The notes under the pieces were generated by a model, which saw only the letters and a list, made by a program, of their open reading frames with translations, did not search any database and was not told the origin of the DNA. A stretch of 47,886 bases of DNA, taken from Pseudomonadota bacterium (GTDB lineage Bacteria; Desulfobacterota; Binatia; Binatales; Binataceae). Below are positions 1 through 47,886 of the stretch, piece by piece (the first letter of the stretch is position 1; each line of letters begins with the position of its first letter). A program made the position numbers and the translations under genes. Where the stretch lies: NCBI GenBank assembly GCA_021324855.1, contig JAJPIG010000025.1, positions 1-47,886 of the forward strand, written 5' to 3'.

Positions 1-294
1 CACGAATGCGGCGGCCACGCGACCGGCCATCCGAAGCGGCTCAACCGCGACTCGATCAAGGAAGCCGCGCCGTTCGGCTCGGCAACCTACAGCATCGAGG
101 AATGCGTTGCGGAGATGGCGGCGGCCTATCTGTGCGGAATCGCCGGCATCGCGAGCCGCACGCTCGACAACTCCGCCGCCTACATTCAGGGCTGGTTGTC
201 CCGCCTGCGCGGCGATCGCAAGTTCATCGTCCATGCCGCCGCCCAGGCGCAGCGGGCGTGCGATTACGTGCTGAACAGGGGCTCCACAGAATGA
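1..294 (+). CDS. ArdC-like zincin metallopeptidase/antirestriction protein, C-terminal end (partial)
   Basis: The window opens inside this gene; 97 C-terminal codons are present, ending at TGA 292-294. The visible part starts with the zinc-binding helix (HECGG-HATGHPKRLNR), followed by a conserved FGS-Y-EECVAEM-AAYLC segment whose Glu would be the third zinc ligand, and ends with AAYIQGWL and AAAQAQRACDYV. This arrangement is typical of the C-terminal metallopeptidase domain of ArdC/DUF1738-type proteins of plasmids and integrative elements, which have an N-terminal ssDNA-binding domain (outside the window). One residue seems to be inserted in the HExxH motif compared with the usual HELxHxTGH. 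The family assignment is confident; activity is uncertain. Confidence 0.8.
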   Translation, partial: HECGGHATGHPKRLNRDSIKEAAPFGSATYSIEECVAEMAAAYLCGIAGIASRTLDNSAAYIQGWLSRLRGDRKFIVHAAAQAQRACDYVLNRGSTE

Positions 295-302
295 AGTTGG
301 CG

Positions 303-335
303 CGCGGCGGCCGGCCTTGCCGGTCGGCCGCCGCG
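303..335 (+). terminator. Strong GC hairpin after the ArdC-like gene
   Basis: An 11-bp perfect inverted repeat (CGCGGCGGCCG at 303-313 pairing with CGGCCGCCGCG at 325-335) around an 11-nt loop lies 8 nt downstream of the ArdC-like stop codon. No U-tract follows, so this may be a stem that stabilises the transcript end rather than a classical intrinsic terminator. Confidence 0.45.
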
Positions 336-465
336 TCTCTGACAGAGATTGGATCCCGTGCTGAATAGAGGTTCCCTATCAGATTATGGAATTCGTGTTA
401 GATCGTTGGCATGACCAGATTGTGCGCATAGTCGCGACGTTTTCCACCGCAAAGGAGCAGGCGGA

Positions 466-492
466 ATGAGCAGCACCGGCCCGAGCGTATGA
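466..492 (+). CDS. Eight-codon leader ORF coupled to the XRE gene
   Basis: ATG at 466 opens an 8-codon frame ending in TGA 490-492, which overlaps the ATG of the XRE gene (489-491) as ATGA. A good ribosome-binding sequence (AAAGGAG, 451-457) sits 8 nt before this ATG, whereas the XRE start has no equally good site of its own. This looks like translational coupling through a leader peptide. It is also possible that the strong site only marks an ancestral start. The peptide is too short to judge by composition. Confidence 0.4.
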   Translation: MSSTGPSV

Positions 493-827
493 AGCAGAAG
501 ACCTTCGGCCAGGTACTTACAGAGGCCCGCAAACGGGCGGGTTTAACGCAAAAGGAGGTTGCCGAGCGTCTGAGGCGCGAAGACGGAAGGCCGGTCGATG
601 CGCCGTATCTGAACGCGGTCGAGCACGACCGGCGCCGGCCGCCGCCGGATTATTCGATCGAGCAGCTCGCCAAGATCATCGGTATTTCGGCAGACGTGCT
701 CTTCTATCACGCGCGACGTATGCCGGGCGATGACGAGGGCGACATCGAGCATGAGCAGGTCGAGGCGGCCTACCAGGCCTTTCGCAAAGCGATCGAAGGC
801 GGAAAGTCCGGCAAAAAGAAAGGATGA
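489..827 (+). CDS. XRE-family helix-turn-helix transcriptional regulator
   Basis: A 112-residue protein with a classic HTH_XRE domain at about residues 7-75: FGQVLTEARKRAGLTQKEVAERL, a turn, then YLNAVEHDRRRPP and an IEQLAKIIGISADVLF helix. The C-terminus is acidic then lysine-rich. It overlaps the following ImmA/IrrE-type protease gene by 4 bp (ATGA), the usual arrangement of repressor plus antirepressor protease pairs in integrative elements and stress modules. In such pairs the protease cleaves or inactivates the regulator; that role is inferred from context. The ATG at 489 is entered from an overlapping 8-codon leader ORF. Confidence 0.85.
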   Translation: MKQKTFGQVLTEARKRAGLTQKEVAERLRREDGRPVDAPYLNAVEHDRRRPPPDYSIEQLAKIIGISADVLFYHARRMPGDDEGDIEHEQVEAAYQAFRKAIEGGKSGKKKG

Positions 828-1459
828 GGAGTTATCGCGATCCGTTTGGCCGCCCGATCCGCTGGCCTTTTCTGAAGACGGAGGTGCTGGATCGGCGTTG
901 CGAAGGGATCATGCGCGAGTTCATGAACCGCCGCTCGGGCGGCTATCGGCTGCCGATTCCGACCGACGAGCTGATCCGACTGCTTGAAGAGCGCGCGGAG
1001 AAAGTCGACACCTACGCGGACCTGCCCGACGGGATTCACGGGCAGACGTTGTTGTTTTACGACCGTCGTCCGATTGTTCGCATCGCGGAGAGCATTTATC
1101 GGACGCGCAGCGATCATCGCGTGCGGACCACCGCGACGCACGAGTTCGGGCACGTCTGGCTGCATGCTCCGTTATGGCGCGAAGCCGGCGCCAGGCTGGC
1201 TACGGGCGCCGGCAAGCATGGCGGCGGCGCGGTTTGGACCTGCCATCGAGAGAATATTGTCAGCGCTCCGAAAACCGACTGGGTTGAATGGCAAGCCGGA
1301 TGGGTGAGCGGCGCGATTCTAATGCCGGCCAGCGCGCTGCGCCGCTGGGCCGAGGAGCAGGCGCTGAAATTTGGCGCGAACCCGCCGTTTGCGGCCAGAA
1401 CGCGGCCGAATTTGCCAAGAATTTGCCAAGAATTTTTCGCCGAAACCGCCGACGGCTGA
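824..1459 (+). CDS. ImmA/IrrE-type zinc metallo-endopeptidase, odd C-terminus
   Basis: A 211-residue protein with the HExxH zinc motif HEFGH at residues 106-110 and a downstream EWQAGWVSGAILMP segment (Glu155, probable third ligand), which are signatures of the ImmA/IrrE (COG2856) family. The start overlaps the XRE stop by 4 bp, indicating co-translation. In ImmA of ICEBs1 and IrrE/DdrO of Deinococcus the protease inactivates the partner XRE repressor; the same role is inferred here. The last 16 or so residues are read across an 11-bp tandem duplication (1409-1430) that shifts the frame, so the C-terminus may be altered or truncated. The gene ends 38 bp before the tRNA-Arg 3' end. Confidence 0.85.
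   Translation: MRSYRDPFGRPIRWPFLKTEVLDRRCEGIMREFMNRRSGGYRLPIPTDELIRLLEERAEKVDTYADLPDGIHGQTLLFYDRRPIVRIAESIYRTRSDHRVRTTATHEFGHVWLHAPLWREAGARLATGAGKHGGGAVWTCHRENIVSAPKTDWVEWQAGWVSGAILMPASALRRWAEEQALKFGANPPFAARTRPNLPRICQEFFAETADG
1409..1430 (+). repeat. 11-bp tandem duplication in the protease gene 3' end
   Basis: AATTTGCCAAG occurs twice back to back (1409-1419 and 1420-1430), followed by a partial third start (AATTTTT). Because 11 is not a multiple of 3, gain or loss of one copy changes the C-terminal reading frame of the ImmA/IrrE-type protein. Confidence 0.85.
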
Positions 1460-1497
1460 AAAACGCCTTTTAATTCAAGAGTTTTTCGCTATTGAAG

Positions 1498-1569
1498 TGC
1501 CCCGGCCGGGAGTCGAACCCGGACTTGAGGTTCCGGAGACCTCCGTGATGTCCTTTTCACTACCGGGGC
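1498..1569 (-). tRNA. tRNA-Arg (anticodon CCG)
   Basis: The reverse complement folds as a 72-nt cloverleaf: acceptor stem GCCCCGG/CCGGGGC with discriminator A, D-arm GTGA/TCAC containing GG in the loop, anticodon stem GAGGT/ACCTC with loop CTCCGGA (anticodon CCG, reading CGG = Arg), a 4-nt variable loop, and T-arm CCGGG-TTCGACT-CCCGG. No 3' CCA is encoded. Its 3' end faces the ArdC/XRE/protease segment, the orientation expected for an integrative element inserted at a tRNA 3' end. Confidence 0.93.
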
Positions 1570-1669
1570 TTTTTGGTCGTCTACGTTCCGACGATCGTAC
1601 GCGGAACCATGAACGAGTATATGGAGATCAGGCGCGCGAACAAGGGCCGCCGCTCCCGGCGGTCGGCCG

Positions 1670-2536
1670 TCAGGCTGAGCGCGCCTGCGGCTCAATCTCA
1701 CGCTGACGCCGCTCGGCCTCCGGCCAGTTTTCGCTGATCGTCTCGAGCATCGCGCGATGAATCGCGCCGTTGCTCGCCACGATCTGGCCACGTGTCAAAT
1801 CGAATGGGGTCGCGTCCATGTTCGTCACCCGGCCGCCCGCCTCCTCGACGAGCAGTGCGCCCGCCGCGACATCCCAAGGCTTCAGACCAAATTCCCAAAA
1901 ACCGTCCGTACGTCCACAGGCGACGTACGCCAGGTCGAGGGCGGCCGAGCCGGTGCGCCGCACCCCCTGCACGCGCATCATGAAGGCCTCCCAGAATGAG
2001 AGATAGAAGCGCCGCCGCGTCCGGCGATCGTACGGAAAGCCGGTGGCGAGCAGAGCGGTGCTGAGCGTGCCGGTGCCGCTTACTTTAATCGGCCGGCCAT
2101 TGAGGCGCGCGCCTTTGCCGCGCCGCGCGACGAAGCACTCCTTCTTGAGCGCATCGAGAATGATCCCGAGTTGGACCCGTCCGCGCCGTTCGTAAGCGAT
2201 CGAGACGCAGAACTGCGGATAGCCGTGCGCGAAATTGGTTGTCCCGTCGAGCGGATCGATAATCCATCGATGCTCGCTGCCGTTGAAACTCGCGCCGCTC
2301 TCCTCTGCAAGCATCGCATGCGCCGGAAAGGCTCGCTGCAGGATGGCGAGAACGGCCGCCTCCGCCTCGTGGTCGGCTTCCGTCACCAAATCGATCGGAT
2401 TGGCGGCCTTGCGCGATATGCTGATGCGCTGTGCGCGCTTGAGATGGATTCGGCCCGCGGCGCGCGCCGCCCGCAAGGCCACTCGTTCGAGTTCGTCACT
2501 CACTATATCCGAACCTAACCAAGAGCCACTCGACAA
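1670..2536 (-). CDS. Inositol monophosphatase family protein (SuhB-like)
   Basis: A 288-residue lithium-sensitive phosphatase-fold protein. Metal-binding motifs are visible in order: LAEESG (Glu78-Glu79), IIDPLDGTTNFAHG (Asp94, Asp97) and KPWDVAAGALLVEEAGG near residue 218. Known family members hydrolyse inositol 1-phosphate or related sugar/nucleotide phosphates, or act as the SuhB antitermination factor; the substrate cannot be read from sequence. The N-terminus could also start at GTG codon 12, giving a length closer to the family norm of about 260-270 residues. It lies on the same strand as and upstream of the tRNA-Arg gene and is divergent from the MFS transporter. Confidence 0.88.
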   Translation of the reverse strand: MSSGSWLGSDIVSDELERVALRAARAAGRIHLKRAQRISISRKAANPIDLVTEADHEAEAAVLAILQRAFPAHAMLAEESGASFNGSEHRWIIDPLDGTTNFAHGYPQFCVSIAYERRGRVQLGIILDALKKECFVARRGKGARLNGRPIKVSGTGTLSTALLATGFPYDRRTRRRFYLSFWEAFMMRVQGVRRTGSAALDLAYVACGRTDGFWEFGLKPWDVAAGALLVEEAGGRVTNMDATPFDLTRGQIVASNGAIHRAMLETISENWPEAERRQREIEPQARSA

Positions 2537-2621
2537 TCCAGCGTAAACGCGCCGCGGCGTGTTCGTTTATCCACGATCGTCGTTGATGCGCATGCAATCT
2601 TGCGATGCTAGACCACTACCA

Positions 2622-3878
2622 ATGACCGCATCGCCATCTGACTCCCTCTCGGTCGCCGGGATTCGTCGCGTGATTCGCGACTATTACGCCATCTCGCTGA
2701 TCTACGCCTTCGCCGGCGGATTTTTGTTCGGCGTCTATCCGCTGTTCCTGCGTGCGCGCGGCCTCGACCAGTTGCAGATCAACTCGGTGATGGCGGTCTA
2801 CTTCATCGTCATCTTTCTGACCGACATTCCGACTGGAGCGTTCGCCGATGCGATCGGCCGGCGCGATTCGTTCGTCCTTGGATGCGCGCTGCGCGTGATC
2901 GGCTTCGTCGTCTACTTCTTCGTTCATCGCTACGCGCTGTTTCTCATTGCCGAGATCATAGATGGTGTCGGCACGACGTTTTGCGGCGGTGCAATCGATG
3001 CCTGGGGTGTCGATGCGCTCGACACCGCCGGCTACACCGGCCTCAAGGACCGGCTCTTCTCGCGCGTGCAACAGCTCACGAATGTCGGCTGGATGGTGTC
3101 GGCGCTGCTCGGCGCCTACATCGCGGACGTGAACATCGCGTGGCCGTGGCTGATCGGCGCGGCAGGCTATACCGGTAGCGCGATCGCCGCGCTCAGCCTG
3201 ATGGAAGAGCGCGCGGAGCAGCGAACCGTACCCAGCTTTACACAGGTGCCGATCCAAGTCGTGCGCCGCGTCGCAGCCGGAATGCGGGAAGGATTCGGCC
3301 AGCGTACGGTTCTGCTACTGAGCCTGGCCAACGCGTTCTCGTTTGCCGCCTGGTCATCGTATTGGATGCAATGGCCGCAGCTCGTCAATGATGAGTACCG
3401 GGTCGGCATCTGGGTCGTCGGATGGGTTTTCTGCGGGTTGACGGTCGGGCAATTGATCGGCGCGGAAATCGTCGCGCGCGTGCGGCCTGACGAGGCGGCG
3501 CGCGGCGGCCGGCTCGCGATGCTGGTGGTGGGGTCGGCGGCGATGCTGGCGGTTGCGGGACTGCTCGCGCGACGGCCGAATCTGGTGGTCGCGCTGCTGT
3601 TCGGGATGCGCATCTGCACGGGCGCGATGCAGCCGCTCGCCGCGAGCTGGCTCAATGAGCGGATCGAAGCGGACCATCGCACGACACTGCTGTCCTTCGC
3701 GAACACCTTTGCGACCCTGGGCGGCTCGGGCGGACTGGTGATCGGCGGGATTGCGGCCGACCACCTGGGCATCCCGGGTACGTGGCTCATCCTTGCCGGC
3801 ATCGCGCTCCTCGCGGCGCCCTGCTTCATGGCGCTGCGGCCGGCTGCGGACGAGGCCGCTATCGCGACTCGCAGGTGA
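2622..3878 (+). CDS. MFS transporter
   Basis: An integral membrane protein of about 418 residues with around twelve hydrophobic segments. The signature motif between TM2 and TM3 is present as GAFADAIGRRDSFVLG, and a repeat-like GGIAADHLG occurs in the second half. This is a major facilitator superfamily permease; the substrate is unknown. The start is uncertain: the same frame is open from GTG 2559 with ATGs at 2586 and 2592, but the stretch before ATG 2622 does not look like a membrane-protein N-terminus. No clear ribosome-binding site helps. It is divergent from the phosphatase gene and about 100 bp upstream of the aminotransferase. Confidence 0.85.
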   Translation: MTASPSDSLSVAGIRRVIRDYYAISLIYAFAGGFLFGVYPLFLRARGLDQLQINSVMAVYFIVIFLTDIPTGAFADAIGRRDSFVLGCALRVIGFVVYFFVHRYALFLIAEIIDGVGTTFCGGAIDAWGVDALDTAGYTGLKDRLFSRVQQLTNVGWMVSALLGAYIADVNIAWPWLIGAAGYTGSAIAALSLMEERAEQRTVPSFTQVPIQVVRRVAAGMREGFGQRTVLLLSLANAFSFAAWSSYWMQWPQLVNDEYRVGIWVVGWVFCGLTVGQLIGAEIVARVRPDEAARGGRLAMLVVGSAAMLAVAGLLARRPNLVVALLFGMRICTGAMQPLAASWLNERIEADHRTTLLSFANTFATLGGSGGLVIGGIAADHLGIPGTWLILAGIALLAAPCFMALRPAADEAAIATRR

Positions 3879-3977
3879 GATAGCTTGAAAAATGGCACTG
3901 GCGAAGACGGGCGCGGTGGGCTAAAAATTACATCCACCCGCGAATTTCGCGGCGCAAAGGGCGAGAATCGGCGAGGG

Positions 3978-5186
3978 ATGGACTTTCCAAGGATCAAGCG
4001 GCTGCCACCGTATGTGTTTAACGCGATCGGCGACCTGTGCCTGAAAGCGCGACGCGCCGGCGAGGATGTAATTGACTTCGGGATGGGCAATCCCGACGGC
4101 GCCACGCCGCCGCATATCGTGAGCAAGCTGGTCGAAGCCGCGACCAAGCCGCCCAACCATCGCTATTCGGTCTCGCGCGGAGTGTTCAAGCTCCGCCGCG
4201 CGATCACTGATTGGTACGCGCGCCGCTACGGCGTCGAACTCGACCCTGACTCCGAGGCGATCGTGACGATCGGCTCGAAGGAAGGCATCGGACACATGGC
4301 GCTGGCGATTCTCGATCAGGGCGACGTCGTACTCGCGCCGACGCCGACCTATCCGATTCATCAGTACGGATGCGTCATCGCGGGCGCGCAGGTGCATGGC
4401 GTTCCGCTGCGGTATGGCGAGGAATTTTTTGACCATCTGACCGAGGTGGTTGCGCGATGTTGGCCGCGGCCGAAGTTCCTGATCATGAACTTCCCGCATA
4501 ATCCGACCACCGCCACGGTGACGCCGGCCTTCATGGAGCGGGTGGTCGAGTTCGCGCACGAGCACGAGCTGATGGTGGCGCACGATTTCGCGTACGCCGA
4601 CCTCTGCTTCGACGGTTATCGCGCACCGTCGTTCATGGCTGCGCCGGGCGCGCGCGAAATCGGCGTCGAATTCTTCACGCTGTCGAAGAGCTACAACATG
4701 CCGGGGTGGCGCGTCGGTTTCGCAGTCGGCAATCGCGAGATGATCGCGGCGCTGTCTCGGCTCAAGTCGTATTTCGATTACGGGATGTTCGCGCCCGTGC
4801 AGGTCGCGGCGATCGCGGCGCTCAACGGCCCGCAGGACTGCGTGAACGACATCGTCGAGATGTACCGGCGGCGGCGCGACGCACTGGTCGATGGGCTCAA
4901 CCGCGCCGGGTGGCCGGTCGAGAAGCCGCGGGCCACGATGTTCGTGTGGGCGCCGATTCCCGAGCCGTTCCGCGCGATGGGCTCGCTCGAGTTTGCGAAG
5001 TTCCTGCTCGCGGAAGCCAGGGTCGCCGTATCACCCGGCGTCGGCTTCGGCGCCGACGGCGACGGCTTCGTGCGCTTCGCGCTCATCGAAAACGAGCATC
5101 GGATTCGCCAAGCTGTTCGCGGCATCCGCCACGCCTTCAATCAGCGTCTCGGCGCAGCGCCCACGCAAATGGCGAGCGTCTCCTGA
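3978..5186 (+). CDS. alaC: AlaC-type alanine/glutamate aminotransferase (class I/II, PLP)
   Basis: A 402-residue fold-type I aminotransferase. It follows E. coli AlaC (YfdZ) closely: [11 protein letters not shown] near the N-terminus, [30 protein letters not shown], the PLP-lysine segment [17 protein letters not shown], and the C-terminal [21 protein letters not shown]. AlaC makes alanine from pyruvate and glutamate. The ATG at 3978 is preferred because the protein then starts next to the conserved RIKRLPP; the frame is open upstream to TTG 3885. It is followed closely by homoserine dehydrogenase, so the transaminase probably belongs to an amino-acid biosynthesis operon. Another transaminase specificity cannot be excluded. 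Confidence 0.88.
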
Positions 5187-5215
5187 CCGCCCCGGCGCGC
5201 GCCAATCGCAGAGCT

Positions 5216-6523
5216 TTGCAGCCGGTGCGGATAGCGCTGCTCGGATGCGGCACCGTCGGCAGCGGCGTGGTCAAGCTGCTGCGGCGAAATCGGGAGCTGC
5301 TGCGCGAGAAGCTCGGGGCGCCGCTTGACCTGGTCGGCATCGCCGATCGCAGCCTCAAGCCGGATAGCGAACTCGGCATCACTGCGCGGCTCATCACGCG
5401 CGATGCTGCCGCGCTCGTCGAGCGCCCCGACGTCGATATCGTAGTGGAGTTGTTCGGCGGCTATGAGCCGGCGCGCAGTCTGATCCTGCGTGCGTTTCGC
5501 GCCGGCAAGGACGTCGTTACCGCGAACAAGGCGCTGCTCGCGGGCCACGGCGAGCAGATTTTTCGCGCCGCCGCGCGCGCCGGGGTCGGCATCGGTTTCG
5601 AGGCGAGCGTGGGTGGCGGCGTCCCGGTGATCCGGACGCTGCGCGAAGCACTCGCCGGCGATCGGCATCGATCGGTCCATGGCATCGTCAACGGCACCTG
5701 CAATTCAATCCTCACCACGATGAGCGAGCGGGGCGACGACTTTTCGGAGGCGCTGGCCGAGGCGCAGCGGCGCGGTCTCGCCGAGGCCGATCCCGCGCTC
5801 GATATCGAGGGTCACGATTCGGCGCACAAGCTCTGTCTGTTGGTGATGCTGGCGTTTGGCGTGATGCTGAAGCCGTCGCAGGTCCATACCGAGGGCATCA
5901 CGCACGTGACGCAGGCCGACATCGTGTATGCGCGCGAACTCGGCTATGCGATCAAGCTGCTGGCGATAGCCAAGGACGATGACGGAGCGATCGAGGCGCG
6001 GGTTCATCCGACCATGATCCCAATCCGCAATCTGCTGGCGAGCGTGCGCGACGCCTACAACGCGATCAACGTGCAAAGCGAGGCGCTGGGCTCGACCTTC
6101 TACTTCGGCGAAGGCGCCGGCCAGATGCCCACGGCGACCGCCGTGATCGCCGATATCCTGGACATCGCACGCCGGCGAATCGCCGGCCCCTCGGCTCGCG
6201 GCTTCCCGCTCGGCTATCCGCTCGGCGCGCTCCGGCCGGCCCGTATCAAGCCCATGAGCGACGTGGTATGCGAGTACTACCTGCGCTTCGCCGCGCGCGA
6301 TCGTCCGGGTGTGCTCGGCGCAATCGCTTCGGTTTTGGGACGTAATGGAATTTCGCTAGTCTCAGTCATTCAGCAGGGACGAGGAGTGGAAACCACGGTG
6401 CCGGTCATCATGCGCACGCATGAAACACGCGAGCGCAACCTGATTCGCGCGCTGCGCCAGATTCGTACGCGCCGGATCGTCGAGGCGGCGCCGGTCTTCA
6501 TCCGGATCGAGGATCGGCTCTAG
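5216..6523 (+). CDS. hom: Homoserine dehydrogenase
   Basis: A 435-residue enzyme that reduces aspartate semialdehyde to homoserine. It starts with a Rossmann motif ([13 protein letters not shown]), continues through [13 protein letters not shown] and the catalytic-domain segment [38 protein letters not shown], and ends with an ACT domain (about residues 355-435, [22 protein letters not shown]) that usually mediates threonine feedback. No ATG is available at the right place; TTG 5216 or GTG 5225 are the plausible starts, and both give the normal family length. The stop is 5 nt before the thrC ATG, supporting an operon. Confidence 0.93.
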
Positions 6524-6528
6524 GAAGT

Positions 6529-7635
6529 ATGGCTGCGAAATACGAAAAAGCCGCGGCGGTTGAGCGCCGGCTCACGCGATGGCCGGGGTTGATCGAGCAT
6601 TACCGTCGTTTCCTGCCGGTCAGCGATCGCACGCCTGTGGTGACGCTCAACGAAGGGAACACGCCGCTTATCGAGGCCCCGTCGATCGCCGAGCGCCTTG
6701 GTCGCGGCATCAAGCTTTACTTGAAGTTTGAAGGCGCCAACCCGACCGGCTCGTTCAAAGACCGCGGGATGACCGTCGCGATGAGCAAGGCGCTGGGCGA
6801 GGGCGCGCGGGTCGCGATCTGCGCGTCGACTGGAAATACCGCCGCCTCGGCGGCCGCCTATGCCGGCCGGGCGGGGATGCGCGCCTTCGTGCTGATTCCG
6901 AAAGGCGCGGTAGCGCTCGGGAAGCTTTCGCAAAGCGTGATGCATGGCGCGCGGGTGCTCGAGATCATCGGCAACTTCGACATCTGCCTGAAGGTCGTCC
7001 GCGATCTCGCGCGGCACGATCCGGTACGCATCCGGCTCGTGAACAGCGTTAATCCCGATCGGATCGCGGGGCAGAAGACTGCGGCGTTTGAGATTTGCGA
7101 TCAGCTCGGCGATGCGCCCACGCATCAATTTTTGCCGGTCGGCAACGCCGGCAACATCACGGCCTATTGGGCGGGATACCAGGAGTATCGTGCGGCGGGG
7201 TTCGCGACCCGCCTGCCGAAGATGATGGGCTACCAGGCGGCAGAGGCCGCGCCGATCGTGCTCGGCCGTCCGATCGATGACCCGCATACCGTGGCGACTG
7301 CGATTAAGATCGGAAATCCGGCGAGCTGGACTGGCGCCACCGCCGCGCGCGACGAGTCGGGCGGCGTCATCGACATGGTTACCGATGCCGAGATTCTTTC
7401 GGCCTACCGGCTCATCGCGGCAGGCGGCATCTTCGCCGAACCCGCTTCGGCAGCATCGGTTGCGGGCGCGCTCAAATTCGGCGCCGCAGGCGGCATCAAG
7501 CCGGGATCGGTGATTGTCTGCACGCTCACCGGCCACGGGCTCAAAGATCCGGACACGGCACTCAAGAATCTGAGCAATACCATCGTGGTCGAGCCGGAGC
7601 TCGACAAGGTGATGAAGATCCTCGAGCGAGAATAG
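6529..7635 (+). CDS. thrC: Threonine synthase
   Basis: A 368-residue PLP enzyme that converts O-phosphohomoserine to threonine. The PLP lysine is Lys77 in [11 protein letters not shown], the phosphate-binding SNT-like loop reads [19 protein letters not shown], and [16 protein letters not shown] is the typical C-terminal domain motif. The length matches the short (Thermus/Bacillus-type) threonine synthases. It directly follows hom and precedes the ApgM-like gene, giving a hom-thrC-kinase order. Confidence 0.94.
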
Positions 7636-7661
7636 CCGCATCGGGCACGGAGACGGTGATT

Positions 7662-8879
7662 ATGAAGTACGTAATCATCCATGGGGACGGGATGGCCGAC
7701 TGGCCTTGCGACGAGCTTGGGGGACGCACGCCGCTTGAGGCGGCGCGCAAGCCCCATATGGATTCGATCGCGGCGCGTGGCGAACTCGGCCGCGTCGCGA
7801 CGATTCCCGCCGGGATGCCACCCGGAAGCGACGTCGGCACGATGACGATGCTGGGGTACGATCCGGCGAAATATCACACGGGACGCGCGCCAATCGAAGC
7901 GGCCAGCATGGGAATCGCGATGGGACCGCGTGACCTCGCATTCCGCATGAACCTGGTGACGCTCGCCGACGGCGTCGATGGCGCAGTGATGCAGGACTTC
8001 ACCGCCGGACACATCAGCAGCGAAGAGGCGGCGCAGATCGTCGCGGACTTGCGTACTGCGCTCGCCGGCGACGGCATCGAACTCTACAACGGTGTCAGCT
8101 ACCGCCATCTGATGATCTGGCGCGACGGAACGCCCGGCACAAAGCTTACGCCGCCGCATGACATTACCGGTAGATCGACCACAGAATATCTGCCGTCAGG
8201 ACCGGGTGCAGAGCGATTGTCCGTGCTGATGGATCGCGCGCGCGACGTCCTTCGCGCGCATCCTGTGAATCTGGCGCGCCGCGCCGCAGGAAAAGCCGAG
8301 GCGACCTCGATCTGGTTCTGGGGGCAGGGGCTGCGGCCGGCCGTGCCGACGCTCGAAGAACGATTCAAGCTGCAGGGCGGATGTATCTCCGCCGTCGATC
8401 TCGTCAACGGCCTCGGCCGCCTGGCAGGACTCGAAATCATCACCGTTCCTGGCGCGACCGGATTCCTCGATACCGATTACGCCGCCAAGGGTCGCTATGG
8501 TCTCGACCTGCTGCGCCGTAAGGATTTCCTGCTGCTCCATGTGGAGGCGCCCGATGAGGCCGGCCATATGGGACGCGCCGACCTGAAGATCGAGGCGCTC
8601 GAGCGAATCGATGAACTGATCCTCGGACCGATGCTCTCCGGCCTTGCCGCCATGGGCGAGTTCGCGCTCCTGCTGATGCCCGACCATGCCACGCCCTGCA
8701 AACTCAAAACGCACTCGAACGATCCGGTACCCTTTGCTATTCTCAGGTCCGCGCAAGCTTCGGCCGCTCCGGCCAACCGGCGTTACACCGAAGCCGACGC
8801 CGCTCGCACGGGAATCTTCTTCGAGCACGGTCATCGTTTGATCGAAGCGCTGATAGGCGGCGGAACCAACCTCCAGTAG
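7662..8879 (+). CDS. ApgM-like alkaline-phosphatase-superfamily enzyme, probable homoserine kinase
   Basis: A 405-residue member of the archaeal-type cofactor-independent phosphoglycerate mutase family. The N-terminus YVIIHGDGMAD binds metal, Ser56 in MPPGSDVGTMTMLGYDP is the expected phospho-acceptor, and DEAGHMGR plus LLMPDHATPCKLKTHSNDPVPF are the remaining metal-site motifs. One subgroup of this family lies beside hom and thrC in many bacteria lacking thrB and has been proposed to be a homoserine kinase. Its position directly downstream of hom-thrC supports that reading over glycolytic mutase. ATG 7662 follows GGAGAC at a good distance. An APH-type homoserine kinase candidate also exists at 36163-37191. 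Confidence 0.82.
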   Translation: MKYVIIHGDGMADWPCDELGGRTPLEAARKPHMDSIAARGELGRVATIPAGMPPGSDVGTMTMLGYDPAKYHTGRAPIEAASMGIAMGPRDLAFRMNLVTLADGVDGAVMQDFTAGHISSEEAAQIVADLRTALAGDGIELYNGVSYRHLMIWRDGTPGTKLTPPHDITGRSTTEYLPSGPGAERLSVLMDRARDVLRAHPVNLARRAAGKAEATSIWFWGQGLRPAVPTLEERFKLQGGCISAVDLVNGLGRLAGLEIITVPGATGFLDTDYAAKGRYGLDLLRRKDFLLLHVEAPDEAGHMGRADLKIEALERIDELILGPMLSGLAAMGEFALLLMPDHATPCKLKTHSNDPVPFAILRSAQASAAPANRRYTEADAARTGIFFEHGHRLIEALIGGGTNLQ

Positions 8880-8895
8880 CGAGAGACGGGCGGCG

Positions 8896-9849
8896 ATGGA
8901 ACGCAATCTGGCCCTGGAAGTTGTTCGCGCCACTGAGGCGGCGGCTCTCGCTGCGTCGCGCTATATCGGAAAAGGCGACGAGCGGCTCGCTGATCGCGCG
9001 GCGTGCGAGGGGATGCGCGCGGCGCTCAACTCGATCGCGATGGACGGTCATATCGTCATCGGCGAGGGCGATCAGGACGTCGCTGACATGCTCTACGCAG
9101 GCGAGATCGTCGGCACCGGGATCGGTCCGGAGGTCGATGTCGCGCTGGACGCGCTGGAAGGCTCGCTGATCGTCGCGACCGGCGGTCCCAACGCGCTCGC
9201 ATGTGTCGCGCTCGCCGAGCGCGGCAAGTTGATACGATGCCCCGATACCTACATGGACAAGATCGCGGTCGGACCGATCGGCCGCGGCCTCCTCAGTCTC
9301 GACCGTTCGCCGACGGACAACCTGAAGGCGCTCGCTGAAGCCAAGAACGTTTATGTCGAGGACTTGCGCGTGGCGATTCTCGATCGCCCGCGCCATGAGA
9401 AGTTGATCGCCGAGGTGCGCAAGGCCGGCGCGGGAATCAAGCTCCTCTCAGCCGGCGATCTGTCGGCTGCCCTCGCTACCACGCGCGCCGATGGCGAAGT
9501 CGATATTCTGATGGGCGTGGGCGGCGCGCATCAAGGCGTGCTTGCGGCAGCGGCTATCCGCTCGGCCGGCGGCGATATGCAATGCCGCTTCGTGCCGCGC
9601 AACGCGCAGGAGACCGAGGCTTGCCTCGCTGCTGGAATTCTCGATCTGCAGCATCGCTATGGCCTGGAGGATCTGGCGGGCGACAATGTGATGTTCGCGG
9701 CGACCGGCGTCACCACCGGCGACTATCTCAAGGGCGTGCGATTCTTCTCGGGCGGCGCGATGACCAACAGCGTCGTGATGCGCTCGAAAACCCGCACCGT
9801 GCGCTTCATCGAAGCGATTCATCATTTCGACTTCAAGCCGGAGTATTGA
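8896..9849 (+). CDS. glpX: GlpX-like class II fructose-1,6-bisphosphatase with altered metal site
   Basis: A 317-residue protein collinear with E. coli GlpX, so residue numbers coincide. Asp33, Glu57 (IGEGDQD) and Asp85 (VALDALEGS) are kept, and Thr90 is replaced by Ser. The fourth catalytic position, Glu213 of GGAPEG, is Gln here (VGGAHQGVLAAA). The usual role is dephosphorylation of fructose 1,6-bisphosphate in gluconeogenesis. The Glu213Gln change may lower or alter activity. It follows the ApgM-like gene by 16 bp and probably shares the operon. Confidence 0.85.
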   Translation: MERNLALEVVRATEAAALAASRYIGKGDERLADRAACEGMRAALNSIAMDGHIVIGEGDQDVADMLYAGEIVGTGIGPEVDVALDALEGSLIVATGGPNALACVALAERGKLIRCPDTYMDKIAVGPIGRGLLSLDRSPTDNLKALAEAKNVYVEDLRVAILDRPRHEKLIAEVRKAGAGIKLLSAGDLSAALATTRADGEVDILMGVGGAHQGVLAAAAIRSAGGDMQCRFVPRNAQETEACLAAGILDLQHRYGLEDLAGDNVMFAATGVTTGDYLKGVRFFSGGAMTNSVVMRSKTRTVRFIEAIHHFDFKPEY

Positions 9850-9850
9850 T

Positions 9851-10183
9851 TTGGAGCCGCTTCGCACACGCAAGAGAAGAGAAGATCGCAGCGCAACCAT
9901 CGCCCGCCTCGAGGCTCGGATCAAGCAACTCGAGGCAACCATCGCACGCTTCCGCGACGCGCTCGAACATCTGGAAAAGCGGATGCTCCTGCGCTTGCGC
10001 GGCGAGGAGTTTTGTCGCGTATGCGGCCCGGATCGCAGCCGGGGCAAGCCTCCCAATCCGCCGATCAGCGACCTCGAACGGACTTTCTGCAAGGCTCATC
10101 ATGGCGCGGCCGCGAAAGCGAAACGTAAGAAACCGCAGCGTCTGCCTCTCGATTGGGAAGAGGTCGAGCGCCTCGCCCGCTAA
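9851..10183 (+). CDS. Small coiled-coil protein with a Cys/His cluster, unknown function
   Basis: A 110-residue protein that I do not recognise. A basic N-terminus leads into a strongly helical, heptad-like stretch (about residues 14-48, IARLEARIKQLEATIARF), followed by FCRVCG (Cys55, Cys58) and TFCKAHH (Cys80, His83/His84), which could bind one zinc. The C-terminus is lysine-rich. The only start close to the glpX stop is TTG 9851, one base after it, with GGAG about 9 nt upstream. Spacing implies co-transcription with glpX. It could be a nucleic-acid-binding accessory protein, but that is a guess. Confidence 0.6.
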   Translation: MEPLRTRKRREDRSATIARLEARIKQLEATIARFRDALEHLEKRMLLRLRGEEFCRVCGPDRSRGKPPNPPISDLERTFCKAHHGAAAKAKRKKPQRLPLDWEEVERLAR

Positions 10184-10191
10184 GTTTTTCG

Positions 10192-11367
10192 CTAACCCAC
10201 CACGCCCGCCGCTCTGAGCGAGGCGATTTCCTCGCGCGATACACCCAGTTCACCGAGCACTTCGTCGGTGTCCTGTCCGAGCCGCGGCGCTGGACGACGA
10301 ATCTCCTGCGGCGTGCGCTCGAAACGCGCGGCGGGCCGCGTCTGCCGCGTACGGCCGACCGTCGGATGCTGATACTCTACGATCAAGCCGTTGTGCTGCA
10401 CCTGCGCATCTGCGATGACCTCAGCCGGCTTCAGGATTGGCGCGCACGGCACCTGTTCGCGATCGAGGATCGCGAGCCATTCGGCGGAGGTCTTCGTCTT
10501 CAGCGCCTGACCGGTTAAGTCGAAGCGAGCGTCCGCGTTTGCGATGCGATCCGCCTGGGTGCGAAAGCGCGGATCGTCGAGCCATTCGGGATGTTCGAGC
10601 GCCCGGCAGGTGGCCCGCCATTCATCGTCGCCGACCGCCGCCATCGTGATGTAGCCGTCGGCGGTTTCATAGACCAAATCGCGCACGTTGGGCTGAACGA
10701 AGTGCTCCGAATCCGGATACGTGTAGTTGTCCATCTCCTCGGGCCAGAGAAAAGAGACCACCGCGTCGAGCATCGCGAGCCGCACGTGCTGACCTTCTCC
10801 CGTGCGCTGGCGCGCGAAGAGCGCCGCGGTCATCGCCTGTGCGGCGGTCAGCGCGGTTACCTTGTCGGAGACGATCACCCGTACCATTTGCGGCCGTCCG
10901 GTTCGGCGATCGCTTTGGATTGACGCGACGCCGGCCGAGGCCTGAATCACCGGATCGTAGGCACGCTTGTGCGCGAGCGGACCGTTTTCGCCAAAACCGG
11001 AAATTGAAACGTAAACCAGGTCGGGCTTGATGCGCCGCAGGTCCGGCTCGCCCAGGCCGATCCGTTCGGCGGTACCGGGCCGAAAGTTCTGTGCGAACAG
11101 ATCGGCGGTCGCGATGAGCCGATACATCAGCTCGATCCCGCGGCGCTGCTTCAGATCGATTACAATCGAGCGCTTATTGCGCCCCAGCATCGCGAACCCT
11201 GGCGCCATCCCGATCGGCCTTCCGCGCGCGCGTCCCGGATCGCCAACCTTCGGCGGCTCGACCTTGATGACGTCGGCGCCCTGGTCGGCCAGCATCATGG
11301 TGGCCATCGGGCCGGCCAGCATGTGCGTCACGTCGATTACGCGAATTCCGGCAAGCGGTCCCGCCAT
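10192..11367 (-). CDS. Family III CoA-transferase (CaiB/BaiF)
   Basis: A 391-residue protein starting MAGPLAGIRVIDVTHMLAGPMATMMLADQGADVIKVE, the hallmark N-terminus of class III CoA-transferases, with DLKQRRG, FAQNFRPGTAERIGLG and a catalytic Asp in RLAMLDAVVS. These enzymes move CoA between carboxylic acids (formyl-CoA, carnitine, succinate or bile-acid types); the substrate is not readable. The start is the second ATG (11367): AAGGAG lies 7 nt upstream of it, while the preceding ATG (11373) is too close. The gene is divergent from the crotonase-family gene at 11492, suggesting one acyl-CoA catabolic region. Confidence 0.9.
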   Translation of the reverse strand: MAGPLAGIRVIDVTHMLAGPMATMMLADQGADVIKVEPPKVGDPGRARGRPIGMAPGFAMLGRNKRSIVIDLKQRRGIELMYRLIATADLFAQNFRPGTAERIGLGEPDLRRIKPDLVYVSISGFGENGPLAHKRAYDPVIQASAGVASIQSDRRTGRPQMVRVIVSDKVTALTAAQAMTAALFARQRTGEGQHVRLAMLDAVVSFLWPEEMDNYTYPDSEHFVQPNVRDLVYETADGYITMAAVGDDEWRATCRALEHPEWLDDPRFRTQADRIANADARFDLTGQALKTKTSAEWLAILDREQVPCAPILKPAEVIADAQVQHNGLIVEYQHPTVGRTRQTRPAARFERTPQEIRRPAPRLGQDTDEVLGELGVSREEIASLRAAGVVG

Positions 11368-11491
11368 CGGCATGCTCCTTCTTTTATCCAGAGCAATAGT
11401 CCCGCGCTGCGAACTGGAAGTCCATCGCTTCTTGACACGGCGACTACCGCAGCAAAGTCTTTCGTAACAATCGAAACCAGAGGAGCATGCA

Positions 11492-12271
11492 TTGGAGCTG
11501 AAGCATCTGCAGTTCGACGCAGCCGCCGTCGCGACGATGACCGTCAAGCGTCCCCAGGCGCTCAACGCGCTCAATCGCGAGGTACTGAACGAGATTCTCG
11601 ATGTCCTGCACGTAATTCGGCGCGATCCGTCGATTCGCGTGCTGATCATCACCGGCGCGGGTGAACGCGCTTTCGTCGCCGGCGCAGACGTGGCCGCGAT
11701 GGCGAAAATGTCGGCGCTCGAGGGGCTCGAATTTTCCAAGTTCGGGCATCACGTGATGAACCTTATCGAGGAGCTGCCGATTCCCGTGATCGCGGCAGTG
11801 AACGGTTTCGCGCTGGGTGGCGGGCTGGAGCTGGCGCTCGCCTGTGATCTGATCATCGCGAGTGATAAAGCACGCTTCGGCCAGCCGGAAATTAATCTTG
11901 GCTTGATTCCGGGCTTTGGCGGCACGCAGCGCCTGCCACGGAGGATCGGGCTGAATCGCGCACGCGAGGTCATCTTCGCGGGCGAGATGTTCGACGCAAA
12001 AACCGCCTTTCAATGGGGCTTGGTGACGCAGGTCGTCGAACCGGGAGACCTGATGACCGTGGCGCGGAGTCTTGCCGAAAAGCTTGCTCAGAAACCGGCC
12101 GTCGCGCTTGCGCAGGCGAAGACCGCGATGCGCGCGGCGCTCACGATGACCGAGGAATCCGGCCTGCGTTTCGAGCAGCAGGCCTTCGGGGTCTCTTTCG
12201 CGAGCGCCGATCGGATCGAAGGGACCACGGCGTTCGTCGAGAAACGCCCACCGGTCTGGCGGCATCGCTAG
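11492..12271 (+). CDS. Enoyl-CoA hydratase/isomerase family protein
   Basis: A 259-residue crotonase-fold protein. The oxyanion-hole segments AGADVAAM and GFALGGGLELALACD are present, and both hydratase glutamates are retained (Glu113 in GGGLE and Glu133 in QPEINLGLIPGFGGTQRL). This predicts true 2-enoyl-CoA hydratase activity. The start is TTG 11492, about 7 nt after AGAGGAG; an ATG just upstream is out of frame. Downstream lie acyl-CoA dehydrogenase and B12 mutase genes, so the set probably handles branched or short-chain acyl-CoAs. Confidence 0.92.
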   Translation: MELKHLQFDAAAVATMTVKRPQALNALNREVLNEILDVLHVIRRDPSIRVLIITGAGERAFVAGADVAAMAKMSALEGLEFSKFGHHVMNLIEELPIPVIAAVNGFALGGGLELALACDLIIASDKARFGQPEINLGLIPGFGGTQRLPRRIGLNRAREVIFAGEMFDAKTAFQWGLVTQVVEPGDLMTVARSLAEKLAQKPAVALAQAKTAMRAALTMTEESGLRFEQQAFGVSFASADRIEGTTAFVEKRPPVWRHR

Positions 12272-12378
12272 CGATCGGTCGCGCCGCATTCTATAGCGCC
12301 CGAAGGAAGTCTAAGCTAAAAGTTGAAGTACGGAGCTTTGGGCTCCGTTATGAGCAGTGGGGCCGCTGGAGGCGCCGC

Positions 12379-13530
12379 ATGCCGATGGACTTGGAACTTA
12401 ACGACGCACAGCGACAGACCCGCGACACCGCGCGCCGCTTCGCGCGTGAACGCTTGGCGACGGCTGCGGTTGAGACCGACCGGACGCATCGTTATCCCGC
12501 TGAAGTCATTGCGGAGCTTGGACGGCTCGGCATGATGGGCGTGTTCGTGCCCGAGAAGTGGGGCGGTGCGGGGCTCGATAACGTGAGTTACGCCCTGGTC
12601 ATCGAGGAATTGTCGGTTGCCTGCGCGGCCACCGGCGCGATCGTCTCGGCCCATTCGTCGCTCGCCACTTGGCCGATCCTCGCACTCGGCAATGACGCGC
12701 AGCGAAGTCGGTTCGTGCCGCGGATGGCGTCGGGCGAATGGGTTGGATGCTTCGCGCTTACCGAGCCGCAGGCGGGTTCCGACGCGGCCGCGCAGCGGAC
12801 CCGGGCAGTCATCGACGGTGATTCATACGTGCTCAACGGCACCAAGAATTTCATCACCAACGGTCCGCAGGCGGCGGTCGCGGTAGTGTTCGCGACGACC
12901 GATCCCGCGCAGGGCCATCGCGGGGTCAGCGCGTTTGCGGTTGAAACCTCGACCCCCGGGTGGCAGATCGCGCGGACCGAGGACAAGCTCGGTATCCACG
13001 GCGCGCACAGCGCGCAAATCAGCATCAACGATCTGCGGGTGCCGCGTACGAATCTGATTGGCGAAGAGGGTGACGGCTTTCGCATCGCGATGAAGACGCT
13101 CGATGGCGGGCGCATCGGCATCGCGGCGCAGGCGGTCGGAATTGCACGCGCTGCGCTCGAAGATTCGCTCGCGTACGCGAATACACGCAAGGCCTTCGGC
13201 GGTCCGCTTGCGCGCCATCAGGCGATCCAGTTCAAGCTCGCCGACATGGCGCTCGAGGTGGACGCGGCGCGGCTGCTGACGCTGCGCGCCGCCGCGGTTA
13301 AAGACAGCAATCGATCCTGCACGCGCGAGGCGGCGACCGCGAAGCTCTATGCCGCGGAAACCGCGATGCGCGCCACGACCGAGGCAATTCAGATTCACGG
13401 CGGTTATGGCTATACGCGCGAGTTCAAGGTCGAGCGCTATTTCCGCGATGCCAAGATTACCGAAATCTACGAGGGCACCTCGGAGGTGCAGCGGATGGTG
13501 ATCGCGAGCCATCTGGTAGGCAGACGCTGA
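12379..13530 (+). CDS. Acyl-CoA dehydrogenase (short/branched-chain type)
   Basis: A 383-residue FAD enzyme that introduces the alpha-beta double bond in acyl-CoA. Visible motifs are CFALTEPQAGSDAA (FAD/substrate loop), [46 protein letters not shown], and [15 protein letters not shown] carrying the catalytic Glu of short-chain dehydrogenases. ATG 12379 follows GGAGG with 6-nt spacing. It is 9 bp upstream of the B12 mutase large subunit, so the two are probably co-expressed. A second paralogue follows the mutase genes. Confidence 0.92.
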   Translation: MPMDLELNDAQRQTRDTARRFARERLATAAVETDRTHRYPAEVIAELGRLGMMGVFVPEKWGGAGLDNVSYALVIEELSVACAATGAIVSAHSSLATWPILALGNDAQRSRFVPRMASGEWVGCFALTEPQAGSDAAAQRTRAVIDGDSYVLNGTKNFITNGPQAAVAVVFATTDPAQGHRGVSAFAVETSTPGWQIARTEDKLGIHGAHSAQISINDLRVPRTNLIGEEGDGFRIAMKTLDGGRIGIAAQAVGIARAALEDSLAYANTRKAFGGPLARHQAIQFKLADMALEVDAARLLTLRAAAVKDSNRSCTREAATAKLYAAETAMRATTEAIQIHGGYGYTREFKVERYFRDAKITEIYEGTSEVQRMVIASHLVGRR

Positions 13531-13539
13531 GGTGTCGGG

Positions 13540-15174
13540 ATGAACGGCAAGCGTGAATGGATGGAACGGACGTACGCCGGCGCAGCCGAGCGTCCGGCGC
13601 GCTTCTCGACGGTCTCCGACCTCGAAATCGAACCGCTTTATACGCCCGGGGACCTCACCGGCACCTATGACGAGAAGCTCGGCTACCCGGGCGAGTATCC
13701 GTACACGCGGGGCGTCTACGGCTCCATGTATCGCGGGAAGCTCTGGACGATGCGTGAATTTGCGGGGTATGGGCTGCCCGCGGATACCAATGCGCGCCTG
13801 CGTTTTCTGCTCGAGCACGGACAGACCGGTCTGTCGATCGCCTTCGATATGCCGGCGTTGATGGGTTATGACGCCGATCACGAACGCGCGCAGGGCGAGG
13901 TCGGCCGCGAAGGCGTCGCGGTCAGCTCAATTCACGACATGCTGGCGCTTTTTGATCGCATTCCGCTCGCGGACGTCACCACTTCGATGACCATCAACTG
14001 CACGGCGTCGGTGGCGCTCGCGATGTATCTGGTGGTCGCGGAGCGTCAGGGCGTGCCGTGGGAGCGCGTCGCGGGCACGATCCAGAATGACATGCTCAAG
14101 GAGTTCATCGCGCAGCGGGAATGGATCTCGCCGCCGGAGCCGTCGCTCAGGATCGTCACTGATATGATCGAGTTCTGCGCGCGCCGCGTGCCGCGATGGC
14201 ACCCGGTGTCGATCTCCGGCTACCACATCCGCGAAGCGGGGGCGACCGCCGTCCAGGAACTCGCGTTCACGATTGCCGACGGCATTTGCTACGTCGAAGA
14301 GGCGCTGCGGCGCGGGCTCGAGGTCGATGATTTCGCTCCGCGGCTCTCGTTTTTCTGGGACCTGCACAACGATTTTCTCGAGGAGATTGCCAAGCTCCGC
14401 GCGGCGCGCCGGATGTGGGCGCGGCTGATGAAGGATCGCTTCGGCGCGAAGAATCCACGCTCGATGATGCTGCGGACGCACGCGCAGACCGCCGGCGTCT
14501 CGCTGACGGCGCAGCAGCCCCTGAACAATGTCGTTCGCGTCGCGATTCAGGCGCTCGCCGGCGTGCTCGGCGGCGTCCAGTCGATGCATACCAACTCGAT
14601 GGACGAGACTTACGCGCTGCCGACCGAAGAGGCAGTGACGGTCGCGCTTCGCACGCAGCAGATAATCGCCGAGGAGACCGGCGTCATCAACACAATCGAT
14701 CCGCTCGGCGGCAGCTATGCGATTGAAGCGCTGACCGATCGCATCGAGCGCGACGCGCTGCGCTACATCGATCACATCGACGAGTTGGGCGGGATGATCG
14801 CGGCCATCGAACGGGGCTACCCGCAGCGCGAGATCGCCGAAGCGGCGTTCACCTATCAACGACAGCTCGAGCAGGGCATCAAGACTGTGGTCGGCGTGAA
14901 CAAGTACCAGATGAACGACGGACAGCGAATCGAGAGGCTGATAATCGATCCGGCCATCGAGGCGGCGCAGCGCGAACGCGTGCGCCAGATGAAGCAGGCC
15001 CGCAACGGCGTCGCGGTTCGCGAAGCGCTTCAGCGCGTCGGCGAGGCCTGCCGTTCGGGCGAGAATCTGATGGACCCGATTTGCGAAGCGGTGCGGCGCG
15101 AGGCGACGCTCGGCGAAATCAGCGATGTCTTCCGCGCCGAGTTCGGTGTCTACACCGATCCGGGGTGGCTGTGA
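13540..15174 (+). CDS. icmA: B12-dependent acyl-CoA mutase large subunit, isobutyryl-CoA mutase type
   Basis: A 544-residue catalytic subunit of the methylmalonyl-CoA mutase superfamily without a fused B12 domain. The TIM-barrel motifs [30 protein letters not shown] and [15 protein letters not shown] are intact. The two residues that hold the free carboxylate of methylmalonyl-CoA in true mutases (Tyr of WTIRQYAGF and Arg of EFMVRN) are Phe74 (WTMREFAGY) and Gln192 (EFIAQRE), the combination known from isobutyryl-CoA mutase. Ala101 argues against the 2-hydroxyisobutyryl type, which has Asp there. Predicted reaction: isobutyryl-CoA to n-butyryl-CoA or a similar unbranched/branched pair. The partner B12 subunit follows 3 bp later. 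Confidence 0.83.
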
Positions 15175-15177
15175 GCG

Positions 15178-15582
15178 ATGGACGGACGGCGAATCAGAAT
15201 CCTGGTGGCCAAGCCCGGACTCGACGGACACGATCGCGGCGCCAAGATCATCGCGCGGGCGCTGCGCGACGGCGGCTTCGAGGTCATCTATACCGGGCTC
15301 CATCAGACGCCCGAGATGATCGCCGAAGCCGCGATGCAGGAGGACGTTGACGCCGTGGGACTGAGCGTGCTTTCCGGCGCGCACATGACGCTCTTTCCTG
15401 AGGTTATCCGGATGCTGAAGGAGCGCGGCGCAGCGGACGTGGTCGTATTCGGCGGCGGGATTATTCCGGAAGACGACGCGCGCCAGCTTGCGACGCTCGG
15501 CGTAAAGGCGATCTTCACTCCGGGGGCGACGACTGAAGAAATCATCAAGTGGGTGCGCGACAACGTGCACCCGCGGGCCTAG
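15178..15582 (+). CDS. icmB: B12-binding small subunit of acyl-CoA mutase
   Basis: A 134-residue cobalamin-binding domain with the DxHxxG signature DGHDRG, where His18 should be the lower axial cobalt ligand, followed by [11 protein letters not shown] and [11 protein letters not shown] typical of methylmalonyl-CoA-mutase-like C-terminal domains. It starts 3 bp after the large-subunit stop, so the holoenzyme is a two-subunit type. No MeaB-type GTPase chaperone gene is next to it within the window. The symbol follows the large-subunit assignment; methylmalonyl-CoA mutase small subunit is the alternative name. Confidence 0.88.
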
Positions 15583-15584
15583 CG

Positions 15585-16745
15585 ATGGACTTCGATCTTA
15601 CCGACGAGCAGCGCCAGATTCGCGAGACTCTCGCCGCCTTCGCAGAGCGTGAAATCAAGCCGCATTCGGCTGAGTGGGACCGCAACGAGCATTTCCCGCG
15701 CGAGGTCGTCGAGAAACTCGGCGCGCTCGGTTTCATCGGCGTCTCGTTTGCCGAAAAATACGGCGGCGGCGGGGCGGACACACTCTCGCAGGTGCTGGTG
15801 GTCGAGGGCCTCTCGCGCTACGACGCTTCGGTCGGACTCACATGCGCCGCGCACATGTCGCTCGGTAGCGGGCATATCGCGCTGTTCGCATCGGAAGAGC
15901 AGAAGGCGCGCTACCTGCCCGACCTGGTAAGCGCAAAGAAGCTCGCGGCCTGGTGTCTGACCGAGCCCGATTCGGGTTCCGATGCCGCCGCGCTGCGCAC
16001 CAGCGCGGTTCGCGACGGTGACCACTACGTCATCAACGGCAGCAAGCTTTTCATCACCAACGGTAACGTCGCCGAGGTGTTGGTAGTGATGGCGCGGACC
16101 GACCCGTCGCGCGGCCACGACGGAATCTCCGCGTTCATCGTCGAGCGCGGGATGCCGGGCCTGAGCAACGGCCGCAAAATCGAAAAGCTCGGGATGCGCG
16201 CGTCGGACACCGCTGAAGTGATCTTCGAGAACCTGAGTGTGCCGGCGTCGAATCTGATCGGGGAGCCGGGGCAGGGTTTCCGTCCGCAGACCGTAAGCGT
16301 GCTGGAAGGCGGACGCATCGGGATTGCGGGCTTTGCGGCCGGGATCGCACGCGGCGCGCTCGAAGACTCAATCGCCTACGCGCGCGAGCGCCGCCAATTC
16401 GGCAAGCCGATCGCGGATTTCCAGGCGATCCAGTGGATGCTCGCCGACATGGCCACTCGCATCGATGCCGCCTGGATGCTCACCTGCCGCGCGGCGAAAC
16501 TTCGCGATGCGCGTCGGCCGTTCGGACGCGAGGCCGCGATGGCGAAATTGTGCGCGTCGGAGGCCGCGATGTGGGCGACGACCAAGGCCGTCCAAATCCA
16601 TGGCGGCTACGGCTACGTGACGGACTTTCCGGTCGAGCGTTACATGCGCGATGCGAAGATCGCGGAAATCGGCGAAGGCACCAGCGAAGTGCAGCGCATG
16701 ATCATCGCGAAATCGATCCTGCGCGATGGCGCGACGCCCGCATAA
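15585..16745 (+). CDS. Acyl-CoA dehydrogenase
   Basis: A 386-residue acyl-CoA dehydrogenase starting [20 protein letters not shown] at an ATG 3 bp after the B12-subunit stop. The motifs [53 protein letters not shown] and [15 protein letters not shown] (with the catalytic Glu) are present. Tight packing with the mutase subunits suggests a single operon for branched/short-chain acyl-CoA oxidation. It is a paralogue of the dehydrogenase at 12379-13530; the two may act on the two isomers interconverted by the mutase (inference). Confidence 0.92.
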
Positions 16746-16749
16746 TTAA

Positions 16750-17262
16750 TCAGAATAGCGGAGCGGCGGTCGGCTCGGGCGCGGGCGATGCGCCGGCGGC
16801 CGTTAGAAGCTGATTCTCAAGCACACCTCGCGAGACACACGCGACGTTGTTGGTCTGCGAGCTGAAAGCATAGACCGCGTTGAGATCGGCCGTCACCGTC
16901 ACGAAACTCGCATTGCGGCTGCTGCGGGACACCTTGATGGTCGCGATAGCCGAGCTTGATTGCAGCGTGTCAAGCAGATTCATCGCGCCGACCTTGCAGT
17001 AGGCCCATCGATTCCAGGTTTGCGTATCGGGCGCCTGGCATCGCGCGACGAGAGTGCCGGTCTTTTCGTTCTCGCTCTGAAGCGTACAGGACCCCGGCGC
17101 CGTCAGGTAATTCCTGAGCGATGCGAACACGGCACGCTGCGAACGGCTGACGGCCGCACTTTTCGGAATGAGGCGCGGCGCAATCGTCTGCGCACGAGCG
17201 TGCCCGGTAAATGAAACCGACATCATAAGCGCAATGATCGCGATAAATGTTGCTGTTCGCAT
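16750..17262 (-). CDS. Secreted protein of unknown function
   Basis: A 170-residue protein with an N-terminal signal peptide (MRTATFIAIIALMMSVSF, cleavage probably after GHARA). The mature part has four cysteines, compatible with two disulfides in the periplasm, and a proline-rich C-terminus. I do not recognise the family. It is the last gene of a minus-strand run, 14 bp after the LLM oxidoreductase gene, and converges with the acyl-CoA dehydrogenase. Export and disulfides are inference; no function can be assigned. Confidence 0.65.
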   Translation of the reverse strand: MRTATFIAIIALMMSVSFTGHARAQTIAPRLIPKSAAVSRSQRAVFASLRNYLTAPGSCTLQSENEKTGTLVARCQAPDTQTWNRWAYCKVGAMNLLDTLQSSSAIATIKVSRSSRNASFVTVTADLNAVYAFSSQTNNVACVSRGVLENQLLTAAGASPAPEPTAAPLF

Positions 17263-17276
17263 CCAGAGCTCGAGGT

Positions 17277-18281
17277 TTATGCGCCGGCCGTCGCTTCCAT
17301 CGTAGCGATAAAGTCACGTTCGGCGGTCTCGCGCGGACCCACGGGGAACGGGACCGGCAGCGTGATACCGGCGGCGCGGAAGCGCGCGATCATTGCTCGC
17401 GCCTCGTCCGGCGAACCGAAAGCCGCGAGTTTGCGCGCCGATGCATCGCTGATCGCGCCGGGGGCATCGTCGCGCCGATTCTCCTTCCACAGCCGCCTGA
17501 CCTCGGCAAACTCGGCAGCGAGCCCATAGCGCTCGAACATCCGATTGTAGTTGTCGACGAAGCCGTAGCCCACAAGCTCGCGTTTGAAGGCATCCAACGC
17601 GACCCGCTCGTCGGGCGTGACGCACATACGGATGTAGATCGCGCGGTCGATCTCGGCGGGTTTGCGGCCGGCCCGGCTCGCGCCCGCGTCGACCTCGGCG
17701 AGCATCGCGGGGACCGCTTCCGCGGGCGAGTAGTTCAGCAGGACGCCGTCGGCGATTTCGCCGGCGAGTCGGAGCATCGGCGGGTTCAGGGCCGCGAGGT
17801 AGATCGGCGGCGCGGGATACGAGGGACGGAAGCCGAGCCGAAAATCAGTGCGATAGATTTCGCCCGCAAACTTCGCGCGACCCTCGGTAAAAAGCTGGCG
17901 CATGATCGCGACGCACTCGCGCATCGCAGTCACCGGCTTGCGGTAGGCCGCGCCGTGCCAGCGCTCGACGATAATCGGGCTTGAGACGCCGAGCCCGGCG
18001 ATCGCGCGTCCGCCGGAAATTTCATTAAGCGTCAGAAAGGCGATCGCCGTTGCCGCGGGCGTGCGAATCTGTATCGGCAGGACGCCGCTTGCGACCCGAA
18101 TGCGCGACGTTGCGCAGGCGAATGTGGTCAGGCTGACGAAGCCGTCGGCGCTGCCCGCCTCGGCCATCCAGAGTGAATCGTAACCCAGCTCTTCGGCGCG
18201 GCGCGCAAGATGCGGGAAGCGTCCCGGCAATCCAGCGCCGAGCGTCATATGCAAACCGATCCGCTTTACCGTGTCAGTCAT
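17277..18281 (-). CDS. LLM-class flavin/F420-dependent oxidoreductase
   Basis: A 334-residue bacterial luciferase-like TIM-barrel protein. The features GLHMTLGAG, LARRAEELGYDSLWMAE, TSRIRVASGVLPIQIRTPAATA and SGGRAIAGLGVSSP are typical of F420-dependent oxidoreductases of the MER/Fgd-like group. The substrate is unknown. It lies between gspN (19 bp away) and a small secreted protein, in the same direction, so it may be transcribed from the secretion operon without being functionally linked to it. Confidence 0.88.
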   Translation of the reverse strand: MTDTVKRIGLHMTLGAGLPGRFPHLARRAEELGYDSLWMAEAGSADGFVSLTTFACATSRIRVASGVLPIQIRTPAATAIAFLTLNEISGGRAIAGLGVSSPIIVERWHGAAYRKPVTAMRECVAIMRQLFTEGRAKFAGEIYRTDFRLGFRPSYPAPPIYLAALNPPMLRLAGEIADGVLLNYSPAEAVPAMLAEVDAGASRAGRKPAEIDRAIYIRMCVTPDERVALDAFKRELVGYGFVDNYNRMFERYGLAAEFAEVRRLWKENRRDDAPGAISDASARKLAAFGSPDEARAMIARFRAAGITLPVPFPVGPRETAERDFIATMEATAGA

Positions 18282-18300
18282 GCTATCGCGAGCTTTCCTT

Positions 18301-19167
18301 TCAGCTTATCGCCGGCGCCGCCAGCGAGCCATGGATGTAATAGGGCTCGGGACCCGGCGGATGCGGCAATAGTTGGAGCATGAACTCAAGGCGCTTGCGC
18401 GCCGCGGCAGTGGGCTGAAGTTTGAGATGAAGATCGAGCCGGCTTTCCGGAAGATCGGCGGCGAATTGAATCGTGCCGGTTGCGCTGCCGGTGAAATCGC
18501 CACCCTTCCCGGTGAGCCGCTCGATGGTGAGCAGGCCGTGATCGAGATGCGCCGTGCCGTTGAGGTCGCCGAGCCTGAGACTCGGCAGACCGCGGACAAT
18601 CCGGATCGTACACGCGCCGATCTGAAGATGCATTTCGCCCGTACCGAGCATCGGGTCCGCGCCCGGGAGCGAAGCTTTGAGAGTTCCTGATAAGCGGCCG
18701 CGCAGGTTGATCCCGTAACGCGCGAGCTGCCGGTAGCGGCTCAAATCGAGTCCGTTCGCATCGACGCCGAGACCAATGCCGTTGCTGACATGGTAGAGAA
18801 CGAGATCCAAAGATCCGCCGTAAAGCTCTGCGCTCACGTCGACGCCCGGCCGCGCCAGCAACAGCGAGCCGAGCGCCGGCGAGAGCGTTACGGTTGCGCC
18901 GTCGAGAAGCGGCGGCGATCCGGGAATGAGCGTATCGGTAAGCGTGACGCCGTCGAGTTCCGCACCGATTGGCAGACGTGCGCGATGATCCGTGTAGGTG
19001 AGCGAGAGATTAAACGGCGCAAGCAGCGATGCGAGCGCGTCGCCGTACGGAAAATTCGACGCGAGGAAGACCAGGAACAGGACCAGGCCGAGTCCGCCGT
19101 ATCCGATCGCGAGCCGATGCCGGCGCCAGAACTCAGCGGTCAACAGCACGTGCGCGAAGTCAGGCAT
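18301..19167 (-). CDS. gspN: Type II secretion system protein GspN
   Basis: A 288-residue inner-membrane protein with one N-terminal transmembrane segment (GYGGLGLVLFLVFLASNFPYG) and a periplasmic beta-rich domain with repeated glycine/leucine patterns (LNGTAHLDHGLLTIERLTGKGGDFTGSA). This fits GspN, an accessory T2SS subunit present in only some lineages. The gene overlaps gspM by 8 bp, which supports the assignment. It is last in the gspEFGHIJKLMN series. Confidence 0.82.
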   Translation of the reverse strand: MPDFAHVLLTAEFWRRHRLAIGYGGLGLVLFLVFLASNFPYGDALASLLAPFNLSLTYTDHRARLPIGAELDGVTLTDTLIPGSPPLLDGATVTLSPALGSLLLARPGVDVSAELYGGSLDLVLYHVSNGIGLGVDANGLDLSRYRQLARYGINLRGRLSGTLKASLPGADPMLGTGEMHLQIGACTIRIVRGLPSLRLGDLNGTAHLDHGLLTIERLTGKGGDFTGSATGTIQFAADLPESRLDLHLKLQPTAAARKRLEFMLQLLPHPPGPEPYYIHGSLAAPAIS

Positions 19168-19831
19168 TCTTGGCCAGGGCGACGCAGGTCATGTCGACGT
19201 CGTAGCTGTGTGAGTCCTGGAAGCGGCGCTTGATATGGATCGTCGAGACCCGGACCGGCACTGACAGCGTCTGCAGGCTGTAGAGTGCATCGACAAGCTG
19301 CGGCAGACTCAAATTCGTGAGCTGAAGATCGACGCTGTATTCGACCAGACCGTCGGCAACTTTGCGATCGACGCCGGGAGTGATCGAGCCGACTTTCTCG
19401 CGTCCGACGGTGTCGCTCAGCGATTTTTCGACCACTGAGAAAAGTGAGAAATCCTTGCCCCCCGGAACGGTATGCTTGTGCGCTTGCGCGAGGTCGGCTT
19501 TGAGCCGCAGGTAAGTCTGCGTCATCGCGCGAACGTCGGCCAGTTGATGCTGACGTTCGACGATGCGATCGCTCAGGTCCTGCCGCAAATCGATGATCGG
19601 CAGGTAGATGAAATTGTAAGCAAGGAAGATCGCGAACAGTCCTCCGGCAATCTGCACCAATCGTTTTTCGCGCGGCTCGAGCCGGGCATAATAGGCGCGC
19701 GCCTGGTTGAGATAGGGAGCAACCGTCTCGCGGAGACGTGCGAAGTGCGGTCCAAGCGCTGCGCCCAGCGCGGCCCTGACGGCATTCCGGGCGTTGTCAA
19801 TGAGGTCGCGCAGCCCGTCGAGCATAATCAC
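19160..19831 (-). CDS. gspM: Type II secretion system protein GspM
   Basis: A 223-residue protein with a cytoplasmic segment, the hallmark YYARLEPREKRLVQIAGG motif leading into one transmembrane helix (to about residue 75), a coiled-coil-like linker, and a periplasmic ferredoxin-like domain. GspM partners GspL in the inner-membrane platform. The start overlaps the gspL stop as ATGA (19831-19828) and the end overlaps gspN by 8 bp. A second in-frame ATG two codons later is an equally possible start. Confidence 0.87.
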   Translation of the reverse strand: MIMLDGLRDLIDNARNAVRAALGAALGPHFARLRETVAPYLNQARAYYARLEPREKRLVQIAGGLFAIFLAYNFIYLPIIDLRQDLSDRIVERQHQLADVRAMTQTYLRLKADLAQAHKHTVPGGKDFSLFSVVEKSLSDTVGREKVGSITPGVDRKVADGLVEYSVDLQLTNLSLPQLVDALYSLQTLSVPVRVSTIHIKRRFQDSHSYDVDMTCVALAKNA

Positions 19832-21297
19832 TCCGCTGCAGCCGGCGCGGGTGTTTCACGCGCGACGGCGCTCAGTTGAAAGTCGACCTTCCCGTCGGTC
19901 CCGGCCTTGGCGTTTGCGACCTGAACGTCATCGAAGTAACCGTTGCGCTTAAGCGCAAGCTTCACCTGATCGATGGTGGTGAAGGAGTTCGCCTTGCCCG
20001 TCATCTTGATCGTACCCTCTTCGATCGTGACGTCGGTCATCTCGACCGGCAGCCCGCGACGCAAAGCGTTCGAAACCGCGAGCAGGATGTTCAATGGCGT
20101 GCCATGGCCGCCGTTTTCGCCCAGCAGCTTGAGCTGCTTGCGCATTCCGGCGATTTCGCGGCGCAGCTTCTCCCGCGCCTCGCTGCCCGGGACGCCATTT
20201 CCGAGCGCGGGCGCAGCGGCGGCTGCAAGCTGGGCGTCGATCGCATGGAGGCGGCGCAGATCGATCGAGAGCCCAAGGACGAAGTGGATCAGCGCGAGCA
20301 GAGCCAGCCCGGCCATGAGAGCGGCGCTGAGTCTGAATGGCGCAAGGTCTCCGGTGCGGCCGTGAAACGCGAACTCGCCGTGGCGGAAGTTGAGTAGCTC
20401 CGCCGGATTATCAGGCGTTTCACCGATCAGCATCGCCAGGCATCCGCTGAATCTGGCAGCATCGCGAGGCGCGCCGCCAAACGGCCGGCCAAGGTCAAAT
20501 TCCTCGGCAGGACGGACCTTGAGGGCCAAGGCTTCCGTAATCTGCGTGCTCACCCGAGGCAGAACTGCGCCAGACCCAGTCAGGACCAGTTCGGCGTCTT
20601 CGGCGTCGACCTGATGGGCCAGCATCATCTGGCGGACGGAGTTCAGAATCGCGGCGCCGGGCGCGGTCGGAAGTGGAGTAGTGGCGCCGCGCGCCGGTCC
20701 CGGCGTTGCGATCGTGCGCATCGCGCGCGGTGCGCCGGCTTCGTCGAGCAGCACGAGCGAGGCCGAGGTATGGTCGACGTTGACGATCAGATATGATCCG
20801 CGGTGGCCGTTGCGATGGCGGGCCATCAGGAGCGCCAAGGCGAGCGCGCTCAGCGTGACGGTTTTCGGATCGAGCCCCGCATGGGCGAGCAGCTCGAGAT
20901 GCTCGCGGATATGGTCGCGACTTGCGTAGGCCGCGATCACCCGGGTCTGGTCGCCGTTTTGGCCGAGCCGGGCGAAGGCGACAACCGCATCGTCGACCGG
21001 GAAAGGCAGATGCTCTTCGAGTGCGAACGGTACGATCTGGTTGAGCCGGCGGCGATCCTTAAACGGTAGTTCGAGCATGCGCTTCGCGACGAATTCGCCG
21101 GGCAGAGCCGAGAGCACGATATCGGGCTTGCCGGCGGCGCCGACCAGACGCTTGATCGCCGTTGAGAGATCCTCTTCGTCCGCGGCGCGCTGATCCTCGA
21201 ACAGTCCGACCAGGCCGAAGCTGTTCCATGTGCGCTCGGCAACCGCGGCGCGCACCCAGTCGCCGTCGATTTCGAGCGCCATGATTCGCTGCGCCAT
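19828..21297 (-). CDS. gspL: Type II secretion system protein GspL
   Basis: A 489-residue protein with an actin-like cytoplasmic domain (PilM/GspL type; LPFKDRRRLNQIVPFALEEHLPF is characteristic), a transmembrane helix (ALMAGLALLALIHFVLGL, roughly residues 335-352), and a periplasmic domain for GspM contact. GspL couples the GspE ATPase to the inner-membrane platform. It lies 16 bp downstream of gspK and overlaps gspM by 4 bp. The C-terminus is an Ala/Pro tail. Confidence 0.9.
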   Translation of the reverse strand: MAQRIMALEIDGDWVRAAVAERTWNSFGLVGLFEDQRAADEEDLSTAIKRLVGAAGKPDIVLSALPGEFVAKRMLELPFKDRRRLNQIVPFALEEHLPFPVDDAVVAFARLGQNGDQTRVIAAYASRDHIREHLELLAHAGLDPKTVTLSALALALLMARHRNGHRGSYLIVNVDHTSASLVLLDEAGAPRAMRTIATPGPARGATTPLPTAPGAAILNSVRQMMLAHQVDAEDAELVLTGSGAVLPRVSTQITEALALKVRPAEEFDLGRPFGGAPRDAARFSGCLAMLIGETPDNPAELLNFRHGEFAFHGRTGDLAPFRLSAALMAGLALLALIHFVLGLSIDLRRLHAIDAQLAAAAAPALGNGVPGSEAREKLRREIAGMRKQLKLLGENGGHGTPLNILLAVSNALRRGLPVEMTDVTIEEGTIKMTGKANSFTTIDQVKLALKRNGYFDDVQVANAKAGTDGKVDFQLSAVARETPAPAAAE

Positions 21298-21313
21298 GCG
21301 GCCCGTCCCCTCC

Positions 21314-22270
21314 TTAATACTCGTTCCATCCGGTCAAGATCGCAGTCCCATTGGGATTGCTGCGAAAGCTCGCATAGATGAAGCGCCGAGCCCCCGCGTA
21401 CGTCCCCACCCCGCTAATCGTAAAGTAACTGCTGGTGGTCGTTAAGAGCCTCATCAAGTCGGCCGAGTTCTCACCCACGCCCGGCAGGTTGCCGATATCG
21501 GTGATGTTCTGGAAGGGCTCGCGTGTCCGTGCTTCAACGATTTCCTTAACCAACGAGCCGTTGCTGGCCAGTTCGGGCGAGAGTGATGCCAAAAGCTCGG
21601 GCGGTGCAGTATTGGCATTAACCCGCGGTTCGGGAGCAACCGTCAGAAACTGTCGCAGCACCATGAAGGTGGGAGTATCAACCCCGCGGATCATTCGCAG
21701 GTCGCCAATGCCCGGCATGGGGCCGTTTCGCGGCTCATACGGCGGCGTCAGGCGCATGTAGTAGTCGGCCTCGGCGCCGCCATCGGGAGTCTCGACGCTG
21801 TCGGGATCGAGCCAATCAATGATCGCGGGGATTATCTGCGGATCGAGCTCGAGAATCGCGAACAGCCGCTGAAGGACCTGCTCGATGTTCTGGTTCACCG
21901 CACCGGTGCGCGGATTGACGAGCTGATTGATGTCGAGCTTGCGGGCATCGTCCACGATCGAGACCGTCGCCGTGCCGCCGTCCATCGGAACCGGCGGAAA
22001 TGGCGCCGCCCACGGCTGCGTCAGCGCATAAAAGTTCTGCTGCGACATCGCGTTCATCCGCGCTTGCTGCGCGAGCAGCGCGAGGCCCACGTTGACAGCC
22101 GACCGGGCGAGGTATTCCGCGCGCAACTCGTTCGCCTGGTTGGCGGCCGATCGATAACCGAGCGCGCTCGAGGTGGTGAAATCGACTACCAGGATCGTCA
22201 TCAGCGCGACCGCCATCAGCGTCGCCAAGAGCGCCACACCCCGACTGGATTCGCGCAACCGCTTCACCAT
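21314..22270 (-). CDS. gspK: Type II secretion system minor pseudopilin GspK
   Basis: A 318-residue large minor pseudopilin. The N-terminus has the prepilin-like RGVALLATLMAVALMTILVV helix without the Glu at position +5, the exception known for GspK. The body holds DDARKLDINQL, IIDWLDPD and a helix-hairpin-helix-like segment (FQNITDIGNLPGVG), all typical. GspK caps the pseudopilus tip with GspI and GspJ. It overlaps gspJ by 7 bp. Confidence 0.92.
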   Translation of the reverse strand: MVKRLRESSRGVALLATLMAVALMTILVVDFTTSSALGYRSAANQANELRAEYLARSAVNVGLALLAQQARMNAMSQQNFYALTQPWAAPFPPVPMDGGTATVSIVDDARKLDINQLVNPRTGAVNQNIEQVLQRLFAILELDPQIIPAIIDWLDPDSVETPDGGAEADYYMRLTPPYEPRNGPMPGIGDLRMIRGVDTPTFMVLRQFLTVAPEPRVNANTAPPELLASLSPELASNGSLVKEIVEARTREPFQNITDIGNLPGVGENSADLMRLLTTTSSYFTISGVGTYAGARRFIYASFRSNPNGTAILTGWNEY

Positions 22271-22926
22271 TGCAGCACCGCCATCGGAATCGACACCTGA
22301 GTCGAAAAGTCGACCGGATGGCCGCGGCTGTCGGCGATCTGCAAGTCAATCGACAAGGCGAGCGGAAGCTGCCGTCCGGGCGGAAGGCTCGCCGAGTTCC
22401 AGCTCTCCTGCCAGAGCGAGCCGTCGAAGTAGCGTATATGCAGCGACAGCAGGTTGTTGGCGAGGACCGCGGGGCTGGTGGTCGAAGCTCCCGTGAGCAG
22501 CGCACTCTGAACGCTGCGACTGAGAATCGACCAGCCAGGACGGGCGGGATTCGGCGCCGTCGAGTAAGTCACGACCTGCTCCGCGCCGAAGCCGTCGAGG
22601 CTCATGCTGTGGCTCAGGTCAAGCGTGGAGATCGTCACGCTGTCGAGCGGCTTGCCGTTGCTCATATGCCCCAGTCCCAGCAGCATCACGCGGCTCGGGA
22701 CCACCGCGGTCTGCACCGCATCGCGGAACTCGTTGCTGAGCGTCCATAGCAACGCGCGTCCCTCATGATCGACGTCGATGCGATCTTCGGCCTGGACCTT
22801 GCCATGCGACACCGCGCTGAATGATTCGGCGATCATCGCCATCACGATGCCCAGGATTAACACGGCGAGCATCAGCTCGATCAGCGTGAAGCCCGGCGCG
22901 AGGCGCCGCCGTATACGGAGGATCAT
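22264..22926 (-). CDS. gspJ: Type II secretion system minor pseudopilin GspJ
   Basis: A 220-residue protein with a short basic leader and class III prepilin signal APG-FTLIELMLAVLILGIVMAMIA, cleaved after Gly, with Glu at +5. The remainder (FSAVSHGKVQAEDRID..., IRYFDGSLWQESW) matches the GspJ minor pseudopilin pattern. The start at 22926 overlaps the gspI stop as ATGA, which decides against the longer open frame upstream. Confidence 0.9.
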   Translation of the reverse strand: MILRIRRRLAPGFTLIELMLAVLILGIVMAMIAESFSAVSHGKVQAEDRIDVDHEGRALLWTLSNEFRDAVQTAVVPSRVMLLGLGHMSNGKPLDSVTISTLDLSHSMSLDGFGAEQVVTYSTAPNPARPGWSILSRSVQSALLTGASTTSPAVLANNLLSLHIRYFDGSLWQESWNSASLPPGRQLPLALSIDLQIADSRGHPVDFSTQVSIPMAVLQW

Positions 22927-23381
22927 GGCGTCCCCGGCGGCGCCTGCTGGCCACCGCCCGCAGGCAGCTCCATCGGCGTCGGATTGTGCAGCATCTCCGA
23001 AAGCTCGAAATGGCGGCCGAAGCCGGGGCCATAGCGCACGACGATCGTGACCTTGCGCAGGTCCGGGAAGATTCCTGATTCGGTGACCGTTCGCTGCCAT
23101 TTGAAATTCGATAATTGTCCGGAAAGCGTTTTATCGAAGGCACCGCTCGTCTGGCCGAGGTCGGGAAAGCGCTCGAGCTCCGCCTGCGTCATCAGGTTCT
23201 GCGCCAGCATGGCGGCCTGCGTCAGCTCGCGCGCGCGAATCACACTCTGGAGATCCTGATGGTCAAGCGAGAGAAGGGCGAGCATCGCGATCCCCAGCAC
23301 GGCGATCGCGATCATCACTTCGAGCAGGGTGAAGCCACCGTTTTGCATCCGCCGGTTTATGCGGGAGCGCGTGAAGTTCAT
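22923..23381 (-). CDS. gspI: Type II secretion system minor pseudopilin GspI
   Basis: A 152-residue minor pseudopilin: leader followed by GG-FTLLEVMIAIAVLGIAMLALL with Glu at +5. The next part, RARELTQAAMLAQNLMTQAELE, matches the GspI helix pattern. It ends in a Pro/Gly/Gln-rich tail. It overlaps gspH by 4 bp and gspJ by 4 bp. Confidence 0.9.
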   Translation of the reverse strand: MNFTRSRINRRMQNGGFTLLEVMIAIAVLGIAMLALLSLDHQDLQSVIRARELTQAAMLAQNLMTQAELERFPDLGQTSGAFDKTLSGQLSNFKWQRTVTESGIFPDLRKVTIVVRYGPGFGRHFELSEMLHNPTPMELPAGGGQQAPPGTP

Positions 23382-23977
23382 TGGACGCCGAGCTGCGCCT
23401 GGCTCGGATTGATGTCACCGGGGATGATAGACACCCGCCCGGTCAACGGATTGATCGCCAGCGTGAAGACTTCGCCGTTGGAGGCATCCAGATGAATAAC
23501 CGTCGCATCCACCCATCCGGTCGGATAGAACAGGCAGCCGACGATCCCGCGGGTCGCGGTGCCGAGCGTGCCGATCGTCACGTCACGGATCCGGATTCCG
23601 GGTGGCATCGCAACCTGGCCGAGGACACCGCCGACGGGATGAAAAGTTGCCATCGGTTGATAAGGGTCGAGGCTCGTGACGAAGTAGCTGTTCGTATCGA
23701 GATCGAAGTTTAGGCGCATCACCATTTGTTGGCTTGCCGCAGCGTCATATAGATAGGTCGCGCGGCCCGCCAGTCGTCGCGCCTCGCTCTTGAGCCGCGC
23801 CCCCGTCAGTCCGCCGAAGTAGGGCAATGCGATGGTCATGATAAGGCCCATGATGAAGAGCACGATCGCGATTTCGAGCAGCGTGAAACCCGGTACGCAG
23901 CCATGGCGGTTACGGCCGGGCGAAGGCCGGCCGCGCGCGGCGGCGCTTCCCGGCGCCGTCGGACGCTCGATGAACAT
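23378..23977 (-). CDS. gspH: Type II secretion system minor pseudopilin GspH
   Basis: A 199-residue pseudopilin with an unusually long, Arg/Gly/Pro-rich leader of about 30 residues before VPG-FTLLEIAIVLFIMGLIMTIALP (Glu at +5). The beta-rich remainder with LNFDLDTNSYFV fits GspH. Position between gspG and gspI supports the name. A shorter leader cannot be obtained from an ATG start close to the cleavage site, so the long leader may be real. Confidence 0.86.
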   Translation of the reverse strand: MFIERPTAPGSAAARGRPSPGRNRHGCVPGFTLLEIAIVLFIMGLIMTIALPYFGGLTGARLKSEARRLAGRATYLYDAAASQQMVMRLNFDLDTNSYFVTSLDPYQPMATFHPVGGVLGQVAMPPGIRIRDVTIGTLGTATRGIVGCLFYPTGWVDATVIHLDASNGEVFTLAINPLTGRVSIIPGDINPSQAQLGVQ

Positions 23978-23982
23978 GCGCG

Positions 23983-24420
23983 TTACTGCCCGCCGGACGA
24001 GCCGTCGATATCCGCGTTCTTGCCTTCGCCGCCCTCGACTCCGTCGGCGCCGAAGGACTTGAGCACATAGCTGTTGCCATCACTCTGATAAAAATACGGA
24101 TGGCCCCACGGATCGGCCGGGACCTGCTCGATATATCCGCCCTGCTCGTAATTCGTGGGAATGTTGCCGCTGCTCGGCGCTGAGACCAGCGCCTGCAGCC
24201 CCTGGTCGGTGGTGGGATAAGAGCCGTTGTCGAGGTAGTAACGATCGAGTGCGGTCTTGATTTCTGAGATGTCAGCCTCGGCCTTCGTACGCTTGGCCTT
24301 GTCGGTCGCGCCGCGCAGGCTCTGGACGACGATGGTTGCCAACAGACCGAGAATCAGGATGACCACCATGATTTCGATCAGGGTGAAGCCCTCCGAGTAG
24401 CCGGCTCTTGTTCGCTCCAT
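23983..24420 (-). CDS. gspG: Type II secretion system major pseudopilin GspG
   Basis: A 145-residue major pseudopilin: short leader, EG-FTLIEIMVVILILGLLATIVV (Glu at +5), then the GspG signatures DISEIKTALDRYYLDNGSYPTTDQGLQALV and PADPWGHPYFYQ, and a C-terminal Asp/Gly-rich calcium-type loop. ATG 24420 is preferred because GGAGG lies 8 nt upstream and the leader becomes the usual length. An upstream in-frame ATG at 24447 overlaps the gspF stop as ATGA and could be used for coupling. Confidence 0.94.
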   Translation of the reverse strand: MERTRAGYSEGFTLIEIMVVILILGLLATIVVQSLRGATDKAKRTKAEADISEIKTALDRYYLDNGSYPTTDQGLQALVSAPSSGNIPTNYEQGGYIEQVPADPWGHPYFYQSDGNSYVLKSFGADGVEGGEGKNADIDGSSGGQ

Positions 24421-24443
24421 GGGGATTGCCTCCGTTGCGGGGC

Positions 24444-25664
24444 TCATCGCATCAACTGATTGAGCTGGAAGATCGGCATCAGGACCGCCAGCATCATAAA
24501 GACGATACCAGCCGCCATCGCCAGCGTCATCACGGGCTCCAGCACCGTGGTCACCTGCGAAAGCGCGGCGGCGACCTCGCGTTCATAGGAGTCGGCGACC
24601 CGCTCGAGCATCGGCTCAACCTCGCCCGAACGCTCGCCGACGCGAATCATTTCGACGAGCAGCGGGGGGAAAAGGCCGCTCTGGCCGAGCGTCTGGGCCA
24701 TCCCGTGGCCTTCGCGGATGCTCACGCGGCTGTTCTCGATGGCTTCTGCCAGCAGGCGGTTGTTGACGACGCGCTTGACGGCATCGAGCGCCGGCAACAA
24801 CTGCACGCCGCTCGAGAGCAGCGTCGCGAGCGTGCGGGCGAAGCGCGCGCAGATGACCTTGATCACGGTCGGTCCGATGTATGGGACTTTGAGCAGCGTG
24901 CGATCGTAAAAACGCCGGCCCCGCGGGGTCGACAGCCCGAGCATGATGCCGCCCGCGATCGCGAGGATTCCCAGCAGGATCAGCATCCAGTAGCCGATCA
25001 GGAAATTCGACAGGGCGATCAGAATCTGCGTCGTCATCGGCAGCGCCGCATGGCTCTGCTGGAAGATGGTCGCGACCTGCGGCACCACATAGGTCACGAG
25101 AAACGTCATGATCGCCGCGCCGACGCACAGCATGATAATCGGATAGGTGAGCGCGCCGCGCACCTTCGCGATAAATTCCGCCTGCTTCTCGCCGTAGTCG
25201 GCGAGGCGATTCAACACGATCTCGAGCGCGCCGGCCGCTTCGCCTGCGCGCACCATACCGACGTACAGGTCCGAGAAGGCGTTGCTGTGCATCGCCAGGG
25301 CGTCGGCGAGCGACGATCCCTCGCGCACCCGTTCGCGCACCTGCGAGAGAATCTTCTTGAGCGCCGGACGCGGAGTCTGCTCGGCGAGCGTGCCGAGCGC
25401 CTCGACCAGTTGGACGCCTGCGCCGAGCAGGGTCGCGAGCTGGCGGCTCATCAGGGAGATTTCAGGCTGGGGGATGCGGCCGCCGAACGACGGCATCCAA
25501 TCGCGCAGCGATCGCGTGCGTGCGGCAACCTCTTCGTTCAGTTCGGTGGGGAAGATGCCGAGCGAGCGCAGTTTGCCGCGGGCGTTGCGTGCGCTGTCGG
25601 CGTCAACCACGCCCGCCACCGAGCGCCCGTCCGCGGAAAGTCCACGATAGGCAAAAACCGGCAT
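24444..25664 (-). CDS. gspF: Type II secretion system inner-membrane platform protein GspF
   Basis: A 406-residue polytopic protein with two repeated T2SSF domains (about residues 70-195 and 275-395) and three long hydrophobic segments. The N-terminal MPVFAYRGLSADGRSVAGVVDAD and the segments VREGSSLADALAMHSNAFSDLYVGMVRAGEAAGALE and MIRVGERSGEVEPML are family signatures. It is the inner-membrane platform that contacts GspE. It lies 32 bp downstream of gspE. Confidence 0.94.
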   Translation of the reverse strand: MPVFAYRGLSADGRSVAGVVDADSARNARGKLRSLGIFPTELNEEVAARTRSLRDWMPSFGGRIPQPEISLMSRQLATLLGAGVQLVEALGTLAEQTPRPALKKILSQVRERVREGSSLADALAMHSNAFSDLYVGMVRAGEAAGALEIVLNRLADYGEKQAEFIAKVRGALTYPIIMLCVGAAIMTFLVTYVVPQVATIFQQSHAALPMTTQILIALSNFLIGYWMLILLGILAIAGGIMLGLSTPRGRRFYDRTLLKVPYIGPTVIKVICARFARTLATLLSSGVQLLPALDAVKRVVNNRLLAEAIENSRVSIREGHGMAQTLGQSGLFPPLLVEMIRVGERSGEVEPMLERVADSYEREVAAALSQVTTVLEPVMTLAMAAGIVFMMLAVLMPIFQLNQLMR

Positions 25665-25696
25665 CCTAAACTACCGATGCGCGACGCGATGCGGGT

Positions 25697-27454
25697 CTAG
25701 AGAATATCTTCCTGCGTAACACGCAACAGTTCTTCGACCGTGGTCTCGCCGGCAAGGATGCGTTCGGCGCCCTCCTGGCGCAGCAGCTTCATCCCTTTGG
25801 CAGTGCACGAGCGGCGGATCATCGAGGCGTCCGCCTTCTGCATCACGAGCGCGCGGACGTCATCGTCCATGATCATCAATTCCTGGATCGCCGTGCGTCC
25901 GCGATAACCGGTGTTGCGGCAATGACGGCATCCGGAAGGATTCGGCCGATAGATGGTCTGCCCGCGAAACGCGTCGGGTTTGAGTCCGATGCGAACCAGC
26001 TCGGCCGGCGCCGGCTGATAGGGCTCGCGGCAATCGGGACAGACTCTGCGCACCAGCCGCTGGGCCAGAACAGCGAGAATCGACGAGGAGACCAAAAAGG
26101 GCTCGATTCCCATATCGACCAGGCGCGTCAGCGCGCCGAAAGAATCATTGGTATGCAGCGTCGAGAAGACCAGATGTCCGGTGAGGGCGGCCTGAATGGC
26201 GATTTCGGCGGTCTCCGAATCGCGGATTTCGCCGACCATGATGACGTCCGGGTCCTGGCGCAGGATCGAGCGCAAACCGCCCGCGAAGGTCAGATCGATC
26301 TTCGGGTTCACCTGCATCTGGCCGATGCCGCGAAGCTGGTACTCGATCGGATCCTCGATCGTGATGATGTTCTTCTCGGGCGAATTGATACGCGCCAGAC
26401 AGGCGTACAGCGTGGTCGTCTTGCCCGATCCGGTTGGACCGGTCGCCAGGATGATCCCGTGGCTCTGCCGGATCAGCCTGTCGAGTCGGGTGAGGTTATC
26501 GCCCGAAAAGCCGAGCCGGTCGAGATTGAGATCGACCAGCGCCTGGGCGCGATCGAGCAGGCGCAGCACGATGCGCTCGCCGAATGCGGTCGGGATGCTG
26601 GAGACGCGAATGTCGATATCACGGCCGGCGACGCGCAACCGGATGCGTCCGTCCTGCGGCAGACGCTTCTCCGCGATGTTGAGCCCGGACATGATCTTGA
26701 TGCGCGAGGTGATGGCCGGCTGAAAGCGCTTGGGCGGCGAGAGCACGTCGTACAGCATGCCGTCGACGCGGAACCTCACCACCAGTTCGCGTTCGAACGG
26801 CTCGACGTGGATATCGCTCGCGCGGTCCTTGACCGCCTGCGACAAAAGGCCGTTGACCAGCTTGATAATCGGCGCGGCGTCGTCGGCTTCGAGCAGATCG
26901 GCGGGTTCCTGCGCCAGTTCGCTCGCGACCTGGTCGAGGCGCTCCTCTTCGAGATCGATCATCAGGTCGTGCGCGGTGGTCGCCGTCGCCTGATCGTAGG
27001 CGCGGTTGATCGCCTCGGTGATAACCTCGCCCGGCGCGACCACCGCCTGCACGGTCATCCCGAACAGCACGTGGAGATCGTCGAGCGGCTCGTAGTTCGC
27101 GGGATCGGCAACCGCGACCGTCACCGCATCGTGCTCGATCGCAAGCGGCAGCAGGCGATTCTTCTTGGCGTAGTTGATCGGAACTTTAGCTATCAGCGAG
27201 TTGTCGAGCCCGGTCTCATCGATATGCGCATGAAACGGCAGCCGATATTCCTGCGCGAGCGCGCGAGCGAGGCGCTGCGGCTCGAGGGCGCCCATCTCAA
27301 CCAGCGCTTCGGCAAGGTTCTGGCCGGGCTTTTTGCGCTGGCGCGCGCGCTCAAGGTCCTGTTGAGAGACCCAGGAGCGATCGAGCAGAATCGCCTCGAA
27401 GCTTTTACGTGCGGTAGCCAAGGTCTCTGTCCCCGAGCCTTGAACGTGAAGCAT
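25697..27454 (-). CDS. gspE: Type II secretion ATPase GspE
   Basis: A 585-residue hexameric ATPase. The N-terminal MshEN/GspE-N region spans about residues 20-150, Walker A is GPTGSGKTT (339-347), followed by IITIEDPIEYQL (Asp box), a Walker B region LRSILRQDPDVIMVGEIRD, the His box ALTGHLVFSTLHTND, and a zinc module CPDC with GCRHC about 30 residues later. It powers pseudopilus assembly. It is the first gsp gene in the run; no gspC or gspD lies upstream. Confidence 0.95.
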   Translation of the reverse strand: MLHVQGSGTETLATARKSFEAILLDRSWVSQQDLERARQRKKPGQNLAEALVEMGALEPQRLARALAQEYRLPFHAHIDETGLDNSLIAKVPINYAKKNRLLPLAIEHDAVTVAVADPANYEPLDDLHVLFGMTVQAVVAPGEVITEAINRAYDQATATTAHDLMIDLEEERLDQVASELAQEPADLLEADDAAPIIKLVNGLLSQAVKDRASDIHVEPFERELVVRFRVDGMLYDVLSPPKRFQPAITSRIKIMSGLNIAEKRLPQDGRIRLRVAGRDIDIRVSSIPTAFGERIVLRLLDRAQALVDLNLDRLGFSGDNLTRLDRLIRQSHGIILATGPTGSGKTTTLYACLARINSPEKNIITIEDPIEYQLRGIGQMQVNPKIDLTFAGGLRSILRQDPDVIMVGEIRDSETAEIAIQAALTGHLVFSTLHTNDSFGALTRLVDMGIEPFLVSSSILAVLAQRLVRRVCPDCREPYQPAPAELVRIGLKPDAFRGQTIYRPNPSGCRHCRNTGYRGRTAIQELMIMDDDVRALVMQKADASMIRRSCTAKGMKLLRQEGAERILAGETTVEELLRVTQEDIL

Positions 27455-27543
27455 CCCCTACCCGAATCATCGCGCAAACGCCTGCTTAATTAGATACGAG
27501 AGCACTATTGGCTGGCAAGTATGTCTATTAGCGTCCTCAGCGG

Positions 27544-27984
27544 TTAGAAATGTGACACCGGCTGGGCCGCGGGACCCGCCGTGAACCCGTAATTGACTCC
27601 CGTGGTCCGCTTTGCAGGCATCGTATGTTCAGCATCGGCCCATGAGACCAGCTTGCCATTAACAAATTTCAAATCGATAAAATGGCCATTGTCACCTTCC
27701 TTGGCGGAGGTGTAGAAAAGCGTCGCCGCGATGTCGTTGCTATTCGCCCGGCTCGCATAGCTCCAGATCTCGGCATCGCCCTCGTCGGTCCGAATGTCCG
27801 GCTCGCCGAAGCGGTCGTGCACTTCCGCCATGGTTTCGCCGGCTTTGAGCGAATCGCGCATATGGCTCGCGCGCAGCTCGGTGCCGGCCTGGTAGGCCAT
27901 CCCGCACCCCGCGATCGCGAGGCTCATCCCAATCATCAACGCCAACGAAAATCGCACGGCAAGATTCTCACGGTCGGACACCAT
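27544..27984 (-). CDS. Lipoprotein, BamE/SmpA-like
   Basis: A 146-residue protein with a lipoprotein signal peptide: lipobox LAIAGC, with Cys27 as the lipidation site when translation starts at ATG 27984. The mature part contains LKAGETMAEVHDRFGEPDI, the turn-containing segment seen in SmpA/OmlA/BamE-like domains. The function is not certain; BamE itself acts in outer-membrane protein assembly, but many unrelated lipoproteins share the fold. It lies 89 bp upstream of gspE on the same strand. The frame is open upstream but without a signal-like start. Confidence 0.65.
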   Translation of the reverse strand: MVSDRENLAVRFSLALMIGMSLAIAGCGMAYQAGTELRASHMRDSLKAGETMAEVHDRFGEPDIRTDEGDAEIWSYASRANSNDIAATLFYTSAKEGDNGHFIDLKFVNGKLVSWADAEHTMPAKRTTGVNYGFTAGPAAQPVSHF

Positions 27985-28079
27985 CCGTGTCAATGTACCC
28001 GTCCGCGGAGTTCCACATCGATGTGCTATAGACGGACCTCGCCGAGCCTCGACATCGGCCCGGCGGGGGAGTCTTCTCA

Positions 28080-28328
28080 ATGGCGCGCAGATTACGAATC
28101 GTCAAACGCAGCCCGGCGACGCCGGCGCGGCGCACCGCCTTGGTTTATGGGATGCGGCTGCTCGATGCCGGCCAGATCGCATCGATCGACGACGCGCGCA
28201 TCAAGCTCGCCGACGGCGGCACCGCGCGCATCACGATGCATCTGCTGGAAGGCTCCCATTTGCAGATTCGGCGTCAACTGATGCAAAGTATCGACGCTTT
28301 TTTCGAGCTCTTCGACGACGAGCAGTAG
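28080..28328 (+). CDS. Small basic protein, unknown function
   Basis: An 82-residue protein with a basic N-terminus (MARRLRIVKRSPATPARR) and an amphipathic C-terminal helix ending in an acidic DDEQ. I do not recognise the family. A GGGGGAG ribosome-binding sequence lies about 9 nt before the ATG, and it is followed after 14 bp by the crotonase-family gene, so it is probably a real first gene of that unit. It is divergent from the lipoprotein gene. Confidence 0.6.
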   Translation: MARRLRIVKRSPATPARRTALVYGMRLLDAGQIASIDDARIKLADGGTARITMHLLEGSHLQIRRQLMQSIDAFFELFDDEQ

Positions 28329-28342
28329 CGGAGGTCACAGCG

Positions 28343-29119
28343 ATGGCCGAGTTCAAATTCTTCACCTACGAAAAGCGCGATCATCTCGCAATCGTCACGC
28401 TCAACCGGCCCGAGGTGCTGAACGCGATGCATCCGCCGGCCAATTTCGAGGGCGAGGCGATCTGGAACGATTTCGTCGCCGACAAAAACCTGTGGGTAGC
28501 GATTCTGACCGGCGCGGGCGATCGCGCGTTCTCGGCCGGCAACGACCTCAAGTACACCGCCGAGCACGGATGGGGCGCGTTTCCGAAAGGCGGATTCTGC
28601 GGTCTCACCTCGCGCTATGACATCGACAAGCCGATCATCGGCGCCGTCAACGGTTTCGCGATGGGTGGCGGGTTCGAGCTGGCGCTCTGCTGCGACATTC
28701 TCATCGCGGCCGAGCACGCGCGGCTCGGACTGCCGGAGCCGCGGGTCGGATTGGCGGCAGGCGCGGGCGGAGTGCATCGCTTGCCGCGCCAGATCCCGCT
28801 CAAGATCGCGATGGGCATGATGCTCACGGCGAAGCCGATTCCGGCGATCGAGGCGCATCGATGGGGCGTCGTTAACGAGGTCGTGCCGGCCGGCGAGCTG
28901 ATGAAGACGGCCGAGCGCTGGGCGAGCGAGATCATGGAATGCTCGCCGCTCGCGGTGCGCGCGACCAAATCGATGGCGATGGAAGGGCTTGGACGGCCGG
29001 TCGCGGAGGCGCACGGCGCCAAGTATGACATCATGGACCGGCTGATGAAATCGAAGGATGCGGTCGAAGGCCCGCGCGCATTCGCCGAGAAGCGCAAACC
29101 GAACTGGACGGGCGAGTAA
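28343..29119 (+). CDS. Enoyl-CoA hydratase/isomerase family protein
   Basis: A 258-residue crotonase-fold protein. FSAGNDLKYTAEHG and VNGFAMGGGFELALCCD form the CoA/oxyanion site, with Glu112 (GGGFE) and Glu132 (PEPRVGLAAGAGGVHRLPR) retained as catalytic candidates. The VGLAAGAGGVHRLPR version is typical of a subgroup distinct from the hydratase at 11492. The substrate is unknown. The transposon target site lies 11 bp after its stop, so the gene itself is intact. Confidence 0.9.
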   Translation: MAEFKFFTYEKRDHLAIVTLNRPEVLNAMHPPANFEGEAIWNDFVADKNLWVAILTGAGDRAFSAGNDLKYTAEHGWGAFPKGGFCGLTSRYDIDKPIIGAVNGFAMGGGFELALCCDILIAAEHARLGLPEPRVGLAAGAGGVHRLPRQIPLKIAMGMMLTAKPIPAIEAHRWGVVNEVVPAGELMKTAERWASEIMECSPLAVRATKSMAMEGLGRPVAEAHGAKYDIMDRLMKSKDAVEGPRAFAEKRKPNWTGE

Positions 29120-29129
29120 GAGCCAGCTC

Positions 29130-29137
29130 CAAAATAA
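29130..29137. repeat. Target-site duplication, left copy
   Basis: CAAAATAA directly abuts the left inverted repeat; the identical octamer abuts the right inverted repeat at 32317-32324. Eight base pairs is the target duplication length known for the IS1595 family. Confidence 0.9.
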
Positions 29138-29164
29138 GGCAATAATATACTTGCCTAACCCCGT
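29138..29164 (+). repeat. Left terminal inverted repeat of the transposon
   Basis: The 27 bp start GGCAATAATATACTTG and end TAACCCCGT. They match the reverse complement of 32290-32316 at 24 positions (differences at positions 9, 17 and 23). Confidence 0.92.
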
Positions 29165-29180
29165 CAAGCCGGGCTATGCT
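29151..29180 (+). promoter_or_regulatory. Inward promoter at the left transposon end
   Basis: TTGCCT (29151-29156, inside the inverted repeat) and TATGCT (29175-29180) are separated by 18 bp and lie upstream of the cargo operon, with the DUF3800 ATG at 29205 preceded by GGGAGGG. They resemble sigma-70 -35 and -10 boxes with 4 of 6 matches each. Confidence 0.5.
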
Positions 29181-29204
29181 GCGGAACTGCGGGAGGGCCG
29201 ATAG

Positions 29205-30007
29205 ATGGCTCTCCAAGACAGCTTCATGGCAGCGCACCATCGGCACATGGAGCAGATGGTGGCGGGTTACTACGCCCCCAGGCAGCGGCCGTATGTGACG
29301 ATGTTTTTGCACGCCTATTTTGACGAAGCCGGAAAATTCCACGATCAAGAAGGGCGCATCTGTCTTTGCGGTTTTGTGTCAGATGGCGACACCGCTTTGA
29401 GACCGAATGGCGAGAACTGCTGAAAAAACATCGTCTGCCGAAAATACGCGTGGCGCAGTTCTATTCCCAATGTCGATTGCTTGGGTTAAGCGCGGATCAA
29501 GCAACCGAAGTGCTAATAGAGTTCGTCGATAAAATCCGAGAGCGCGTACAGTTTGGATTCGGGATCGCGGTTGACGGCAAATACTTCCGCCGTAAATTCG
29601 AGATCGCCGGAAAACCGCCGAAAGACCCAAAGCGGTTCTATACGCAGCGGCTCCTCAGACGCATCCGCGACAATTTCATCGATCAGGCTGGCTATTCTGC
29701 ATCGCTCGCGATCACATTCGACGAAGACGAAGAATCTGCCGTTGACTGCTATCAAATCGTCTCACGGCTCCGTCGCGATAATGATGACCTTCGAGAATTA
29801 GTCGCGAGCATCGGATTTGCCAACGACAGGATTTATACGCCCCTACAGGCTGCGGACATTCTCGCGCATCTTACGCGGGAACAGTTGATAAGCGGAAAGA
29901 TGCCTGCACTGCTCCAGTGACTCGCGACGCCTGAGAAGGGTTTTATTCTCGGATTCGACGGTGGGGAACTATGGGACGAGACCGAGATCGATAAGAATTG
30001 GAGGCCG
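29205..30007 (+). pseudogene. DUF3800-family protein, disrupted by a frameshift and an internal stop
   Basis: ATG 29205 has a good GGGAGGG site. The first frame encodes MFLHAYFDEAGKFHD and ICLCGFVSDGD, then loses coding sense. After an apparent one-base deletion near 29383-29392 the homologous reading continues in another frame (RFETEWRELLKKHRLPKIRVAQFYSQ, LAITFDEDEESAVDCYQIV, IYTPLQAADILAHLTREQL). That frame meets TGA at 29918-29920, yet the codons after it (LATPEKGFILGFDGGELW, IDKNWRP) still look protein-like and run without another stop into the nuclease gene. DUF3800 proteins have an RNase H-like fold with Asp residues in FDE and QAAD motifs and occur near mobile and defence genes. Sequencing error is an alternative for each lesion. 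Confidence 0.75.
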
Positions 30008-30586
30008 ATGGAGACTTCAGACGATATGCCCGTGCCGAGCCGAACGAAGACGCGAGTCATCGGGTCGAAATATCCGGCCAGCCTAGCGCCGACCGGATTT
30101 CAAAGAATCGCGCTGGCGGACGGAAGAGCTGTCGACATTGCCCAGGCGACACCAACCTTCTCGCGATGGACCGGCGAAATGCCGTCCGATACGTACAATG
30201 GCAGGCCCGTGCTCCGACTCAGCGACGAGATGGTACTCGCGGAGTTGGCGATTCTACGCATCTTCGAGCAAGACGGTTGGGAAGGTTGTTGGGTTGATAG
30301 CTACAGGAAGAGATTTCTGACCGGCTATTGGCCGGAACCGCGAGCTAAAGACCTGCCTGCGCTACAGAAATTGGTTTTCGATTCGATTCGCGACAAAGCA
30401 GGCGGTACGGGCGGATGCTTCGACGTATTCTGCTGGCGCGACCGTGAACTTAGGTTTATCGAGTCAAAATGGAAAGGACGCGACCAAATCAACGATAACC
30501 AGCGTCGCTGGCTTCAGGCTGCTTTGGAGTCGGGTATCTCAGTCGATTCGTTCTTAATCGTGGAATGGACAATGACTGATGAGTAA
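30008..30586 (+). CDS. PD-(D/E)xK nuclease, VRR-NUC-like
   Basis: A 192-residue protein. The C-terminal half holds a recognisable nuclease core: GGCFDVFCWRDRELRFIESKWKGRD (Asp, then Glu-x-Lys) followed by QINDNQRRWLQAALESGI, the Gln/Trp helix of VRR-NUC-like folds. The N-terminal half (about residues 1-90) is not recognised and may sense or bind a partner. The ATG at 30008 follows TTGGAGG closely; ATG 30026 is an alternative. The frame is contiguous with the broken DUF3800 gene, so an ancestral fusion is possible. It overlaps the HNH gene by 8 bp, implying coupled translation. It is intact although its neighbours are not. Confidence 0.7.
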   Translation: METSDDMPVPSRTKTRVIGSKYPASLAPTGFQRIALADGRAVDIAQATPTFSRWTGEMPSDTYNGRPVLRLSDEMVLAELAILRIFEQDGWEGCWVDSYRKRFLTGYWPEPRAKDLPALQKLVFDSIRDKAGGTGGCFDVFCWRDRELRFIESKWKGRDQINDNQRRWLQAALESGISVDSFLIVEWTMTDE

Positions 30587-31082
30587 GCCCCGACCGCCAC
30601 TATCAAAAGAGTTGCAGTTGCGCGTATTTCGCAAGGATCGTTGGGTCTGCCGATGGTGCAACCGTCCAGTGATCTTCGCGCCAGTGATGCGTCTCATCGA
30701 ACTTCAAATCCGAAGAACTGACAACGGGCAGCCCTTGTCCTACTATGACGCGCATTGGACGCGCAACGGCGCACCGCTGCTCGATGAACTGGGCGCAGTA
30801 ATTGATCACGTCGAGGCGCATTCAACGGGCGGTTCCAGCGAAGAGGACAATCTCGCCACCGCATGTTGCAAATGCAACGGACGCAAGAGCAACGCTTCGA
30901 TGAAGAAGTGGGGCGAGCGACCACAACGCAAGCCGATCAAGGGCAAGTACGGCGAACCTCAGCATTGGGACGGACTGTCAGCGCTGTTTGTAGTGCTTGC
31001 CGAGCAAGACGTAAGCACGCTGTCGGCTTCCGAAAGAGGCTGGCTGAAAGCACTACGCAAAGGAGCAGGAAATGCGGACTAG
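30579..31082 (+). CDS. HNH endonuclease
   Basis: A 167-residue protein with a two-part zinc/HNH module: CRWCNRPV near residues 24-31 and, after an insertion of about 55 residues, VIDHVEAHSTGGSSEEDNLATACCKCNGRKSN, which carries the catalytic His, the Asn residues and the second Cys pair. Family members cut DNA as homing, restriction-like or phage enzymes. The start overlaps the preceding nuclease by 8 bp, so the two nucleases are very probably made together. The stop codon abuts the stop of a minus-strand 52-codon ORF. Confidence 0.87.
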   Translation: MSKPRPPLSKELQLRVFRKDRWVCRWCNRPVIFAPVMRLIELQIRRTDNGQPLSYYDAHWTRNGAPLLDELGAVIDHVEAHSTGGSSEEDNLATACCKCNGRKSNASMKKWGERPQRKPIKGKYGEPQHWDGLSALFVVLAEQDVSTLSASERGWLKALRKGAGNAD

Positions 31083-31237
31083 GCGCTCTTCTTCGACGCG
31101 CTCCGCTTGGTCCGCTTCCGCTGCGGTTCAGCGGCCTTTACGTCCACTTCTTTTTTCGGGACCGCGATCAGCGCCTTCATTACGCGCTCGAATCGCCGGA
31201 AAGAGGAATGCGAACTGGGTTGGGCGTCCTTTGCCAT
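31079..31237 (-). CDS. 52-residue basic protein in the transposon, unknown function
   Basis: A short frame downstream of and co-directional with the transposase. The N-terminal half reads as an amphipathic helix (SSFRRFERVMKALIAVPKKEVD), the rest is Lys/Arg-rich (PQRKRTKRSASKKSA). The organised helix plus basic tail, and stop-to-stop abutment with the HNH gene, suggest a real gene, possibly DNA-binding. Start context is weak (GGAAGA just before ATG). I do not recognise a named family. Confidence 0.5.
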   Translation of the reverse strand: MAKDAQPSSHSSFRRFERVMKALIAVPKKEVDVKAAEPQRKRTKRSASKKSA

Positions 31238-31305
31238 TCTTCCAGTTTACCGTTTCGCGCTTATGTCGGGAAACTGCGCGTCTGTCGCCACGGCCCTGCC
31301 TATAC

Positions 31306-32268
31306 TCAACTAAGCGATGCGCCGGTAGGTTCCGCTTTGCCAGTCAGTTCTTTGTAGGTCAGGCGCTTTCCGGTGGTTTGGGAGAGCGTGCGCTCGAAGC
31401 GTTTGCCATCGCCGGTCTTGCGATTGTTGTAACGGAAAGCTTGTTCGTCCAGATAACAGAAGAGATGGAAGGGTTCGACGCTGACATACGTTCCCTTCAA
31501 GCCGCGCTTCAAGAGCGACCAGAAATTCTCGATTCCGTTCGTATGAATCTTCTCGTTTACGTATGCCTCTGCATGGTCGATCACGTTATGGACATACTCG
31601 CGATCCAAACCGTTGTAGGCAATCTACGCATCGGTGAAGACTTCCGATCCAGCTTCGACGTGCTCGCGAATCTGGGTATGGAGCGTTTCGTGCTTCACGT
31701 CCGGGACGTGCGCGACGCGAATCTCGCGGGTATTGCGATCCAGAATGCCCATAACGACAGCCTTACCGCTGCCGCCGGTTCCGCTGATCGCTTTCGCCCG
31801 ACGGTCCTTGTGCATGTTGCGGGCGAGGCCACCGATGAAGGATTCGTCGGCTTCGATCTCGCCTTCCAGTTTCGTCCAGAACGTACCTTTCTGCATTGCC
31901 AAACGGATGCGTTGGAGCATGAACCACGCGGTTTTCTGAGTAACGCCCAAATCCTTCGCCAGCTCGTACGAGCTGATGCCATTCTTGCAGTTGGTCAACA
32001 GCCAGACGGCAGGAAGCCACTTTTCGAGACCGATCGGGGAGTCTTCGAAGATAGTGCCGACCTTAATCGAGAACTGGCGGCGCTCGTGCTTACCGCTGCA
32101 TTTCCAGCGGCGCTGATTTGCCAGGAAGTGCACCTTGTCGCTACCGCACAGTGGGCATTTAACGATGCCGTCAGGCCAACGCAGGCCGGCCATAAACTGA
32201 AGACATACGTCTGGGTCCTTGAAATAGCGTACCGCGTCCAACAGCGTGCGGGGCAGATGTGTTTCCAT
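31306..32268 (-). pseudogene. IS1595/ISXO2-type transposase with one amber codon
   Basis: Reading through a single TAG (31624-31626) gives about 320 codons, the normal length. The N-terminus has a zinc-ribbon-like CPLCGSDKVHFL segment and FSIKVGTIFEDSPIGLEKWL, typical of the ISXO2 type. The catalytic core shows EIEADESFIGGLARN (first Asp), VFTDA at the amber site (second Asp) and TNGIENFWSLLKRGLKGTYVSVEPFHLFCYLDEQAFRYNNR (third residue region). The codon replaced is Tyr in relatives (FTDAY), one base away from TAG. Termination there would give a 214-residue product lacking the last part of the catalytic core. Promoter and start lie inside the right terminal repeat region. Confidence 0.9.
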
Positions 32269-32274
32269 GCTTCA

Positions 32275-32303
32275 AATCTAGCATCGGGAACGCGGTTAGT
32301 CAA
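32275..32303 (-). promoter_or_regulatory. Promoter for the transposase, inside the right transposon end
   Basis: On the minus strand TTGACT (32303-32298, within the inverted repeat) and TAGATT (32280-32275) are spaced by 17 bp. The -10 box ends only 6 nt before the transposase ATG (32268) and there is no ribosome-binding sequence, so the transcript would start at or next to the ATG, i.e. leaderless. Confidence 0.55.
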
Positions 32304-32316
32304 GTATGTTATTGCC
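32290..32316 (-). repeat. Right terminal inverted repeat of the transposon
   Basis: On the minus strand it begins GGCAATAACATACTTG and ends TAACCGCGT; 24 of 27 positions match the left repeat at 29138-29164. Confidence 0.92.
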
Positions 32317-32324
32317 CAAAATAA
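32317..32324. repeat. Target-site duplication, right copy
   Basis: CAAAATAA, identical to 29130-29137 on the other side of the transposon. Confidence 0.9.
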
Positions 32325-32374
32325 ATCGGGCGGGGGTCAGGAAGTTGGGCAGTCTCAAACCTCCAGTCGATGAA

Positions 32375-32566
32375 GTGCTTCAGCCGTCACAAAAAGAGCA
32401 TGAAAAAACTGAGGTACGAGGCCACTCCGCTAGCGTAGGCGCCCCACGGGACACCGTGACCCGACTAATTGACGCCTCTAAGGTATTGGCATTGCCGGTT
32501 GGCACCTTCTATGTACTGGGACTCCTAATCGTTAATATCGACTTAGGTATGGAGAGCATCCTTTAG
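32375..32566 (+). pseudogene. Possible remnant of a membrane-protein gene
   Basis: An open stretch of about 63 codons (GTG start) ends in a hydrophobic helix (KVLALPVGTFYVLGLLIVNIDLG) and then stops. The polar lead-in followed by one transmembrane helix with VNI-LG resembles the N-terminus of a larger polytopic protein, and the sequence after the stop has no coding character. No ribosome-binding site is evident. This is probably a decayed gene fragment; chance coding is possible. Confidence 0.3.
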
Positions 32567-32799
32567 TCGAGCTGTGCCTAAAACAACCGATTGACCTGCA
32601 GTGGACTTGTAGCGGAATTCCAACGTCACATGACGAGACGAGCAGGGCTCGGCAGGTGAAGCAGGCGGCTGTCTCTTCTTCCACGGCCTCAATGGTCCCT
32701 AAGTCGCCACTAAAAGTTTTGAAGAGCAAATAGGTTGTCGCGCGTACCGGGGAGGTGAGCGGCAGCGAGAATCCCCTGCGAGAGAAATCTCACATCAAT
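32567..32799. other. Intergenic stretch with no gene seen
   Basis: Together with the remnant before it, this region between the transposon and the LLM oxidoreductase gene holds no coding frame that I can support on either strand, and no convincing hairpin plus U-tract or RNA gene. It is less GC-rich than its surroundings. Confidence 0.5.
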
Positions 32800-33963
32800 T
32801 TAGTCACCTGGGGATTCGTGATTGCCGCGAAACGGCTCCCGCAAGCCCGCCTGCTCCAACAGCGGCAGCACTTCGCGATTAAAGCGGCGGATGCCCTCCT
32901 GGAAATCCACCCACACCAACAGGATGCCGTCGAGGCCGCAGGCCGATAGTCGCACGAGCTGATTCGCGATTCGCTCGCCCGGACCGAGCAGCCCGATGCC
33001 GCTGTAGCCCGCTTTGAAGCTCCGGCGCATACGCTTGAGCATCTCCGGCGGAATCGTCTGCGCGTTGGTTAGTTGCTCGGCGAGAAAGTAGTCGGCGTAG
33101 GCGTCGTCGCCATGTTCCTCGGCATAGTAATCGACGAACTTCTCCGCCTCCTCATACGTATCGCGATGCACCGCGTAGACGGCTGACCAGACCTCGATCT
33201 CACGATGGTGCTCGTCCCACGCGAGCTTGCGGTACGCCTTTACCTGTTCGCGAATATAACTTTCGTCGTCGGTGATCGCCGGGATGAACGCCATATCGCA
33301 GTGTTTGGCGACGAAATGGCGGCCCGCAGTCGAGCCGCCCGCATTCATCAGGGCGGGGTATGGCTTCTGGAGCGGCTTCGGCTGCGCCATCCCGCTGACG
33401 ATGCGAATGTATTTGCCCTCGAAATCGAATGCGTCCGGATCGCTCCACAGCCGCTTCATCGCGGCGATCCACTCATCGGCGTACGCGTAACGATCTGCAT
33501 GACCGAGCGGCACGCCGCCGAACATTTTGATTTCTTCGCTGAACCATCCGCAGACGATATTGAGGCCGAAGCGCCCATTCGAGACGTGATCGATCGTGGT
33601 TCCCATCTTCGCGCCGACGATCGGATGAATGACCGGCACGTGGACGGTGCTCAGCACGCAACTGTAATTGGTGAGCGCGGCGACTGCCGACGCCCACGTG
33701 TAACAATCGAAGACCGTGCCGCTTCGATGGCCGGGCTCGACGAACGCGCGCCATCGCGCATACGGCACCAGCGCCTCCCATCCGGCGCGATCGGCCTGCT
33801 GCGAAACCTCGAGCGTGTTCGCCCAGGTCGGATCGAACTGCTCGGGAATCTTCGTCATGTAGGCGCCAGTGCCGTTGAAGGCGAAGACACCGAGCTTGAG
33901 CTTATTGCGATTGAAGAGCGGATTGGTGGCGCCGCGCGGATCGTCGGACATCGTGGCCGGCAT
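32800..33963 (-). CDS. LLM-class flavin-dependent monooxygenase (alkanesulfonate/RutA-like)
   Basis: A 387-residue luciferase-like TIM-barrel enzyme. NKLKLGVFAFNGTG starts the barrel, and HVPVIHPIVGAKMGTTIDHVSNGRFGLNIVCGW, NAGGSTAGRHFVAKHCDMAF and GIGLLGPGERIANQLVRL match the FMNH2-dependent monooxygenases of the SsuD/RutA/DmoA group. The substrate is not predictable. ATG 33963 and ATG 33951 are both possible starts. It stands alone between the transposon region and the his genes. Confidence 0.88.
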   Translation of the reverse strand: MPATMSDDPRGATNPLFNRNKLKLGVFAFNGTGAYMTKIPEQFDPTWANTLEVSQQADRAGWEALVPYARWRAFVEPGHRSGTVFDCYTWASAVAALTNYSCVLSTVHVPVIHPIVGAKMGTTIDHVSNGRFGLNIVCGWFSEEIKMFGGVPLGHADRYAYADEWIAAMKRLWSDPDAFDFEGKYIRIVSGMAQPKPLQKPYPALMNAGGSTAGRHFVAKHCDMAFIPAITDDESYIREQVKAYRKLAWDEHHREIEVWSAVYAVHRDTYEEAEKFVDYYAEEHGDDAYADYFLAEQLTNAQTIPPEMLKRMRRSFKAGYSGIGLLGPGERIANQLVRLSACGLDGILLVWVDFQEGIRRFNREVLPLLEQAGLREPFRGNHESPGD

Positions 33964-34010
33964 ACGCCACGTGAATTAGCACGTTCAGGCGCCGCGCGGC
34001 AGCGGCGTGT

Positions 34011-34913
34011 TCAGATGATCTTGTTGAGCTGGTACTCGATGATGCCGACGGCGCCGGCTTCGAGGAGCTTCGGAAACAGCTCGCGCACCGTGTGCTCATC
34101 AATCACGGTCTCGACCGCGACCCATTCGACGCCCTTGAGCGTCGGGGCGGGGTAAAGCTGTGAGATGGTCGGCGCGGTGATCGAGGGAAGCAGCGCAATG
34201 ACTTTCTCGAGGTCGCGGCGCGGCACATTCATCTTGATCCCCACGCGCCGCTCGGCATCAAGCGCGCCGCGAATCAGCACGCCGATCTGACGAATCTTGG
34301 CCTGCTTCGCCGGCTCGGCCCACGCCTGATGATTCGCGACCAGAACCGGCGTTGAGGTCAACAGCTCTTCGACGATGCGCAGGCCGTTGGCGCGGAGCGA
34401 CGAGCCGGTCTCGGTCACTTCGACAACCGCATCGACCAGGCCGTCCGCGGCTTTGGCTTCGGTCGCGCCCCATGAAAATTCAACTTCAACGTTAACTTTT
34501 CGCTCGGCGAAAATGCGCCGCGTGAAGTTGGTCATTTCGGTGGCGACCCGTTTGCCTTCGAGATCTTCGAGCTTGCGAACCGGCGAGTTCTCCGGCACGA
34601 CCAGCACCCAGCGAGTCGGCGCAAGTGAGACTTTCGAATAGACAAAGCTCTCGACCTCGATCAGATCGACGCCGTTCTCGACGATCCAGTCGCTGCCCGT
34701 GATGCCCGCGTCGAGCGTGCCGTCCGCGATATAGCGGGGCATCTCCTGCGGACGCAGCAAGCGGCAGCTCAGGCTGGGATCGTCGATACCCGGCATGTAG
34801 GAGCGCGAGCCGACCGTCACGCGCCATCCCGAGCGGCGCATCAGCTCGAGCGTCTGCTGCTCGAGGCTGCCCTTTGGGATACCGAAGCGTAGCACTTTCG
34901 ATGACTCTGCCAT
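34011..34913 (-). CDS. hisG: ATP phosphoribosyltransferase, long form
   Basis: A 300-residue enzyme for the first step of histidine synthesis (ATP + PRPP to phosphoribosyl-ATP). LRFGIPKGSLEQQTLELM, MPRYIADGTLDAGITGSDW and VDAVVEVTETGSSLRANGLRIVEE belong to the catalytic domains; the last 80 or so residues (VGIKMNVPRRDLEKVIALLPSITAPTI) form the HisG_C regulatory domain, so this is the HisZ-independent long form that histidine can inhibit. ATG 34913 is chosen because MAESSKVLRFGIPKG aligns with family starts. hisI precedes it by 16 bp. Confidence 0.95.
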   Translation of the reverse strand: MAESSKVLRFGIPKGSLEQQTLELMRRSGWRVTVGSRSYMPGIDDPSLSCRLLRPQEMPRYIADGTLDAGITGSDWIVENGVDLIEVESFVYSKVSLAPTRWVLVVPENSPVRKLEDLEGKRVATEMTNFTRRIFAERKVNVEVEFSWGATEAKAADGLVDAVVEVTETGSSLRANGLRIVEELLTSTPVLVANHQAWAEPAKQAKIRQIGVLIRGALDAERRVGIKMNVPRRDLEKVIALLPSITAPTISQLYPAPTLKGVEWVAVETVIDEHTVRELFPKLLEAGAVGIIEYQLNKII

Positions 34914-34929
34914 TGCAGGCTTGTGCGTA

Positions 34930-35352
34930 TCAGGATTGCGGCTTCGGATGATGGCCGTAGCCGGGGCCGTACTTGGCGGGATCGACCTTGCGCGCGTCGG
35001 CGGTTTGCCATTCATCGCTGCGCAGCACGCGGAAGAAGCAGCTTTCGTAGCCCTCGTGGCAGGCCGCGCCGTCGCCGCGCTGTTCGACGCTCAGAAGGAT
35101 TGTATCGGCGTCGCAATCAATCCGGATTTCATGCACTACTTGAAAATTTCCCGACTCTTCGCCCTTGCGCCACAGACGCTTGCGCGAGCGCGAGAAGTAG
35201 CAGGCGCGGCCGGTGCGGACGGTCTCTTCGAACGCCTCGCGATTCATGAACGCGGCCATCAGGACGCGTCCGCTCGCGTGATCCTGCGCGATCACCGGCA
35301 CCACGCCGCCGGCCTTTTCGAAATCGATCGCCGCTGATGCTGTCTGGCTCAT
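34930..35352 (-). CDS. hisI: Phosphoribosyl-AMP cyclohydrolase
   Basis: A 140-residue enzyme for the third histidine step. The zinc/magnesium motifs are visible: [73 protein letters not shown]. No HisE (pyrophosphohydrolase) domain is fused. It is followed by hisG, so the pair is a partial his operon. Confidence 0.94.
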
Positions 35353-35433
35353 ATGGAAGATATCCGGCGCACATCGCCGGCTGGACCAACCACTATTTGC
35401 TAATCGGGGGGCTGATTCAACCGGGGATCCGGC

Positions 35434-35970
35434 TCAGTCGAGGCTTTTTAACGCTTCGATCACCTCCGCGGTGTGGCCGTCGACCTTGACTTTGGGGAAG
35501 GCTTTGCGAATCACGCCCTTGCTATCGATGATGAACGTGCTGCGCTCGATGCCCATAAACTCGCGGCCATAGAGCGACTTCTTCTTGTACACTCCGTAGG
35601 CGCGCGTCACGCGATTATCGGGATCGCTGAGCAGCGGGAAATTGAGCGCATACTTGTCGGCGAACTTTGCGTGCGAGGCCGGCGAATCCGCGCTGATGCC
35701 GACGACCTGCGCGCCCATCGCCTTGAGTTCGCGGCTATGGTCGCGGAAGCTGCACGCCTCCGTGGTGCATCCGGGTGTCATGTCCTTGGGATAAAAATAG
35801 AGGACGACCGGTCCGGTTTTGATCAGGTCCTTCAGCGCGACGCGATTTCCGTCACGATCGGGTAGCTCAAATAGGGGCGCCTTGCGCCCTTCGAGGCTCG
35901 ACGTTTTGGTCTTATCGACGCTTTTGGCGGCCATGGGTTTCGAAGCGCGCTTCTTTGCGGTCGGACTCAT
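35434..35970 (-). CDS. bcp: Thioredoxin-dependent peroxiredoxin, Bcp/PrxQ type
   Basis: A 178-residue peroxide reductase. DMTPGCTTEACSFRD carries the peroxidatic Cys68 and, five residues later, Cys73 as resolving cysteine, the atypical 2-Cys Bcp pattern. A lysine-rich N-terminal extension of about 25 residues precedes the thioredoxin fold. ATG 35970 has GGGAGGG 5 nt upstream and is preferred to the adjacent GTG. It is divergent from the homoserine-kinase-like gene. Confidence 0.93.
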   Translation of the reverse strand: MSPTAKKRASKPMAAKSVDKTKTSSLEGRKAPLFELPDRDGNRVALKDLIKTGPVVLYFYPKDMTPGCTTEACSFRDHSRELKAMGAQVVGISADSPASHAKFADKYALNFPLLSDPDNRVTRAYGVYKKKSLYGREFMGIERSTFIIDSKGVIRKAFPKVKVDGHTAEVIEALKSLD

Positions 35971-36070
35971 CACGACCCTCCCAATCGTTCGATGAAACTT
36001 TCAGCGCACGATTATTGCTGATTGCAGATTCACGCTCCAGCGGCTGCGTCAGGGTAAGCGAAAGATCGCA

Positions 36071-36096
36071 AAAGTCGCTCTCCCACAGCGATTTTT
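36071..36096 (+). terminator. Hairpin with T-tract upstream of the homoserine-kinase-like gene
   Basis: AAAGTCGCT (36071-36079) and AGCGATTTT (36087-36095) pair over 9 bp with one G-T, around loop CTCCCAC, and run into a T-tract on the plus strand. The near-palindrome also gives a U-tract on the minus strand. It lies between divergent genes, so it could be an attenuator in the plus-strand leader or a chance structure. Confidence 0.3.
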
Positions 36097-36162
36097 GACT
36101 GCCTAGTTGACGGGTTGGGGACGAGAATCTATGCTCGGCCACGGGTTCTCCCCCAATCGCTG

Positions 36163-37191
36163 ATGGCCACGTACACGGAGCTCAGCAAAACGCTCCTCGA
36201 GGAGCTCGCCGATGATTACGCCTTCGGGCGAATCGTCAATATTGCCGGCATCCCGGAGGGCTCCGTCAACAGCAACTACCTGCTCGAGACCGCGCGCGGC
36301 AAGTTCCTGCTCCGCATCGATGAAGTGAAGAACGAGAACGAAGTTCGCCGTGAGATCGATCTGCTCGGATTTCTGCGCAAGCATTCGTTCCCATGCCCGC
36401 AGCCGCTGCAGGATCGCAAGGGCCGCTTCTACCGCGACTTCGGCCATAAGTGCGTTTCGCTGTTCAAGTACCAGGAAGGCCGCACGCTGCCGCCGTCGCG
36501 CCTCAAGCCGGCGCATCTCCAGGCCATCGGCCGCACTCTCGGCGAGCTGCACGTGCTCGGCAAGGTCTACAAGAAGGGCGTCGACAATCGCTTCAGCTTC
36601 GAGCGTATCGTCGATCTCTATCAGCGTGTGCGGATGCGCCTGCCGAATTATTTTCGCAAGGTCCGGCGCACGCTGGACGACGAGATCGAATATTTGACGC
36701 GTTATCTCGAGAACAAACTGCCGAAAGGCGTGATCCATGGCGACATTTTCGCCGACAATCTGCTGTTCCGCGGCGAGCGGCTGACCGCGATGCTTGATTT
36801 CGAGGCCGCCTGCCGCGGCAAGTTCATCTTCGACATCGCGACGGCCGTCAACGCGCTCTGCTTCGTCGACGGCAGCTACTCGCTCGACCGCTTTCGCGAA
36901 ATTCTGAATGGCTACGAATCAATCCGCACGCTCTCGCTCGCGGAATGGGATGCGTTCCCGAATGAGCTGCGCTATTCATCGCTGCGTTTCACGATCACGC
37001 GGCTCCATGATTTCTTCCTGCAGCCGGCCGACAATGGCCATCGCGTCAACAAGGATTTCGGCGAATTCTTCGAGCGGCTGCGGATTCTGAGGCGCGAGCG
37101 CGAAGGCGGAATGGAAGCACTCCTGATGGCGATGGCGACCGGCTACGATTACCGCAAATATCAGAAAGTCAAAGCCGGCGACCGGCACTGA
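36163..37191 (+). CDS. Homoserine kinase type II-like phosphotransferase (APH fold)
   Basis: A 342-residue aminoglycoside-phosphotransferase-fold kinase. IPEGSVNSNYLLETARGKFLLRIDE near the N-terminus matches the EGxxNSNY...T pattern of ThrB type II (COG2334), the catalytic loop is HGDIFADN (192-199) and the metal segment LDFE (211-214). These enzymes phosphorylate homoserine to feed threonine synthase, but the family also includes other small-alcohol kinases. ATG 36163 is chosen over the GTG-like extension upstream because MATYTELSK matches family starts. The ApgM-like enzyme beside thrC is a competing candidate for the same step. Confidence 0.75.
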   Translation: MATYTELSKTLLEELADDYAFGRIVNIAGIPEGSVNSNYLLETARGKFLLRIDEVKNENEVRREIDLLGFLRKHSFPCPQPLQDRKGRFYRDFGHKCVSLFKYQEGRTLPPSRLKPAHLQAIGRTLGELHVLGKVYKKGVDNRFSFERIVDLYQRVRMRLPNYFRKVRRTLDDEIEYLTRYLENKLPKGVIHGDIFADNLLFRGERLTAMLDFEAACRGKFIFDIATAVNALCFVDGSYSLDRFREILNGYESIRTLSLAEWDAFPNELRYSSLRFTITRLHDFFLQPADNGHRVNKDFGEFFERLRILRREREGGMEALLMAMATGYDYRKYQKVKAGDRH

Positions 37192-37292
37192 GGCACACCC
37201 GCACATCGGGAATCCAGCCGGAAAACGCCTCGCCGTGTAGCTGAGTTTCGTCCGCTCAAGTTTCCTGCAAAACTGCCAGCAGGGAGACCACG

Positions 37293-37868
37293 ATGGCTAT
37301 CGACCAGCAGCGCGCCGAAGAAGCGGTGCGCGAAATCATTCGGCAGATCGGCGAGGACCCGGCGCGCCAGGGTCTCGAACGCACTCCGGCGCGCGTCGTT
37401 GAAGCTTTCCGCCATCTGACGCGCGGCTATACCCAGGATCCGAAGAAGATTATCAACGGAGCGTTATTCACCGAGGAGGGCTACTCTGAAATCATCCTCT
37501 GCAAGGATGTCGATTTCTACTCGCTCTGTGAACATCACCTGCTCCCGTTCATGGGCAAGGCGCATGTCGCGTATCTGCCGAATCGGCGCATCATCGGGCT
37601 CTCCAAGATTCCGCGGCTGGTCGAGATCTTCGCGCGCCGGCTGCAGGTGCAGGAGCGGATGACCACGCAGATAGCGCAGACCATCATGGAGGAGATCGAT
37701 CCGCTCGGTGTCGCGGTAGTGCTGGAGGCCGAGCATCTATGCATGCGGATGCGCGGCGTCGAGAAACAGAATTCATGGGTCACGACCTCCGCTATGCTCG
37801 GTGTGTTCCGCACGCATTTTGAAACCCGTCAGGAGTTCATGAACCTGTTGCGCGGCAATGGCAAGTAG
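37293..37868 (+). CDS. folE: GTP cyclohydrolase I
   Basis: A 191-residue enzyme that opens GTP to dihydroneopterin triphosphate for folate or tetrahydropterin synthesis. [42 protein letters not shown] (zinc Cys and His), [28 protein letters not shown] and EHLCMRMRG (second zinc Cys) are all present. GGGAGA precedes the ATG. It overlaps rpiA by 11 bp. Confidence 0.97.
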
Positions 37869-38583
37869 CGGACGAGCGACAGCGCCGGACCCGCCCGCGC
37901 ATGAACGGACCGGCGATATCGAAGCGCTCGCCGATTACGCGCTTCGCTACATCCGGCCGGGAATGACGCTCGGACTCGGCACCGGGCGCGCCGCCGCGGC
38001 CTTCATCCGGGCAATCGGCCGTAAGCGCCTCAAGGTCCGCGGCGTGGCGACCTCCAGAGCGAGCGAGGCGCTCGCGCATTCATTAAAAATCGAGGTCGCG
38101 GATCTCGCCGATGTCAAGTCGATCGACGTCGATTTCGACGGCGCCGACGAAGTCGATCCGCGCCTGAATCTCATCAAGGGTTACGGCGGCGCGCTGCTGC
38201 GCGAAAAGGTGGTCGCCACGCTCTCGCGCCGGCGCATTATCCTGATCGGAATCGAAAAACGCGTCGCGCGGCTCGGCGCACGCGGATGGCTGCCGGTCGA
38301 AGTGGTGCCATTCGCCGCGCCGCTGGCGATGCGCGAAATCTCGCGAACGGGCCTGATCCCGCGGATCAGAATGAGCCCCGAGGGCGAGCCGGCGCGCACC
38401 GACAATGGCAACCTGCTGCTCGATTGCGCCACCCGCGGAATCCGCAATCCGGCGCGCCTGGACCGTCAACTGGCGACCATCCCGGGCGTTGTCGGCACAG
38501 GGCTTTTCGTCGGCATCGCGGACCTCGTGCTGGTCGCCGCGCCCGACGGCTCCGTCAGCACTATGAAGCGGCGGCGCCCTTGA
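37858..38583 (+). CDS. rpiA: Ribose-5-phosphate isomerase A
   Basis: A 241-residue enzyme interconverting ribose 5-phosphate and ribulose 5-phosphate. [16 protein letters not shown] (phosphate loop), [30 protein letters not shown] (catalytic acid and lysine) and DNGNLLLDC are typical. About 15 extra N-terminal residues come from starting inside folE; the 11-bp overlap suggests translational coupling. The symbol assumes isomerase A; the fold is clear. Confidence 0.93.
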
Positions 38584-38599
38584 GACACTCGATCCGGTC

Positions 38600-39916
38600 G
38601 TGACTGAAGCGCTCCGCCGGGATTTGCGGCGCATCTACGACGCGGCGATCGCGGCGGTCGCCCCCGGCCCGTTGATCGATCGCGCGCTTGACGGCTCGAT
38701 TGCGGGTGCCGAGTCGATTCCCGAACAGTTGCGTCAGGCGCATCGGATTCTACTCATCGCGGCCGGCAAGGCTGCGATTCCGATGGCAAAGCGGCTGATC
38801 GCGCGATGCGGCGCAAAGCTGGACACCGCGATCGCAGCGGCTCTCGATGACACGCACATCGCGGGACTGACTGTCATCCGCGCGAGTCATCCCATGCCTG
38901 ACGCGGCCTCGATGGGCGCGGCGCAAGCGGCGCTCGATATCGCGCGGTCAGCAGAGAGCGGCGATCTTGTGATCGTCGCACTCAGCGGCGGCGCATCCGC
39001 GATGCTCGCGATGCCGGCGGCGGGCATCAGTCTCGATGACAAGATTGCCGTCACACGCGCGCTGATGAATTCCGGCGCCTCGATTCACGAACTGAATGCC
39101 GTCCGCAAGCATCTGTCGTCGATCAAGGGCGGCGGCCTACTAGCGGCGACGACCGCAGATGCATCGGTGCTGACACTTGCGCTTTCCGATGTGATCGGAA
39201 ATGACCTCGCGACCATCGGCTCCGGGCCGACCGTCGCAGACCCGACGACCTTCGCCGAGGCGGTCACGATTATGAAGCGCCGCAAGGCATGGGGCCGCGC
39301 GCCCGAGGCGGTGCGCGACCGACTCGAGCGCGGGGTCGCCGGCGAGATTCCGGAAACGTTGAAACCCGGCGATCCGCGCCTTGGGCGCTCGATGACGGTC
39401 GTCATCGGCGACAACGAAACAGCGGTCGCGGCAGCCGAGCGTAAAGCGATCGCGCTCGGCTACCGCGTTACTCGTTGGAACGGCCTCTCGACCGATGCCG
39501 AATCTGCAGGACGCGCCGCCGCGGCCGAGTTGATGCGCCTCGATTCGCCGCGCGCTTGTATTGTCGCCGGCGGCGAGCCCGTCGTCACCGTTCGTGGCCG
39601 CGGCCGCGGCGGCCGCGCGCAGCATTGCGCGCTCGCCGCTGCGCTGGCGCTCGCCTCAGCGGCCGGCGACGAGGAGCGTCGCGATGCGGCGCTGCTCGTC
39701 GCCGGCACCGACGGAATCGACGGGCCGACCGACGCCGCCGGAGCCTGTGTCGATACGACCACGGTCGAACGGGCGCGGGCGGCAGGGCTCGATGCCGAGC
39801 GCGCGCTCGCCCGCAATGACTCCTATACGATATTCCGCGCTCTCGACGATCTGTTAATCACCGGAGCGACGGGCACCAACGTCGCGGATCTGTTGATCGG
39901 CATCGTCTGTGCATAG
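38600..39916 (+). CDS. Glycerate 2-kinase (TtuD/GckA, DUF4147)
   Basis: A 438-residue protein with N-terminal DUF4147 and C-terminal MOFRL domains. ILLIAAGKAAIPMAK, VIRASHPMPD, LVIVALSGGASAMLAMP, LNAVRKHLSSIKGG and LALSDVIGNDLATIGSGPT, followed by CIVAGGEPVVTVRG-GRGGRAQH and LLVAGTDGIDGPTDAAGA, are family hallmarks. It makes 2-phosphoglycerate from glycerate and ATP. It begins at GTG 38600, 17 bp after rpiA, so it is probably in the same operon, consistent with sugar-acid or serine-cycle-type carbon flow (inference). Confidence 0.92.
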   Translation: MTEALRRDLRRIYDAAIAAVAPGPLIDRALDGSIAGAESIPEQLRQAHRILLIAAGKAAIPMAKRLIARCGAKLDTAIAAALDDTHIAGLTVIRASHPMPDAASMGAAQAALDIARSAESGDLVIVALSGGASAMLAMPAAGISLDDKIAVTRALMNSGASIHELNAVRKHLSSIKGGGLLAATTADASVLTLALSDVIGNDLATIGSGPTVADPTTFAEAVTIMKRRKAWGRAPEAVRDRLERGVAGEIPETLKPGDPRLGRSMTVVIGDNETAVAAAERKAIALGYRVTRWNGLSTDAESAGRAAAAELMRLDSPRACIVAGGEPVVTVRGRGRGGRAQHCALAAALALASAAGDEERRDAALLVAGTDGIDGPTDAAGACVDTTTVERARAAGLDAERALARNDSYTIFRALDDLLITGATGTNVADLLIGIVCA

Positions 39917-39951
39917 CGCATAGCGAAATTAGGAACCAAGGAAGCTGAGGA

Positions 39952-41004
39952 GTGAAGAGGCAACCAGCATCGACCAGGAGCAATGGCGCGGGACAGCGCA
40001 ACGGCCGTCGGCCGGTAACCCTGATCCCCGGCGATGGCATCGGTCCTGAAGTGATCGGCGCGGCAGTCCGGGTGATCGAAGCCGCCGGCGTCGCGGTCGC
40101 GTGGGACCGACAGGCGGCCGGCGCCGAGGCGATGCGCCGCGTGGGAACACCCGTGCCCGACGCGCTTATCAGGTCGCTCAAACGCACGCGCCTTGCGCTC
40201 AAAGGGCCGCTCGAGACGCGCGTCGGCGAAGGCTATCGATCGGTCAACGTCTATCTGCGCAAAACCTTCGATCTCTACGCGAACCTGCGCCCGACGCAGA
40301 GTTTTCAGGGCGTGCCGACGCCGTTCCGGAATGTCGATCTCGTGGTGGTGCGCGAGAACACCGAGGATCTGTACGCCGGTATCGAGCACCAGGTGACGCC
40401 CGGAGTGGTTGAGAGCGTCAAGGTGATCACGGCGCACGCGTCGCGGCGAATCGCACGCTTCGCGTTCGAGTACGCGGTCCGCAACCGGCGCAAATCGGTC
40501 ACCGCGATTCACAAGGCCAACATCATGAAGCTCTCCGACGGCTTGTTCCTGAAGTGCGCCCGCGCCGTCGCGCGCAATTATCCGCGGATTCGCTACCAGG
40601 AGCAGATCGTCGATGCCGCCTGTATGCGGCTCGTCACCGATCCGCAACGCTTCGATGTTTTGCTGCTCGAAAATCTCTATGGCGATATCGTGTCCGATCT
40701 GTGCGCCGGACTGGTAGGCGGACTTGGGATGGTTCCCGGGGCCAACTACGGCGACCGTGGCGCGATTTTCGAAACCGTGCACGGGACCGCGCCCGACATC
40801 GCCGGCAAGAACATTGCCAATCCGGTCGCCGCGATCTTGTCCGCCGCGATGCTGGTCGAATTTCTCGGCTACAAGTCCCGCGCGGCGCGGATTCGCTCCG
40901 CCGTCGAAGCGACGCTCCGCACCGGGCGCAGCGTTACGCCCGATCTTGGCGGCACGGCGACGACCTCCGCGATGACCGATGCGATCATCCGTGCGATGCG
41001 GTGA
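39952..41004 (+). CDS. NAD-type isocitrate dehydrogenase
   Basis: A 350-residue member of the isocitrate/isopropylmalate dehydrogenase family. The [24 protein letters not shown] segment (Ser and Asn of the isocitrate site) and [16 protein letters not shown] indicate isocitrate rather than isopropylmalate. [15 protein letters not shown] carries the Asp-Ile associated with NAD instead of NADP use. The start is GTG 39952 after GGAG; a Lys/Arg-rich N-terminal extension precedes [15 protein letters not shown]. Homoisocitrate or tartrate dehydrogenases are the main alternatives. Confidence 0.86.
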
Positions 41005-41090
41005 GCGAAAGATTCTGTAGCGAACGCCGCGATGACCGACTACCATCAAATTGCGGACGATACCGTCGCCGACGACTCAAGGTACGAACC

Positions 41091-42095
41091 ATGGCCAATC
41101 AGAGAACCGATGAGCAGCGCGAAAGTCAGGCCGCGCTGGGCGCGATGGACGGCTACTTCCGGAACATCGTCGTGCTCAACCGTGCGCTCACGACCGAGAA
41201 GCAGCCGTTTCGCGACTCGCACGCACAGCGGCAAAAGGACGCGGAGGATCGGCGCGCGACGCTATGGCTGGGATGCAATGTTTTGCGCACGCCCCATCTC
41301 GCGCAGCTTGCATCGAACGTCGTGCGGCTGCTCAACCCCGAGCTTTCGATACTCGGCGGTCCATCGCATTGCTGTGGAAGTCCGATGCCCGACCCGGGGG
41401 ACCGCCAGCGCGCGCTCGATCGCGCGGTCGGCGATTTTCGGAACGAAGGCGCGCCCACACTTATAAGCTGGTGTCCTTCATGTCATACCAATCTGCGCAA
41501 CGGCTCCGACCCATCGCGCTGGGGCTTCGATGAGCTGCACGTCACCGAGTTCCTCGCCCGCCATCTCGAGCGCCTGAAGCTTAAGCCGCGGCTTTCGGCG
41601 CGCGTGATGCTGCACGGGCACACCGGCACGCCGGATCGCGATCGCGACCTGGAAAATTGCCGGAAACTGTTGAACGCAATCCCGGGCGTGACGATTGTGG
41701 CCGAGCACGCCGATACCGACCTGGGGCTCCATTGCGTGCCGGTGCTGCTTGCACCGACGATCGGAATCGACGGCTTTGAGCGCAGGATCAGCGCGCTTCC
41801 GGAGCAGGCGCGGGCGGCGGGAGCCGAACTGCTCGTGACGATATACCACTCGTGTTACCGCGAGATCGAAAAGCGCCTGCGCTCGGAAACGCCGGTAATC
41901 GAGAATTACATCACGCTGCTGGCGAAGGCGCTCGACCTGCCGGTCCCGGCCAACGTCTACCGCGAGCTGGCGCATGGTGGCGCGGCACGGATTGACGAAC
42001 TGAAGTGCGCCGCGGTAGCGAATGGCGTCGATCGCGCGGAACTCGATCGCGCCGTCAAAGCGGAGTTTCCATCGGTGTTATCCGCGCGGTCGTAA
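41091..42095 (+). CDS. HdrB-like cysteine-rich (CCG domain) protein
   Basis: A 334-residue soluble protein. The N-terminal half contains a full CCG motif: Cys62 (LGCNV), Cys94-Cys95-Gly (SHCCGSP) and CPSC (Cys128, Cys131), which in heterodisulfide-reductase subunit B and related proteins binds a cuboidal iron-sulfur cluster. The second half has only scattered cysteines (GLHC, YHSCYREI), so its second CCG site looks degenerate. No partner HdrA/HdrC or flavoprotein gene is adjacent. The start ATG 41091 has AAGG upstream. Its 3' end overlaps the convergent lipoprotein gene by 41 bp. Confidence 0.75.
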   Translation: MANQRTDEQRESQAALGAMDGYFRNIVVLNRALTTEKQPFRDSHAQRQKDAEDRRATLWLGCNVLRTPHLAQLASNVVRLLNPELSILGGPSHCCGSPMPDPGDRQRALDRAVGDFRNEGAPTLISWCPSCHTNLRNGSDPSRWGFDELHVTEFLARHLERLKLKPRLSARVMLHGHTGTPDRDRDLENCRKLLNAIPGVTIVAEHADTDLGLHCVPVLLAPTIGIDGFERRISALPEQARAAGAELLVTIYHSCYREIEKRLRSETPVIENYITLLAKALDLPVPANVYRELAHGGAARIDELKCAAVANGVDRAELDRAVKAEFPSVLSARS

Positions 42096-42606
42096 ACACC
42101 GTCGCTCTTGAACTATTGTTCGCCCAATCGGCGGAGGCGAGACGCAATTTTTGTTGTTGGGTCCGGATGAACATTTCGCCTGAGACCATTTTTACGAGTA
42201 GCGTAAAGGTGGCGATGTAGTTTCGTCCCTTGATGTCGGAAAGATAAACGTCAAACTGGATGGGCCTCTCACCGCGGTTCCCGACCGTGGACAGCATCAG
42301 CGCCCTGAGCCTGTCGGTGCGAAAGTGGTAGACGCCATTGGCGGGAATGATTTGCCCCTGCTTCTCGCTATCCGAGGGGAAGCCTTGAAGCCTGTCACCC
42401 CAGAGCTGCAAATCTGAACCGCTCCGGTTATAGAGATTCAGTTGGTCCGTGCCGGGGACCAATGTGACCGATGGCGCAGGGTCCGCAGTCAGGTCAAAGC
42501 ATCCGTGCAAGCCGAGCAATGTTGATACGAGCGCTAAAAGAACGCGGCGCCGACTGAATCCCGCTGACCATCCGCTCACAAAACCCTTCCCCCCGCGTAT
42601 TGTCAT
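42055..42606 (-). CDS. Lipoprotein of unknown function
   Basis: A 183-residue protein with a basic N-terminus, a hydrophobic stretch RRVLLALVSTLLGLHGC ending in a lipobox (Cys36), and a beta-rich mature part (VTLVPGTDQLNLYNRSGSDLQLWGDRL). I do not recognise the family. It should be anchored in the outer or inner membrane. The gene converges with and overlaps the HdrB-like gene by 41 bp. Confidence 0.6.
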   Translation of the reverse strand: MTIRGGKGFVSGWSAGFSRRRVLLALVSTLLGLHGCFDLTADPAPSVTLVPGTDQLNLYNRSGSDLQLWGDRLQGFPSDSEKQGQIIPANGVYHFRTDRLRALMLSTVGNRGERPIQFDVYLSDIKGRNYIATFTLLVKMVSGEMFIRTQQQKLRLASADWANNSSRATVFTTARITPMETPL

Positions 42607-42791
42607 CCGGCATCGCGAGCCGGTTCCCGCGATCGATGAATCGCCCCCGGCGCAAAGTGATCATTAGAGTCGCATCCGGAGCAGGGCGTTGCAAATGCGA
42701 AAACCTGGACGGCGAATCGCACTCACAGCGATTGCTCGATGGGCTCGACGATGCTTTCCCGACAAATGATGCTTCGCTAATAATCGAGGCC

Positions 42792-43394
42792 ATGAAGAAG
42801 GCCGTTTCCCCCGAGCTTGCTCAGCGTCTGCCGCCTGGGCAGTTCCTGACTGACAAGTTCCCGGTCCTGAGCTACGGACCGACGCCGCGCTTCGATCCTG
42901 CCAACTGGGATTTCCGGGTCCTCGGCGCCGTTGAAAAGGAGTTGCGCTTCGATTATCAGCAGTTTCGCGCGCTGCCTCAATCGAGCCAGGTCGCCGATTT
43001 CCACTGCGTGACCACCTGGTCGCATCTCGACAACCGATGGGAGGGCGTGAAGATCGACGACCTGATGAAGCTGGTCCGGCTCAAGCCCGAGGCGCGGTTT
43101 GTGATCGTCCATTGCGACGGCGATTACACGACTAATCTGTCGCTCGGTGACTTCCTCGATGACGACGTGATGCTGGCGCATCGGCGCGACGGCCGCGACC
43201 TCGAGCCCGATCATGGCTTCCCTCTGCGCCTGGTCGTGCCGAAGCTGTACGGATGGAAGAGTGCCAAGTGGGTGCGGGCGCTCGAATTCACGCCCGATGA
43301 CCGGCGCGGCTTCTGGGAAGTGCGCGGCTACCATAATCATGCCGATCCATGGCGCGAGGAACGTTATTCCTTCCAGGAAGACCCAGAAGAGTAG
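42792..43394 (+). CDS. Sulfite-oxidase-like molybdopterin oxidoreductase
   Basis: A 200-residue single-domain protein of the sulfite oxidase/MsrP molybdopterin fold. Cys72 in VADFHCVTTWSHLDNRWEGVKIDDL is the expected molybdenum ligand, and HGFPLRLVVPKLYGWKSAKWVRALEF is the typical C-terminal motif. No Tat signal or transmembrane anchor is present, so it appears cytoplasmic, unlike MsrP (YedY). The substrate is unknown. Its 3' end overlaps the probable start of nth by 56 bp. Confidence 0.85.
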   Translation: MKKAVSPELAQRLPPGQFLTDKFPVLSYGPTPRFDPANWDFRVLGAVEKELRFDYQQFRALPQSSQVADFHCVTTWSHLDNRWEGVKIDDLMKLVRLKPEARFVIVHCDGDYTTNLSLGDFLDDDVMLAHRRDGRDLEPDHGFPLRLVVPKLYGWKSAKWVRALEFTPDDRRGFWEVRGYHNHADPWREERYSFQEDPEE

Positions 43395-44085
43395 GGCCAC
43401 CCGGTCCAGGGCGTCAGCGAAGACGCCGAGCCGGGGAGGGCTCCGCCCGGCCGACGACGAAACCGCGCGCGCCGGTCGGATCGCCGCCGGGCTCGCGCAG
43501 CTCTATCCCGAGGCGCGCATCAGCCTCGATTTCAGCAACGCCTGGGAATGCCTGGTCGCGACGATTCTCTCCGCGCAGTGCACCGATGAACGGGTAAATC
43601 GCGTCACTCCGGCACTCTTCAAGGCGATTCCGACGCCGGCTGCGATGGCCAGTGCTGACCCGAAAGAGGTCGAGCGCCTGATCGCGACCACCGGCTTCTT
43701 CCGCCAGAAAACCAGGTCTTTGCAAGGCGCGGCGCGAAGGATCGTCGATCAGTTCGGCGGCGAAGTGCCGCGCACGATGGAAGAGCTGGTGACGCTGCCG
43801 GGCGTCGGACGCAAGACCGCCAACGTCATTCTCGGTCATGTCTGGGGCGAGCCTGGAATAGTCGTCGATACGCATGTTCGACGTGTCGCCTATCGGCTCG
43901 GGCTGACGAAGAACCGTGAGCCCGAAAGAATCGAGCTGGATTTGCAGAAGCTCTTGCCGCCCGCGCAATGGACCGCCTTTTCGATGCGCCTGATACTGCA
44001 TGGCCGACGCGTATGTGTCGCGCGTCGGCCGCGATGCGAGGCATGCGCGATTCGTCCCGATTGCCCGCGGATCGGCGTGAAGTGA
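43339..44085 (+). CDS. nth: Endonuclease III
   Basis: A 248-residue base-excision repair glycosylase/AP lyase. The HhH motif LPGVGRKTANV carries catalytic Lys159, VDTHVRRVAYRLG carries Asp177, and the C-terminal C-x6-C-x2-C-x5-C cluster (Cys226, 233, 236, 242) binds 4Fe-4S. The only in-frame ATG that gives a full protein is 43339, inside the preceding gene, producing a 40-residue basic N-terminal extension. No start codon occurs between that ATG and the conserved domain. Confidence 0.92.
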   Translation: MPIHGARNVIPSRKTQKSRATRSRASAKTPSRGGLRPADDETARAGRIAAGLAQLYPEARISLDFSNAWECLVATILSAQCTDERVNRVTPALFKAIPTPAAMASADPKEVERLIATTGFFRQKTRSLQGAARRIVDQFGGEVPRTMEELVTLPGVGRKTANVILGHVWGEPGIVVDTHVRRVAYRLGLTKNREPERIELDLQKLLPPAQWTAFSMRLILHGRRVCVARRPRCEACAIRPDCPRIGVK

Positions 44086-44091
44086 TTTCTT

Positions 44092-44253
44092 CTATCCAAC
44101 CTGCAGGACGATTTTGCGTCGCTCGGTATTGCGGCCCGAGATCAGATCGATCGTCCGATCCACCAGTGCCACCAGGAGCGCGACGATGATCGGCAGCGCG
44201 ATCGTTGCCACGATCATGAAGCCGATTGCGACGATTATAGCGAATACCCTCAT
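44092..44253 (-). CDS. 53-residue single-pass membrane protein, unknown function
   Basis: A short minus-strand frame starting MRVFAIIVAIGFMIVATIALPIIVALLVALV, one long hydrophobic segment or helical hairpin, then a charged tail DRTIDLISGRNTERRKIVLQ. The order (hydrophobic N-terminus, positive C-terminal tail) is what small membrane proteins show. Its stop lies 7 bp beyond the nth stop on the other strand. No named family is recognised; GGACGG is a weak ribosome-binding candidate. Confidence 0.45.
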   Translation of the reverse strand: MRVFAIIVAIGFMIVATIALPIIVALLVALVDRTIDLISGRNTERRKIVLQVG

Positions 44254-44460
44254 AAGCCGTCCGAATTTAAACTGATTCTTGAGCGTCGTCCATGGCCCGC
44301 CTTTATGAATAACGGGTCTGCAATCATCGTCTGAAGCTGATGCCGCCAGGGTTCGAAGCTACGCGTGGAATCAGTAGAACACGCAACCTCGGGCGGCTTT
44401 GAACCCGCGGAGGGGAATGTAATAATTGCATTTCACACCCGCAACGCCGGCGTGACGTAC

Positions 44461-44997
44461 ATGAAAATCAAGGTCGATGACATAGCCGCCGAGGCCAAGG
44501 GACTCTCGTTCCGCGAGCCGGAGGAGGACGTGAATCGGCTCCTCAGTCATGGGGTACGTGGCGAATGGCGGCTTAGGGCGCCAATCGATGTTTGTCTCTC
44601 GTATTATCGCGCGGGCGCCGAATTGTTCTTCGAGGGAGAGCTCGAGGCCTCGACCGGCGCGCTTTGCGCCCGCTGTGCCGAAGAGTTCGACAGCGAAATC
44701 GAGCGGCCTTTCAGGTTCATCATGACGCCGCGTTCGATGGCCGACGAAATCGGCGCCGCTGCCGAGCCCGATGATGGCGAGTACGGGGTCTACGACGGCG
44801 ACGAAGTCGATCTCAGCCCGCTGATCCGCGAGGAAGTTCTGCTGGCGCTGCCGACTCGTCCGCTATGCCGCGAGGATTGCCGAGGGTTGTGTCCGCGATG
44901 CGGAACGAATCTGAACCAGGACGAATGCCGCTGTCCGGAGCCGGCTGGCGATCCGCGGCTGGCCGTTTTGCGCTCGCTCAAAATCCAGCGCAGCTAG
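44461..44997 (+). CDS. YceD/DUF177 family protein
   Basis: A 178-residue protein with the DUF177 cysteine pattern: ALCARCAEEF in the middle and CREDCRGLCPRCGTNLNQDECRCP near the C-terminus, which may bind metal. YceD-like proteins are encoded immediately upstream of rpmF and affect 23S rRNA accumulation in plants and bacteria. The ATG at 44461 is chosen from the conserved MKIKVDDI start. It begins the yceD-rpmF-plsX-fabD-acpP cluster. Confidence 0.88.
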   Translation: MKIKVDDIAAEAKGLSFREPEEDVNRLLSHGVRGEWRLRAPIDVCLSYYRAGAELFFEGELEASTGALCARCAEEFDSEIERPFRFIMTPRSMADEIGAAAEPDDGEYGVYDGDEVDLSPLIREEVLLALPTRPLCREDCRGLCPRCGTNLNQDECRCPEPAGDPRLAVLRSLKIQRS

Positions 44998-45028
44998 CTC
45001 TGCGCGGTCATAACAGGACGTTTTCCCA

Positions 45029-45208
45029 ATGCAAGCACCGAAGCGCCGTACTTCCCGTTCCAAACGCAACAAGCGCCGCGCGCATGACGCGTTGAGCGCG
45101 CCCAACCTGATCGCATGCCCGACCTGCGGCGAGCCCACGCTGCCGCATCGTGTCTGCCGGCATTGCGGAAACTATCGCGGACGAAGCCTCGCCCAGGTCC
45201 AGGAATAA
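45029..45208 (+). CDS. rpmF: 50S ribosomal protein L32
   Basis: A 59-residue protein starting MQAPKRRTSRSKRNKRRAHD, followed by a zinc ribbon CPTCGEPTLPHRVCRHCGNYRGR, both classic for bL32. It sits between yceD and plsX, the conserved position. AGGA lies about 10 nt before the ATG. Confidence 0.96.
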   Translation: MQAPKRRTSRSKRNKRRAHDALSAPNLIACPTCGEPTLPHRVCRHCGNYRGRSLAQVQE

Positions 45209-45224
45209 GCGGGCAGGTTTTGTG

Positions 45225-46625
45225 ATGAAGATCGCGCTCGATGCGATGGGCGGCGATCTCGCCCCCCGGGCGATCGTCGAAGGCGGCGTTCTCGCCGCCC
45301 GCGAGCTCGGGGTCGAGGTGGTGTTGGTGGGCGATCGCGAGACCGTGGCGCGCGAGCTGCAGACCTTCAAGGCCGACGGCTTACCGATTACGATCGAGCA
45401 CGCGAGCGAAGTCGTCACGATGGACGACTCGCCGCTGGAGTCGGTGGTCGCGAAGCCCAATTCATCGATTAATGCCGGTTTCGAGCTGGTCCGGCGCGGC
45501 GCGGCGCAGGCCTTCGTCAGCGCCGGCAATTCCGGCGCGATGATGACCGCGGCGATCATGGTGCTCGGCACGCTCCCGGGCGTCGATCGGCCGGCGATCG
45601 CATCGCTGATACCTTCGGCGAGCGGCTTTACGCTGCTGATCGACGCGGGCGCCAATACCGAGGTCAAGCCGCTCAATCTGGTGCAGTTCGCGGTGATGGG
45701 CGCGGTCTACACGCGCCGGGTCCGTCAAATCGCGCGGCCACGGGTCGGAATCCTGTCGAATGGCGAAGAAGATTCGAAGGGCACCGATCTGACGCGCGCG
45801 GCGGCGGCGATGCTCGCGCAGATGAACGCGGACATCGATTACGCGGGTTACGTCGAAGGGCGCGACATCAACCGCGGTCGGGTGGACGTGGTCGTGACCG
45901 ACGGCTTCACAGGCAACGTTGCGCTGAAGTGCCTGGAAGGGTTTTCATCGTTTCTGCTCGGGAATCTTCGCGAATTGTTTACGGGAACGGTGCGCGGTCG
46001 GATCGCATACCTGTTCATAGGCAAATTTCTGGGCGCGATGCGCGACCGATTGGATCCATCTGAGTACGGCGGTGCGCCGCTGCTCGGCGTAAGCGGCGTC
46101 GCAATCATCGCGCACGGTTCGTCGAATCCGCGCGCGATCCGCAATGCGATCCGCGCCGCAGCCAACGAGGCGCTGATCAATCGTGTGAATGCCGAGATCG
46201 TCGAAGTTCTCAGACGCGTTGCGCCTGCCGCCGAAAAGCCGGCCGGCAAGGGCCTGCGCGGCATCCTGACCCGGATGCGCGAGCGACTGCATCATATTCC
46301 GCATCCGCACATGCCACATTCGCACAAGGACGCGGAAGCATCGCGAACGAAAGATATGCCTGTCGCTGACCCCTCGCAGCCCGAATCGCGCCGTCGAACC
46401 GGGGAGCTCGCGCCCTCGGTGCTCGTCAATCCGGCCGGCGCGCCTGCGGTCAACGGTACGGCGCCCGAAGGCGAGGTTCACGCTGCGCCACATGATATCC
46501 CCACCAATGGCGCGCAGCCCGATCAGATGCATGCGAAGGATGCCCACACGAAAAATGCCGATGAAGCGCAACGCGGAGCGGACGATCGCTCGCACGGCGG
46601 AAAGAACGATCCGACTCGATCGTAA
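45225..46625 (+). CDS. plsX: Phosphate acyltransferase PlsX with a long C-terminal tail
   Basis: A 466-residue enzyme that makes acyl-phosphate from acyl-ACP for phospholipid synthesis. The core (residues 1-336) has MKIALDAMGGDLAP, SAGNSGAMM, GRDINRGRVDVVVTDGFTGN and YGGAPLLGVSGVAIIAHGSS, all typical, and family members usually end near here. About 130 further residues follow: a His-rich patch (RLHHIPHPHMPHSHKDA, 354-370) and a low-complexity Pro/Ala/Asp/Lys tail. The tail is in frame to a stop just before fabD. ATG 45225 is the expected start. Confidence 0.92.
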   Translation: MKIALDAMGGDLAPRAIVEGGVLAARELGVEVVLVGDRETVARELQTFKADGLPITIEHASEVVTMDDSPLESVVAKPNSSINAGFELVRRGAAQAFVSAGNSGAMMTAAIMVLGTLPGVDRPAIASLIPSASGFTLLIDAGANTEVKPLNLVQFAVMGAVYTRRVRQIARPRVGILSNGEEDSKGTDLTRAAAAMLAQMNADIDYAGYVEGRDINRGRVDVVVTDGFTGNVALKCLEGFSSFLLGNLRELFTGTVRGRIAYLFIGKFLGAMRDRLDPSEYGGAPLLGVSGVAIIAHGSSNPRAIRNAIRAAANEALINRVNAEIVEVLRRVAPAAEKPAGKGLRGILTRMRERLHHIPHPHMPHSHKDAEASRTKDMPVADPSQPESRRRTGELAPSVLVNPAGAPAVNGTAPEGEVHAAPHDIPTNGAQPDQMHAKDAHTKNADEAQRGADDRSHGGKNDPTRS

Positions 46626-46634
46626 TTTTTTTCA

Positions 46635-47573
46635 ATGAAGATCGCCTTACTGTTCCCCGGTCAGGGTTCACAGCGCGTCGGAATGGGCGCAGACCTCGCG
46701 AAGAATTTCACAGTTGCCAAGCGGGCCTTTGAAGAGGCGGATGACGCCCTCGGCTTCGCGATATCACGCCTCTGTTTCGACGGTCCCGAAGACGACCTCC
46801 GCCTGACGGCGAACACGCAGCCCGCGCTCGTCGCCGTCGCAATCGCGGCCCTGCGTGCGCTCCAGGCCGAGGCGCCACTCGATGTTGCCGTTGCCGCCGG
46901 TCATAGCCTGGGCGAATACAGCGCACTCGTTGCTGCCGGATCGCTGACGTTCGCTGACGCATTACGCGCCGTCCGCGAACGCGGCCGGCTGATGCAAGAA
47001 GCGTGTCCGGCGGGCGAGGGGACGATGGCTGCCTTGATCGGACTCGAGCCGGCAGTCGTCGATGCCATCTGCCGCGAGGCCTCAGCCGACGGCCGAATCG
47101 TGGTCCCCGCGAACCTGAATGCCCCCGGACAGATCGTGGTCGCCGGTCACACCGCGGCGGTACGGCGCGCGGTCGCGATGGCGAAGGAACGCGGTTCCGC
47201 GATGGCGGTCGAGCTCAAGGTGAGCGCTCCGTTTCACAGTCCGCTGATGGCGCCGGCGCGCGCCGGAATGGGGAACGTCCTCGCCGCGATCAAGGTTGCG
47301 CCGCTCAACTTCGGCGTCATCGCCAACGTCACGGCGGAAATCAATCTTGACAGCGACCGCGTCAGGCCGCTGCTGCTCGAACAGATCACCGCGCCGGTGC
47401 GGTGGGAAGAGTCGATGCAGGTGCTGGCGCGGATCGGCATCGCAGAGACGTTCGAGTTCGGATGCGGCAAGGTGTTGGGCGGTCTCATGCGGCGCATCGA
47501 TCGCAATATCAAGGTCCGCGCAGTCGAAGATGTCGCCTCGGTCAGGGCCGCGGTTGCCGCGCTCGCCGCTTAG
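46635..47573 (+). CDS. fabD: Malonyl-CoA:ACP transacylase
   Basis: A 312-residue acyltransferase loading malonyl groups on ACP. FPGQGSQRVGMG, the nucleophile elbow GHSLGEYSALVA (Ser91) and the catalytic His in APFHSPLM are present, with length as usual. It starts 9 bp after the plsX stop. fabH and fabG are not beside it within the window, although they often are in other bacteria. Confidence 0.95.
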   Translation: MKIALLFPGQGSQRVGMGADLAKNFTVAKRAFEEADDALGFAISRLCFDGPEDDLRLTANTQPALVAVAIAALRALQAEAPLDVAVAAGHSLGEYSALVAAGSLTFADALRAVRERGRLMQEACPAGEGTMAALIGLEPAVVDAICREASADGRIVVPANLNAPGQIVVAGHTAAVRRAVAMAKERGSAMAVELKVSAPFHSPLMAPARAGMGNVLAAIKVAPLNFGVIANVTAEINLDSDRVRPLLLEQITAPVRWEESMQVLARIGIAETFEFGCGKVLGGLMRRIDRNIKVRAVEDVASVRAAVAALAA

Positions 47574-47609
47574 GACGGCGGCGTATCGGCGCACGACGTT
47601 CGAATCAAC

Positions 47610-47638
47610 TTGCCTAGACCGCACTAACTCCCTATGCT
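47610..47638 (+). promoter_or_regulatory. Possible promoter for acpP
   Basis: TTGCCT (47610-47615) and TATGCT (47633-47638) are 17 bp apart in the 208-bp gap between fabD and acpP, each with 4 of 6 matches to sigma-70 boxes. The same two hexamers occur in the left end of the transposon, 18 bp apart, so the host may favour them. Confidence 0.45.
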
Positions 47639-47781
47639 GCGTCCTAAAATCACCTGGGCATCGAGCTGGCGTATCGGGCAGGGCGTCGTTGCCGATGGAC
47701 GCTGTTGCGGATGATCGGGTGCAAAGCGAATTCGTTTAGCGGCATCGGGTTGCCGTGCTGTGCTAGGAGGAAGGACATTAG

Positions 47782-47886
47782 ATGGCTTCAGACGTCGAAA
47801 CCAGGGTTCGCGAGATTATCAGCGAGCAGCTCGGCGTGGCCGCGGACGAAGTGACTCCAGAGGCTTCCTTTATCGAGGATCTCGGG
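47782..47886 (+). CDS. acpP: Acyl carrier protein (partial, cut by window end)
   Basis: The first 35 codons (ATG 47782, preceded by AGGAGGAAGGA) read [19 protein letters not shown] and then [16 protein letters not shown], the ACP start leading toward the DSL phosphopantetheine site just beyond the window. It belongs to the fatty-acid cluster after fabD but is preceded by a 208-bp gap with its own candidate promoter. Confidence 0.94.

Follow-up and report, generated by a model that had tools for sequence, protein, structure and literature searches.

Whether the unit at positions 29138-32316 is a transposon carrying a set of nuclease genes, and whether such a set could act as a mobile module for defence or for competition between elements, as the initial annotation proposed, is the question raised by this locus. 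The unit lies in a 47,886 bp stretch of DNA (the window) from a genome of the Binataceae, and has the following features.

28343-29119, + strand: crotonase (enoyl-CoA hydratase, PF00378) gene in the left flank, outside the element; conserved in the order
29130-29137, no strand: left copy of the target duplication, CAAAATAA, 10 bp past the crotonase stop codon
29138-29164, + strand: left 27 bp inverted repeat, 24 of 27 positions identical to the right end
29205-29920, + strand: DUF3800 gene (PF12686), broken, in frames 29205-29423 and 29366-29920
30008-30586, + strand: VRR-NUC nuclease gene, open (PF08774, 25.8 bits; predicted FAN1-like fold)
30579-31082, + strand: HNH endonuclease gene, open (PF01844, 37.3 bits; conserved relatives)
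31079-31237, - strand: lysine-rich ORF of 52 aa, found again in sibling IS1595 elements
31306-32268, - strand: IS1595 transposase gene, broken by an in-frame TAG at 31624-31626
32290-32316, - strand: right 27 bp inverted repeat, from the terminal-repeat comparison
32317-32324, no strand: right copy of the target duplication, CAAAATAA, an exact 8 bp repeat

The unit is exactly delimited at 3179 bp, and its 27 bp ends (24/27) and perfect 8 bp repeat, as first described, were reproduced. When the whole window was searched for pairs combining an exact 8 bp repeat with a terminal match of at least 16/22, the pair of this element was the only one recovered, at 20/22. The two runner-up pairs reached 15/22 each; among 60 first-order Markov windows generated as a random control, the highest match was 17/22. 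The ends and the 8 bp duplication are far above chance. A target duplication of 8 bp is a trait of the IS1595 family, and sibling elements also have 8 bp repeats beside their ends.

The assignment to a cargo-carrying transposon of the IS1595/ISXO2 type was likewise upheld. The first part of the transposase matched NF033547 (112.4 bits, cut-off 75), both parts contain the ISXO2-like DDE domain PF12762 (58.3 and 60.7 bits), and an N-terminal zinc ribbon (PF12760, 40.8 bits) has its cysteines conserved. The transposase gene starts 48 bp inside the right end. The DUF3800, VRR-NUC and HNH genes form an operon read inward from the left end; as all three are read from the + strand and the transposase from the - strand, placing cargo on the opposite strand was correct relative to the transposase. 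With passenger genes between its ends and a single transposase, the unit belongs to the passenger-carrying elements of IS1595/ISXO2 type known as 'transporter IS' (tIS), and its transposon anatomy as described here is almost beyond doubt. A single DDE transposase would once have moved all of the DNA between both ends into an 8 bp target.

The duplication shows past insertion of the window copy, but an exact empty site, with the crotonase gene followed by a single CAAAATAA, was not found in the related genomes examined. In the sole other genome of the genus (G022), the contig stops at the crotonase stop codon. In 28 further genomes from the order, the 70 bp past this stop codon, inspected by eye, contain no element end, and the flanks there are too diverged to yield an exact empty site. 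The empty site of a sibling element with DUF3800 cargo, L110, was therefore used instead: a sister genome has a single CAAATTAG there, and the junction is 85% identical across 489 bp.

The proposal that the element spreads its nuclease set is not supported for the window copy at present, as both the transposase and the DUF3800 gene are broken. The transposase has no intact frame because of the TAG at 31624-31626, which bears on the activity of this copy and leaves its IS1595 family origin untouched. The DUF3800 gene, also not intact, is split between two frames near 29400 and contains an in-frame TGA (29918-29920), and its second frame alone still matches PF12686 (23.1 bits, cut-off 21). Given the stop in the transposase and the breaks in DUF3800, the window copy is probably immobile alone, and it is very likely to have no autonomous mobility. 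It is probably a relic, which could be moved only by another transposase acting on its ends. The element is present in a single copy in its own genome. This copy number, the transposase TAG, the DUF3800 breaks and the 52-aa ORF were not among the features noted originally.

All three cargo identities were confirmed, with PF12686, PF08774 and PF01844 each matched above its cut-off (23.8 bits for PF08774 and 21.4 bits for PF01844). The HNH gene overlaps the VRR-NUC gene by 8 bp, conserved motifs are present in both products, and alignments place the beginning of the VRR-NUC portion common to relatives near 30065. A VRR profile found no match in PDB by sequence, and the structural model of the VRR-NUC protein aligned with the VRR-NUC domain of FAN1 (4ri8_A; Z 10.5, rmsd 3.0, 127 of 173 residues, 18% identity). 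The VRR model alone was used for this fold search, since a model of the fused VRR-HNH protein was poor (mean pLDDT 59.4, with a poor HNH half). Assignment of the HNH protein as a full IscB was rejected, the IscB equivalog scoring 31 bits against a cut-off of 175 with the match confined to the HNH region.

No relatives with the same gene order and lacking matching ends were found, nor was the cargo found at the window locus without the transposase. Two related genomes have VRR-NUC and HNH genes at a different locus with no transposase alongside, adjacent in G013 and as one 344-aa ORF in G014; in the fused protein of L003, Pfam calls HNH and not VRR_NUC. The VRR-NUC and HNH proteins probably act together. 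Further VRR-NUC relatives are encoded by five Hymenobacter plasmid records (27-30% identity), and the three of these that were examined have no homologues of the partner genes, save a weak HNH match in L006. In viral contigs, none of 42 pattern matches to VRR-NUC was confirmed. Between the window and L086, the closest relative found, the HNH genes differ with dN 0.17 and dS 2.0, and as judged by such sequence comparison the cargo was under purifying selection in the past.

Across 41 genomes from the order to which the window genome belongs, 59 IS1595 elements were delimited among 93 transposase clusters, the remaining 34 clusters being undelimited, some at contig ends. The 59 comprise 55 script-delimited elements, minus one and plus five added by hand (L089, L098, L107, L112 and L184). 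The one discarded, L095, is 6647 bp long and has ends unlike all others. Among those added, the ends of L107 match and just 6/8 bases of its duplication agree, and L184 has a 9 bp repeat; L097, L218 and L225 were delimited with one duplication mismatch each. The same boundary search scored 11 of 404 random intervals. The delimited siblings span 1.5-5.7 kb, and each contains an ORF of 100 aa or more besides the transposase. The transposase lies near one end (median 60 bp), the longest other ORF is convergent with it in 44/59, and the target consensus in 19 close siblings is CTAATTAG. The 52-aa ORF is present in 14/59.

The combination of DUF3800, VRR-NUC and HNH is found in the window copy alone (1/59). 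L086, a 2661 bp element from another genome of the family, carries a transposase, DUF3800 and HNH between ends that match those of the window element, and has its own 8 bp duplication; its 286-aa DUF3800 protein is the intact homologue of the window gene. Related HNH genes occur in three delimited elements (window, L086 and L087). Of 98 cargo ORFs with a length of 100 aa or more, 94 were entered into the cargo census. Defence-type cargo includes GmrSD in three elements, PDC-S45 in four census members, and Pycsar-TM-like, Panacea and PIN_10/DUF433 genes in two each. There are PADLOC candidates among other sibling cargo, much of which belongs to no family, 25 of 30 further cargo proteins having no Pfam family match. 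VapC or PIN genes are also cargo of IS1595 elements delimited on named plasmids.

Of the recognised passengers, DUF3800 is the most frequent (11/59), and it is found in IS1595 elements from two divergent transposase groups. Within the order, 9 of 21 DUF3800 genes lie no more than 2 kb from an IS1595 transposase, against 0.067 expected (P ~1e-17). Outside the family, none of 30 DUF3800 loci sampled from the phylum had an IS1595 transposase within about 1.5 kb on each side. However, this sample was drawn close to the top of the ranking by score (up to 76 bits) and the PF12686 scores of element-borne members are low (about 20-47 bits), so IS1595-borne genes may be missed by it. Passages of PMC10910872 and PMC12669027 describe DUF3800 as an RNase H-fold protein located near Cas12a2 and in type V-A2 and VI-F CRISPR loci, and passages of PMC10910872 and PMC11701678 associate DUF3800 genes with putative ncRNAs, Rfam including DUF3800 families. 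Two Rfam matches at 28900-32600 of the window were both far under gathering scores, and a scan of 5 of 19 sibling DUF3800 loci for structured RNA returned one tRNA and nothing else. The L086 DUF3800 protein had no match in PDB by sequence, and three sibling DUF3800 proteins had none in PADLOC.

The products of the three genes would form a nucleic-acid-degrading module, consisting of an RNase H-fold DUF3800 protein, a FAN1-like VRR nuclease and an IscB/Cas9-like HNH protein. Such a module may attack invading phage or mobile DNA or RNA, in which case the host would gain by keeping the element. As the transposase and DUF3800 genes are broken, a working three-part module is absent from the window copy. 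PADLOC 2.0.0 (library dated 2023) gave only weak matches in the HNH region for the three window proteins (e.g. REase_II, 7.7e-5), none of them convincing. The initial annotation is supported as to an exactly delimited cargo transposon with three nucleic-acid-processing genes, but not as to present spread or a defence or competition role. The defence idea draws on the siblings: nuclease, toxin-antitoxin or defence-candidate genes are cargo in about 25 of 59 (a raw fraction, uncorrected for background). An anti-invader role of the cargo is plausible, with the balance somewhat against it, and the whole chain, from transposon anatomy through lost mobility and a joint nuclease module to this role, falls just short of an even chance.

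Neutral hitchhiking, in which genes that happened to lie close to an IS1595 transposase were caught between its ends and serve neither element nor host, would fit the variable and often family-less cargo and the decay of two genes in the window copy. It is nevertheless unlikely, given that DUF3800 is far over-represented beside IS1595 transposases in the order, that cargo relatives are under strong purifying selection, and that related HNH genes recur in three separate delimited elements. Slightly less likely still is an accessory part for the nucleases in transposition or recombination, in which they would act on DNA ends, branched intermediates or RNA-DNA hybrids arising in IS1595 movement rather than on invaders. 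The matched FAN1 nuclease domain was solved on flap DNA, an RNase H fold is given for DUF3800 in part of PMC10910872, and DUF3800 recurs across both transposase groups. However, 48 of 59 elements do not have DUF3800 and the other 58 have no homologue of the window VRR-NUC, so neither is required for movement; moreover, VRR-HNH occurs with no adjoining transposase, and the same slot in siblings is taken by GmrSD, Panacea or PIN genes. An addiction module, in which a toxic nuclease is restrained by a partner so that element loss harms the cell, is in keeping with the Panacea and PIN_10/DUF433 genes of siblings, typical of toxin-antitoxin modules, and with the VapC or PIN genes on plasmids, but is equally improbable, since no recognised antitoxin is among the three products, the G014 fusion and the partner-less Hymenobacter VRR genes fit a toxin-antidote pair badly, and the sole antidote candidate, the 52-aa ORF, is missing from most siblings.

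It is rather doubtful, on the wider scale, that IS1595 elements in this lineage are a general shuttle of defence cassettes of one to a few genes, in which the same ends and transposase repeatedly swap cargo (DUF3800 nucleases, GmrSD, Panacea and PIN toxin-antitoxin, Pycsar-TM-like, PDC-S45 and many unassigned genes) dropped into intergenic, often palindromic targets. Were this so, DUF3800-VRR-HNH would be a new anti-invader system of three nucleases, and the family-less passengers would be an untapped stock of defence genes. As small, exactly delimited transposons are clean minimal cargo units, each isolates a candidate system without guesswork about neighbours. The link with IS1595 elements also offers a new testable setting for the function of DUF3800, which some CRISPR loci also employ.

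Among known systems, FAN1 shares the predicted nuclease-domain fold (4ri8_A) with the window VRR-NUC, which differs in having an HNH partner, only 18% identity and none of the rest of FAN1. The DUF3800 proteins encoded in V-A2 and VI-F CRISPR loci belong to the same Pfam family, with an RNase H fold according to passages of PMC12669027 and PMC10910872; in contrast, the ORFs of the element include no Cas gene, and the PF12686 scores of element-borne members are low. L086 shares the transposase group (the two parts are 62% and 81% identical), end type and DUF3800-HNH order, but is without VRR-NUC and has open transposase and DUF3800 frames. The concept of an IS1595-family tIS reportedly follows Siguier, Gagnevin and Chandler (2009), and is given in passages of PMC3129680 and PMC9330008. 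Neither the DUF3800, VRR-NUC and HNH passenger set nor a survey of IS1595 passenger cargo was found in the literature searched, which covered few subscription papers. Tn7-like transposons, as described in part of PMC8649781, are similar in that delimited family members mostly have cargo, with toxin-antitoxin and anti-MGE defence genes among it, but they have another transposase family and are far larger, whereas the window element is short, with a single transposase and one to a few passengers. Like a tIS, the window element has an IS1595 transposase, inverted ends, an 8 bp duplication and passengers unrelated to transposition, and it is set apart by its DUF3800, VRR-NUC and HNH set and its broken transposase and DUF3800 genes. 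It is best read as a decayed nuclease-carrying tIS out of a family of mobile cassettes.

The element at 29138-32316 of the window is 3179 bp long, with 27-bp inverted ends that match at 24 of 27 positions, and is flanked by an exact duplication, CAAAATAA. The initial annotation had described an exactly delimited IS1595-type unit with three cargo genes, and this was confirmed, including the presence of DUF3800, VRR-NUC and HNH genes. In a combined search for inverted ends and an 8-bp repeat, the element gave a 20/22 terminal match, as compared with 17/22 for the best of 60 random windows, and no second site in the rest of the window approached such a match. The insertion point is 10 bp past the stop codon of the crotonase gene, and the element is present as a single copy in its own genome. 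The host may belong to Binatota. Its features, from the left end inward, are:

+ strand, DUF3800 gene, in two frames split near 29400, with a TGA at 29918-29920
+ strand, VRR-NUC gene, open
+ strand, HNH gene, open, with an 8-bp overlap with VRR-NUC
31079-31237, - strand, small lysine-rich ORF with a conserved 'VPK' core
31306-32268, - strand, IS1595 transposase gene, starting 48 bp inside the right end, with a TAG at 31624-31626

In the catalytic domain of the transposase, residue 213 is the second conserved aspartate, and the in-frame TAG comes two codons after it. Past its TGA, the DUF3800 frame continues stop-free into the VRR-NUC gene, and the two may once have formed a single protein, though the odds of a chance frame match are one in three. 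Comparison of the HNH genes of the window and of L086, the closest relative found, gave dN 0.17 and dS 2.0, and the first part of the transposase gave dN 0.30 and dS 2.6, near saturation, among relatives. These values indicate strong purifying selection among relatives and, taken with the frame breaks, point to once-working genes that are now decaying in the window copy, which is probably not autonomously mobile.

A transposase search of the order gave matches in 27 of 41 genomes, and the hits in stretches around most of these were grouped into 93 transposase clusters, window included. Of these, 55 could be delimited by searching for inverted ends together with an 8-bp repeat; the same search also matched 11 of 404 random intervals, and chance may therefore account for some few of the delimited cases. 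One spurious case was dropped and five found by hand were added, giving 59 elements of 1549-5707 bp (median 2400). Besides the transposase, all 59 include an ORF of 100 aa or more, and no bare IS was found among them. The transposase lies near one end (median 60 bp), and the longest other ORF is convergent with it in 44 elements. The lysine-rich ORF, which has no notable match in Pfam or NCBIfam, is present in either orientation in 14 elements (window, L086, L089, L091, L092, L094, L096, L104, L107, L108, L109, L112, L201 and L247), a count in which three members themselves served as queries. A second, distant IS1595 element of 2198 bp (L116, 2998-5195 on contig 20) in the window's own genome carries a DUF4145 protein. 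Three elements lie in a row in L207 (3084-11019, contig 14 of genome G015), where two neighbours have the 8-bp repeat AAACAGTT in common.

Eight IS1595 sites on plasmids were examined, of which five could be delimited, one of these (L261) with a mismatch in its duplication. A bare element of 1022 bp was found on a Methylocella plasmid, and passengers are therefore not universal in IS1595. Delimited elements on named plasmids of Methylobacterium oryzae and Roseomonas marmotae (L257, 693-4105, and L258, 3442-6045) include a VapC-type or PIN-domain gene.

DUF3800 is cargo in 11 of the 59 elements (ten by one blastp cluster, L183 by Pfam position), and a census of 94 cargo ORFs likewise counts 11. 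It accompanies two divergent transposase groups. Of the 21 DUF3800 genes above the cut-off in the order, nine have one of the 96 IS1595 transposase locations no more than 2 kb away, where 0.067 would be expected (P about 1e-17). However, when 395 genomes of the phylum were sampled, none of 30 DUF3800 loci taken from near the top of the score list and outside the family of the window's host had an IS1595 transposase within roughly 1.5 kb on either side, which counts against the generality of this link.

Nuclease, toxin-antitoxin or defence-candidate cargo was assigned to 25 of the 59 elements, given here as a raw share. These comprise the 11 with DUF3800; L087, with a DNA methyltransferase; three with GmrSD-type proteins (L097, L098 and, as a GmrSD_N-HNH protein, L207); four with PADLOC candidate PDC-S45; two with Pycsar-TM-like proteins at weak E-values (L108 and L109, with L107 in the same cluster); two with Panacea (L094 and L211); and two with PIN_10 and DUF433 (L101 and, by blastp cluster and census, L201). 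PDC-S45, with four members in the census, was matched by the passenger of L203, which has no Pfam family and was the one member scanned from a cluster of 329-358 aa proteins common to L203, L208, L212 and L227. DUF29 was found in L112, and cluster and census place it in L242 as well. No Pfam match at E 0.01 was obtained for 25 of 30 further cargo proteins.

The complete DUF3800-VRR-HNH set was seen in the window element only. The HNH of L086, 75% identical to that of the window, occurs with DUF3800 in the same element type. L087 (4570-10276, contig 101 of G006), in which an equally similar HNH gene (75%) lies with the methyltransferase and further ORFs, belongs to a different IS1595 group; it spans 5707 bp, and its 22-bp ends match perfectly and are flanked by a GAGCAATT duplication. 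Another relative, in G002 (L088), has no transposase match within 12 kb. In G013 and G014, two genomes of the host's family, HNH adjoins VRR-NUC with no adjoining transposase match and no window-type ends around the pair; in G013, the DUF3800 element L110 lies about 2.8 kb away. The G014 pair is one 344-aa ORF, in which Pfam detects only the HNH part and the VRR part is 54% identical to the window protein. VRR-NUC is rare, occurring in three of the 41 genomes of the order and at 18 loci in a species-level genome collection, 12 of them in Hymenobacter and two being the G013 and G014 copies. Except for a weak HNH match in L006, the Hymenobacter loci have no partner homologues. On Hymenobacter plasmids L005 and L007, the relatives are annotated as hypothetical and lie near umuD and a Y-family polymerase gene, or near conjugation and Fic genes.

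The target duplications of 19 close siblings, window included, gave the palindromic consensus CTAATTAG, which CAAAATAA fits more loosely. An open frame of at least 150 codons spanned 26 of 51 rebuilt insertion sites as compared with 93% of 934 control positions; IS1595 insertions thus avoid genes, and selection against gene disruption or a preference for AT-rich targets could each explain this. No exact empty site for the window copy was found among the related genomes examined. For L110 (4097-5741; a transposase fragment and DUF3800), the corresponding site in the sister genome G014 has no insert and a single CAAATTAG, with 85% identity to the L110 flanks over 489 bp. The same orthologous CAAATTAG is occupied in opposite orientation by L112 (5040-6853, G005), whose flanks are 71% identical to the G014 site over 495 bp. 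The site is thus filled in two genera and empty in a third genome (L115, near 6780), the most plausible reading being that the two elements inserted independently.

We tentatively suggest that the nuclease genes act against invading DNA or RNA, given the three nuclease folds, the VRR-HNH fusion, the defence-type genes in sibling elements and the use of DUF3800 in some CRISPR loci (PMC10910872 and PMC12669027). Neutral hitchhiking of the cargo is unlikely, and it is more doubtful still that the cargo is an addiction module or that its nucleases are accessories of transposition.

The predicted VRR fold (pLDDT 90.8) aligns over 127 residues with the VRR-NUC domain of FAN1, at Z 10.5 and rmsd 3.0; FAN1 occupied the first 18 rows of the fold search, followed by stand-alone VRR_NUC domains (Z 6.2 and 5.3). 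The HNH resembles those of IscB and Cas9, without the remaining parts of either. The anatomy of the element is that of an IS1595-family transporter IS, a known kind (PMC3129680 and PMC9330008). As far as literature searches can tell, neither this combination of cargo genes nor passenger carriage to such an extent in this lineage has been described before.
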